DNA of 64,000 nt from NCBI GenBank assembly GCA_024699855.1, contig JAMPIQ010000001.1, forward strand, positions 4,712,001 through 4,776,000, in the 5' to 3' direction. The notes beneath the pieces are model-generated. The model did no database searches. It saw nothing but the letters and a program-made list of their open reading frames with translations, and had not been told where the DNA came from. The stretch is from Aphelenchoides besseyi (taxonomy: Eukaryota > Nematoda > Chromadorea > Rhabditida > Aphelenchoididae). Positions within the stretch are counted from its first letter, which is position 1; each line of letters begins with the position of its first letter. Below are positions 1-64,000 of this stretch, piece by piece. Position numbers and translations under genes: made by a program.

Positions 1-32
1 AGAGCGAATTGAAAATAGCGAATCGAACTCAC

Positions 33-237
33 ATTGGCGCGATGACATGCTTCAACAAATTCGACATCGTATGATCTTCGCCCGTGAATACCACCGTCAG
101 AACCGTTGGATCTCGATTGTAATCCGCCGGATTCAACTGCAACAAATTGAACGATGAAACTCGAAAATGGAACTCACGATTTCGATTTCCATCGGCAATT
201 GGACCCGTGGATTCTGTGGCTCGGAAGTTGATGTCAT
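33..237 (-). CDS. rpac-19: RNA polymerase I/III subunit RPAC2 (POLR1D/RPC19), 5' part
   Basis: Small alpha-like subunit that pairs with RPAC1 during assembly of RNA polymerases I and III in the nucleus. Two exons are visible: 237-178 (20 codons, starting MTSTSEPQ) and 136-33, joined across a 41-nt intron with GTGAGT donor and TTTGTTGCAG acceptor. Exon 2 carries the family signature: a beta strand ending in VVFTGEDHTMSN followed by LLKHVIAP, matching the human F-x-L-H-x-E-D-H-T-L-x-N-x-L-R-x-x-I block. The reading ends at a GTGAGT donor at position 32, so the rest of the gene lies beyond the left edge. The gene is divergent from EMC3, with 207 bp between start codons. The identification rests on this motif and the usual N-terminal position. 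The longer unspliced frame through the intron is ignored. Confidence 0.85.
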
Positions 238-444
238 TGCTGCTGAACTGAAAAGTAATCGACCACAGAGTGTATTGCAAATTGTTAACCGAAGCCAAAA
301 TTGTCGGAATGATTCGCGCCCTTGGGTTTGCAAAAACACGTCTGAACTTTTGGCCGCCAACTCGGGACTCGACAGCTCGTTTTGGATGCCAGTCCACTTT
401 TCGTGTTATTGTCCGTTAATTGAAATCAAACTCGGCGTTTCAGA
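238..444. promoter_or_regulatory. divergent intergenic region between RPAC2 and EMC3
   Basis: The 207 bp between two diverging start codons must hold both 5' leaders and probably a shared promoter. A TTTCAG stands two bases before the EMC3 ATG and looks like a trans-splice acceptor. No TATA box was identified. The promoter role is inferred from gene layout only. Confidence 0.45.
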
Positions 445-1264
445 ATGACCGACTTGTTGTTGGATACGGCAATTCGCTCATGGGTTTTTGTGCCAATTAT
501 CGTGACTACGTTTTTAATCGGAATTATTCGCCACTACGCGTATCTTCTGCTTCTGAATAAAAAGAAACCCGATCTCGACGGTGTGAAAGACAGGTATGGA
601 TTTTGTGCACTAAGCACGTAAACAGTCGATTTCAGTCACTACTTGGCAAAAGCTCGATTGCTACGCGAAAATGGAAAGGTTCTTCCGCCTCAGTCGTTCG
701 GGATGAGGAAGCAGTTCCTGGCCGAAGAAGAGCATGGTTATTTGCCGAAACGAATCGACAAACAAACAGCACAACCAAATCCGTTGGATCCGTCGATGAT
801 CAGTGAAATGCTCAAAGGGAACATGGTGAGTTCGTTCGACATGTTCTCGAGAAGGTGCGCCTTTTAGTTGAACATGATTCCGATGATTTTCATTGGCGGG
901 TGGATCAATTGGACGTTTTCCGGCTTCTTAACCACGAAGGTGAGATTTCGTTTTGTTTTCCGTTGCATTTAGTTTTCAGGTTCCTTTTCCGTTAACTTTA
1001 CGTTTCAAACCGATGCTGCAAAGAGGCGTCGAGTTGGCATCATTAGATGCCGCGTGGGTGTCTTCGGCATCGTGGTATTTTCTGAATGTCTTCGGTCTTC
1101 GTTCGATCTACAATTTGGTTTTGGGCGGCGAGAACGTGGCCGATTCGATGATGGAGGAACACGCCCAAGGAGCCATGAACATGCCTGCTGATCCAAAACA
1201 AGCATTCAAAGCCGAGTGGGAAGCACTTCAACTGTACGCTCATTCGCACAGTTTCCGGCCCTAA
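445..1264 (+). CDS. emc-3: ER membrane protein complex subunit 3 (EMC3/TMEM111)
   Basis: Core membrane subunit of the ER membrane complex, a relative of Oxa1/YidC insertases that places tail-anchored and multi-pass proteins in the ER. Four exons: 445-593, 636-825, 868-939 and 980-1264, with introns of 40-42 nt. The N-terminus ([18 protein letters not shown]) and the runs [42 protein letters not shown] and [19 protein letters not shown] align closely with human EMC3. The C-terminus ends soon after [10 protein letters not shown] and lacks most of the human tail. A TTTCAG right before the ATG suggests trans-splicing. The family call is very secure. Confidence 0.96.
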
Positions 1265-1633
1265 AATTAATAATCTTCGTTATGGAGGTTAGAAGATTGA
1301 GAATCTCTATTCTCACAGATGTGCTTTCGTCGTAAATTAAATAAACGAAATTCCTATTAGACGGTTCGTGGAAAAGTTGTTTAAAGAAAGTAAACGCGAT
1401 CGTCCTTCTGATTATTTTTTATCAACCAAGAGCAAAGAACACGCAAAAGTGACCACACGCACCGTCTGTTATTCTTTTTGCTTTGCCGTAAACAAACAAC
1501 GGCCGTCGGGTTGATGGCAAAATTTTTTCTATTTGACATCAATTGAAACATTTCACTCGGAAACTATTTGTTCTTATCATCTACGTGTTTTTGTCGGCTC
1601 AAACGAACTTTGTGGTCATTTTAGAATCGTGAA
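1265..1633. other. intergenic, no gene seen
   Basis: Contains the EMC3 3' region, with AATAAA near 1340-1345, and the leader of the riboflavin transporter. A TTTTAG about 12 bases before its ATG could be a trans-splice acceptor. No reading frame of note. Confidence 0.5.
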
Positions 1634-3133
1634 ATGACGACCATAAACCCATTGGTTTATGTTCTTGTTATGGTGTTCGGATCGAGTTCGTGGCTGAGCA
1701 CAAATTCCGTGTGGTTGGAATTGTCGTTGTTGACTCAGAAGCTGCCCGAAGGATGGTCGTTGCCGTCGTATTTGGCACTTATAGTTCAGGTTTGTGTTTA
1801 TTTGTTTCATTTGCATTCTGGAAATTTAGATTGCATGTGTTGGTCCTTTGATTTACAGTGTGCTGCTCAAAGGAGCGAACATTACGATAAGTGCACCGCC
1901 TGTCATTTTTGTTCTGTTAGCCGTGTGTACGGCTTCTGAATTTCTGTTAGCGTTCTTTTGGAATCGAACATCAGTTGTTTTTGGAGAGAATCGATCGGTC
2001 ACACTGATGCTTTTCGTGTTCGTTATGGCACTTGTGAACTCGACTTCAAATGTCTTGTTTATGCCCTACATGGGAGCTTTTCATCCATCGTATCTGACTG
2101 CTTATTTTGTCGGAATGGGTTTTAGTTCGCTGATTCCGAGCATTGTTTCGTTGGCTCAAGGTCTGTTGGTTTTTATTCGTAAAGATTTGAACGAAACTAT
2201 AGGAACATCGGAGTATCAATGTATGGAATCGAACGGAACTTTCTTTCCAAAGTATTCGCCAGCTCGTTTCCATGTTCGCGAATACACAATAGTTATGGGC
2301 GTTTGGATGATGGTCGCTCTTTTGGCGTTTACGATTTTGCATTTTTTCCACGAGAATTTGTCTCGACGATCACGATCTTCCAATGAGCCATCTAGTGAGA
2401 TGGAATCCAGTCCACTTAAGGTATTCAACTGTTTAATATATTTCTTATTCTTGATTAAGGGTGAAAGAGTTCAAGAGCAGTCGACCACTACCGAACAGGC
2501 AGTCATCGAAGAAGAAGAAGAAGATCGAAGCGGAACTAAACGATACGTGATTCTAGTTGTTTGTTTGGCTCTAATTTGTGCTGAAATGAATGCAGTAGTG
2601 CCGAGTATTCAAAGCTACGCTACAATGTCATATTCGATGGTAAAAATGAATTTAAAGTCGAGTTTCATTGTTAATTTTAGTTGGCTTATCACATGGCATT
2701 AACCTTGTCGAATTTGGCACATCCATTAGCTTCTTTTTTGCCAATGTGGGTGCAACCCAAAGGTGTTCGTACTCTTGTTAGTTTGACTGCATTTTCTACC
2801 GTCGTCTGTGCCATGATCGTTGTTTTGGCGCTTCAAAGTCCAACACCTTTTCTTCATGGAAGTGTCTTTGGCAGCATCTTTACGGTAAACTTCATATTAC
2901 CTTGTAGTCAACATCAAATATTTTAGGTTGTAATTTCCATTATCACGGCGTTTATGCACGCGTATCTTCGAGCGGTTTTGACTGCTGTACTTCGAGACGA
3001 TGCTCCAAATAACGAAAGTCGTTTGTTCTGGTGTGGAGTTTACATGCAAGTTGGATCGTTTCTCGGCTCTGTGATTATGTTTCCATTGGTCAATGTTGCT
3101 CATTTGTTCCAAAGTGCTCCGTTATGTAAATAA
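1634..3133 (+). CDS. riboflavin transporter, SLC52 family (RFT)
   Basis: Multi-pass plasma-membrane transporter for vitamin B2. Exons: 1634-1789, 1830-2420, 2460-2639, 2681-2884 and 2927-3133; introns 39-42 nt. Family landmarks in order are G-S-S-S-W-L-S-T-N-S-V-W-L-E-L near the start, LPEGWSLPSYLAL, IACVGPLIY, SNVLFMPYMG, SLIPSIVSLAQG, VVPSIQSYATM, LAYHMALTLSNLAHPLASFL and YMQVGSFLGSVIMFPLVNV near the end. These match human SLC52 proteins position by position. An acidic run (EEEEED) sits in the middle cytoplasmic loop. Worm relatives are rft-1 and rft-2, and I cannot say which one this is. The next gene downstream makes NAD, another cofactor; whether the two are co-expressed cannot be told. 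Confidence 0.93.
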
Positions 3134-3662
3134 CTACTTATTCACTTTGTGAAATCAAAACGATTGTCGGGTCCAATTTATCTCTGAATCACAAAACTTT
3201 AAGGCCAATACCCTCACTAGATACTAATTTTCAGTTCTCTGAGGATTTGAATGAACATGTCAGAGGTTTAAAGGTTTTCATGTGTAATAAACTTACTGAC
3301 CGACGAACTTATGTTTCTTTTTGTAATAAGGTTTCAATTCCTATGGATATTTTGAAGCGGAAGACGCGACCTCGTGGTTTTCTATCTGTGAAGAGACATG
3401 TTATCGGCAGTTAACCGTAGTTCCGGTTTTAAAACTCAACAATCAAACTAAAAAGTTAACATGTTTATAAGAAACCATAAGTCACGAGTTATATTTTCGT
3501 ATGTCATTCACAGCCATTTGTGCGTTACCGTTGACCCAAAGTTTTCAGTTGGCAAATAAGATTGTCAACTTTTTGTTTAACAGTTTGGTATGAGAGAAAG
3601 CTTTTTGATCACCAATCCGTTTCTGTTTTTACAACAAATGAATGTTTTAGTTTCTATCAAAA
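3134..3662. other. intergenic, no gene seen
   Basis: AT-rich spacer between the riboflavin transporter and NAD synthetase. I see no spliced frame on either strand. It probably holds the 3' end of one gene and the promoter of the next. Confidence 0.45.
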
Positions 3663-6221
3663 ATGCCGTGGAGTCGTCGTGCGAACGTTGCTGTTTGTAC
3701 GGTCAATCAATGGGCCTTGGATTTCGCTGGGAACCAAGAGCGAATTATCAAAAGTAAGCGATCTACTCAACTCGTTTAGCAACTGAATGTTTAGCGTGTC
3801 GAGAAGCCTACGAAAAAGGTGCTCGTGTTCGTCTTGGTCCTGAATTGGAAATGTAGGTTTTTTAGTAAAAGAAGCCTCATCTCGTGTTTTAGTTGTGGTT
3901 ACAATTGTGCTGATCACTTCTTCGAACTGGACACCGAACGCCATTCGTGGGAAGTTCTGAGAGAGATCGTTGAAGAATCGAAAAAGGTTGCTTGTTCATT
4001 CGTCAATTAAAGTCATTTCTTGAGTTTAGTTAAAAAACTTGCTTATCGTTACTGGAATGCCAATTCGACACAATTTGGCTTTGTACAACTGTTTAGCCGC
4101 TGTAATCAATGGACGAATTGTCATGATTTATCCGAAGAGTGCGCTTTGTGATGACGATATTTACCGTGAGACTCGTCATTTCGTCGCATGGAAACATCAT
4201 CGGCAAGTTTTCGACTATTACATCGAAGAAGAATACGGATTTGAACAGGTGTGTACGAAGCTTTATAAGTTTGATTTGTCTTCTTGTTCAGAAAACTGTT
4301 CCATTTGGCGACGGATTCGTGGAAAGTGCCGATGGGGTTCGAGTTGGCTTTGAATTGTGCGAAGAGCTGTGGACTGCGAAGACGAAAGCAGTGGACTTGT
4401 CGTTACGTGCTGTTGACATTATTTGTAATGGCAGCGGAAGTCATCATGTATTGGGAAAGTCACATCAACGAATCAACCAGTTGGTTTTGGGACAAACGCA
4501 AAAGTTGGGTGGAATCTACTTGTACGCAAATCATCGAGGCTGTGACGGCGATCGTGTTTATTTCGATGGAATGTCTTCTGTTGTAATGAATGGACAATTG
4601 TACGCTCAAATCAATCAATTTGATATTGAAGATACGGTAAGTAGCCCAAGCGAACATGCTTAATCACTAGTTTAGTGTGTTGTGAATTCGATTTTGGATT
4701 TGGACGAAGTCACTTCTTTTCGAAACAAGAAGAGTAGTTGTGAGCAAGTAAGCCGACGGATGTTTAGATGTTGAATGCTTTCGTCTTTAGGCAAGCCGAG
4801 AGCCACCAATGCCGATTATCCGATTTGACGGTCATTTACTTGAAATTCCACAACGAGTGGGTCAACCGCTTTCAAAGCCGATTCAAACCATACAACGGCC
4901 GGATATTGAAGAGTTATGTCATGGACCACCAGCGTGGCTGTGGCATTATTTGAGACGAAGTAAACAGGTAGATGACAACAAAATGTTAATAGTATGATTT
5001 CAATTGATAGAGTGGATTCTTTCTACCGCTTTCTGGGGGTCAAGATTCTTGTTCTGTTGCTGTTATGGTTCGATTGATGTGCGAGAAAGTTTGTAGTGCA
5101 GCCAGTAAAAATCCTGGTTGGTGATTAATTGATCTAATATTGAGCTTTTAATTTAGATAAAAACGATCCGGCTTATTATTTTCAAGGAAAACGTGTACCA
5201 ACAGATCCAAACGAATTATGCTCACAAATTCTTTACACATGTTATATGGGCACCGTAAACTCATCTGAAACAACAAAATCTGCTGCTCAGGGTTTAGCGA
5301 AAGATATTTCTTCCAATCATTCAAGGTAATGTCTACTGGCTAAACACTAGTTCTTTGTTTTCAGTATTGTTGTTGACAAGGCGGTAGATGCATTGCTTGG
5401 AGTCTTTCAAATGTCGTTCGGTTTGTGGTTGAGCTTCACGTCTTCTGACAATCGAGTGATCATGGCACTACAGAATATTCAAGCACGTATTCGTATGGTT
5501 CTTGCTTATCTATACGCTCAAGCATCTCTCGTCTATTACAATCGACCTGGAGGTCTATTGGTTCTGGGAACCTCGAATGTGGATGAAAGCTTAGTTGGTT
5601 ATGTAACGAAATACGATTGTTCGTCTGCTGATTTGAATCCAATCGGTTCGGTTTGTAAACGCGATTTGCGTTCATTTTTGCGTTATGTTCACGAGAATTG
5701 GGACTTTCCACACTTGCAGACGTGAGTTTTGTTGCATAGTGCACACTTATTTTACAGTTCAGGATTATCGATGCAACTCCAACTGCCGAACTGCGACCAC
5801 TTAAAGACGGAGAGGTCGTGCAAACAGACGAAGCAGAGATCGGACTCACTTATGATGAATTAGCGGTCATCGGATCAATCAGACGTCCCGGTTGTTGTGG
5901 GCCGTATGCTATGTTTCTTAAATTGGCATCACTTTGGTCTGATCGTTACACATACAGCGAGGTTCGGAGTAGCTGACGTTGTTGAATTTGATTATGATTT
6001 AGATTGGAGAGAAAGTCATACATTTCACGAAACGATACGCAGTCAACCGTCACAAAGCAACTGTTGCTACGCCCGCTTGTCATGTTAATCGATACTCAAA
6101 TGACGACCATCGGAATGATCATCGACCGTTTTTGTATCCTGACTTTGAATTCCAATTTAAAAAGATTCGCGAAGCTGTTGAAATGTTGGATCGACAGGAT
6201 GCCATACCACCACCATCTTAG
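3663..6221 (+). CDS. qns-1: glutamine-dependent NAD+ synthetase (NADSYN/QNS)
   Basis: Cytosolic enzyme that converts nicotinate adenine dinucleotide to NAD+ using ATP and ammonia taken from glutamine. The N-terminal nitrilase-type glutaminase domain keeps all three catalytic residues: Glu in RLGPELEI, Lys in IYPKSAL and Cys in FELCEELW. The C-terminal synthetase domain has the PP-loop [11 protein letters not shown], then [52 protein letters not shown] and [11 protein letters not shown], in the order of human NADSYN1. Most introns are about 40 nt; the stop is TAG at 6219-6221. One oddity is Gln where most members have Val or Ile in SGG-x-DS. The start at 3663 ([21 protein letters not shown]) matches the human N-terminus. 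Confidence 0.96.
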
Positions 6222-6457
6222 CTCCATTTAGATTCACTTCTATTATCTATAGACTTCTAATTACATACTTCACTTTCTTTCTTATAAACATTTTCTGGAA
6301 TTATAAGTCAACTTATATGTCTTGCAAGTTCTCAGTGATTACGTACGTCAATGAGATTACGTTCGACTTAAACCGATTATGTAAAGAGATTACAAGAACA
6401 ATGTTGACATTGGAATTAAAATGATGAACTGCAAAATTTTTGCGAATTTTCTTCATA

Positions 6458-6667
6458 ATGGACGTAAAGAAACCGTCTGGTTGGTTCGACGATTACGAGT
6501 GTTTGGAGGAAGAAAGACCACGCAACTGCGAACTACTTGTCGTGGGTATCTTGTATTTGTTCGCTATGGTCATGTTGATCTTCATCTATGAGTCCATTTG
6601 GCCAATAATCAATAACCCGCACTATCCGTTTCGTTCTGACTATCCGAACTACTCGTACAATCCTTAG
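6458..6667 (+). CDS. small single-pass membrane protein, unknown
   Basis: A 69-residue open frame starting MDVKKPSGWFDDYEC. It has an acidic N-terminal segment with two Cys, one hydrophobic helix (LLVVGILYLFAMVMLIFIY) and a short Pro/Tyr/Asn-rich tail. There is no signal peptide before the helix. It lies 237 bp after NAD synthetase on the same strand, with AT-rich flanks. I do not recognise the family. The one clear helix and the absence of other frames here favour a real gene, but it could be an exon of a larger one. Confidence 0.45.
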   Translation: MDVKKPSGWFDDYECLEEERPRNCELLVVGILYLFAMVMLIFIYESIWPIINNPHYPFRSDYPNYSYNP

Positions 6668-6830
6668 ATGTTACTCTTTTATTTTTCAGTCAAATAAAAC
6701 CGTAGTAATCAAAATGATTTCAAAGTGAATAACGATTATTAAACGTAAAATGAAAGAGTTTTCAATCAGATCAACGTCAATCAACGAGCATATCTGAGGA
6801 CTCAAATTAGTCGTTTGATTGCTTATTCAC

Positions 6831-9800
6831 TTACTTTGCTGCCCAATTGACTCGACCACCCGTTGTTGCGTGTTTCGAATTCACGGAGTTTCCACTACTT
6901 TGACTTCCAACCGAGTTGTTATTATTACTCAAGCGACCTCCGAATGATGGTACATAACCTAAAAAGATCAATTCGTCTTTTCGAATAGTTAACTAACCAT
7001 AAGCATATTCAAATCGTGCTTGAAGTGCCGATCGAGCTTGTGAAGCGGAATTCTGTTTCGGATTAGCCATCCGAGCATTTGCGTAGCCGTTTGACGCCGC
7101 ACCATTTTGATTGTTGTTAGTGGCATCCGCTTTAGTGACACCTAAAGTTGAGATTAGAGTTTGGCTTATAAGCAAAGAATTAAGCTTCTAATACGATGGT
7201 ACGGACTTACCCGGTAGATATCGTGACTTCGACAAATACATGTCTTTTGCACCCTTTTTCACACTTGATGCACGATTACTTCGATCTGCAAGAGCTTTCT
7301 TTTCCTCCGAAGTATTTGAACCACCGGACCTAAACAAGAAATTTAAAACACAATAAGACTCATAGACCCACTTTGACGAAAACAATCCACCGGCATTTGT
7401 TTTTCCCAGTGGTAAATTTCGATTGATCAGTCGATCGGAGCCATCTTTTGGAGCCGAAAGTTGTTGGGCGTTTTTCAGAAAATCGTCTTTTGGTGCAACT
7501 TTCTGTGTCGCTCCCGGTTTTCCTTTGAGTACGATTTTCGAATCGGATTGGGTTGAGCCAGCACTATTCTTACGGAACACGCCGGTACTCGGTTGTGAGA
7601 CCACTGGAGCTCCTAGTTTCTGTGCCACTTGGAAATATTTGTATTTCAGCGACTAAAATACAATTAAAGAGCATCTAAACGGCAAACGTACATTAGCGGC
7701 TGACGGTCGTTTCTCGGGATTCCACAACAACATTTCTCTCATCAGCTTCATTCCATCACCACTAATCGTATTTACAATTGATTCCAATGCAATGCCTTGA
7801 GCTTGTTGGAAACGAAAGTTCATTGTAGCCGCCAATTTGTAACCTTCGGGCCATTCTTCCTACAAAAACGAAATGAACGGACTTCTCACAAAACGAATTT
7901 CTTTTTGTTCGATTGTTCATTTTATTGGTTCAACTTTTCCGTTCAGTTGCTTTCGAAATGTCGTCGTCCGATAGTTTACCGAAACCTCGTTTTCGTGTAA
8001 ACCAAATCGTATGTGGACGTTGGAAGGTTTGTACGTGAGTGATTCTGTGATTGTTATCATCGTAGATTTTGCGCGAAATTGGCCGTGGAGGCTGTGGAGT
8101 TGTTGTCAGTGTTCAGCATTTGAACGACCATTTGGATACATCGATTTCGAATCCAAATGATAGTTCCGAAACTAGTCCCGAACGTAAGGCAAAATCAAAA
8201 CACGACGATCGACTGTCATCTCAACAATCTTGTTCATCGAAAGCGACGCCCAACCAACGTCATATTTTGCCGTTGGTTGCGGCAATGAAAGCGGAAGCCG
8301 TCGATCCTACAGGACGTTACGGTCAAACAATCAAAATGGAGGTAAACGCAAACTGAAAGTTTGTAATCCGTTCGTTTAGGCGCACGTGCTTCGTCGTCTT
8401 CAACATTCGGAACATTTCTGTCGTTTGTATTTGGGTTGTCGAATGGACGCGTATACGAACGTGTTGATCATGAGTTTGGTTGGTCGTTCTTTGTCGTGGC
8501 TGCGTCGTAGAACTCCACGCCAACAATTCACGCCGTCAACTGCGATTCGAGCTTCCATTCAATGCTTGAACGTAAATCGACAGCACGAATACTATCAATC
8601 ATTTCTATTGTAGGCAATTCAAGAGGTTCATCGTCAAGGATTTTTACATCGTGACATAAAAGGTTCAAATTTTGCGATCGGAAACGATCCTCAAAACTGT
8701 CGCATCATTCATTTACTTGACTTTGGTTTTGCTCGTGTATTTGTAAGTTTGAGCACTGGCTTGTGAAGTGATTACAGTGTTCAGTTGCGCGAAAAGAAAG
8801 GTCGCGTGTTCATGCGTCCAGCTCGTCCGCGAGCACCTTTTTTGGGTACTGCACGTTACTGCAGCATAAATGTACATGAGGGTGGAGAACATGGACGAGT
8901 CGACGATTTGTGGTCGTTCCTCTACATGATAATTGAGTTCTTCAAAGGCAAACTGCCATGGCGCGACATACCTCATCGACGTATGTTGCGTGCAAAGGTT
9001 TGAAGTTCCAATTGAAAACCAACAAAACCATTTGTTTCAGAAATTCTACGCCGCTTATCTTCTCAACAAGTGTCCAATTGAATTTAAAGACATTATGACT
9101 CATTTGGAGACGTTGACCTGGAATAGTCGTCCAAACTACGAGCTCATTCGTCGCGTTTTGGAAATCATTTGTGTGAAAAATGGATTCATTGCTACACATC
9201 CGTTCGATTGGGAAAATGGTGGTTGTTTTTACGCGTGTATTCGCAGAGCCGATGCAGAAGGTCGTCGTAACTCGTTGAATAGTTGGCAAACCAAATCGAC
9301 AACCAGTGAAACCGCGCTAAGTACTCGTACTTCTTCTGCTTTTACTTCAGGCTAATGAGTTTTCTGTTACGTGTTTTAGTTTTGGGTTACGAATAAATTC
9401 GTTACGCATATTTCTATCTTAACTGACTGACCTTTGATGGAGTTCCGAGGATTGTGAGTATCTTGAAAATTTGATCCAATTCACTAGTGCCCGGAAAAAG
9501 CGGTCGCAACATATACAGCTCGGCCATGATGCATCCCAAAGCCCACAAATCAATGGGCGAGTTATAACTTGTGGAGCGAAGAAGAATCTCCGGCGCTCGA
9601 TACCAACGAGTAGAAACGTAGTCGGTATACGGCGGTCGCGAACGAATCTCACGAGCCAAACCGAAATCGGCAATTTTGATCAGCTCGGTTCCATTGCACA
9701 TTATATTCTCAGGTTTCATATCTCTGTGAAAAAACCCTGAAAAGATATTATTGGTAGAATTTGATCCAAGTCCAATTTTTGGTCTTTTTATTCGAACCAA

Positions 9801-10335
9801 ATCATTCGACCGTAAAACTTTTCGTTCCCGAACATCTGAACTCACCATTTCGATGCATGTAAGCCAAACCCTGCAGAACTTGATAGATAATGTTCCGTAT
9901 TACACTCTCCGGAAAATATCGATCTCTGAATGAAACAAACTCATGGCTCATAAACACTCGTGTTTCTTACCGATCTTTCATGAGCTCGTACAAGTTCTCT
10001 TGCATAAACTCGAACACAAAGTACAAGATGTCGTTTTCACGGATGACTTCACGTAACTTTATGATGTTCGGATGGTTTAGCTTTTTCAACGATTTAACTT
10101 CACGTAACGCCATTGCCTCGTCCCACGAGTAAAACTTTTTTTTCATTCTAAAATCCCAGAAAAGTCAATCGATTACAAACGTAAACAACAACCTCTTAAT
10201 AGCGACGATATCTCCGGTGTCCAATTTTTTGGCCAATGATACTTCCCCAAAAGTGCCGTCACCAACTTTTTTGGTCATACGATAACGATCGGCGAGTGTT
10301 TGGCTGGAGCCTGAGGCTCCACCATCCGCAGTCAT
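6831..10335 (-). CDS. dyf-5: MAK/ICK/MOK-type protein kinase (ciliary RCK kinase, DYF-5-like)
   Basis: Serine/threonine kinase of the RCK group, which controls cilium length and intraflagellar transport. Reading from 10335: [12 protein letters not shown] (glycine loop), DIVAIKR (ATP lysine), [19 protein letters not shown], then [12 protein letters not shown] (HRD), IADFGLARE (DFG), [14 protein letters not shown] with the TDY activation motif, and [15 protein letters not shown]. The C-terminal tail is Ser/Asn-rich and has [10 protein letters not shown], also found in human MAK, ending GGRVNWAAK. Most introns are short, but one from 9431 to 7860 is 1,572 nt and houses the plus-strand kinase gene at 7958-9355. 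The start is an ATG inside a 20-residue N-terminal extension before the kinase domain. The ortholog-level call is strong. Confidence 0.92.
7958..9355 (+). CDS. TTBK-like CK1-group protein kinase, nested in a kinase intron
   Basis: A 397-residue kinase of the worm-expanded TTBK-like branch of casein kinase 1. Exons: 7958-8026, 8066-8341, 8380-8571, 8614-8742, 8785-8997 and 9041-9355. Motifs: GRGGCGVV (glycine loop), VAAMKAE (ATP lysine), [14 protein letters not shown] (catalytic loop), [21 protein letters not shown] and [15 protein letters not shown], all typical of the family and apparently active. Between the glycine loop and the lysine there is a Ser/Lys-rich insert of about 55 residues. 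The C-terminus is Ser/Thr-rich. The whole gene sits in an intron of the opposite-strand MAK-type gene, 98 bp from one splice site and 76 bp from the other. A TTCAG 13 bases before the ATG could accept a spliced leader. Confidence 0.9.
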
Positions 10336-10455
10336 TCTGTCACAATAGACAAAAAAAAAACGTTACTGCACTGAAGTTCAACCCACTACCCGATTGTGTC
10401 TGAAAACTAAGAAGATTGAACTTTAAAAAGCTCGGTGATTCACGTATAATTCTCA

Positions 10456-10975
10456 TTAGATTGATGGAAAACGCAAATTCGTCGAGAATCCTTTAAGCAA
10501 AAATAAACTCAATGGTATTAAAGTAGGATGAGAACGACAAGAAAATTGCGAAAAAATGACTTTGGGATAATCGCCTTTGTAAGGAATAGCCATTAGGCAG
10601 ATGAATCCAACGGCATACGTACTCACATCCCTGCAATTAGATTTTTTTATAAGAAACCACGAACTAGTCGGTAAATGGGAGTTCGAAATTGTTTTCGACT
10701 TGTTCATTAGAAAGCCAATTCACGCTTCTAATGTTCGTCTCGTGTAACAAACTCTCGATGGTCTCGAAGCTGAACAGAGCGAACAAATCCGCAAAGTCAG
10801 CAGTTACGTAGATTTTCTTTTTGGCTCCAACTTCCACTTAGATTTGAATTCAATACGCAGTTCATACCACTTCAAAAGTTCAAGGGAAATACAAACCAAC
10901 AATCAAAATCCCGAGCAGATAGTTCGTAGCTGAAGAGCAAGTTTTATGTGCTGTTTCAACAAACCTAGTCGCCAT
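10456..10975 (-). other. possible small minus-strand gene, unrecognised
   Basis: From 10975 a frame opens with MATRFVETAHKTC and a hydrophobic run (NYLLGILIV). A second open stretch contains YVTADFADLFALFSFETIES and ends at a TAG at 10664-10666. Downstream, a third stretch after an AATTGCAG acceptor contains AVGFICLMAIPYKGDY and more hydrophobic residues. The pieces read like protein and could be exons of a membrane protein, but I found no set of splice sites that joins all three without a stop. Function unknown. Confidence 0.22.
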
Positions 10976-13570
10976 ATAAGCATCACTGCACAACCTGCGA
11001 CCCATTCAAGGACTCAAAACGACCGCCGAGCAAGAGTACGAATATCGAGATCTCGAACACACGAAGCAAAAACTTTCCGCTCTTTTAGTTTTTATATTTC
11101 CGATTCAGTTTTTAAAAGCATTCAAATGGACGAAACGTAAAAGTGGAAATACGCGGAACATAAAGCACGAAAACTGCCGATGAAAAGTTCCGATTTTACT
11201 CTCAAGAGTGTGTGACTGTCAATTACGAAACCGCACTCATTAACACGATCTACGAATTCTATTGTTAAGACAAAGATAAGTTCCGCATTCGAAAGCACCT
11301 CTGTAGCATGCAATCAGACATAATAGACGGTTAATGAGCTATCGGCTGAACTCCCAGAACACCGACTATCAACTAATAAGAGTCTAAGATTACGAACCCA
11401 AACGGGAATTTTCGAATGTCACAACGAGAGTCGATTGAACATTTCCGTCGAAAACATTTCCTTCTGATTCATAATAATCGAAAACAATCAGACGAAAACA
11501 ACAGAACTGCAATGAACAAAAAACGTGATTTTTGCGAGAATTGGAACTCGTGATTCTCCAACACGGCAAACCAATAGCCGTGAATACCCAGCAACACGTT
11601 AACCGGCTTGGAACAAAACTCGTAAACGACAAACACCGAGAGTTCTGTAGTTTGCTGCAAAAAAGCGAGCTGGACATTCTCGCATCAAAATGCAAATCGA
11701 CATCTCCACGTGGTTACGGTGCGCAAATCGTAATCGTCAAATAAAAGAATTCAGGTCGAGAATGCGCGGTCGAACCAAATTGCCGGACATTTCGGACGTC
11801 CGTATTTCTCTTTTTCCCTCGAGTTCCTCAAATTGGCCACGGAAGAAAAGCGACGGCCGAATTTCGAACCGTCTCAGGTCGTCACACGAATCAAAAGGGG
11901 GCAACCATGGCAACGAGTCTCAAGTCCAACCAACGGCTATTTCAACGGCGGTTGTCCATAGAGTTGTTTTGATGAATTTCAAACACCAAAAGATTCCAAA
12001 CTGTCGATCAGTTGTTGCGAGACTTAAACCAAATCAACAAGCACGTTGGAGCGAAATCGAAAACGCCGATTAGTCGACTGCAATCTTCTCGTTTAGTTTT
12101 AGGTTGAATACCGTTAAAGTGAAAAGACAAGATTATTTCTACAACAAAGTTGTTTCTCTGCAGTGAGTCGTTTTCTTGAACACTTTGGATTAATACAACA
12201 TATTAAACAATCAACACAAACACTTAAACAAAATGACAAGAAAAAAGAAATCAGTGACTATGAACTCAATGCGATCGAAGCGTCGAGTTCATGATACCAA
12301 TCAATGCAACACCCTTAAATGACAAGCTATTTCCTGACTCCGTTCAACTCAGCAAAGTGGTTTTCGTTTGTCAATTTAATTTCGGAAATTCCTTAGATCG
12401 AAATTCGAGTGGTTTCGACCCCCCCAACTGGCCGATTTCACCTCCAACGAAACCTTCTTGTAATCCTTGTCACGGCATTTACTTTATCTTTTTCGAGAAT
12501 TCGAGTTTTGCAGACGACACGGAGTCTCGCAATGTTCCGGTTGTTCGCTTAATTTCATTTTGTTGGTCGATGTAGACGGTCGATTTGAAGTCGATGGCTT
12601 TGGAACAAGCGACGGAACATTCAAAGTCGACGATAGAAAACAAGTGAAATCCGGAGAGTTTTCTTTTGTCTAAACGACACACATGTACATTAATATCCAA
12701 CCTATCAACTCACTTCATTGGCGGTTCATTAGAGCGACTTTGCTGTCTATTTGCTTTGGAAGTTCGATTACGCGAAGGATTCAAATCATAGGATCATGTG
12801 GAGAAAAGTAGAAAGCCGGCAAGATTTCGACTTTCACTCCACTGTTAATGCCCAAATCAGAGCACAGAAGATGTCAAGCTGTTCCTCCGTTACGTACGTG
12901 CTGAAAACTTTGTGTATTCGTTTTATGGCGTTAAAACTGATAACGTAAGCAATCAAACCACTTTGCAGCTTTTTCATTTACAATCGTTTAATGTCTTCGT
13001 ATTCATTCTATTCCAGAGCTTCGGCAATTGAAAATAAGCTTATCGGATTTGCTATTCCATTGATAAACGGCTAACCAGTTGACGACGAGAAGCTTATTAT
13101 TTCCTCCAAATTAGACTGATAAACTTTTAACAACAATTACACGAGTAAACAAGGACAAGTAGCGCGGGTAATTGTGTCGTTGGGTTAGTAGCGTATATTG
13201 GATAGGAGTTGGGTGGCGTTGAGGGCCTTCAGCCCGAAGAAATGCAAGATGACCAACTGCTCCATCAACAAAAACACTCGAAAGTTCAGAGGCTGTCACT
13301 CTCCAAATGTTTTAAAAGACTGCTCCGCGATTTTCATTCAGAAAGTGATCAACCATACTCTTATGTCGTCTATCAACAGAAAATAGAAAGTCGTGGAAAT
13401 TGGTCTAGTAAGATAAAAATGATTGCTGTTTAGGAGCATTTGAGTTTAAAAGCTGTGAAATTTTGTTTTTATTTAAACAAAAACATATTGCAGTTGAACT
13501 GTTCACCTAATAACAAAGATCATCATATAAAACGTTAAAATAAGCTTTTATTTACATTCGCACCACAATT
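10976..13570. other. gene-poor stretch
   Basis: About 2.6 kb with only short frames on both strands. A plus-strand frame at 12751-12948 has no signature and no convincing splice partners. The one structured item is the dispersed repeat at 13173-13257, listed separately. It may be regulatory DNA or old transposon debris. Confidence 0.4.
13173..13257 (+). repeat. dispersed repeat copy A with GGGC/GCCC hairpin
   Basis: This 85-bp stretch is a diverged inverted copy of 55188-55282. Shared blocks run from GTGTCGTTGGGTT through GGGCCTTCAGCCCGAA to TGCAAGA and CCAAC. The middle block can fold into a short GGGC/GCCC hairpin. The other copy lies just downstream of the Helitron helicase fragment. Confidence 0.65.
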
Positions 13571-13954
13571 TCAATATCTTGACGAAATATATCGACCCAA
13601 GAAGAAAAGTCCAACGGCAATCAAGATCACGAGCAGAACCGAAAAGAAGACGCTAAACGGGAGCGGATGAAGAGCTTCTTAAACTTCAACTCACATTGCC
13701 CAGACTTCGAATTGGAGACAACACTCGAACGGGAAATCTTGACAACAGGTCCAGTAGTGAAGAAAAGAACCGGTGCCACAACTGAACTCACATCAGAAGT
13801 CATCGGCCAGTCCAACTTACATTTCGCCGACTCCACCATTGAAGCCCGGCAACACGCCCGTCAGGCCGGGAGTCAGAGGACAAGAGTAAACGGACTGAGT
13901 GCCAACAGTGAAGGGAAGACTGGAAACGAAGATCGTGACTAGAAACCAGAACAT
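13571..13954 (-). CDS. small Cys-rich single-pass membrane protein
   Basis: Three exons (13954-13821, 13781-13695, 13652-13571) splice to exactly 100 codons plus stop. Both introns have good GTAAGT/GTGAGT donors and TTCAG/TTTAG acceptors. The product has an N-terminal signal peptide (MFWFLVTIFVSSLPFTVG), a short Gly/Pro loop, a compact cysteine cluster (ICGTGSF, then YWTCCQDFPFECC), and one transmembrane helix (AIVFFSVLLVILIAVGLFF), ending GRYISSRY. It resembles small nematode Cys-plus-TM surface proteins in layout, but I cannot name a family. A CTTTTCAG lies 5 bases before the ATG, consistent with trans-splicing. No single exon is long enough to stand out as an open frame. Confidence 0.7.
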
Positions 13955-14405
13955 CGGGACTGAAAAGAAGTTTTACGTTCAACGTTTCTGCGCATTTCGC
14001 TCGTAAAATCTTATGAGTTTTCGAAGAAAGAAACCGCGTCTCGAGTTGTGTCGACAATCAAACTTTGGAGTTGACATTGAACTGTTGGTGAGATTTTGAA
14101 ACGCTCCAAATCCCGAGCAAACGCTGAGCCGAAATCGTGTTGAGAGGAACCGGATTGACGGTCGGCGGATGAATCGATCGCTTTTTACTTTTTGGGCGAA
14201 TACAATCGGTAGTTGTTTTCATGTCCGTTGCGTCATTTAAGCAAAAGTTATTACTATACGAGATTGGTGTGGAGTGTTAAGTGAACTGTAGAAGCAATAC
14301 GGTCAATTAGCGATGCAATCAGAATGACCAAAAGTCTGCATTCGGTCTTCATCATCAGTCTCGGTTCGTTGTTCTTTCGAGTCGGTTGCTCAATTCGCTC
14401 TGCCA
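13955..14405. other. divergent intergenic region
   Basis: About 450 bp between the minus-strand Cys-rich membrane protein and the plus-strand gene at 14406. An ATG at 14324 opens a short hydrophobic frame (SVFIISLGSLFF) that overlaps the next start in another frame, so it may act as an upstream ORF. No other feature seen. Confidence 0.35.
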
Positions 14406-15406
14406 ATGGAAAAGCAAGAAGTGAGTGGAATTCCTGTTCTCTCACTGTTTCTGTTTAGTTCATGGACGAGCAAGTACGTTCCCAACATCTGTCGCCTTCG
14501 TGGATCAATGAAACGATGGAGTTGGATCCGAAAGGAGCACTCGAACTGATGGAGAGCATTTTCGAGCGTCACGCTGAAGAGCGTCGAGATCAAATTGCGG
14601 CACACGTCGAGGAAGTGGAGAAAGTGCGAAAAATCATTCTGTCAACTGGTTTATCCGCCGAGAACGTGGAGCAAATACTGAGATCGTCGTTGGCCAAATA
14701 CGAAACTCTTGTCTGTGGTAAGAACGACCATAAACTTCTTCTGTACGATCAGTTTCAGATCTGCGTTCGAAGCAAACAGATTTTTCTTCGACCCGTCAAT
14801 CTTCTGATCCGTTAGCCGTCGAACAGCTTCCAAGTCAACCGGCCGAACTGCGAGTTCAACCGGAGAATGGAGAATTCAAAAACGACCATCCAGTTGAATC
14901 AACAGTTAGAAGTGGAATTTGACTTCGAAGATCAATCCAATTTGAACGTCTACGCTCGTCTTTCCGCGCTTCCACAACACCAATCAAACGCTTCGGAGAT
15001 TCGTGATGAGAGACTCGACACTGCGGTTTGTCCAATTCAACCTACTCGACCACTGAAACAAGCCATTGGTCCATTGCCGTCTTATTCATTCGATCAACTT
15101 TCGCGTACTCGTCCGAATCATGTCTTTCATGTGAGCAGCCTTTTGGCTAATTCATTGCAGAGTTTGTTTCAGGCGAACGAACTTCCAATCGATGGAGACA
15201 ACTGGAGTGACAACGGAAAGCCATTCAACACCAATCGAGATCATGCAAGTGAATGGACTGATGTGACAAACAGCAAGAAACCGATCGATCTCGAAAGGGA
15301 CCAAGTGACCGGTGGAAATGGCGAATGTTACTACGCGTACGACGAACAATCTCATAACGAGAACACCATTCACAATGTGGAGTCTCTGACTGTTTGTCCA
15401 AAGTAA
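14406..15406 (+). CDS. unknown protein with helical N-terminal domain
   Basis: Start MEKQE, then a 38-nt intron (14421-14458) joins FMDEQVRSQHLSPSW. The next part is a charged helical stretch (ALELMESIFERHAEERRD, then VEEVEKVRKIILSTG) that may be a coiled coil. A 41-nt intron at 14718-14758 follows. To regain the long downstream frame (LEVEFDFEDQSNLNVYARL to the TAA at 15404-15406) one more intron is needed. A 40-nt candidate runs 14795-14834, with a weak GTCAAT donor. Another intron begins at the GTGAGC near 15129. The rest is polar and probably disordered. No signal peptide, no membrane helix, no known domain recognised. It is tail-to-tail with the convertase gene. Confidence 0.55.
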
Positions 15407-15756
15407 AGTTCTAGAGGCAATAAACTGAAAAAAGCCACTGGTTTATTGTGATAAATTTATTCTCTAATTGCGTTGTAATTCAACAAGAATCTGTGTACAA
15501 GAAACAATTGAACAAAACCGTAGAGAAAAATAGAAATCCATGGCTTGAGAACGAGAAATTTCAAGTGACCGTTTTTGGTGTTTGTGAACTAAGTGAGAAG
15601 AATGAAATTCAAGGAACGATGACAAATATGAAAGATCCGAAATGACGAGATAAAGGAACATTGCAGCCTTTTGAAGGCGAGACAAGTGAAAGACGTTTAA
15701 TTCAGATAGAAATTGGAATGGTGGTCTTTAGAATTTTCAACATATTGAACTATCAT
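15407..15756. other. intergenic between convergent genes
   Basis: AT-rich 350 bp between two convergent stop codons, with AATAAA at 15419. A weak plus-strand frame (15448-15645) is Asn/Lys-rich and looks random. Confidence 0.4.
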
Positions 15757-18588
15757 CTATAGTCCAATGATACGCATTAAGACGATCAGAAGAATGGCAT
15801 GAAGAAGATGAGAATGATGAATTGAAGAAGCAGTCGAATAAGTTGGATCGTATTGCGCGTTAACCGAACGCTCTGCGATATAATACCCATCAGTTCCTGT
15901 TGGGCCAATTCGATCGGCTGTTCCGTACAACACCAAATCCCATTTCAACAGTTCCGCATCTAAATCAAAAGGTTTTAGCTTGAAATTGATTGTACAACTA
16001 ACCATCCCAGCCATCATTATCAACCTCCAATGTCCACGTTCCGGTTGCCGGCTCGCCCCAACAATGTGTGGTCATGAATGCCCAATCGCGGAAACCCGTT
16101 CGACTCGTGTCACGAACTCGTTTTGCCAACAGAGTAGAGCGAGTACCCGACGGTGAAGTCAAATAGACTTGAACATCGCCTCTTTTCAAAACATTGAGCG
16201 TAATGATCGCTTGTACATGCTCGAGATATTTCACCTCATTGCTCGTATCGCCTGCACAAGCAGTTGTGAACATTTGCAAGTGCAGACGATTGGCATTTGG
16301 TATCGTTTTGTAAGCAGCGGGATAAGAAGCTCGACATGCTCGTTGAACGGGGACCGTTCGCCAAACACGAGCTAATTTGACCATTGCACCGGCATCCAAC
16401 AGTCCATAACCGAACGAATGCGAAACGTTACGACCGAGTCCATTAGTTTTCCAATCTCCTGCTTTTAGTCCCGCGGGGTTCGCAGTTCTGACAACAATAT
16501 GCTTAAACACATCAATAATTGACTATCTTGTTTACGAAAAACAAACTTGTAAGTCCCGCCAAGTTAATCGAGGATTTGCTTCCAACGTCAATGCGGCGAT
16601 TCCAGCAACTGAACAGATTGCTATCAGATGTCAATTGAATTCGATTTACCCAACGGTGCACTAGCACTCGTTCCCGTGTGAGTTTTTGTACACGAATGAT
16701 GCAGGTCAGTGGTGGCAATCATTTTCTCGCCGGTCGCTCCACTCGAATACGCAGTACCAAGGGTCGAAGAGCAGGATTCAGAATACCACGGAACATTACC
16801 GTTTTCTGTAGCCGACGAGATGGAAAGCGTGTAAATTGAATTGGTGTCTGAAAGCAAAAATGACAATCACTTGCTACGAATATTTGAGTTTTAGACAATT
16901 TTTACCACCGATACATTTATATCACTTGTCATGTAGAAAACTTACATCCATCACAGTTGCAACTGTCAGCGTCTTTTCCACCGTTTCCAGAAGCCCAAAT
17001 AAAAATCGAGCCCAAACCGCCGCGTCCTGAACCCTTCTGATTACTCGTGAACTTCGGTTATCAGTTTACCGTGGCGAATACCCGCTTCGAACGCTTGGCG
17101 AGTGAGTATCGCTGGTCCGTCAACAGTTCGGCCGTCGTCTGGAATCAGTTAAACGTTAGCCATGTTCTCATATGTTAGAACATGCACACTTCCAGCTTTG
17201 CAATTGTTAGTTTTCATTGTTTACAAAACAAAAATCATTGCAAATACACGAGTGAACAAAACGATAGAAATGCACGTACCATCAGGTCCTGAAAACATTG
17301 TTTTTAGTTCAATCGTTCTATTCGGATTCCCAAATAATTTCAATTCTGATTCCCGATAATCTCCAACTTACCCCAACTAGCCGAGTAGATGTCGATATGC
17401 TGATTGTTGTAACTCAAACTTGTTGCCTCCACCGCATCAGTCACTTCTCCATCCAACATCCGAATTCCGCCAATCTTCGCGTTGAATGCGATTCCAACAA
17501 CACAGAAAGAATTGTTGTAAACCGCCGCTACTTCTCCAGCACAACGAGTTCCGTGACGATTTTCGTCAGTGTACTCGTAGCGCGGTGTTGGATCCAAATC
17601 GCCGTCATTCACGTCGTAGGATGCATCAGGATCGAAATTCGGGGCAATATCGGGATGTGACACTTCTAATCCGTCGTCTAAAATTGTGACCACAACCCCA
17701 CGACCCGTATATCCCAGTTCCCAGGCTTCTGCAAACAAGAAAGATTAATTGTGAATGAGGTCTCATTTTACCTTTGACGTTGTGGTCCATTAGACCTGGA
17801 GAGGAATCACTTCGATGTAAATACCACATGTCAGTAAAATCTGAAGAGAGTATTAACGAAAACATCAGATTTCTTGACTTACATGGATCATTAGGTGTTG
17901 TGTAATGTTTTTGAAAAGAATGTCCAATTTCGTTTGTTTCAAACGGATGATCGTGGGAGTTCAGCCGGTAGTCAATGGGTCGACTATCTATTCGTCGTTC
18001 ATGAACGTAAACCGGCGGTTGCTGTTGACCGGACTTTCCAGCCGCGTAGTGATGATTGTGGTGACGAATCAAAGGCTGATCGACGTAACGAAAATCGCGT
18101 TTAACTCTTCGTTTAACAATCTGTTGTTCCATCCACGAGACCTGAAAACAAACAGATGAAAAGTTGACCGACTGGTTCATGAGCGTACGTTTGGCTCCCG
18201 AGATAAACTCGATGTTGTAAGACTTCTCGTTCGTCGGAATGATCGTTTTTTACCGCGTATATCTTGGAATAGAAAGTAATCGGAACCAGGAATGACCTAA
18301 AATGCGCACCATTTGAACATATCAATTGCCGTTAACCAACCTGTCCAACGTAATTGTAACCGTATTTCTGAGCCAGTGTTTTTGCGTCCGTTTCAGTACC
18401 GTTTTCAATTTGCACTGCCCACTGATTAGTAAAAAGTTTACCCGTTTTTAGACCTAAACATCCTTGTACGAGATGAATATTCGGAACGTTGACTCACCCG
18501 TTGGCGACGTCAAATCAGCGAAGACCGAAGTTGGAAGCACGAGGCAAAGAAGGAACACAGCCCGAGCCAGCGGGCATTGTATGGACAT
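15757..18588 (-). CDS. furin/PC5-type proprotein convertase (BLI-4/KPC-like)
   Basis: Secretory-pathway subtilisin-like endoprotease that cuts proproteins after paired basic residues. In order from 18588: signal peptide ([18 protein letters not shown]), prodomain starting [17 protein letters not shown], maturation site KRRVKRD, then the catalytic domain with Asp in [14 protein letters not shown], His in RHGTRCAGE, oxyanion Asn in [14 protein letters not shown] and Ser in [12 protein letters not shown]-domain follows ([16 protein letters not shown] through [13 protein letters not shown] and [12 protein letters not shown]). There is no C-terminal Cys-rich repeat domain. The protein ends about 30 residues past the P-domain in a hydrophobic tail ([16 protein letters not shown]), which suggests membrane or GPI anchoring. 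Start chosen for the signal peptide. The [15 protein letters not shown] site is closest in style to PC5/PACE4 and BLI-4. All catalytic residues are present. Confidence 0.92.
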
Positions 18589-21500
18589 TGTAATCAGTGG
18601 AGTTGAGTCGAGAATGATTGTCGGACCTCCAATCGTTTGCGTCCTCTGCGTCGCATTTCGTTTTGCATTACGCCGAGTGGGCGCAGACATCGAAATGAAG
18701 TGGAAATGAAAACGAGGAAAAAACCAATGAATAAGAACTGTCGACAACACGAAATTTAGCAGCTGAGGAAAGAAATCGCCAAGAATCGTATACGTCGGTT
18801 GGCGTTTCAGAGCCCAGCAACATCATCAACTGAAAGCGAATATTCGATTCTGTTGAGCCAAAAGGTCACTTACCAACGACAGTGAACATTTGATTAGTAG
18901 AAAACAAGAAGAAAGCAAAACAAGACCGGGGTGTCGAAGGCAAGAAAGTCGATTCGAGTGATGACCAGGTGAAAACAACTCCCGTTTTGTTGCTGAAATT
19001 TGCTCGTTAAGAACTGAACAGGAAAACACGAAGAAGGAAATAAACGCGAATTCAAAGATCCCCCCTCAGAAGCCCCGTGTTTTAACGAACTGACGTAAAC
19101 TGTTAATCAGTTCGTTCATTCAAAACAACGACCTGTTTTCGCGAGTAGACAAATTGGCGGCTTTCAACAAAAATGACCGCTTTTCAGGTTGAAAGTGCCG
19201 ATTAGAAGGACAGTGAGTCATAATAGGAAAGTGATTGACAAGTGCGCGACAGCAGAAACGACCATTACGCAATTGTTCGAAATTGGCCGTCCAAACGAGA
19301 TGTGAACGGAAAAGAGAAACAAAATGGGTGGTAATGATCAATCAAAATTTTCGCAGTTTTGACGTTTTTATGACGACAAATCCAACGGACATTTTGAACA
19401 ACGAGTTTACGCTTCGGGTTTATCGACGCGATGTTTGGGAAAATGACCCTCACGATGCTTCAGATAAGATCCCGAACACCAAAGCGGATTAACGGACCTA
19501 ACACGTGAGCCTTCGACTACAAAAAACAAGTTGGGAAATCGATGTGGCGAATTACACGTTCGGGAAAGTCGATGCCATGGACGGAAATAAAACAATTGAG
19601 GACGAGCGATTTTTATGTTTCTGGCGGCTGTTTTCTTGTCGGCACTCGAACAAAAGGAAGTTAATCGACCACCTTCTTTTCTGATTATGAAAACATCTTT
19701 TCCTCGTCGAACTCGCCTTTCCCGAAGCAGAATGGGAATCTAGGAAACGGTCAAATCGACGTCGTCCGATCGTTTGCGCCAATTTTCCTCTGAAATCCCG
19801 CAATTCCCAATTTCCGACAGTCAACGAAGAAATTCGATTTTGCGTTTCAATTTTTCGATTTCAACCGCTGCGTCGGGAATTAATCGCCAAATCAAAACGC
19901 ATCTCCTCGTGATTTCCCTTTGCGGAAATGTGCGCGTTTTTTGCGTCTGGAGTTGCGAAAAACGGACGCGAAATCGACGCCCGTCTTAAATACGCGGATC
20001 TTACGGACGCAATTACACGTTTGACCAACCAGGTGATGACATGAACGAAACCCGATTCATATCCGTTCCATTGGAAGACAAACAAATGACGTTCTACATC
20101 GCGAGTAATGAGCATCGAAGTGAACAGTTCGATTGAGAACAATAACCGTCGGACCAAACGCCATGAATTGATTATGAGACAAACACGAGTTTTTGGTCTT
20201 TTGCTTTTTGACGAGAAGTTCGAGAAGCCAACGAAAAACGTGTGAATCTCAACGCTCGGAACAAACAAAAGAACCTGGGAATTGGATATCGGATTACAAT
20301 GCGACCATTTCCGCTCTTGTAACGTAATTTCCTACAGAATTCCCTTCTAATGAGTTCGAGACCGCTGACCAAATGCCCTCCAAATCTCTCGAAGTTCGCA
20401 AATTGAATGCGCAACATCTTCCGCAAGTCGCGCAAAGTCTCCAAATTGCGAATCAAAACCGGAAATGAGCTCCTGTTGGGTCATTGCATTTCCAAATGCG
20501 TGAAAGACGTCGTACATGTGGTTCTCTCTTCGCTCTCAACCTTTCTTTTACTATGTAGTCCTTCAACAATGCAATGTTAAGAAGGATCGTTGAAACGGAC
20601 GTTGAAATCTCGTGAATAGCTACGAATAGTAATTAGAAGTTGTGAGCTAAACGGTCGACACGGTTCACAACATTTCAACGTTCTTAACGGGAATCACGAC
20701 GTTTTCATTCGGGACCCAATTTTTTGAAGCGGAAGAAACGTTGAGCGTGGAATTATGCAAAAAAGCACGGCCATCGAGTTGGAATCGAAAACTTTTGGAT
20801 TTGAACATCATTTCCGAAAACATGCGCAACCATCCAATTAGCAGAAAGACGCAGTGGATTTCCGTTCCAACGGTCGCAATAATTCAAATTTTGTGGACCG
20901 CAGATAATTTGATTACTCTCTCGTCCGGAAATACAAATTGCATGCGCGTTTAGCGACCGTGACTTCTGGTTCATGAGCCGCAGATGTCACTGGAAAATAG
21001 AAGTAAAAAATGACTGTTGCATTTTTGTCAGTTTTTTACTCGGACGTCGACTGTGCACAGGCGGCGTGCTCGAAAAGGAAGCCGGACGTCGCAAGATAAA
21101 CGAGCAAAAACGACGACGATCAAAGCCCAAGGAAATTGCGCATAACGTTCTCTGACAACGAGATTTTATCCTCAACGCAATTGCCCACATCAACGTCTTC
21201 GGAATTTGGACGCACATAAAAACTGGAATTCGGTTCTTCAAACGTTAAAACAAAAAGTTGAGAGCGTGGCCAAGAAAAGCGTATGGACTTTAAACGCCCC
21301 AAAAAAAGTGTCTTATTCGATTAGAAAGACACAAAAAGCGCGGAAAGACGACGTGAATGTCAATAGAAAGTGGAACGGCCAAAAGAAGCGCCGTGGACAG
21401 ACAGCCAATTAATCGCCCACAAATCCGAGAACTCGACAACTTCCGTCGAAAAGAGCCAATTAGTCAGAAGTTCCATTTTTGAATACGAAAATGAATCCTA

Positions 21501-21893
21501 ATTGAAGCCCATGAGACTCGGTCGTAAGGAATCCAAACATACTGACCACTCATCCTGATTCTTCAACAGTCGAAACACTGCTTGTTGGCATGAGAAACAG
21601 TGCGAGACGAGTTGTTGCGTATTGTGAGTCAAATCGATGACAATAAGCTTTCAGTGCACGACGCTGAGAAGGAAGCAAACGATCGTATTTCTCATACCAA
21701 GACGAATTACGATCAGACGTGTGTTGTTAAGGAATAGAGCTGTTGACTCAAACACGTAAATCGAATTAGATTAGACGACGCAAATGTTTGCAGTTGAGAT
21801 TAAAGTCGAAAGTTCGATGATTCCCGGGTTCACGAAAGCAAAATTATGATTTTTTGGGTTAATGTACCGAATTCGCAGGAACATTTTGGTGCA
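18589..21893. other. large gene-poor stretch upstream of convertase
   Basis: About 3.3 kb between the convertase start and the aspartic-protease-like gene. Many short frames on both strands, none with a motif, signal peptide or clean splice pattern. It is the 5' flank of both divergent genes and could hold long regulatory sequence or unrecognised noncoding RNA. Confidence 0.35.
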
Positions 21894-23249
21894 ATGCTGT
21901 GGTTACTAGTGTCTCTTTATCTTATTTGTCAAACAACTGGAAGTCCGTTTTTGGAATTCAAAGCAACGGGTAAGTGTAAGAAGACATCTCGAAAACAATT
22001 CGCAGGACCGTTCTATTCGATTCCACTAAGAATTGGAATGCCACCACAGGAAGTGAATGTGACCATCGACACCACGGCTCATTTGACTTTTGTTTACACT
22101 CAAGATTCTCAGTGCTACGGAGAAGCAATTGAGCCATGTATTTCACACCCCGGTTTCGATTATCGGTGAGCAGATTCAGACATTCGATCGGACAAACGGA
22201 TTCAGAAAATCGAACACACTCAAAAACCTAAAAACCAAACAAACCTTTCTAACTCCGTTGGGCGAAGCTCAAGGGTTTTTGGTGGAAGAGATCTACAGCG
22301 TAAGTTCACTTCTGTAGTCTTTTCAAACGTATTCAGCTCGGACCTTATGGAATGACCGAAACACCGGCAACCATCGGAATTGCGAACAGAGTGATTTCTC
22401 ACATGAATCGTAAGATTCCGACAAGCGGATTCATTTCGATGTTTGCTCCCGTTCATCCCGTGGATTCGCCCGATGCATCACACATGCAAACTTTATCTTC
22501 GCAGTCACAGGCCGCAATCGTTTCGTTGTTCACTCCACGGTAATCGCAAGTCTCTGACTATAGCAAACACAAAATTTGAAGTTGCGGCACAGAAATGCAC
22601 TCAGTGACCATTGGCAAATCGGATGATACGAACTGCCAATCGGATTGGGTCGATTTTCCGTTGGTTCCCGACAATAAGCGCCGTTGGATCATTCAACTCG
22701 ACAGGTAAGTCGACGTGCACAATCATTTGAGTGTTATACAGTGTTTCGTGTGGTCCGACGATCAATCAGCAGAATGTTCAAGCGATTCTATCGACCGCTG
22801 CGGACTACCTGCTGGCACCACGAAATTATGTGAAAGAAATACAAAAAATGTTCAATGCGGTGGTCAGTGATTATCAAAATGGAAGTCTTGGATACTCTGC
22901 GCGTGTCGATTGCCATCAACGAAAGATAGTGAGTATGAATAATCGGACGTCTTTACGCGATTCAGGGTCCATTGTTGAGATTCGATGGTCAAGGACGATC
23001 GTTTTATATGCGACCATCTCAATATATTAAGCAATTCGTAAGCTTAAGATGCCCATCAACTTCACTGCTCTGTTTCAGTACACGGGAGTTTGCATTCTGA
23101 ACATCTATTCGGACGACAATGCTCCTAGTCGATGGACCCTGCCGTACATGTTCTTTCAATCGAATTGCGCTCGTTTTGACTTCGAAAATAGAACCGTGGG
23201 TTTCTCGACACCAAAGAACTTCGAAACGTGCAGTAAATCTTATAAATAA
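21894..23249 (+). CDS. aspartic-protease-like secreted protein, probably not catalytic
   Basis: Seven exons with introns of about 37-44 nt splice to a pepsin-fold protein. Signal peptide MLWLLVSLYLICQTTG, then FYSIPLRIGMPPQEVNVTID, LTFVYTQDSQC, CISHPGFDYR, GFLVEEIYSLGPYGMTETPA, RWIIQLDSVSCGP and a C-terminal half ending VGFSTPKNFETC. The layout follows A1 aspartic proteases. However, the first active-site triad is D-T-T instead of D-T-G and the second reads D-S-V in place of D-S/T-G. Both Asp remain but both Gly are gone. The intron at 22166-22205 (40 nt) is required; reading through it gives an early stop. I chose ATG 21894, after a TTCGCAG at 21874-21880; an in-frame ATG at 21846 is possible. 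Confidence 0.8.
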
Positions 23250-23434
23250 ACAGAACTATGTCATCTTTTGTTAAGAAGTGAGCGAGAAAATCGCGATGAT
23301 TTTCGAAAAAAGCCGAAATAAAAACTGAAATCTCAACGAAAACATCAACTATAAAAGTGCAAAGACGTAGCAAAAAATCGGTTGTCGTTCCGACCGCGTT
23401 TAAATTGAAGAAAATCGATTAAACGTCCATCGCA

Positions 23435-24048
23435 ATGAAAGTGATATTGTTTCCAATTTTTCTTTTTGTTTCCTTTTGCAACCACGTGGTGACTGGAAAC
23501 GAAGTTTCCGACGCATTTGCGAAGAGCCAAATTCAACCGGACATCATCGACATTCCGCCTTCTGTTCTTCTGAGTGTCAAATATCCGGAGAATGAACTCG
23601 AAGTTCAGTTGGCCAATGAGCTCCAAGTTTCTGAAGTCAAATCACAACCGATCGTCAAGTGGGAGACTGAACCGAACGCACTGTACACGTTGGTCAAAGG
23701 TAATCGAATTTGAAACGATTCTGAAGTTTGTGTTTAGTGGACCCCGATGCACTTTCTCGTGAGAATCCAATCTACCGTTCGTGGCTTCATTGGTTGGTGG
23801 TGAACGTTCCCGGAAATCAGTTGACAAATGGAAAAGTAATCGCAAGCTACAAAGGTGCTGGACCACCGCCAAAAACGGGACTTCATCGTTACGTGTTTTT
23901 GGTCTTCAAACAAAGTGACAGGATCGAAGATTATGATGTGAAAGATGGCGACCGAAAGAAATTCAATTTGCGCCAATTCATCAACAAAAACGAACTGGAA
24001 AGCAAACCGATAGCCGGAGCGTTCTATCAGGCCAAGAACTCGGATTAG
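23435..24048 (+). CDS. secreted phosphatidylethanolamine-binding protein (PEBP) family
   Basis: PEBP-fold protein with a signal peptide (MKVILFPIFLFVSFCNHVVT), so it enters the secretory pathway, unlike cytosolic RKIP. One intron (about 40 nt, just before the VDPDALSR codons) splits the ligand-site motif. Family marks are VDPDALSRENPIYRSWLHWL (the DPDxPSR block, with Leu for Pro), VVNVPGN, YKGAGPPPKTGLHRYVFLVF (the GPP-x-x-x-GxHRY motif) and F.LRQFI near the end. Length of about 190 residues is normal for the family. The role in worms is not established. It lies 185 bp after the aspartic-protease-like gene, same strand. Confidence 0.93.
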
Positions 24049-26870
24049 TTTCACGGTTATTCGAAGAAAAAAGTTCCAATAAACAAGTCGAAAGTGAGTG
24101 GACAGTTGAATTGAAAAGCAGTGAGTTTTGTGCAAAATTTCAACCAAGTCTTCAGTCCTCTTCCTCGTCCATTTTCTTGAATCAGCTGTCAAAATAAACC
24201 AAAACTACGGGGCTTAGTAAAAAAATAAGTGAATCAGATTTTACTGTCAAAATGGTCGACGATTTTCGCACGAATTCCTCCTTTTCGTATAACCGTCCAA
24301 TAGACGGACGTTAACGATAAGTTTTGAGGAGCAAACAAAACCAAAGAATTCGAAAAGTTGTTGAAAATGCGAACACGAAAGCGCAAGGGGTTCAAGGGCG
24401 CGTCCCCAATCTTCAGCGTTCGATTCCAAGCCCCCCAACATTTCGGCCATTGTGCTGCTGCTCGTAGGGGCTAGAAATCGGGAGGAGAGTAGTTGCGGTG
24501 CCACTCATTGCGCTCATTTGCATTTTTTACTCACCACTCGGTCAGAAGGCGCCAAAGATTGCAGTGAATTTTTTCGTGAGGCCAAAAACCAATGCAACGA
24601 CGTCCGACTGCGTATCACTCCCACTTCCGGTACGCTGTCGGTATTGACCGTTGCATTGGTGAAATTGACACGTTCAACGCGAAAACGACAAGTCCACGTC
24701 AACTCTCGCGTTTTTTGGTGCAAATCCAATTGACTTTCAGTTCGACGTCGTGAACACGGTAAACACGCGTTTTCGCCCTCCTTCGCGCAAATCCAATTTC
24801 CATTCACGACGCTCCAAAAACTCGAAGCGGAAATCATTTTAATGTGCCCACTTGGCCGAAAAGAAGTCCGTTTGGTCGAATCCGTTAGAGTGCGCGAATT
24901 GTGGTCGAACAAACCGAAGTAGTTTTAATTTCGTTAATTGACTACAGAAAGTGCTTTCGAACAAAAGAGGACAATCACCGGACAATGCTGTCGATGTTAT
25001 AAGACGGACACTACCGCAGAAAAAGCGACCACGCGCCAAATTGGAACAAACAATGAACAGACAAACGACTACATTTTCGAATTGCACGCAATCTGGTGGT
25101 CAGAAACACAAGAAGCCGCACGACAGACAGTCGACGAGGATGCTAGTGTCCATCGATGACCGACTTCCGACGAGCAAAAGGTAAACAAAAACGCGTGTTG
25201 TCGGATCACGTCTGAGTGTGATTGTTGATGGTCAATTTCGTTGCAAAAAAGCACAACACGTCGAGCAGTTTGCGGTTTCTTCCCGACTTCGACGTCCGTT
25301 ACGGAAGCTTTTCGTCGTCCATTTTTGGCCATGTCCGGAAAACACTGAGGTTTTGAATGACCGGCAAAGCTCCTCGTCGACGGAGTATTCAAGAGCCCGC
25401 AATTTTTTCGTGTTGTTCTGTCGGGCGAACAGTTGGCTGTGGAAGGAGATGGATGGCAAAAGTTCAACATACGGGACTAACTAGACGGCGCGAAATACTC
25501 GAAATGCGGCGGTCGTTCAATCGCTCTGTTTGTTTGCATTCGCGGTTTCTGTGTGCAAATTCTCCAAAACTCATCGAAGATCCAGCACAATTTATCTTCA
25601 GTTGAAGTTGTCAGAAACTGCTGTGTGCTCACGGAAACTAATTTGCAGCGATCCCATGGCCGGGGCTTGAAAGGTGTGAAGCTGCTCGCTTTCAATGCTG
25701 ACCGCTGGGCTTTTATTGACACTTCGAGAGCCAACGGTCGGGATGAATAATGTGAAGTCCGCAAGTCAAAGAAGACGAATTGGCGCAACGTGTTTTGAGT
25801 CCTCGCGGATTATATGTAATGGGATTACCGAGTCGAAAACATTGCAAACACACGATCTCTGTTTGTAAAACTGAAAAGCGCGAAAGTGGACCGCGATAAG
25901 GACGAGCAATTTGACTCCTCGACTTTGAAATTATAATTGGCCCTCATCGAACAGCCCCGGAGCTCCTAAAACGCATATGGACGATCGTTTCGGAAAACTG
26001 ACGAACTCACAAGATGACTTGCAACTATTTCGATAGTTGGTCTCAACTAGTTACTAAGATCGAAAATAAACAAAAGTCAACTGCCAATCAATCGACACCT
26101 CCGTTAAGTAAACGGTCGTAAAATTTGTCCGTTGAGTGCCGTCGAATGTCAATCAATCGGTTGGATTGGTTTAATTTACAATGAAAACAAAGAGGTCAAC
26201 AGAAGATCGGAAAGAACCATCAAATAAAAACTAACTGCTTACTCACCGGTGGATTTCGTTCGGTGACTTGTCTTTCAATTTCGAAATTTATTGCGCTCGT
26301 TTGACAGTTCGCTCAACTGATTCATCAATGAGCCATGAGAAGGGGAGTTTTCGAAGTGTGTTGAGAAACATAGTGACTGGTTGATGAATTAAAATACTCC
26401 AACTTATAAGGTTTATGGAACAAAACAGGCGAAAAAGGAAAGTGATTTTGAACTGCAAAATCCGAAGATCTGAAAAATAAACACCACGCTTGGAAATGTG
26501 CAACGCCTTTCGATGACGATTAGCATAACCGTCGAGTATAACCTAAATCCCGCTGTGCGCGTTTTAATCTTAGCAAGTGCTTCGAAACTGATCCTACCCG
26601 CAGAGATGACCATGCAAAGGAATTCATAACCAAAATCAACTCTTAAAAAACATGATTAAGAGTTGTTGTTTGCACATTTTAAGTTGCAATTCAACATCCA
26701 AGAAAAACTCCTGACCTATATGCTCTTATCTAATCGGTAGTCCAAATGTTTTTATCAAAAAGACGCTCATTTATTAGCAACAGAATTCGACTGAAATGTC
26801 GTAATCATTCATTTCGACCTCAGTGAACAACAAATGAGTTTATTAGACAAATAGACCATCGAACAACAAC
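24049..26870. other. large gene-poor stretch
   Basis: Contains the PEBP 3' region (AATAAA near 24079), then about 2.7 kb of GC-moderate DNA with only short scattered frames. None carries a motif or matches a splice pattern. Short runs such as TTTTCGTCGTC and TTGGCCATG recur in the block at 33.7-36 kb, suggesting shared repeat debris. Confidence 0.35.
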
Positions 26871-28658
26871 CTATAGTCCAGTCAATTTGTTGTCATTTTC
26901 GGGGAAGTAAACTTGTTCTTGATCGTGAGCTGCAGGCATTTCCAAATTTGCCATCGAGGCTTGAACTCCAACATTCCGTTTTCCACTGGAAACGAAAAAC
27001 TGGTCATAGAGAGATAAGACACTTACTCGAAGAGCATCGGAACAGCACTGGCAACAGTGTGTGGAAGAAGTTCCGGATGGTCGACGACTATTTTATCGAA
27101 CTTCAACGTGTCCGGCAACTCGGCCCACGGTTCAACCAAAATGTGTTGAACCACACTCCAATGTCGATTGATAAGCCAACTGACAATCAACAAGCTCTTA
27201 GAATAGTTATCTTCACTTACTTCGTCTCAAAATCGTCCTCATCGTAACCGAATGGATTGATCGGGAATAGATTTTGTATAATAATCAACTCATCCCATCA
27301 CTTACCATTACCAACGCTGCCTAAAAAAGTCGAAGTTAACGTCCTTTTTTCGATCATGCCACTAACCTTGAACCATCCCAAGTATGAAATCACTTCGGCT
27401 AACGTCAAAAGATACATGTAAGCCAAGTTATAATAATGCCCTTCTGCATAAATGACTTGTCGAGCGAACAGCTGTTGGAGGAGATAGAAATAGACGGCCA
27501 AAATACATGCCTAGAAACAAGGATGAATACTGCGCCGTGTTAGATCCTACTTGACTGTACGCTAAAATTTCAGTCGATGATTGTGTTTTATAAGATGTTT
27601 TTAGGAAGTTCTCAGCTTATAAAACAACCACTTACCCAAAATTGGACTTGGAATGAAATCGTATCCGGCGACATCACCGAGTTTACCGCGAAATTTCATC
27701 ACCTAAAACTCGTTGTTTTTGTTTTTTAACCCAACAAACCTCAACGATTGTCTGATGATGTTGAAAGGTTTCCATTAGCGATTCATCTTCTCCATCTCTT
27801 TTTGGTATGTTGATTTTTGTGTTTTTCAGTTCGGATTCTTCTCGAAACCGCTCTTTCAGCATCCAACAGATCCAATACAACGGAACGGCATACTTGCAAC
27901 CGCTATGACCACCGGCAATCATATCCAATATGTACGCTTCTTCTTCGCTGCAGTTCAACAGTGAAACTGAACAAGAACAATTGAACTCACCGACTCAAAA
28001 GCCCGATGTCTTTCCAGTCCGGAAAACGACGTTTAATTGGCTCGCAAATATCTCGTCTAAACGAGTGAATAAGACTGATATCATAGTCGAACACATACAA
28101 CAGAAAAATGTACGATAAGAGAATGTAACGAGCAAATGTCTGTCGAAGTGCTTTCATTTCATCTTTTGAGATCTTCTGAAGCCGAACTTTATTTTCTAGT
28201 TTCTCTCAAATTACCGTCGTATACTCTCGCAAATGAGTTGCAAGAATGGAAGCCAAACCGTCCGGCCAGTCCATGAGTATATAACACGCCCACCAACGAT
28301 CGATGGTGATTGAAGTAAAGAAGCCGAGAAGAATTGTGTGCAACGCCGGAGAACTTTTGAGTTTTATGTAAGCCACCATATCTTCGAAAGTCGAATTGTA
28401 AACCGAATCCTGAAAAGATATGCGTTCGATCACAATTACACACGATTACTCTGAGTAACAGAAGATAAAGCGTGTGTATTCCAAAATACACGAATGACCA
28501 GATTATAGACTCATAGATAACCAACTTCCACACACTACCACGCCATTTGACCATCAACTTCGCGAAGTTCAAGAACGTTGCCGTCGCTGCTTCTTTGGCT
28601 AAAAACAATAGAGTGAATTCCCATTTCGGCTAATCAAAGTACCATAGCTAACAGTCAT
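26871..28658 (-). CDS. bestrophin-family chloride channel
   Basis: Pentameric Ca2+-regulated anion channel family, greatly expanded in nematodes. Start MTVSYA, split by an intron, then KLMVKWRGSVWKLVIYE, as in human BEST1 (LLRWRGSIYKLLYKE). Next come LLGFFTSITIDRWWACY (the second-helix block with RWW), LREYTTVI, ALRQTFARYILLSY-like residues, the NL-x-Y motif in the middle, and LTLAEVISYLGWFK (compare FFYAGWLKVAEQ). The last block is NPFGYDEDDFETKYLINRHW-like, the conserved acidic Ca-clasp segment, close to 27250. The C-terminus is short, ending KLTGL with TAG at 26873-26871. About ten short exons. It follows Gemin6 by 168 bp on the same strand. Confidence 0.92.
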
Positions 28659-28825
28659 CTCAAAGGAAACTCAAACCACACCAAAATCTTTTAGTTGAAA
28701 CAAAATGATTTTCGTCACTCGATTCAGCTTTTTGTTTGTTTTTGGTCCACCAAACAACCAGAAACCGATCGTTTATTCCACTAAATGACCATAAGGATAC
28801 AATGTCGAAGGTGATCTTACGAAAA

Positions 28826-29356
28826 TCAGGTGAGAAATTCCGATAGCATTTGTTGAGTTCGTTGAAGTGCCATCGCGTTTGTTGAAAGGCAGTTATCACG
28901 ATGATACGGAGCAACAATTCTGACGGGACCAATTTGAATTGTTCGGTCTTGTTCGATGAATGGCACGTTTTTGGAGATGAGAAATTTGGTCAACTGATCG
29001 TATCGGACGGCAATCGTCTCGTCGTCTTCGCTTGTCGATGCTGCAGCTTCCTCGTCTTTGATTAGTTTGTCCACGATATTGAGCACTTTTTCTGAGCACG
29101 GAACCGAACCGTCGCGCACATCTGCATCGGCGAGTTCGTGCATCAATTTGATCGAAGAGCCGGGAACCAAAACCAAACGATCAGCAGACGTGTAGTCGAC
29201 GGTTTCGTCGAACTGAGCAAGAATCACCGACCGAGAGATTGGATCGATGGTGTAGATGTTGCCAAATATTGGCTTCTCGTTTTTGTGGATCTCCAATTTG
29301 ACAGGAACACCCAAGTAACCGTAGAGATCGTTCGAGCAAATCGACTGGAGATCCAT
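28826..29356 (-). CDS. GEMIN6: Gemin6, SMN complex Sm-like subunit
   Basis: A 176-residue intronless frame. The N-terminal half reads as an Sm-like fold (LGVPVKLEIHKNEKPIFGNI, then TIDPISRSVILAQF). The C-terminal half matches the second domain of human Gemin6: KFLISKNVPF aligns with W-L-E-K-N-H-I-P-I, and VRIVAPYHRDNCLSTNAMAL aligns with the V-L-x-I-x-x-P-Y-x-x-x-N-C-x-S-x-N block, followed by QRTQQMLSEF. In the SMN complex Gemin6 pairs with Gemin7 to help load Sm rings on snRNAs. A poly-acidic spacer (EEAAASTSEDDE) separates the halves. It lies between an MSP-domain gene and a bestrophin gene on the same strand. A generic Sm-like protein is the alternative, but the C-terminal block argues for Gemin6. 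Confidence 0.8.
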   Translation of the reverse strand: MDLQSICSNDLYGYLGVPVKLEIHKNEKPIFGNIYTIDPISRSVILAQFDETVDYTSADRLVLVPGSSIKLMHELADADVRDGSVPCSEKVLNIVDKLIKDEEAAASTSEDDETIAVRYDQLTKFLISKNVPFIEQDRTIQIGPVRIVAPYHRDNCLSTNAMALQRTQQMLSEFLT

Positions 29357-29680
29357 TTAAGACTGAAAAACGAATTCACGTTTAAATTCGGCTTCTCGAC
29401 AAAGTCAACACGATTAAAATACATAGAAACTGTTCTAAGAAATTAAGTTCTCTTGAAACCAAATTCAATTCGTTGCGAAAGAAAAAACTGAAAATCAACC
29501 ACGAACTGCGCCCGATGTGACTTCATAAAAACCTCCGCGTAAACTGAAGATTGAATCTTACAGCACCAATAAACAGCTTGGAGTTTGTGTCTGTACGGTA
29601 AAAGCAGATTCCGTTGTTGCAGTTGAGAGGTTGCAAGTCAAAGACCGAAAAGAACACGTTTATTTCTCTCGACTTTACAC

Positions 29681-30383
29681 TCATTGTTTCACGACAGGAC
29701 CCCATGGAGTTCCATCGTCTTTTTCGAAGTGACACGGAATGCGAATAACTCCATCCGGTTTTGCTTGCGGATTCCACGCTTGTTTGCCGTCCTTGACCTT
29801 CTCATCGGTGACGACCATGTGGTAGATAGCGACGAAGTGAATGGTTGGGTCGCGCAGCTCCTTGGACGTGAAATTGACACGCAACTCGGACGTTCCTGAC
29901 GGTGGAATGATGGCGAACGGCGGTCGAACACGAAATATGTCATTTGAAGTGACTTTCACCTAAACCAGAGAAAGTTAAAGATATTGAAAGATTGTAGCTC
30001 ACCTTGATGACTTGACGTTTTCCCGAATTGTTGGTGATCTTCACCGATGCGAACGTATTTTCACCGAGTAGCTTGTTCGACTTGAACAGCAACTTGTTCT
30101 TTGGCTCGATTTGAAGTTGGAACGGCGCATCACCGGCTTTGTTTGGAAGCGGTCCTTCAGGAGCACGTTTCGGTTCAGCCTCCGCTTTTTTTGCCTCAGC
30201 CTTCTTTTCTTCCTCTTCTCTTAAATCTTCCTTCTGAAAAAGAGCCGTAAGATGCGATCAAAATGAACTTTCCTTAGGCTCATCTTTTTTGCCGTCTTCT
30301 TTCTTGTCCTGTGCTGGAGCATCTTTGTCCTCGTCTTTCTTCGAGTCGTCCTTTTTCGCGTCCGATTTCTTGTCGTCGGGCAT
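29681..30383 (-). CDS. MSP-domain protein with Lys/Asp/Glu-rich N-terminus
   Basis: About 200 residues. The N-terminal ~70 residues are a low-complexity charged tail (MPDDKKSDAKKDDSKKDED and similar repeats, then EEEEKKAEAKKAEAEPK). The rest is a major-sperm-protein domain: FQLQIEPKNKLLFKSN, FASVKITNNSGKRQVIKV, KVTSNDIFRVRPPFAIIPP and SGTSELRVNFTSKEL. This is the immunoglobulin-like fold of nematode sperm motility proteins and VAP relatives, without a membrane anchor at the end (GPVVKQ). Two short introns. The product is probably cytosolic and may be sperm-related by family. No FFAT-binding inference is made. Confidence 0.88.
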
Positions 30384-31463
<1,080 letters not shown>

Positions 31464-31858
31464 TCTTGTGAAGACACCGGGTTCTTTGGCATGTTACTAT
31501 TTCCTTTTTCTCGATTGATCATCGTGATGAATTCAAAACGTTGTCGCTCGAATACTTTTCGGCAATTTTTATTTTTGTTGTTCATTGGATCTCAATAAAA
31601 AAAGTTGTCGAGTTCGATCGCGGAAACGAGATTGTCCGTCAAAGATCGTGTTTATTGAAAAATACATTTCAGTTGGTAATCGAAACGGTGAGAATAAGTT
31701 TTGATGGTTGGACTCAAACGGCCGTCGAACTCAACGTTCTGCTGTGGCTTAGTTCTCCGTTTCGACGATTCTGTTGATAGGTCTGAAAATGATCGATGAG
31801 CAAAAGTAGGATGAGTAAGTAGCAAAACATTCAAAACCCAAACCAAGTACCATGAGTG
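31464..31858. other. intergenic between convergent genes
   Basis: Convergent 3' flanks of NEDD8 and the Sp-like factor, with AATAAA near 31593. I searched the minus strand here for the missing second and third zinc fingers of the neighbour and saw no C-x(2-4)-C...H-x-H pattern. Confidence 0.4.
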
Positions 31859-33678
31859 TTAATGAAACTGCAAACGACGTGAGAACAAATCAGTGCAAAG
31901 TGTTAATGTTGAGTAAAACCAGTACTGCGATTTACCGGTGTTCGTTCGTGATCGTGCCATCGAAGATGAGCTTTCAAATGCGATGGTTTGCTGTAGATCT
32001 GAAATTCAGCGGCTAAAATGAGTTCCAAAAACGAAATACCTTCTGACATCCAGGCACATGACAGTTGTGTTTCTCGTTCTTTTTATCAACAGTTAGCCCT
32101 AAAAAATGCGTATGAGAAGGATTTTAAGACTCGAGAGTCAAGTGTGTTTGCATCACGCGTTCGATCGTCAAAGATGTTAGGTAAAACGACAAGAAGTTTG
32201 AAGCAATTTCGTTGATTTATGAGGTTTAAATTCAGTAAACAGCGAAATTGCCGTCGATGTTTCTGCTCGTCCAAAAATTGATTCGTCTTACAAAACTAAC
32301 CGTGTTCGGCCAACTGTCTGCAGTTCGGACACTCACACACCCGACTTGTGTTCGAAGATCGTGCGGAAGAGAAACGCGACGATTTGAGTGCTGGAGTTGG
32401 ACGAATTCGACCACCACCCGAACTCAACGTTGGGCTGATGCTCGTTAGACTGTCGGTGAGACGTGTGTTGCTAGCACTTAACATCGAGGATGTGGTTAAA
32501 GTCGGCATGTGAAGTGAGGTTGGAACTTGCAAGAGCGCTGAAATGACATCAAATGACTTCATGGAATTATTTTAACATTTTTGAAGCTTAGTGATCAAAC
32601 TCAAAATAAGAAATCTTAAGTTTTTGTGCCCTTGATTGTTCACATTTTATGAGCAAAATGTTTGACGAAAAGATCTTCTGCCCAAATTCATTGCAATTAT
32701 CCGGCAGTTGTTTTCTCGACTTCTTAATTTGCACTTGTACGGTTAATCTCTGAGTTGTTTCGAGCTTAAGTCAACGGTTGACGTGATCAATCGGAATAGA
32801 GGGGCGTGTGTTCGTCTCTCGCCCGTAACCCCCGATTACCGACTTTGCGTTTACAACTTGGGATCTCGACGAATCGGATTTCCCGATCTTAAATGGATAA
32901 GCTTCGGAGCGGAAACGTCGCTTATGCAATGGTCAGCAATTACGAACACTAAACGCCGAGAAAATATTTTCTTGTGCCGATCAGATCGCAAAAACGACTG
33001 CCGCTTTTCGAGCGCTGTACGGTAGGTCGGAAATCAATAGAAAAGAACATACATCCAAAGTTGGAAGGGAAATACGCGTTATATGGATTGCCGAGTTGAG
33101 TCAACGATAACGAAGCTGCTCCATTGAGTTGAGCGTTTGTTTCCTGTTCATTTGCTGAAAATGAAAACAATGAAAGAGTCGAGAGTTAACAACCGACCAT
33201 TGGGTGAAGTGCTGGACTGATTCGAAAGCTCAGAAGTTCGATTTGTCGTGTTATTCGACCACAAACTGGCATCTGATGGCCACCAATGCGATGGATGTGT
33301 TGTCCAAGCAGCTGAAAGCCTTGCGAAGGCGGCATAAGGACCAACGTCGGGACACGTTCCATTAACCGTCGCTGCACTGTTCACAAAACTTCCATTTGTG
33401 TTCGTTGTTGTACCGTAACCGTGCATTAAAGCGCCAGTATCGAAGAATGGAGTTGCAACATTACTCAAACTCAAGAGTTCGGGTGACGAACCACGACGCA
33501 TCGAAATTGCTGACTTGTTGGTTGAATTTTCGAAAAAATTTGCCAGCAGCCCGCTTTCTGGTTGCCGAATCGTAGCACCCGATTGTGACAAATCGACAAG
33601 GTCGGTCGATGAGTTGAAGGACGATGGAACGATAGAAGAGAGCGCAGAAGCAGTGGTCGTAGACGGCACGTCGTTCAT
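31859..33678 (-). CDS. Sp/KLF-family transcription factor ending after one zinc finger
   Basis: Nuclear DNA-binding family. Exon 1 (33678 to about 33195) is Ser/Thr/Asn-rich, like Sp activation regions. A later exon carries more Ser/Thr and then the Buttonhead box RVCECPNCRQL, a hallmark of Sp proteins. After an intron comes HNCHVPGCQKIYSKPSHLK and AHLRWH, a perfect first Sp finger (C-x4-C-x12-H-x3-H), then HERTP. The next exon, after a good TTTGCAG acceptor, gives Phe-His and an immediate TAA (31861-31859). Reading through the donor instead gives VNRSTGFTQH and stop. Fingers two and three, which make the main DNA contacts in the family, are not present downstream. The true gene end, or a late disabling change, is open. 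Start chosen as the first ATG (MNDVPSTTTASALSS). Confidence 0.75.
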
Positions 33679-36047
33679 CGGACGGCAACGTTCGGTCGCA
33701 CGAATTTCGGTTACTGTCGGAAACGAACGAACTCTAAAAGTTTTTCTGTAATCACGATCTTTTACTTCACGCTAATGATCAAGCCGTAAACTTGTCGACA
33801 AACAAATGAACGACCGTTTGGTCGAACTTGTGGTTCAAGACGCGTGTCGCTAATCGATCATCTTAGCTAAGAAAAGGTCAAGTTCTTGTGAGAACACGGA
33901 TATTGCGCAAGTTGCCGAACAACTCGACTTCTCGTATACTGTGAAATAAAGTCGAAACCGAGGACGCAATTGAAACACCTGCAGCTTAGCGGCAAGAAGA
34001 GAACGTGATGAGGCACATTGGATTTGAGGACGAGCCAATTAACCGCAAAACAAACGAACCGCCAATCGGCTTGTTGTTTTCGTTCGCTTCTTTGGCGTTG
34101 AGATTTGAATGAATAAAATCCGAAAATCATTGGGTTCAAACCCACAGAATCAGAAGCCGATGAAATTTAACCGCAAAGAGTTTAATTACTGTATCCGCTC
34201 AAAATTGTTGAATGAATTGACAAGTTGCTGCAAAATACGGGACTCCAACTACAGGTTATGATTTGGGTCAAGAAACCAGTGATTTTCAAATCAACAAATT
34301 GAATGACACAACGCAAATTACAATGTTTGCGATTTCTTGACATTTCCATGAGCGTGCCGGTCGAGACGCACAATCGAGCGAAGAAGTTGAATGTCTTCGT
34401 GCACACAAACTGTCGCTTAGGAAGGCGGAGCATCCGAGTTTACGGTCGTTTTTTCGTCGTCTATTGGCCATGACGCTAACGGCCGAGGTCTAATTGTCGA
34501 TTACGTAAACAACTCAATGGTATTTCCGACGTCTTCCGTAGCAATTAAAACCTCTCTAGTCAAATTTCAACATAAAATCGCATCAGAGCATTTCAAGTTT
34601 TGAACTTTGAGGCAGAAAAACAACTTGACCTTCACTTGGACCACTGGATTACCGTATTTGAGCGACAGATTGACAAGTCGGAAGTCCAATTGGGAGGCGC
34701 TCAATAGAAGAATGCCGTTTGAATGTCGAATAGACGAGGTGTGAAAACCAACAATTAGGTGAAGCAACGATTGAATAACGACCCCGTCGGTTTTGGCGGT
34801 CCGATTCGAAAAAATCCAATTGGTCAGAAAAACGAGCATCAAAGCCGATGAGAACAAATCGAAGCCAACGGTTTCGTTCGCTCAATTAAGCACGTAAACG
34901 GATGTGTTGACTTTCAGATGCAACATCCGAAGTTCTCAGATCGTAAATCAACGCTCCCTACTTTCCGGTTTCTCGACGATCATTCAGTTCGAAGTACCGT
35001 AGCAGTCAAATGTCAGCTTGTGAACATCACTAAAGTGGGTAAGTTACCTGTCCTTTACGTGATAAATAGCGGCATTTCGATTTAATTGTAAAGCTTTCGA
35101 ATGACCACGAAAATTGTCGGTTAGTTGAAATGTCAACGATCGTCCCAGTCAACGGTCTACACGACTAAACGGCACGTGTAGAAACGAATACCGGGTATTT
35201 GTCGGTCCACACGCGTGAGGTAGATAGAGATTTTTAACTAATTAGTGGTGAGAAAGCAATTTTGTCGAATGTCACTCCACTAGAAATCAGTATAATTAAA
35301 CTCAGTTATTTGAATATTTTCTTGCCAATAACAACTGATTACATCGAATCTACTTGAGCACACTTCAAGCTTCTGAACCAATAGACCGCAGGGTTAGAAG
35401 GCGCACCTGCGAACAATTGAACTTGTCAATTGGGAGCTTTGATTTCCAACCGCGCCATCAAGTCAATCGGATTTCTTATTCAACGCGTGCCGTCACAACC
35501 ACCTTACAAGCGTAATGAATTATACAAATCACACCTGCTACCCAATTTGTCGTCTGCATGTCAAAAGCGAAGCGCAACGGGATATCGACTTATTGTTTCC
35601 TTGAACACACTGAACGGACTGCTAGTTTTGATGTCACAATGCCCTCTAGTGGCAATAACAACCGAACGCTGAAATCTAATCCTCTGGTCGAGATAATCGA
35701 TTTCGTTCGCTTACTTCTCAGTTGTGATGAAAACGGAAACCATCGCGGTGTTGCCGCCAATTAACAAAGTAAACGCGAAAATTGCCAAACGTTTGTCGGC
35801 ATTTGCTTCCGATTTTCAGGTCACAGGTTGAGAGATCGTAAACTGCGATTTCGGCAAAAAGACCACAAATGGTTATACGATCGTATTTGACAACAGGTTA
35901 TTACGAAACAATGTTATCGTAACGGTCTTCAACTGTGATTTACGAGATTTCTTGGCAATAAACTATGTCCGAAACAAACACTCGCATCAAATTCACGGTG
36001 AAGTATTTGATGTAAATCCCGTCTCCAGTCTGAAACCAACGAAGAAA
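33679..36047. other. gene-poor stretch
   Basis: About 2.4 kb with no supported gene. A frame at 35430-35672 is open but has no domain I know. At 34132 a GGTTCAAACCC resembles a tRNA B box, but no A box or acceptor stem fits. The stretch probably includes the promoter of the DEG/ENaC-like gene. Confidence 0.35.
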
Positions 36048-39024
36048 ATGCAATCGGCAAGAAGTCGTACGGAATTTGCAATGAGATTAAGACAAGGAAT
36101 CGTTTTGCGCGATAACTACGTTCAATCAGAAGTTAAACGAAAGCGTCGAGCTTTAGACGACTTCTTCTTGTACACATCAGTCAGTGGTCTTCGATTTCTG
36201 CACAGTCGAAATCCCCGTTGGTTTCAGTGAGCTAACAATTTGAGGTACTTGAACAGTTCCGATTTCAGAATCACTTCTGCTTGCGCATTGATTCTAAGTT
36301 TAACCGTCTCGGCTTATCATTCGTGGACTTTTGTGGAACGATTTCTTCAAGTCGGACACCCGGCGCAAATGACCACAGCCTATTATCGACAAGTGAACTC
36401 GCCGTTGTTGATCATTTGTCCTTACAAACAATTTCGGTGCAAAGAAGTTCATTTCAATTAACAATTCTTGGATTTAGAATGCTAGAAGAAAACTACACCG
36501 GCGACTTCGCTTTCATTCTCACACATTTATGGCGAGAGCCGGCAGTAGAACCCAAAATCTCGGGAATACCGTTGGGCCGATTCCTCAATCAGACTCTCGA
36601 AGAAGTTTTGCGATTCCTTGATCGAACAGCCAATAAAATAACGTTGAATCAACTAACAGACTTTACAACACAAATCGGCCATGTGCTGCCAGAAATAGCG
36701 ACATTTTCCAACGTATCTCAAGCGATTCATCTTCTCGACGCTAACTTTCAATGGGAGAACTACAACGAATACACTGAGCAGAAAATACAAAACGACACGT
36801 GTTACAAACAACGAGTATGCAGTCGAGTATATTGATCAGACAATGTTTTAGTTCAAAAATGCATCGATCAACGAGTTTTACAATTGTAGATTGAACAAAG
36901 TTCACGGAATGCTGAAACAAACGATTGCGAATTTAATGGACCTAAGAACTCGACTCAAACGCTCTCCATCAATCAACGGATTTGTATTAAGGTAACACTA
37001 TTACGCGCGAATAAGCGACTATTTGTTTCCAGTTGCAAGTGGTGGGACGGAAGTAATTGTCGATTTGAGTCGATTTTGAGTCCATTTGGAATCAAATGTT
37101 TGAAGATAAGCAACGAGAATCCGAAACCGTTGGCCATTGTTACATCGAGCAAGTTACAAGCTTATCCAACGTATGGAATTGGTTTCAGCAATCTTTTTAA
37201 CAACAAAAGTTGTCATCGATACTCAAGTCTTTAACAATCAAGCGGATGGCTGGGAAAAGAACGAAATCCAAGTGAGTTAACGGAACGACCGTGAACTTTG
37301 ATTCCAGGTCGCATTGATGGAGAATGGAACGTTGATGCCGAGTAGATTGAACTACTTTCGTTCGGGCGGTGGATCGACTTTGGAATTGGAGATTAATTCG
37401 TACACTGATGTAAAAGCGAAATGACTGACTATATAGAAAGCATTCAGTTTTATTACGAAGGCTCATGTTCAGGTGAAATAAGCAAAAAGTACGCACCGGT
37501 TAACAAAGGTTACGATTGCAACTTGAGATAAAAAAGTGACTGTCAACAATTAGATGGACCACTGGAAGAGGCGTGTATGTGGCGTCGATACAACATCGAT
37601 TACTCCATGACTTCCTACACAGGATCTAGTGAGTTCTACGAAAAAGTGCGAATGGAACGTGAAAAAACTTGGCGATACATTGACAATCTGATAGAAAATT
37701 CCATAAGTGACGTCTATGCTTCTCGATTGGAAGTTTTGATTTGCAATCTCTTAATCAACTTTTGATTTAGGACGCAGGAAATGAGACGTCTTTTTCGTGA
37801 CTATTTCAGTGCAACTTTGTTGTTAGGGAAGATCGTTCAAAGTACACAGGTTTTGTAAGTTGTTAGTTGAAAAATGTTTCTATTCGTCTTCAGGAAGCGA
37901 AACAAACCGATTCCAGTATCTAAATCCTGTGCCGAGGTTTCACGACCATTACATCAGGTATTAGACTCTTTTCTTCAGAGTCTTTTAATGGAAGATGCAC
38001 GCCATAAAGTGGAAGAACTTCTCTCATGGATACACGCGATTGAAACGAATGTACGTCGATTGAGCCTGATTTTTGAAGCATCTTTTAGGCAACGAACAGA
38101 AATTTAACAGTCGGATTCGCAAACACAGTGAGAGATGATTCTCATCCGATTACCACGAAGTTCATTCGCTATTATTCTAATCCGAAAAACATTGCGCTTC
38201 TTGGCGATGTTAGGAAATTGAAGGTTAAGGATTAAACATTATATTTTAGTACTTCGACAAACTCTACGAATTGATCACAACGCTCAGGAATCAACTTGTT
38301 CCGGGCAGGTTAATCAAAATTGAGTTCATTCGACGGTTTTTAGTGTTTGCGATGAACTGGTTGTGAATGTGAGAAAATTCTTGACGGTAAGATCGTTTGA
38401 TGAAGAAAAAGCAACTGCGAAGTAGGAAACTTCAATGGTTAGCCGTACAAGTTTCAACGACAAGCAAAGTGTGTTGGAGAACCGTTTGACTGGATTAGTC
38501 CAAAGAAGAGATGCACAATTGATTTACAATGATTATGTTAAGTAAGTACAAGAGTTTGTTTGCAGTATATTGTTTGTGTTTGGACAAAATTTTATGGCCA
38601 TTCGTGTTCGCTTTCGACACATTTACGGAGAAGTAATTAGTCGTGCTGATGAGTATACGGCTTTTCGTCTAATTGGTAAGTGTTATTAGTGGGATAAACT
38701 TTGAAACAACCTTTTCAGCAGATCTTGGCGGAACTTTTGGACTATACTTTGGACTAAGCGTTTTGACATTTTACGAGTTTTTAATGTAATTACGTTCAAC
38801 TTTTTCTATAACGGACTATAAGCGACGAGCTTCTTGTTTGTCGCGAAAAGTTCTTTATAGAAAGAGTTGATTGCAATCAGTTGCAACGATCTATTTTGAG
38901 GTTTGTTTTCGTCAAAGATGCGGCTGAAGGTACAGTCAAGGCTCCAAAGCGCAACCAGATTTACAATCTCAAAGAACGCAATCAAAGTCTTTACGAACTT
39001 CAAATTCCACCTCGTCCGTTTTAA
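36048..39024 (+). CDS. divergent DEG/ENaC-type cation channel 1
   Basis: Two-helix amiloride-sensitive channel family. About 17 small exons. The N-terminal cytosolic block FFLYTSVSGLRFLHSRNPRW matches the family S-x-H-G region, with Ser for the usual His. First helix is CALILSLTVSAYHSWTF. Just outside the membrane comes SPLLIICPYKQF, the V-T-I-C-N equivalent. The large extracellular part has scattered Cys (CYKQRV, WWDGSNC, YNCRLN, GSCSG, EEACMWRRY) but is very divergent. The second helix and pore read ADLGGTFGLYFGLSVLTFYE, with the G-x-S filter present as G-L-S. The C-tail ends ELQIPPRPF. The start (MQSARSRTEF) is my choice; an upstream exon is possible. It is tail-to-tail with the tetraspanin-like gene, 87 bp away. 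Confidence 0.78.
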
Positions 39025-39111
39025 TCGAAATAAAGTTAATTTATTGAACTGACCAGATTGTGTAAATGCAAAGAGATACAGAGAGCAATAAGTAGGAAAC
39101 CGTGTTGAACT

Positions 39112-40241
39112 TTAGAGTTCTGTTGTGGGGGCAAGAATTCTTTGTTGATTGTCTTCTGAAGAGCGACCGTTGTTGTCCATGACAATCACACGAGCGGGTT
39201 GCTTTGTTCGTCTTCGTTTCATGCGTATTTTGATTGCTGATCGAATAACGATCACAAGCCCCACGAACAGTAGGAAACAGTATTGAACCAATAGGATAGA
39301 AATCCATCCCTTATTTTCGAGAAATCCGGTCAGATGTTCAACACAGTTGTTGGCCAAATACAACTGCAAGCAAAAACTTAATTAGGAAGTCGGGTTCTTG
39401 CAGAATTCACGTTGCAGAGCCTTCACGTGAAATTTTTGTATTAAAGTAAACAAAATGCAGTCATCTGATTTGGTGTTTCCGGCAAATTTAATTTCGATGC
39501 TTTTGCTCACCAAACCCGTGGGTTTCGGTAAACAAGGAAAAGAACTCACGTGTCGTCGTGGCGCATTGCAAACATGTTCAATTAAATCGGTTTGATTCTT
39601 CGTCCCCAGACGACAAGCAAGTAATGGTTCAAGAACCGAACAAAAAGCTTCATCTTTGTAGACGACACGTCGAAGTACCTCGTTCACCGACGGAACAATG
39701 AAACGCTCGTAATCGACGAATGAGATACAAGCGAGAAATACTGTGGCAAAAAGAATGCTGAGACCAAGTAAGACGTAACACTAAACATCTTTCAATTAAC
39801 CGTGAATTATTGATCTTACCGCAAAGAACAATCGACTTCTTCGATTGAGAGCAAAAAACAAAGCCGCTAAGCAAAATAGAAGCTGAAGGATGTTGGCTGG
39901 AACACTGCCTTCGAGAAATCGACAATAGTAGCGTGTTGGAGTTGACTTCTCGTGCAGCTCCTTATCTAGCGGCAAGTAGTCGTTGAACATGCACAACAAG
40001 TTCGACTTTGCGATCTGAATTCAAGTTCTCACGTACTAGGGATTGCTAAGAAACCTACTTGTGTTGTGAATAGATACGTACTGACGGTTGTAAAACAACC
40101 GATCAAGCAAAGAAATCCAATTGACGACTTGGAGTAAATGAAAGTTATGATGCAGTTCGTCGGATGATTCACATTTTTGTACTTGGGACCGGCAATCACT
40201 ATTGCATCGTCCATAATGGACTCCGTGACACTCGACGGCAT
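39112..40241 (-). CDS. tetraspanin-like four-helix membrane protein
   Basis: Start MPSSVTESIMDDAI. Helix 1 is SSIGFLCLIGCFTTVSTYLF; helix 2 is PANILQLLFCLAALFFAL; helix 3 is YVLLGLSILFATVFLACISF, followed directly by VDYERFIV. A large extracellular loop with several Cys (AFCSVLEPLLACRLG, EHVCNAP, NNCVEHL) follows, then helix 4 ISILLVQYCFLLFVGLVIVI. A basic cytosolic tail (IKIRMKRRRTKQ) ends at TAA 39112. The two short plus one long loop and four helices fit tetraspanins, but the diagnostic C-C-G triplet was not seen, so the family call is tentative. Splicing within the large loop near 39410-39560 is uncertain. Confidence 0.6.
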
Positions 40242-40871
40242 TCTGCTATCACATCTACTTCTCGATGGGAATTCGACTGAAATACAAAACCGGTGATCGA
40301 AATACACAAATTGAACGACACGAAATTTGTCGGGATGTACAGTGGAATCAAAACAAAATACCGATTCCGTTTAACTCGATAGTTAGTCGCGAATCCAAGA
40401 AGATGTTTAGCTATAAGCAACAAAATTGGCATTGGATTTCGCGAGAAATAGAAAGAACGCACTTGAGCGAATTAACTCCTCTATGCTCCTCCCCTTGGAA
40501 ACGAAAGTGATCTCGCGGTCTCAAATGTGAGAATGACTCGTAAAGGACTTGACTACCCAATTAAATGTCTTGTTTAAATGACAAACCAAAGAAGTTTACG
40601 TAACAAGTAGAAGAGGATTCATAGGATAAAGACGCCAATTTTGCTTCTTTCATTCTCCCCGAGTTAATGATCCTGAGTCCTGACTATTCAACCCACACGT
40701 TGAGATGATGTTAATTGAGTGGAATGAATTAAAAAACGAAGAGGAAGCTGATGGAATTTAGCAGAAACCGTAAATTACTAATAACGAACAGAGAGCTTTT
40801 ATTGTTTATTATTAAACCTAAAGAATTGTAGAGGAGTGATCACAAAGAAGAGAAAGAAGACTAGTAACGAT
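40242..40871. other. intergenic, no gene seen
   Basis: AT-rich 630 bp between the tetraspanin-like start and the stop of the next minus-strand gene. It includes AATAAA-like runs near 40700-40830. No supported frame. Confidence 0.4.
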
Positions 40872-41801
40872 TCAATGTGTAACATGAATTTGAGCCAAAA
40901 TTACCGGTCGAATCCATTGGTTAGATACCATGCAGTACTCAGCATAATCTGCCGGACGACGATGATCCTCCATTTGTGTGTCAATGATTGCCTTGTCGTA
41001 TTCAATAGGTCCACGTGGAATCTGAACTTCTTGACCATATGCCGAAATGCCGCTAAAAAAACAAAGAATTGATGTTCAAATCGCTGTTTGTTAGTCGACT
41101 TACTTTTCAATTTTCTGATTCTCATGACGACCCATAAGCATGTGCATTGTTTCGGGAAAGCTCTTGGCTGTACCCAAATCCTTGTTTCGAAACTCTTCTA
41201 TGCATAACTGCCGACATCCAACTTCGCAGTACAACAGATACACGATCGTATTATTTCCTGGGACTATATCTCCGTGATCATGACGTAATTCGAAATTTCC
41301 AGCGCCTTCAACAGTCAAATTGATTTCCTTTGTCGAACAGGTCGAGAAATAGTATGCCGGACCAAAAATTCGTTTCTTCTGGAACCACAGATAGAAAATC
41401 TTACAAAGCGATTTGTACCGATGACAACTGCTGTTCAGTGAAACCATTTTGTACGATGTGTCCAATTTGCTTCTTCCAAGCACCATGGAGCAACAGATGA
41501 CTAAAACGCAATCGTTGAATGTCTGCTATTTAGAGCTTACATTGTGAAGTTTTTGTCGTTGCAAGGGAAATTGACCGGCGATTCGATGCGCCACGTGTTT
41601 AAGACGTTCAGTTGAATATCTCCGTGTGTTGGGCCTCGCAATTCAAAATTCAAGTTGTGTTGAACGAACTAAACGATCATGTAACATTCGACATAAGAAC
41701 AAACTTACGGTTCTATCTACATTTTTCATGTAAAACCGTTCATCAGGATTTAGCGATTGAATTCCGAGATCTCTCAACAGAAATCTCATATCATTATCCA
41801 T
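40872..41801 (-). CDS. unknown extracellular-type protein, partial model
   Basis: Exons from 41801: MDNDMRFLLRDLGIQSLNPD, then FVQHNLNFELRGPTHGDIQL and NTWRIESPVNFPCNDKNFT, then ICCSMVLGRSKLDTSYKMV with more Cys (SCHRYKSLC), FSTCSTKEINLTVEGAG and VYLLYCEVGCRQLCIEEF. The last exon starts NGISAYGQEVQIPRGPIEY and ends at TGA 40872. Introns are about 40-50 nt with good sites. The many Cys and N-x-S/T sites suggest a secreted or extracellular region. An upstream hydrophobic run near 42050-41990 (AKFIFLYLINFSVVFCAS) could be its signal peptide, but I could not connect it to an ATG. It lies among DEG/ENaC genes; I could not assign a family. Confidence 0.5.
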
Positions 41802-43683
41802 TGTTAAAAACAATGTTGCAAAAAAGTTGGAACAAAAACCGCGACAGCAATCCAAAACTAACGTCTTCTTTTTAAGACTCGAGTCGTATCTTCAAGAACA
41901 CTTTTCTGAGCTTCATCGATCGAACATAGAAAACAGCTCAGATTTCTCATCTAAAAAGCAAAACGACTCGTTGAGCTTACGTCCAAGGATTGTGCTAGCG
42001 CAGAAAACAACAGAGAAGTTAATTAGGTACAGGAAGATGAACTTCGCTATTTTCACATGACTGCCCGAAAGTACGATAAAATGCGATTATGAGAAGAGAA
42101 AAAGAGGACGATTTAGTACAAAGGTCGTTCAATCGTACGGAAAATTGAATTTAAGAGCAAATGCAAATTGACAGAAAAAACTCATAACTCGCTTGTCAAA
42201 ATACTCGACATCGTGGTCGTAAACATGAAATCAAATTTGTTCCACAAAGATTTCTCAGGAGGCTGACAAAACGTAGGGAAATTGGAGATGACTGACACTT
42301 AGTTTGTTATTCTAAAGTCTGTGAGACTACCAACCAGAGACCACGATTTCATCGCTCATTCAGTAATTACTCACAGGAAAGCGAGTGAAAGAAGGTTCCA
42401 CAAACCCTCAGTTTATTTATAACCCTGATCAACGTGTTGAAAAACCCTCCGACTACGTTCTTCTTCCGTCTTCTGAAGCTCCGACATAAACACAACGGTT
42501 GGTTTTCAAAACAACACCTACAAGCTAATTAAGTTAATTTCTGGAAAACATGTGAATAAGCCCAACAAAAATTTTTTGTGACAAGTTTCACAAGTTCGCT
42601 CTTAATCCGTTTGTCGAGCACTGGAACACGGAAGTTGAAAGATTTTTGGTTGACATACTTCTATTGTCATCAAACTACTTTTGTGCACTTCCGTCGACAT
42701 CTCGGGAGTTGCAAATTGAATTTACACGTCCGTCGATTGACACAACGAATTCGCACTCACCCTCGAACGAGAACTCATCATTGGAAGTGGGGAAAAAGAA
42801 CGATCGTGGTAGTGGGTTATCTGTCAACTCCGTGAAACATAATGATTGACATCGTATAATTACGCGTATCTGCAGGAAACTCGTGACGATCCACACACGT
42901 AATTCTGAAGCGTCTGTTTCACAAAACGGCGAATTCGAAATGTGTGCAAAAGGAAACGTTCGTTATCGGCACTAAATTTGCAGTTTTGTTGGACACAACG
43001 GACAGTCGAAGCGTTTTAATGAACCGAAAGACTTCGCGGTTTCAGTCGTTTAATGCCAACGGCTAAATCGGAGCCTGTGAAATGTAAACATCGAACATCA
43101 GTCGTCAACATTGTAAAGCAAATACGTTGATTAGTGACATTGGAAAACAATTTTGAGCAAAAGAAAAGTGATTGGTGTTTTCGAGGGCCGATAAGATCCC
43201 CGCTTCCAAGCATCAACAAGAATGTTGGTCTTCGACCTTCTGAAATTTGTTGTTAACGTTTTCGAGAAATTGGGTTCAATGTGGAGGTTTCCGAATTAAT
43301 TTTTTTGTCTACGAAAAAACTTAAAGTCGAAATCCCGCCAAATTCCGCAGAAAATGCAAAACCGATGAGCAAAAAACAGCGAAAAAGCTGCTCGCTAACC
43401 AACAGCGACGAACGAAAAGCGAAGCGTGACACACACTCGTGGGTTTGAAGTGAAAGTTGAAAGAATTTGGGGGCCGGTGGGAACGAAAATCAGACATCAA
43501 GAGGAAAATCACAAACAAATTTGGTCAATGGATGTACTTATTAAGCGGCTTCCTGTGATTAACGTGATAAATTCGATTTTATCGCTGAATACCGTGTTGT
43601 CGTATAGATTCTGTTTATTCAGTGTCCGAATAGCAATTAGCATTTGTAGGCTCTTAGACTATACAACATAGTAAGAATCTTTT
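41802..43683. other. mostly intergenic; possible 5' exons of the gene to the left
   Basis: A minus-strand hydrophobic run at about 42050-41990 and an open stretch near 41950-41870 may be 5' exons of the 40.9-41.8 kb gene. The rest, 42.1-43.68 kb, has only weak frames. The inverted-arm element begins at 43684. Confidence 0.35.
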
Positions 43684-43803
43684 GTGATTATGTGCTCCAC
43701 CGTTGGGCAAAGCGTTCCAAAATTTGTACTGGTGTTCAGCCACAGCCTATAGAAGGGCCAGAACGTATACTAACCTCAAACTTGGGTTAATAAACCGACG
43801 ATG
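43684..43803 (+). repeat. left inverted arm of the 558-bp element
   Basis: Pairs with 44122-44241 without a mismatch that I can see. Confidence 0.9.
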
Positions 43804-44121
43804 AAGGCTCAAGGATTGAAGGTAACTTGAATGGAAGACTGTAGAACAAATGGGTTGGACGCTTTCTAGGGCTCCTGTTCTGTTCGTTGGTGGGCCTCCG
43901 AAATCTGCGTTCTATTTCTCTCCACTTTCCGAGTCGGAGACCCGCGAGAAGATCGACCGTCGAATCGATGACCGCGAACAACGAGCAGGACGAACAGAAA
44001 GCGGCGAAAAGACTGCGCACTAGTAGTAGACGTTCAGACTGAGAGAACATGCCTGCCAAAAGGCGTCCTACCCATCGACTATTCAGACTGCTATTCAACT
44101 CATGTTCCAACCGACCGACCA

Positions 44122-44241
44122 CATCGTCGGTTTATTAACCCAAGTTTGAGGTTAGTATACGTTCTGGCCCTTCTATAGGCTGTGGCTGAACACCAGTACA
44201 AATTTTGGAACGCTTTGCCCAACGGTGGAGCACATAATCAC
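44122..44241 (-). repeat. right inverted arm of the 558-bp element
   Basis: Reverse complement of 43684-43803. It abuts the 3' end of the minus-strand DEG/ENaC gene. Confidence 0.9.
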
Positions 44242-44249
44242 GAGAGAAA

Positions 44250-47200
44250 TTATTTCGGAACTGCAAGTGCATAATCGCTCGAATTTTCACGTTTGTAGAT
44301 GACTTCTTTGGAAAGTTTTTGTAGAGGAGCTACACGAATACGTGCTTCATCAGGTTCAGCAAAGAAGAAGACCACCGTTTCGTAAATGGTAATAATCGTG
44401 ACACCAAAGTAGAGGCCAAGAACACCACCGAATTCAGCTAAACAAATGAAAAAGGAATAAGAAAGTGAAATACCAAGAAATGTCCAAAAGTTATAGTCAG
44501 CGGGATAAGTGATTCGCTGTTTTGTGAATGGAACATAACGAATTTCTATCATGATCATGTTTCTTCTAAAACATACGTCATTAAAGTCCGATAAAGTTCG
44601 TTACAAGGCGAATCCATCAAACATTCCCAAGTAGTTGTTCTTTTGGATCATTTGTTTCAAGTGGTTGATCATTTTGTCTGTTTGGTTTATCCATTCATTT
44701 TCCTTCAACTTTCATTCATAGATAAGCTGAATAAATATTACCAGTAACTTTTGAACATTGGAACGTGCATCTTCGATTTGAGTAAGAAACTCGGAGTTGT
44801 TCGAAAACGTGAAATTCTGATTCAAAGCGAAGTTCAATACTTGGGCTGTGCTTTGCAAAATTTCGAGTATTCTGACGAGCTCATCCATATTATCTTCAAT
44901 GTAATATTTTCGAATAAACGCAGCTGGATTAATCGACCCATTGGTCGTGACCATAAGCTCAAAAGACGAACGTTCGAACATTTGACTGAAAGTGCTGAGA
45001 TTACTTCGTTGTATCCCGTCGCTTATTACTTTCTGCTTTCCATTAGATCAAGCAGTGCTGGTATCTCCACGGTTTGATTTCCTAAAATTTGAGCGCAACT
45101 TGTTAACGGAATCGAACGAGTGCAATTGAAAAACTGAAATCTGTTCATGAGCCGTTTTGTTTTAGTGCTAACCAACCTGTTGAAACGACGAGCCCTTAAA
45201 ATATCGAAGATATTCGCTGAGAAATCGTTCGATTATAACGTTCATTCCGGGAATTCCACATGTGTTCAAAGGACTTTGATTCAAATCAATGAACGACGCT
45301 AAAGAAGGTGAATCGACGTTGTTTTCAGCGAACACCACCGGCAGCGTGTAGTTGCTGAAGTTCGAAGCGAACGATCATTCATCTGTTTATCTGCTTACTT
45401 TCCGTATCCAATTCGATAGATGAGTTGAAACAAACGAAAATAGGCTTCGAGAAACGGATACAATTCGTCGGCAGTGTTGAATCTGAAATCCGTAGGTTCA
45501 CCGATTGATACCTGTATTCAATTGCATTTTCATCGTTGAATCGTACGGATATTCAAAGAAATCATTCAACGAGTGTGTTAGGCGTTGAAATTCTTCTTGA
45601 ACACGTCTCTCAAACACTTCGGGTAACAACTCCAATTCCAACGGTTGTTGTCTTGTGTGAATCGTAAACCTTTGTCGTTTGCATTCCGGATCACAGGAAC
45701 TTTCTACAAACAATTGCACATTAGGAAAGAAAATCAGTAGCTCACTTTTCAACGAAGCCACTTTGTATCGATGTGTACAATTCACGGATTCAAAAAACGT
45801 GCAATTTCGAAGAGTAATGTCCGGATGATAGACTGAAAGAATGAAACACAATCAGTTGAAGGTAAATATTCGCACCTTGTGGAACAGCACACGTGCATGT
45901 TCGTATCCACGCGTCACACCATCGACAAACCGCGTACGAATAGTTGGTGGTTGGTCGTTGAAATTTTGAACAAACACGAGGATATCGATTAGAACACAAT
46001 TCATTCTGCAAAGAAAATCACACGAACGATATTCGTCTATCAAACCTCGAACTCCTCGTAGCCAGCTAATTCAATCTCCAAGTAATCGCCGGCATACAAT
46101 TCGATTTTGTTTAGAAGAGCGTTCTGTTTTGGATCAGACAAAAACAGAGCACTTGATGCTCCTTGCAACGCCTCGAAATAATTCGTCCAAATGAATAGAA
46201 CGTCCTTCATATCATCTTCCAGATCTACAACAGAGATGGTAACACGAACATTAAGCAGCTGACCATCTTCACTGTATTCCCATTGAATCGGCTTTATCGA
46301 TTCACATGGACCGTACTCGGGATGCCAATAAGTTTCGTGAGCGTAATTTGTGTTTGCAAGACTTATGCTACAACAACAACAGTTTAACTAATTCGTTGCA
46401 ACATACTTCCACGCCATGTCTTCGAATTTCATCGAAACGTTGTAAAAGTACTCGAAGAAATTCAGGTTGTGGAACTTGAACTCCTCGAATCGTTTGCGAA
46501 CTTTTGCCATTCGACACTCAACAAAGTGCTCACGATTGTTTTCTTTCTGTCGATGTTCGTGCCAACAGTCATCGAATCCAAATTGCTGACGTCGAAAGAT
46601 GCGATAGCCACGCAAAGTCAGCAGCACATTTGAATCCGCATCAAACGTTGAAAACTAAACGGCAACTATCGACCCTTCGAAGATGTTTATTTTACGTCCA
46701 AAAGCATCGAAATCTCTCTGAAATTTTTGAGTTCATTTCGAATTTCGTTGATTTGTGTTTCATCGGGTGTTCCATTCAACAGTCGTTCCAACATCTCGAA
46801 TTCCATTTGGGCGCTGTTGAAACGATCAAGATTCGGCTCATCTTTTGCATACTACAGTCAACTTAAACGAGTTCTCCTTTGATTTTCGTACCTCACTTAA
46901 CAGCATTCGAAAGTCTGTGCTTCCGTAGCCACGCATAATCGATGCAACTTGATTCTCAAAACAAATCACAAAACCAGGACGAGGAATGGATTCAAGTGAA
47001 AACGATTCGAAACGTGGAGCGGGCTTTGAAGCAGGATTGGCGAAACGTTCAAATGCCTCTCGGGTTTGTATGACAATCATTCCACTGAATCCAACGAATA
47101 CTCCCAAAGTCAACAATCTAGTTCAGCTGTTAATCGAAACTGTCGTGTTCTTTTACCTCAACCAAACCGAATTTTCCGACCTCAACAATCGAAACCCAAC

Positions 47201-47278
47201 AATCGACGTGTAATCACAAAACTGATCGAAACGATTAATCAAATAGGAATGACGAGGAAGTGATTGTTTTCTACTCAT
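44250..47278 (-). CDS. divergent DEG/ENaC-type cation channel 2
   Basis: Many short exons. Start MSRKQSLPRHSYLINR, then QFCDYTSIVGFRLLRSENSV, the N-terminal gating block in which the usual His-Gly is Val-Gly. Helix 1 is LTLGVFVGFSGMIVIQTREA. The pre-palm segment is ESIPRPGFVICFENQ. The extracellular part holds a Cys cluster VCRWCDAWIRTCTCAVP, like the family C-x-x-C...C-x-C-x-x-x-P block, then RNCTFFESVNC and SSCDPECKRQ. The pore and helix 2 read AEFGGVLGLYFGVTIITIYE, with G-V-T at the filter. The C-tail ends NSSDYALAVPK. It resembles channel 1 in layout and pore. Upstream on the same strand is the Argonaute gene, about 190 bp away. Confidence 0.8.
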
Positions 47279-47466
47279 TGTTCTACTTCGACAGCAGATC
47301 GTTTCCTCAGAAACCAAATTCTGTGGTTGACAGTTTGTCGTTTCTTTCACACAAATTGGCAGGTTTGTTCACCGAGTTGTTGCTATGACTTTTATTGCGG
47401 AAAAAACGTTAAGATTAGCTAATAAAAATAGAACGTAGTTTATGACGAAAAAAATTCGTTAGAAAC

Positions 47467-50400
47467 TTAAGCCCAAAATTTAGTATTCGATCTAAATTGT
47501 AGCATTTGCGTCAATCGATTGCAGTTTCCTTCGCCGGTGTCCAAGTTTTCTCGTCTTCCACCGCCCGTCGAAGTACTTGCAGCGTCGTCTTCGATCGAAC
47601 CATAAACCGCAAATCGCATGTTATTGCGAGCGCGCTTTGTGATTTGCGTCGCATGATGGAGAACAGAAGGCAGAGTGGTTGTGCCAAGAACATCTGAAAA
47701 GAAATCGTTAAACGCAATCTTCTCTTCTTATTTGCCGTTATGCAAATGGGCCAAGAAATAGGTGATGGTGGCGAGCTCTTTTACGTTGACGCGTTTTTTT
47801 TGCGGTGACTCATCGGCGATCACCGTGTAGGTCACTGGAACACTGGTACCGATAAGACCCTTCTTAAAAATACCAAAATCAAAACAATCAACAAGACAGC
47901 CCCTACTTGACTAACGAGAACAAACTCGTCGTAATTCGGTGAAACAATGTCTTTGAAAATCGTAACTCCAGGAGGCGGGTTAGTGCCCTGCGGCGTGTAG
48001 ACTCGTTTGTTGTCTTTTTGCGCAATCACAATTGTGAAGCCAATCTCAGGACAGTTCGAGTGTTTTCTTTTCAAATCCGCAAGAGACTTCTTGATTGCTT
48101 TTTTTTCATGTTTAATCAAATTGCAAAATTCGGCCTTTGGCACACCGGAGCGATAGATCACAATATGAGCCGGCCACTTCTTGCTATTGGAACGTTTATA
48201 ATAGTCTACAATGAACGGAGTGATGTCCAAATTCTGTATGTAATTGACGAATTGAAGATCCAAGCTTTCGTTCTTTTCGATCGCGTGAGCAGGAGTCTGA
48301 TAGGAACAACATGATGCCAAAGAGTTTTGCTCGTTATAGTTGTAAACGTACTAAAAGCCCAGTTATCACAACACTGAAATCGGACGCTTACTCCGATCAC
48401 TGACGGTTGTCCATTCTTAACATTTTCAATTGTTGGCGAACCCCGAGCAAAATCGATGCCCAAGAACATCCATCCACGGTTACTAACATACAAAACATAA
48501 AAGCAGTAGCAGACGTTAACCTACAAAATGTTGCTAAGCTGATGATTTTTTTGGAGAAATAGTTTCGAAGGCTGCGCGTTGAAGTTGGTTCCAGAGAGCT
48601 TTTCATTGGTCTTCATGATGAAGTTTTCCAAAGTGACCGTTTGATTGGAATTAATCGCAAAAACTGTTTTTGCGCACACATGCTGAGTAATAACGTTCGA
48701 TTGTGTTTCTATGTGTTTCAGAAAGCCGTGAATTGGATCTAATTTTTCCTTAGTGAGAACCATCAAAAAGAAAGGATCTGAATTTGTGACAAAGTCGCGG
48801 ATACTATCTTCATCACTAAAATCTCGAATTTCCGCCGTTGGAAGGATAGTTCCTCGTCTTTGCAGCTGATCGCAAATGATCTTCACAAACTTCCTAATTC
48901 AACTAGTAAATTGCGGTAGGAAAGACTTTTTGACTCACGATGCATCTTCTTTTTTGACTGCGTTTCGGTAATTTGTAAACACAAAACGTGAACAATGTCC
49001 GTTGACCAAGAACTTTCGGTTTGGTGGAAGGTTTCTCCATATGTTTGTTTCTGCAACGAAATCTTTCCAGACGATCGACGGTTCATACAGCTGTTCAGCA
49101 TTCACGCTTATTGGCTTTTGATCGATATCCAAATTGAATTTTCTGGCATAGAGATTGACTTGAGTAAGAAAGCCGGCTTTGTTGACATTTTCAACAGACG
49201 TTTTGAGTTCCGATGGGGCTTTCTGTGTTGCTTTTGTCATCGTCATTTGCTGAAAATCAGTGGTAAAACTGCTACGAAGTCGATATCAACTTACGAAATC
49301 AGCCGACATTTTTTGATGTGGATAACGTTGACCACTGAGGATTTTACAAACATTCATCGGGTAATAATTTTCCATTTTCGATCCATCAGCTCGACGAACT
49401 CTATCGATCAGCGCGGGAACTAAAACGTTTGAAAAAAAATACCATCAGAATGCTAAACGTACGTCCTCGGGTGGCATTCCTGTTGTACCGTTCTTCAAAG
49501 TAAGCCATACACGAGATTTTCTTCTTCTTGACGCTCGATCCATCTTCAGCTTGTATGCGTTGCTCAAAAAAGATTTGATCGAAATCCTTATCTGACAATC
49601 CCTACAATAAACGTCGATTGATGACGTGAAATGAAATGAAACAAGAGATGCGGGGATTCAAGAGCTACCGTCCATCTGTTATTCTCTTGTCAATAAGAAA
49701 GATTGCTTAAATCGTTGGCTCGTGACATACCTTGCACATGAAAATCCTGTTTTGTTTCAGGTGTGTCGTTATCAAAGTCAAGTTCATGATTTCTTTGACC
49801 GTTTTTTTTCGTTCATCGCGGCCGCGCAACGAGCGTACCAGATCTCGTGTACCCAAGAAGTCTTCGAGATACTTCATTAGCTCAATAGCTGGGAAGAAAG
49901 CTCCACTTTTTCCTGCTAGTTGCATCGTCAGCTGAGACTGAGTGGGGCTGTTGTAACATAGTAGCACAGACTTTGCCACTCCGTCTTTGAAATCTTTGCC
50001 TTTGTACGCTGTGATCTTCTTGCTTCCTCCCGTCGTATCTGGTACTTCACGCAAAAAATTTGAATGTTTAAAAACGTGGAATTCCTTTGTGTTCCTAAAA
50101 ACAATAAACAACAAATCAAAATTGACACGAGAACTCACAAGATCATTTCTTGACTAAGAATCAGTTCGATATAACTCAACATGGAACGCTCGTTCCTATT
50201 CGTCGCGGTTGCCAGATTGGCATCTTCGGTTTTGAGCAGAGCCTCATCGATGCTGACTGTGTTGACGTACTTGCATTCGCAGTACAACTCTTCGCAGTTC
50301 GGTATATATGCCTTTTGATCCTCGTTTAACGAAGTCTGTAAACAACAAATGTCCACTATGCATCCATCTTCAAAACTTACATCATTCAAACTGAATATCA

Positions 50401-50957
50401 TTCGATCGGCATCCTCCAAAATCAATCTTTCGATGGTCAGTAAAGTTTCCCCGAGGTCATAGACGAGTGATTTGAATGTAGGTCCAAAGACTTCTTGTTT
50501 GGTCGTAACTAACTGTTTGAACAGTGCAACCAAACAGGAACGGCGTAGTTCCGTTGAAGCGCTGAAGAAAAATAAACAGTCAATTATTCTGTTAAACTCG
50601 ACTAACTCATTGGACAATCCTTCAGCCAAATTCACCACTTTTCCGTTATGTTTCCGAGCATAAAACTTCAATTCGTATCGATGGAAAGCCGGCAACAAAT
50701 CCGTTTATTTGTGCATCAGACTTGCGAACTCACCATCGACTGGTTGTGTTTTATTTTGAGCTTGTAGAAATTTGTTTCGAGAACTACCTCCCGTTGTGAT
50801 TTGATTGTCGCTCCGACAATGGTCTTCGCTTAAACTTCATAATCATTTATGTTCACGGTAAGAAAAACTTACGCGGAAACCGAATCGCGACGTCTTGTGA
50901 TTGCATTTGTGCGGAACTTGACGTCGGAATGTTGGACGAAGATGACGATAAAGCCAT
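47467..50957 (-). CDS. worm-type Argonaute (WAGO-like), PIWI domain without slicer residues
   Basis: Small-RNA-guided protein with N, PAZ, MID and PIWI regions. From 50957: a disordered start (MALSSSSSNIPTSSS), VVLETNFYKLKIKHN, RYELKFYARK, then a PAZ/L2 part with AYFEERYNRN and NYYPMNVCKILSGQRYP, MID, and PIWI with MFLGIDFARGSP. The central PIWI motif is WPAHIVIYRSGVPKAEF, where slicers have Y-R-D-G-V. The end reads ELATITYFLAHLHN, then DVLGTTTLPSVLHHATQ and TKRARNN, where slicers have Y-Y-A-H. So Asp-2 is Ser and the His position is Thr: slicer activity is unlikely. The last intron needs a GC donor (after CATAACG), and the true tail ends SNTKFWA. One junction near 50700 has no clear AG acceptor in frame. 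Confidence 0.87.
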
Positions 50958-51896
50958 TTCAATTGATCGCTGTAGTCCTTAAAAGCACCAATGAAGATTC
51001 TCGTTTAGATTGCAACATTCGAATTGTTGCTTTTGTCCGCTGTTTCAGAGTCAAATGGAAGCGATTTATTGGGAAGAATAGCGTAGAAGAAAGTTAAGTC
51101 GTTCGGTTTTATAGCGGATAGAACGCTGGGATGCCCATGAGCTGAAGAGCTAACGGACGATCTGCAGATTCCACGGACAGTTTTCCCACTTTCATATCCT
51201 TTTTTTCTACTTTTCAGTCGAAACTAAACACTCCACTGGCACACAAAACTGCAAACAGCAAACACGATAATGACCAGAAGTCACGACCCCTTAGGGCATA
51301 ATTATAGTTTGTCCCCCGCGGACAACCAAAAACATAAAAATCGTTAGAACATCGTAAATATTCAATAATTCGGTTGGAAGTTTTCTAATAACGCCCTTGC
51401 AAAATTACTTTATTTTTGACCAAAAATTTCAGTTAAAGAACAATGTAAAAATTAATATCTAGTAAAAACAGAAAATGGGATTTTTGATTCAACCAAACTC
51501 GCTACGACTCGACATTAAAATGCTCCTGTCCGCTGTGTCCACGTCGACTAAATAAACTGATTTATCGAGAAAAAGCATAAAAGCGTTTTCTTCCGATTCG
51601 CTAGTTGAAGAGCGAGTGTTCGAGAAAATGGGAGACACGCCGATCCCGCGGACGACGCACTTGTTATACCAGTGTTGTGCTAATTGTCGGAGCAATAGTC
51701 GACGCTCGCAAGAAAAGGACACGAGTGGCGCCCGCCAGTCCTGGCAGAATTATATATCAGTCCACGCAATTTTTGAATATCAAGCTCATTTTTGCCCAAT
51801 CGCAGAATTGACCAAAAACACCAAAATAGCTAAAATCGTAGTATTGATTATGGTGATTATCGTGGTGAAGTCTGTTTATTCTTATCTCACTTCATC
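50958..51896. other. intergenic, no confident gene
   Basis: Argonaute 5' flank and AT-rich spacer. A plus-strand frame at 51616-51972 has one hydrophobic run (KIVVLIMVIIVVKSVYSYL) but overlaps a repeat and has no other support. Confidence 0.35.
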
Positions 51897-52043
51897 ATGG
51901 AGACATGGGCCCTTTTATCCGGCCAAGGTTCATTGCGAGTTATGGCCCGCTGGTCCTCCTTTGGACGTGTGAGCTGCAATAGTCGAGTGAGCAAGCGATC
52001 TGCTTGCAAACTCTTTTGGAGGTCGCGAGCTCGATTTCTTCGA
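51897..52043 (+). repeat. inverted-repeat copy 1
   Basis: About 147 bp, roughly 90% identical to the reverse complement of 53817-53962, starting near ATGGGCCCTTTTATCCGG. The two copies face each other across 1.8 kb. A frame reads through both copies, but the translation (LSGQGSLRVMARW and so on) has no known domain. Confidence 0.8.
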
Positions 52044-52755
52044 TTGTCTCTTTCAAGTGCTGCGTTCCACCAAAACGACTCCAAAAAGTGAGAAAAAGTC
52101 GATTGAATCCCTTGTAGTCACCTACTATTCACTCTTTTTCCTTTTTGCTTCGTGGATACAAGAAAAAGGCGCGTAAAGTTTGTCTGTCTGTATCCAAAGG
52201 TTGCCCGATTCGTGTGCACACTGATTTTTGAACGAGCACTATTTTTTATGATAATTTGGTGCTCGGTTCGTGCTCGCAATTGTCGAAGTCAAATGATCGA
52301 GAAAATGTGCATGTCGCTGTTTTGGTATCATCAACAGCCATTAGTTTTAAGCTGTCGATTTTGACATTCGATGCTGTAGAAAGAAGACGAGCACTTGCGC
52401 AATTCAATTGCCAACAAGAACGCGCACGACGACCAAGTACAGCGCAATAAAGATAGTCGATAAGAAATCACTTTGTCTGTTTGCAAATAATAAAAACAAA
52501 AATAAAAAAAACGTAGAAACAAAAACCGTCGAACGTTTGAAATGAATGCGAACGTTGAGATCAATCAAAAATTTGAACAGCCAACGGAAGACACTACTAA
52601 CCACCAATACGACCAACGAAAAACTCATACGACTATCAAACAGAAAAGCACTAATGCAACGAACAGCATTAGTGTCGCTTAGTTATATAAGCGATCGCGA
52701 TTTAACTGTAGGACGAATTGGGCGGAGAGAAAGCCCGCCGATTCGTTGACAATCG
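52044..52755. other. AT-rich spacer inside the inverted-repeat pair
   Basis: No supported frame. An A-rich run (ATAAAAACAAAAATAAAAAA) lies near 52485-52510. Confidence 0.35.
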
Positions 52756-53090
52756 AACGGCACACCTGGACAAAAACAATTAACAAACGCTAAGCGCAGT
52801 ACTTAAGTGAGATTAAATGGATGGAAGTGAAAGCAAAATGACCCGTAGATAAGGACCAAATCGCCAGACGTTCAACAGTGAGCGAGAAGTCACAAAGTAC
52901 TCAACACGCAACATACGAACGGCCCAACTGCACAAAACCAATCATCAAACGCTAAGTGCAGTACTTGAAGACGATCGTAAGATCAAAGGGATGGAAGTGA
53001 GAGCAAAACGACCCGTAGATAAGTACCAAATTGCCAGACGTTCAAAAGTGAGCGATAAGTCATGAAATAATCATTACGCAACATACGACA
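52756..53090. repeat. tandem repeat, two ~162-bp units plus a short third
   Basis: Unit 1 starts at 52756 and unit 2 at 52918; both carry AACGCTAAG, GCAGTACTT, GGATGGAAGTGA, GACCCGTAGATAAG, CCAGACGTTCAA and GTGAGCGA in the same order. A third copy starts at about 53089 and breaks off within 15 bp. Identity between units is about 85-90% by eye. No frame is maintained. Confidence 0.85.
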
Positions 53091-53816
53091 ACTCATCAAA
53101 CACTCCTGACCGTTTCCGCGTTCATGTGCATAAAATTGGTTTTACCCTTAACATCCCTTAACATAATCGGCAATGATGATGGTGATGGGGTGACGCTTTT
53201 GAGCGAAAACAAAGTGTTCAAACTTATAGATTAGAGTAAGGAGAGTACATATTTGACATTTGTTTTGCAAGGTACGAACTTTTACTGAGTAAATTTTTGA
53301 CTTGAAATTAACACTGAAATGGGTTTTTCTGATCAAGCAATATCAAAAGTTGAGCCGATTGACTTGAAAGAAGATAGCATTGTGCGCATCAGTGGGGCTC
53401 ATCGACATGCAATATATGACAGCATATAAAATAATTACAATGGAGTTATTAACTTTAATAGAAATTCTCTGTTTATTTTTGCTTATACTTTGGGTTCAAT
53501 TATTGTGATTCTTTTGTGGTTGTTGATATAGAATTTTACCACTATAAATAGTCCAATTAAATGGCTTCAAAATAACATATAATACAATACTGTAAGATAG
53601 TTACTGGCCGAGATATAGTCAAATTAAACGCACACAACTAAAGAAAGCGAGCGGCGAAGCCGCGAGTCTTTCTGGTTGAGAATAAGCGATGGGCGATGTT
53701 TCATCGTTCTTTTTTTATACGAATTGGAACGCGGGGGTGTCCATTAGCTCGTCGGCTAATGGACTATCCGCGGATTCTTGTGTGGATATAAAACAGCAAC
53801 TTGCATTCGACAACAG
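53091..53816. other. AT-rich stretch with hairpins
   Basis: No gene seen. It contains the candidate Helitron end at 53652-53676. A second perfect hairpin (GTCCATTAGC and its complement around TCGTCG) lies near 53737-53762. Confidence 0.4.
53652..53676 (+). repeat. candidate Helitron 3' end (hairpin then CTGG)
   Basis: GCGGC-GAA-GCCGC hairpin at 53652-53664, then 8 nt and CTGG (53673-53676) followed by T. Helitrons end with a short hairpin about 10 nt before CTRR and insert between A and T, so this fits as a 3' terminus. No matching 5' TC end was traced. Confidence 0.45.
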
Positions 53817-53962
53817 AGAGAATTGAACTCGCAACTTCCAAAAGAGTTTGCAAGCAGATTGCTTACTCACTCGACTATTGCAGCTCACACGTCCAAAGGA
53901 GAACCAGCGGGCCATAACTCGCAATGAACCTTGGCCGGATAAAAGGGCCCATTTCACCTTGA
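53817..53962 (-). repeat. inverted-repeat copy 2
   Basis: Reverse-complement partner of 51897-52043. Its outer edge lies within about 20 bp of where the Helitron helicase fragment begins, so the helicase break point and this repeat may share a rearrangement. Confidence 0.8.
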
Positions 53963-53982
53963 TAATAAGACAAGATATGCAT

Positions 53983-54927
53983 TAAATTGCCAACAAACCG
54001 ATTGTGCAACAAAACGACTACTACTCGACAGTACTTGCTTTGTCGGAGTTCAATTTGGTCAACGATCTTCAGGAACTGCAAGATCGAGTGTTTCCGTCGG
54101 CACTTTTGCAAAGCGGAAACATCTCGTCCAACTCGGCGATTGTTGTGCCGTTGAATGTGACCGTCAACTCGATCAACGAAGAGTTGCTGAAAAAATTTCC
54201 CGGACAAACGATTGTCTACGAGGCTGTCAACACGATCGAAGACGAGAATGCCATCGATCCCTTGGACGATTCGGCCGTCGACGCAATGACCGAGTATTTG
54301 GGTCAAATCGAAGAGACCGGCTTCGCTCAACAGCAATTGAAGCTGAAGATCGGCGCAAAAGTCGTGTTCATTTCGAACATCGACACCTCCTACCGACTCT
54401 GCAACGGCACTCCAGCAGTTGTCACCGATTTGCAACCGGACGTCGTGACTGTTCGCCGCATCGAGTCCGATGGTTTGACTGGCGAAGAAATCGACGTTGT
54501 TCGTCGAGTTTTCGATCGCAAAGTCAACTACGATCAACGCCAAACGGTGGCTTTTCGTCTGGTCCAATTTCCTCTGAAATTGGCATTCGCAATGACCATC
54601 AACAAAGTCCAGGGCCAAACAATCAAGCGAATCGGTTTGTATTTTAACTCGCCGGTCTTTGCGCACGGTCAGTTGTATGTGGCTTTGTCGCGTGTTCATC
54701 GCGCATCTGACATCTACATTTTCAACCCGGATAATATGCAAACCGATCCCAAAGCACAACAGCAAAGCAAGTTCATGTTGAATGTTGTCAATCCGGAAGT
54801 CACGAAATTCGTGACACAATTGGAAGCTGACGCGAACGCAGTTAACTCAAATGTCGTTACTACAACTGCTCCCGTCAATCCACCGGCCAATCCAACAGCC
54901 GATGACGAAGATTCAATGGATGTTTAA
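53983..54927 (+). pseudogene. Helitron Rep/helicase, C-terminal fragment
   Basis: An open frame of about 310 codons matching the C-terminal third of PIF1-like Helitron helicases: NSAIVVPLNVTVNSINEELL, FPGQTIVYEAVNTIEDE, LKIGAKVVFISNIDTSYRLC, then QFPLKLAFAMTINKVQGQT (helicase motif V) and HGQLYVALSRV (motif VI). The Rep endonuclease and the Walker A/B part of the helicase are missing. The frame opens right after a TAA at about 53980. The remaining frame is intact with no stops, so truncation was fairly recent or the frame is used. The tail is Asp/Pro/Asn-rich. A long open frame on the opposite strand is its shadow. Confidence 0.9.
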
Positions 54928-55187
54928 TTGTCGTTCATTCTTTGATACAAATAGGTTTCTTACGCTTTCTTCCTTCAAAAAGAAAGCACCACTTCGATGG
55001 ATTTATCACGTTGACGTATGTGAAGTGGCTTTTCAACTAAGAGTCAATCCGCTTACAATTACAAACGATTTTTGAGCCGATTAGGACTCTGCTCGAACCG
55101 TTTATTTTCATAACTTTATGTTTCGCTTCCCAACTCATCTTCAATATTTTATCGTATCAAACTGTTTCTAATACAATTCGAAAGTCC

Positions 55188-55282
55188 GTTGGCCGTCTTG
55201 CACTTTTCGGGCTGAAGGCCCCAAACGTCAGGTAGTCAACTTTATCAACTCCCCTCCAACCCACGCTACAAACCCAACGACA
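55188..55282 (-). repeat. dispersed repeat copy B with GGGC/GCCC hairpin
   Basis: Inverted relative to 13173-13257. It lies 260 bp after the Helitron helicase stop codon. Nearby, 55294-55319 holds another stem (AAGACGG ... CCGTCTT). It could be part of a Helitron 3' region, but no clean CTRR end was found. Confidence 0.65.
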
Positions 55283-55595
55283 CTAACGGCAAAAGACGGG
55301 AGCAAAGCGACCGTCTTGTACAATTAACTTTATTGTTCAACACAAAATAACACCAATAATCTCATCATTTTGACATCCGATCCCAAAACGTGTGTGGTCC
55401 AATGGAAAGTCGAGTGGTCGTGCATACCAAGCAAATTCCAACAACTGCGGTGGTTTTCTGAAACTTAAATTATTCGGCGTTTCTCAGTCCAAATACCTCA
55501 AATGCAACCGAAATGTTTTGATTTTTATCTCTTCTTTAGCACGCAACATGGAATGAAAAAACGAGCACATCATTAATAAAGCGAACGGGTAAATA

Positions 55596-55670
55596 TTGGG
55601 TTGTTACTAAAGTTTTGTCTGATTGCGCAATGCATTTTCTAAAATTGGAACGAAAGAAATTGACCGGTCG
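55596..55670 (+). repeat. mariner left terminal inverted repeat
   Basis: Matches the reverse complement of 56908-56982 over 75 bp; flanked by TA. Confidence 0.88.
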
Positions 55671-55760
55671 ATTAGAAATTAAACGAAGTGTCAAATTTGA
55701 TTTATTGGATCTGCTGTTTCTCGACATCGCTACTCCTGTTTCCTTGACTAATTTCGTTAA

Positions 55761-56652
55761 ATGGGCCTCACTTGTGAACAAGTGCGACTTCTGCTTCTCA
55801 ACGAATATCGTCTCCATCACTCGCCCGCTAAAGCCGCCACCATCATCAACTTGGCACATGGAGCGCGAAACGACCACCGAGAGGACGGCATGTCGATGGT
55901 TCAAAAAGTTCGACGATGGACTCGAGGATTTGGCCGATCAACCACGAACAGGACGTCCGCCAACGGTTCATCAACCGACGATTCTCAACGCTGTGTCCAA
56001 TCGATCTGCGCAATCAACTCGCGAATTGGCCAATGGTGTTGCCATGTAACCGTTTGGAGAACATTAAGACGAGCGGGCAAGCAATTCTTTATGTCTACAA
56101 TCACTAATGGTTATTCTCGTTTAGGTCTCCGGCATCGACGAGGACAGTGGGTACCCCACGAGTTGACGGACCTGCAGAAGCAACGGCGAGTCCGGGCTGC
56201 CGAAAATCTCCTCCAGCAGCAACGTGCCAACCCGTTCGTCCACCGGCTCCTAACCTGCGACGAAACATGGGTCCAACTTGACAATCCATATCGCCGTGGG
56301 CAATGGTTGCGTCCCAATCAGCGACCGGGTGGTACACCCCGGCCGAATCTTTTCCAAACAAAAAGTTATGTTTTCTGTTTGGTGGAATCGGTTAGGTGTT
56401 GTGCACTGGGAGTTGTTGGACCGCGGGCAGACGATCACTTCGGAACTGTACTGTGCCCAAATGGATCGAGTCGCCGCCGCCCTTCGTCATCGCCACGACG
56501 TTCTACTGCTCCAGGACAACGCGCGACCGCACACCGCCCGAAGAACTCAACAGCACCTGAGGACTTTGGGTTGGACGGCCATCGAGCACCCGCCGTACTC
56601 TCCGGACCTTTCGTCAACGGACTACCATCTCTTCCGTTCGCTAAAGACGTGA
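55761..56652 (+). pseudogene. mariner transposase, frameshifted
   Basis: DD(34)D transposase pieced from several frames. The N-terminal helix-turn-helix (GLTCEQVRLLLLNEYRLHHS) and the second helix block (WFKKFDDGLEDLADQPRTGRP) lie in different frames. First catalytic Asp is in LLTCDETWVQ, the second in VLLLQDNARPHTA, the third in HPPYSPDLSSTDYHLF. Frame changes occur near 55900, between about 56045 and 56060, and near 56360 (FQTK/KVMFSVWW), so no full protein can be made. The catalytic Asp residues are all still encoded. Confidence 0.88.
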
Positions 56653-56907
56653 ATACGACGACGCCGATTCAACGACGTCGATCATCTCCGCCGGTCGCTC
56701 AACTCGTTCTTCGCCTCCCGTCATCGATCCTTCTACACGCGCGGAATCACCCAATTGCCCGGACGGTGGCGCGGAACTATCAACTCAAATGGCGAGTATC
56801 TTTGATGATTTGTGTTAATTTTAATGAATGAATTCTAATCTACAACGAAAATCATACTTAGGACAGTAGGCAGCTGAACAACCGAACTTCGTTCACACAC
56901 TTCCAAC

Positions 56908-56982
56908 CGACCGGTCAATTTCTTTCGTTCCAATTTTAGAAAATGCATTGCGCAATCAGACAAAACTTTAGTAACAACCCAA
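56908..56982 (-). repeat. mariner right terminal inverted repeat
   Basis: Partner of 55596-55670; ends at CCCAA before TA. Confidence 0.88.
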
Positions 56983-57256
56983 TATATCCGTTTATGTTAA
57001 TCAAAATCCCACATTTTTCTTGGAACTCGACCTTTTCGAGAATCTTACACTTGCTCGTGCCAATAGACTTTCCGACTCAATTTGCATTTGTGATAGGGAA
57101 ACTGAACGTTGTTGTCAAGGCAGTGGAACGGGCACTACTAAAACCTTCAGTAATATTCAATTTCACACATGAGATTGAGGGGGCTAAGAACGATAGTATC
57201 GGCCTCCGTGCTTCGCTTGAATCGTTTATTTCAGAACAGGACTTCCGTCGAACACC

Positions 57257-60200
57257 ATGGGAATTAAAGTTTTCGTTCAAAATTGGGTTTATTGGTCCGA
57301 AGGTATTATTCCGCTGCGAACTATTCGCAAAAACAATTTCAAATATCTGAAATTCCTTTGGTCGGTCATCATCGTTCTCACATTTGTTGCGTTTTGTATT
57401 CACGCGGCCTTCTTGCTTGTTGATTATGTTCGCTTCGACAGTCGTGTGGATTTGAAGGCAAGTCATGAATTAACCTATGTTAATCACCGTATTTTTAGAT
57501 CTACTATCTGCCCAAAGTCACTTTTCCTGCCGTGACGGTTTGCAGCATCAATCCATTCAAACAAAACAAAATTAATCAAAGTTCTCAGCTGTCGCAGTTT
57601 GTAAGTGCACTTCAGATGTTGTGTGTGGAGAAGTTTTTTTAGATGGATGCTTATAATTTTATTCTGGAAAAACGCCAATCGCTTCTGAAGACAAATCAAT
57701 CAGCATTGAGGTCTTTTGATGACTCAAATTTGGACGAATTTATTAGATCAAAGAGACAAACGTGTCCGACGAGTTCGAAAGCCAATCAGTACAATACGAC
57801 ATTTACGTACGATATTCAATCATGTAACAACGTTAGTGTCGTTAAACTCTATTGCGCTGATAGATCGCTTGGTTTGCAATTGAACATGAGTTTTGAATTG
57901 GACACCAAACTAACGAAAATAATGGATGCTAGTTTTTACTATTGTCAAAGTCTTTATCTTTGTGGAAATGGTGATCCGTGCACTATATTTGCAAATACGA
58001 TGAGTGTTCTCAAAAACATTAATGGTTGTTTGACTGATCAGGGACTCATCGAAGAACTACAATATCCACCCGATTTCTTCGCCAACAATCCGGCAAATAA
58101 TATGGCAAGACAAGTCGGGATTAATTGCAACTTTGCAAATCGATATTCTACTTATTCTTATTTCGCAAAACCTTCAAATAAGTATAACGGAACTTATAGT
58201 TCAACTTCTGCAACACAGAACGGTATCGGCAATATCAACGCAACAATCGACAATTGTGATCGCTCCGGAACTGTTCTTGTTCGAGCATCTATACCCGCTA
58301 ATTGCACTAACAATTACATTAATATCATTAGCAATGTTACTCAATGCATGGCTGATTATTCTTGTGGTGATGCGTGTGTTTATGGTAACTGTCCGTTTAC
58401 TAAGACTCCGATGGAACAATGTGGAAATTCCGCTTATTACGATCTCATGTGCTCGATTGCTGTAAGACAAATAATCATGTTGTTTAAACTTAAAGATTCT
58501 CAGGTTTGCAATACAACAAGTTCAACAGAATATTCCACAACTACAGAATTAGCCACAACCCATGAATTGAGTACGAAAACATCTCAAGAATCAACAACAA
58601 GCTTTGAAGCGACTACTGTTATTGAAAAAACGACTACTGAACCAAAAATCTTATCCACTTCTACCGAATTAATCTCAACAGAAAGCTCTTCGTTTATCAC
58701 ATCGTCTTCCACTCTACAAAGCTCTACTACAACCATTTTAACAACCGAAAGTACGAGTTTAAGTCCGTCAACTTTGCAATCAATGACTACAACACAAACG
58801 TCTTCCGCTTATGAACCACACCCATCGACCTCAACTAGCGTCGAAACCAGTAGTCCTAATACTTTGTTAACTTCTACAAGTACTTCAGTTAGTTCAACCA
58901 CACAAACTTTAACATCTGAAACAACTTCCGAAAGCAGCACAAGTTTAAAAACGACAGAAACTACTAATGAGACCAGCACAACTCCAACGAGTACCGTTAT
59001 AAACTCTACAAGCGAATCCTCAACAATAATTACAAGCGCGTCAACATTGATTACAAGTCAAACATCCGTCGCAAAAACCTTATTTACAACTCCATTGACG
59101 TCGCTTTCAAGCTCATCCACGCTTCAACCAACTACTGACAGAACGACTTCATTGCATTCAACTGCTAGTACATTAAGCGCATTGGTGACTACTCCAACAA
59201 CAATTTTGACGTTTACTTTGCCATCGTCCGCGACTTCAATGAGCACACAAAAAACAACCCCAACAACTCCTGAACATTTAACTTCAAACAAAACACCGAA
59301 TTTACCGTTCACTACAAAATTTACAACTCAAAAGCCGTTAACATCATTAGCCACGAAAAAAGTAGCATCTACTTCAGAAGTCACCTTGTCGACAATTAAT
59401 CCAATTACAACTCCTTCAAACGCCTTACCTTCAACGAGTTTGCAAACAGTCTTTGCCCCAACAACACAAACATCTCCTTTTCCTATCACAAAAACCAGTA
59501 ATGAATCTTTAAGTTTAATTGCTTCTTCGACAAAATTGCAATTGGTAGAAACGAGCGTATTTCCGAGCTCTAATTTATCATCAGGAGTTTCTACGACCCC
59601 TAATCTTATCGTTTCTTCCACGTTAACAACCGATTTGAATGTTCCATTAACATCCTCAACGATCCTTTCAAGCCCTCAAACTTCGACGCACCAACCAATT
59701 ACAACAAAAGATGCAATAATGTCAACTAGTACATCGTCTGTCCTTCTTCCAAATTCCTCTGTAGTGATTTCAACGTCGCAAAGTACTACGAGCTCAGTTG
59801 CTACTTTAAGATCTTCTACAATTACTAAAGATTTTGGGGTCCAACAGACGACTTTAAATTCTCAAGCAACGAATAATAAACCTACAAACAGACCTTCGCT
59901 TTCAACTGGGACCACAAATCACGCACTTTTAACGTAAGAATCACAATCAAACTTAATGCAAATTAATTTAAGAACAAAACCACAAAGTTCCGCATATCGA
60001 ACATCGTTTGTCAGCCCAGCGTCAACAACTGTCGTTTCTTCAACTACCTCGCATGAAATTACATTAAGAAAAATAGCGAATTTATGGGGTTTAAGTGTAA
60101 GAACCGGGCTACAATTGATTTACGATAATTTGACATTCAGGAATATCAGAATCAACCGAGTTTTATTACTCATGTTCGTCAAGCGTTGATTGAGATAGCG

Positions 60201-61654
60201 GCTTCCTTGACGTCCGAAGAGCGTCAAGAACTGTGTTATTCGTTGCCTGAACTTGTGAGCTCGTGTAACATCGGAAAGATTCCGTGTGATATGGACAATG
60301 ACTTTAGTCGAGTGTTTGATGTCGACTACGGTTATTGCTATACATTCAATAGCGACAAGATAAGAGATGTTTATCAATCGAGTCAAACAGGTTCTTTACA
60401 CGGTTTGTTACTTTAAAAGCTATAAAAATAAATGAACTGTTTAGGGCTTCGTATGATTTTATTCACCAATCCGATTACTTATTTAAAGTCGACTGAATCT
60501 AAGGGATTCAAAATAGTTCTACACGATCAGGCCTACAATCCTTTTCCCAACACTGAGGGTTATTTCGGAGCAGTTGGGGAGAGCGTTCGATTTACCGTTG
60601 AAAAAGTAAGAAGGTCTCATTGAAACTATGAAGTTGATTTGATTAAGGATCGGTATTCACGGCTGAATCATCCTTACAATGAATGCGATGACCTGAATTC
60701 GTTGAAACAACGGAATCAACCGTTTTACTACGGCGGAGATTATTCGATTGAAGGATGTTTACGTTCCTGCTTCCAACAAAAGATGGTCAATGCTTGCGCT
60801 TGTGCTGATTCAAGATTTCCATACCCCAAAAACGATTCTTTCTGTTCTCAAACAAATTTGACGAACTGTAAGAACGTTTATGTATTAAATATAGGATAAA
60901 CATTTAGACGAATGCAATCAACGCTACATTGAAACCGAAGGAGATTACTACTTCGTTGATTGTGATTGTGCGAATTCGTGTAAACAAACCGAGTACTCTG
61001 CTCAATTGTGGAAGGCTTCATGGCCGAACGGCGCTTTCTTTTACGAACAATACTGTCCATCGGCAGAATTGTCGAGTATTAGTTGCGAAGAGTACTACAG
61101 GCAATCGAATGATTTGCTTTCTAACACAATTTTTGCTTTAGAAATAACTCCGCTGAGATCCTAGTTTATTACAATCGTCTTCGGTATTCGGAGTATATTG
61201 AAAGACCGCAAACTACATTCGTCGATCTACTGAGTGCTTTGGGAGGAGCGACAGCTCTGTGGATTGGTTGTTGTGCGATCTTTGTTGGTGAACTACTGCT
61301 CTTGTTCATTCAATCGATTCTATGGTGTTTTTGTTGCAAAGAGTTACCAGAAGTTCCCAGTTGTCGACATTTAGATTACGGAGACGATGCGAGAAAGGAT
61401 CAGTGGTTAAAGGAAGGAAGTTCGGCAGACTTGCTAAGTGTTCAACGGCCTCTACATCTCGAGAATCACATGCAGGAAAAACGTAAGCGATTAAATTTCT
61501 GTAATAGTATAACTTTGTTTTAGTTCTTGATAATGACATTCTTTTCTCCGAATACCACGTAATGTACAAACAAATTATTCCGCTTCATCACATCGATCAT
61601 ATTCCACCCACACCAGTTTCTTCGGCGCCCGTTTCTCGTGTTTACATCGACTGA
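57257..61654 (+). CDS. DEG/ENaC channel with Cys-rich and mucin-like extracellular insertion
   Basis: Amiloride-sensitive channel family, roughly 1,300 residues against 500-800 usual. Exon 1 (57257-57457) has helix 1 (FLWSVIIVLTFVAFCIHAAF). Exon 2 has VTFPAVTVCSINPFKQN. Exon 3 (57643-58461) starts with an RSKR-Q site and a 270-residue Cys-rich, Asn-glycosylation-rich region. Exons 4-5 (58504-59933, 59973-60096) encode about 518 residues that are almost all Ser/Thr, a mucin block. Channel sequence resumes with YGYCYTFN, GCLRSCFQQK, MVNACACADSRFPYP, YYFVDCDCANSC and LLSALGGATALWIGCCAIF, then a cytosolic tail ending SRVYID. The filter position is G-C-C rather than G/S-x-S. The first intron uses a GC donor (AAG|GCAAGT). 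The N-terminal His-Gly motif is not seen. Confidence 0.88.
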
Positions 61655-61843
61655 GTTAGTTGCAATCTTACGGGTAATAATATTGACTCATGAACGTATT
61701 GAATGGATAATTGAAGAATGGCACTTACAAAAACTTTAATCAACAAACTTGTATCATTCAACTTCCTGCCGAAGACAACGAACGAAATGCAAAGCAGAAG
61801 TCCGATTAATTTGTTGAGAGCTCATAGTCACCATTAACAGTCG
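61655..61843. other. intergenic, short frame only
   Basis: A plus-strand ATG near 61720 opens about 39 codons ending at TAA by 61838. A TTAACAG just after it could be an acceptor for the next frame. Confidence 0.3.
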
Positions 61844-62104
61844 TTGACATTCAATCAACGTGTAAATGGCCCTGATAAATACCAAGAAAAGCTCAACTTG
61901 GCAGAAGCACTGATAATCAATCTCCAAGAAGTCACCAACACAATCAACGTAACAGTCACAAACTGTGGTCGGAGACCAAGTGTGGTCAAAGAGCACTATT
62001 TAATTAGATCTTATCTAATCATTTTATTACTAGTTGTCGGCGCCACTCTAGCTTTTCCCTTAACTTTTTCATATAAAGACCAACACCGACTCATTAGTTT
62101 TTAG
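61844..62104 (+). CDS. small single-pass membrane protein, unknown
   Basis: Open frame of 86 codons: MTFNQRVNGPDKYQEKLNLA, an amphipathic stretch (IINLQEVTNTINVTVTNC), then a hydrophobic helix (SYLIILLLVVGATLAFPLTF) and a short tail ending RLISF. It might be the last exon of a gene starting upstream, since a TTAACAG acceptor precedes it. No family recognised, and possibly chance. Confidence 0.3.
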   Translation: MTFNQRVNGPDKYQEKLNLAEALIINLQEVTNTINVTVTNCGRRPSVVKEHYLIRSYLIILLLVVGATLAFPLTFSYKDQHRLISF

Positions 62105-62163
62105 TCTTGTAATAAACAAGTACAACAGTAAAAACTAGTCATTAAAATCCTGTTACATGGACC

Positions 62164-62445
62164 TTAATCAAACACTTGCTCCAATTGTAACAAATCCAAA
62201 ATCTTCATTCCAGCTACTGTGACACAACTTTTGAAGTCCTCCTTTTTGATTTGACTGCAATGTTCACTGTAAATTTTGCTTGAATTCCATTCATGTTGTG
62301 GAAACATAATATAGAAATTTGAATCTTCTCGGATAGTATTCTTGGGTAATTTTATGTAATTTTGGCCAATGTAGAAGCAATCGACGCTGTTATGCCTTCC
62401 ACGAGTGTAATAACTTTCAATTTTGTTTTTCCAACAGAGTGCCAT
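62164..62445 (-). CDS. unknown protein or terminal exon
   Basis: Open frame of 93 codons starting MALCWKNKIESYYTRGRHNS, continuing VDCFYIGQNYIKLPKNT and FKSCVTVAGMKILDLLQ. Codon choice and composition look protein-like. A frame upstream at about 62606-62470 (KFDIPLKEIDPNLK) is open in another register and may be a preceding exon. No known domain recognised. Confidence 0.32.
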   Translation of the reverse strand: MALCWKNKIESYYTRGRHNSVDCFYIGQNYIKLPKNTIREDSNFYIMFPQHEWNSSKIYSEHCSQIKKEDFKSCVTVAGMKILDLLQLEQVFD

Positions 62446-62899
62446 CAAAGATAAACAGTTTTTAAGTTGGGATCAATTTCTTTCAGTGGAATGTCGAATT
62501 TACAAAACAATCTATTCGAGTGGTATTCTTGTTTTCAGTTTTACTGGCTGTAAATTTTTCGAGATGTTTGGCCATTGATTCATTAGAATTCATGATTGAC
62601 ATTTTCTCTGGGTTATGATTGTGTGCGGGGTAATTGAACTCCGTTTTATTGTTAGGTTTCATAATCCAATCTTTTCTCGAATACCCTTCAATTCTTGCTT
62701 ACTAATCGATTATCTCTTCGCTGATGCGTTCTGAAATAAATTAATTTAAAGGAACATTATAGTGTTTGAATTACTCGTTTGTTTAAGATCTTGGCAATGC
62801 CATTGGTAATTTTGAGTATGTAATGATTTCCCCGCAAACAATCGGCCTTCGTTGCCCCGTCCTTATGATGTGCACATAAGAAGGCCCGTGCGTTCCGAT
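62446..62899. other. AT-rich region, possible exon on minus strand
   Basis: Apart from the possible upstream exon of the preceding minus-strand frame, nothing supported. Confidence 0.3.
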
Positions 62900-63595
62900 C
62901 GAATTTGTGCGTGAAGGACGAAGTGTGCTAAACATGTTACAGATTAAGCTCAAACTAACATCGACAAAAATTACGTTTAGCACATGCTCTAGAGCCGTGA
63001 TGCAGTTGTCGCATGCACGATGGGACCCGGTCCATTTCAAACTTCGAGTCCGTGATTGGTCGAACAATCAGTTCCCAAGGCGTTGGATGGGTCGTGGAGG
63101 AGGCAATTCTGTTGCTCCATATCCGTGGCCATCTTACAGCCCGGATTTAACCCCGTGTGACTTCTTTCCTTGGGTTATCTCAAAGATCGGATCTATCGGA
63201 CGGAGCCAGAAAAACTGGACGACTTGAAAGGACGAATCGAACGGGAATTCCCAAATATGGATCAAGAATTGATTGATCGAGCAGTGGACGATTTTGAACG
63301 ACGAGTGCACAAACTTATTCAAAACAACGGAAAGCGTGTTGCTATTTAACGGATAAACGATTGGAAAAAATGACCGTTTAAAACGCTCATAATTGGAAAA
63401 TTTTGTCAAATTCTGCATCATTTGGCCAAGATGCAATTTTCGAGCCATTCCGATAGAATTTTGCAACTTTTCTCGACGTCAAACAAAAATTCCCAGTCTT
63501 CTTTATCAACAACAAAAAGCCACATAAAAAAACGGTTCAGAAATCGCCGAGAAATAAGCGTTCAAAATCTTCCGGTTGTGCTGGAACACCCTGTA
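62900..63595 (+). mobile_element. Tc1/mariner-type relic, 5' end missing
   Basis: The right end near 63580-63595 reads, in reverse, TACAGGGTGTTCCAGCACAACC, a common terminal motif of this superfamily, with TA next to it. Inside is the C-terminal half of a transposase. I found no partner left end between 61.6 and 62.9 kb, so the element is truncated. Confidence 0.65.
63000..63349 (+). pseudogene. Tc1/mariner-type transposase C-terminal part, frameshifted
   Basis: Reads DPVHFKLRVRDWSNNQFPRR and WMGRGG, then WPSYSPDLTPCDFF (third catalytic Asp region), then, after a one-base loss near 63172, LKDRIYRTEPEKLDDLKGRI and RRVHKLIQNNGKRVAI with TAA at 63347-63349. A second shift lies near the DDG-like motif around 63025. 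It is not the same family as the mariner at 55.6 kb: the P-C-D-F-F form differs from S-T-D-Y-H. Confidence 0.78.
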
Positions 63596-64000
63596 TAATC
63601 GGCCACGATTGCCTAAAGTAGACGGTTAGACTGTTGATGCATATTCAGAAGTTGAACTGAAACTTATTACAAGTCAAGTATAAAAAACATTCTCTTTGTT
63701 ACTCTGAAACACATTGTAGTGTATACCGTCAAACAAAAAACTTTGTATGATGAATTGAATTTTGCAAAAGTTGACCAGATGCTTCCCAATAGCCAGCAGA
63801 CTCGACAGTAGTTCTCAGACAACCTCATATTCAGATCAAATCCGAATTATAAACTGCACCGAAGCACAGCAACGCTTGAGATCGCCCAATAGCTCACTGT
63901 GTACGTCGTGGGTATTAAAGCGCCGGAGATAACTTTTTCTGACATGCGTTGCCTCACGGGTTTTATATGGTTTGCCTTCCCTATGTCGACTCATTAGCAC
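63596..64000. other. no feature seen
   Basis: Last 405 bp of the window: mixed sequence, no supported frame or repeat. Confidence 0.4.

What the first reader, a model, noticed from the sequence alone, without database searches (positions are those of the whole stretch)
58504..60096. A 518-residue mucin block inside a DEG/ENaC channel, bounded by phase-0 introns
Seen: exon 3 ends in phase 0 at 58461, the Ser/Thr-rich coding runs 58504-59933 plus 59973-60096 (1,554 nt, exactly 518 codons), and exon 6 resumes in phase 0 with channel sequence (YGYCYTFN and the Cys-rich motifs). Known: symmetric phase-0 boundaries are the mark of exon shuffling, and DEG/ENaC proteins normally have compact extracellular domains. 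Inferred: a mucin module was inserted into an ion channel, perhaps making a tethered, glycosylated mechanosensor or a surface-protective channel. I know of no described DEG/ENaC of this kind.
Basis: partly seen in the sequence, partly recalled or inferred. Interest (0 to 1): 0.88.

Follow-up and report, generated by a model that had tools for sequence, protein, structure and literature searches.

The report
Nematode sodium-channel relative with mucin stalk
This worm gene appears to encode an ion-channel subunit with a mucin-like stalk of about 500 residues at the place where mammalian sodium channels have a protease-controlled switch; a few other worm genes and proteins share the plan, and many database versions look cut short.

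Summary
One + strand gene (57257-61654, 11 predicted exons, 1,327 aa) encodes a DEG/ENaC (Pfam ASC) subunit with a Ser/Thr block (residues 377-877, 51% S+T, no Cys) inside its ectodomain, far outside chance.

Phase-0 exon shuffling is not supported: both introns miss the block's edges, paralog B lacks the 5' one, and paralog C is open across the 3' junction. Paralogs suggest growth in place.

It is not unique. Three ASC loci of this Aphelenchoides besseyi genome carry such blocks, and three predicted Panagrolaimus davidi proteins have the same order. Sixteen of 19 nematode relatives found lack the FPAVT motif that follows the first membrane segment, probably truncated models.

The insert sits where ENaC has its GRIP domain and follows a furin-type RxKR. 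The pore filter ends in Thr or Cys, not Ser, in 17 of 17 readable nematode relatives.

Best mechanism (inferred, unmeasured): an O-glycosylated regulatory stalk, perhaps nicked by a convertase, on a channel possibly more K+-permeable. New variant of a known kind.

The parts
57257..57457 (+). Exon 1: start codon, N-terminus and TM1 (phase 0 end, GC-AG intron)
   Evidence: N-terminal MGIKVFVQNWVYW matches gene B MGVVTFSKNWMYW
57499..57600 (+). Exon 2: start of ectodomain with FPAVTVC motif (residue 76)
   Evidence: (phmmer stretch to ENaC beta)
57643..58461 (+). Exon 3: finger region, furin-type RSKR (residues 136-139, the only RX[KR]R of the protein), then Cys-rich head (residues 140-376, 17 Cys, 7 sequons, its last two codons in exon 4) matched elsewhere in this genome only in gene B
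58462..58503 (+). 42-nt predicted intron, in frame and stop-free; lies inside the Cys-rich stretch, absent from gene B
58504..59933 (+). Exon 4: last Cys of the head, then most of the Ser/Thr block
59973..60096 (+). Exon 5: end of the Ser/Thr block plus pre-helix ITLRKIANLWGLS
60141..60402 (+). Exon 6: finger helix (predicted, residues 897-914) and YGYCYTFN
60445..60605 (+). Exon 7: ectodomain
60648..60867 (+). Exon 8: Cys-rich ASC motifs
60908..61100 (+). Exon 9: ectodomain. The deposited model P0001 ends this exon nine bases earlier (SCEE|NNSAE); the FYR of P0006 at this place favours the GC donor used here
61142..61482 (+). Exon 10: TM2 with filter GCC (residue 1213), start of cytosolic tail
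61524..61654 (+). Exon 11: C-terminus and stop

Best explanation
Shown by sequence: the gene encodes a DEG/ENaC channel subunit, related to at least two other loci here and three P. davidi proteins, in which the stretch between finger helices where ENaC carries its GRIP domain has grown into a Ser/Thr-rich, mucin-like stalk. In genes A and B the stalk is preceded by a Cys-rich head. A furin-type RxKR stands N-terminal to the stalk (and, in A and B, to the head). The pore filter's third residue is Cys in gene A and Thr or Cys in the readable nematode relatives, except gene C. Inferred: the stalk is densely O-glycosylated and extended, standing out from the top of the trimer. A proprotein convertase may nick at RSKR in the secretory pathway, leaving head and stalk attached through the stalk's C-terminal end to the finger helix. 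The stalk would act as a regulatory lever, tether or shield for a channel that may be more permeable to K+ than ENaC. Its length grew by in-place repeat and exon duplication (seen in genes B and C, inferred for A).
Against: No transcript, glycosylation, cleavage or current was measured. S589T in mouse alpha-ENaC is tabled N.P. for K+, and Thr is commoner than Cys in these filters. Gene C has a canonical GAS filter. Gene A has only one RX[KR]R, as do P0003-P0005 between the two motifs, so ENaC-like release of a tract by double cleavage is not indicated. RX[KR]R also occurs in 7 ASC loci without a stalk and is absent from the span at 8 of 17 anchors. [quoted passage not shown] The head could not be modelled (pLDDT 33.5). 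Gene A's own block shows no repeat.
Confidence: 0.6

Rival explanations
1. Two adjacent genes: a TM1 protein ending in a Ser/Thr tail (stop at 59937) and a separate ASC C-half starting at 59956, as the deposited model draws it.
For: P0001 starts MQINLRTK, encoded from 59956, and other A. besseyi entries P0002, P0006, P0018 also start at or after the end of the block; the frame stops at 59935-59937 if intron 4 is not spliced. One AATAAA lies at 59875, though before that stop.
Against: Neither half would have both membrane segments. The same order recurs in gene B and, as one predicted protein, in P. davidi, and in part in gene C, where block and channel half share one open frame 4599-6014. A GTAAGA donor ends exon 4.
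Confidence: 0.08
2. The block is a neutral, disordered spacer that drifted and expanded, with no special role.
For: No nucleotide match longer than 113 bp links the gene A region to genes B or C; tandem 27-bp units and B/C sharing of 411 bp at 88.6% including introns show rapid turnover.
Against: S+T of 46-51% is kept over 501-765 residues in A and three P. davidi proteins, almost without Cys (one in P0003), next to kept flanks.
Confidence: 0.2
3. Exon shuffling of a ready-made mucin module between phase-0 introns.
For: Both flanking introns of gene A are phase 0, and the 3' intron with its phase is shared with gene B.
Against: Introns are off the block edges; gene B has none at the 5' site, gene C none at the 3' site; half of gene A's introns are phase 0.
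Confidence: 0.05

Closest known systems
Unnamed Panagrolaimus davidi proteins A0A914P3E6, A0A914PRE1, A0A914PEL8
   Same: TM1 half with FPAVTVC, RFKR, 646-765 aa Ser/Thr block, ASC C-half, noncanonical GIT filter
   Different: 34-36% identity to the query; no Cys-rich head; gene predictions; no paper on them was found
Vertebrate ENaC alpha/gamma with GRIP domain
   Same: Stretch between the finger helices with a polybasic site; best solved sequences and folds
   Different: GRIP has beta strands and paired cleavage sites; here a Ser/Thr stalk with one RxKR in gene A; Ser-ending filter in ENaC
C. elegans EGAS (EGF plus ASC) channels
   Same: Nematode DEG/ENaC with an added module (name seen in a figure legend)
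   Different: EGF, not mucin-like; where EGAS modules sit was not examined here
C. elegans DEGT-1
   Same: Filter without the conserved Ser (GAT), K+/Cs+ preference of the d form (PMC8536179 passage)
   Different: Whether it has a stalk or is orthologous was not tested; no C. elegans sequence was retrieved
Other ASC proteins with long inserts between FPAVT and CYTFN: P0024 Ptychodera (LDLa domains), P0025 Cherax (A/P/T/V repeats), P0049 Palaemon
   Same: 462-721 residues between the two motifs
   Different: Lower S+T there, 9-21%; other modules in P0024 and P0025

Membership tests
DEG/ENaC (Pfam ASC) | ASC profile over the curated cut-off | tested here: met
   190.1 bits against 23.6
DEG/ENaC (Pfam ASC) | Two membrane segments with a large Cys-rich ectodomain between | tested here: met
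   TM1 region aligned to ENaC beta; TM2 helix in model; by homology only, topology not measured
DEG/ENaC (Pfam ASC) | Ectodomain fold of ENaC/ASIC | tested here: met
DEG/ENaC (Pfam ASC) | Typical but not defining: Ser at the third filter position (G/SxS) | tested here: not met
   GCC here; DEGT-1 with GAT is still filed in the family
DEG/ENaC (Pfam ASC) | Amiloride-sensitive cation current | not testable with these tools
   No electrophysiology
Mucin-type domain | Long Ser/Thr/Pro-rich stretch | tested here: met
   501 aa, 51% S+T, 31 P, no Cys
Mucin-type domain | Dense O-glycosylation | not testable with these tools
   No biochemical data
ENaC GRIP domain | Position between finger helices alpha1 and alpha2 | tested here: met
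   ENaC beta 122-223 unaligned where the insert lies; predicted helix 897-914 after the insert; GRIP position. alpha1 itself was not modelled
ENaC GRIP domain | Two polybasic cleavage sites enclosing an inhibitory tract | tested here: not met
   One RX[KR]R in the whole of gene A; gene C pieces show two
EGAS | EGF domains | tested here: not met
   ASC was the only Pfam family for the full protein at E up to 1

The most novel reading that the evidence does not exclude
A head-on-stalk ion channel: convertase cleavage at RSKR frees the N-terminal end of a Cys-rich head that stays at the tip of a mucin stalk of about 500 residues tethered to the gating finger of a K+-permeable DEG/ENaC pore, so that binding or pulling at the head, or a protease cutting the stalk, gates the channel. 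This would be a nematode counterpart of ENaC's proteolytic switch.
Probability: 0.15. Interest if true: 0.85.

Novelty: new variant of a known kind. Interest (0 to 1): 0.6.

Why it matters
It points to a channel subfamily in Aphelenchoidea and Panagrolaimidae for which the literature searches listed no description, probably hidden because 16 of the 19 nematode entries found lack the N-terminal half. It places a glycan-type stalk where ENaC is switched by proteolysis. It raises the possibility that convertase-type sites in the finger are common in nematode DEG/ENaCs; the vertebrate account PMC8791634 ties paired tracts to land vertebrates, and the words nematode and invertebrate do not occur in its main text. 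It suggests altered ion selectivity. Each point can be tested by deletion and recording in oocytes.

Tried and rejected
Two-gene reading, phase-0 shuffling and neutral spacer: see rivals. Rfam and tRNA scans of the window gave nothing. TRF found no repeat in gene A's block. The exon-3 head: no Pfam family over cut-off (a Cyclotide match at 0.037 is below it), no useful PDB match (an antibody chain at 0.079), and a single-sequence model too poor to search (pLDDT 33.5). Protein searches with the block-less protein and with the C-half gave 5 and 3 hits at E 1e-5, so a third with a permuted profile was used. The collections viral contigs, genome contigs, phages, plasmids and E. coli genomes were not searched; by their descriptions they hold no nematode genomes. 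Gene C could not be joined: about 2.7 kb without an assigned role lies between its Ser/Thr stretches. An automatic pre-helix pattern matched nothing; that motif is read by eye. Literature one search used a phrase that cannot match 'DEG/ENaC' with its slash, so its zero means nothing.

Full report
What is there. The window lies in a 47.4 Mb assembly, contig C1:4712001-4776000. The closest protein, P0001 from Aphelenchoides besseyi, matches at 99%, so the source is most likely that nematode. Splice-site inspection gives an 11-exon gene at 57257-61654 (10 introns of 39-44 nt, phases 0,0,0,2,0,1,0,1,2,1), 1,327 residues, ending at a stop. Pfam ASC matches at 9.5e-56 in two stretches, the best at 891-1223. 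With the block left out of the query, human ENaC beta is the best solved sequence, aligned at its residues 49-121 and 224-549; its 122-223 find no match.

The block. Residues 377-877: 114 Ser, 140 Thr, 31 Pro, no Cys; S+T is 51% against 14% for the rest of the protein. The frame of exon 4 is stop-free while the other five hold 8-52 stops, and in 1,000 dinucleotide shuffles no sequence had fewer than 9 stops or more than 27% S+T. It is coding and not chance.

Boundaries. The 5' one lies between MCSIA and VCN of a Cys-rich stretch, the 3' one after ITLRKIANLWGLS. A similar pre-helix recurs in relatives (IADAYDLQ in P0006, LADLFGLS in P0012, LSRAYGLD in P0010; read by eye). Five of gene A's ten introns are phase 0, so symmetric phases carry little weight.

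Paralogs. Of 20 loci fetched around this genome's other ASC matches (two further places could not be fetched), two have long Ser/Thr open frames beside the channel: L031 (gene C, C1:13.91 Mb, 472 aa frame) and L032 (gene B, C2:14.68 Mb, 390 aa frame). Gene B keeps the start, TM1, FPAVTVC, RHKR, the Cys-rich head and the C-half. The only other matches to the head in this genome are in gene B. In gene B the head runs into the block without an intron. In gene C the block runs into SRIALESQVQDRMQQ...SCAFNQIPCDYDA in one frame. So each junction is seen inside a single open frame.

Growth. Gene B's block has four consecutive exons with phase 1 at both ends (96, 132, 114, 75 nt); two of them, and the start of the next exon, share a motif visible by eye. 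Gene C has a 27-bp unit, 10.1 copies at 4621-4894 and 4.5 at 1337-1457. Genes B and C share 411 bp at 88.6% across exons and introns, on different contigs. Gene A's block has no tandem repeat. This favours in-place duplication and exchange between loci; for gene A it is inference.

Other species. P. davidi P0003, P0004 and P0005 (1,402, 1,347, 1,345 aa) have TM1, FPAVTVC, RFKR, a 646-765 aa block (46-47% S+T) and the C-half; they are gene predictions. A profile search found 60 proteins, 19 from nematodes: A. besseyi 4, A. fujianensis 3, avenae 5 (listed under Aphelenchoides or Aphelenchus), Bursaphelenchus xylophilus 3, P. davidi 4. 16 of 19 lack FPAVT. P0007, P0012, P0010 and P0017 begin Ser/Thr-rich (48, 40, 35 and 33 in their best 100) and P0001 begins in the block's last part. 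Most others begin shortly before the finger helix or later; P0011, P0015 and P0016 have 60-82 residues there with 13-22% S+T, and P0014 has 266 unrelated-looking residues with 14%. I read most of these as truncated gene models. For A. fujianensis, avenae and B. xylophilus, without a full-length protein, a stalk upstream is inference, stronger for P0010, P0012 and P0017.

Protease site. RxKR aligned in one column in the 4 rows of A1 that include the N-terminal half. Across this genome, 9 of 17 anchors (genes A and B among the nine) have RX[KR]R 120-270 nt downstream against 10.7% at random places (binomial 2e-5). The anchors were picked, the span was chosen after seeing the distances, and six-frame pieces were used, so it is a lead. 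Gene A has no second RX[KR]R. Seven of the nine lie in loci without a stalk. Plasmin raised MEC-4(d) current, with MEC-6 present, but not UNC-8(d) current (PMC8223032, first part of two read).

Pore. 17 of 17 readable nematode relatives (of 19, several being the same gene) end the filter triplet in Thr or Cys; 25 of 25 readable non-nematode hits (of 41) end in Ser, and of nine filters read in this genome's loci seven end in Ser, gene C (GAS) included, and only genes A (GCC) and B (GFT) do not. By passages of PMC8536179, mouse alpha-ENaC S589C has PK/PNa 1.781 and rat 0.227, S589T is tabled N.P., and DEGT-1d with GAT prefers K+ and Cs+. Altered selectivity is plausible for GCC and uncertain for Thr.

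Literature. Searches for degenerin or ENaC with mucin, Ser/Thr-rich or O-glycosylation terms listed no paper on such a channel (15 of 34 shown, 1 paper, 4 papers); one search was ill-posed. The held library lacks most subscription journals. PMC10148893 and PMC10424705 were searched for terms only, plus one section of the latter; PMC6197857, PMC8791634 and PMC8536179 were seen as passages.

Verdict. Real, most likely one gene, shared with paralogs and another family rather than a singleton, probably formed by in-place growth; mechanism inferred.

Noticed in passing
61142-61482 (filter at residue 1213): Noncanonical filter GCC; Thr or Cys at the third position in 17 of 17 readable nematode relatives of 19.
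   Followed up: partly
L033, L034, L036, L040, L042, L044, L045: Furin-type RX[KR]R at a similar distance after FPAVT in DEG/ENaC loci without a stalk.
   Followed up: partly
56254-56652 (+): Mariner-type transposase remnant (Pfam Transposase_1, 1.2e-16) just upstream of the channel gene.
   Followed up: no
62880-63227 (+): Open frame with a transposase-like SPDLTPCDFF motif (recalled resemblance; no Pfam match).
   Followed up: no
52754-53088: Two copies of a 170-bp tandem unit.
   Followed up: no
L031:1883-4599: About 2.7 kb of unassigned sequence between Ser/Thr stretches that carry the same 27-bp unit; an insertion, a long intron or a broken gene C.
   Followed up: no
P0025 (Cherax quadricarinatus): DEG/ENaC with A/P/T/V repeats at the same site, possibly a second, independent mucin-like insert.
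   Followed up: no
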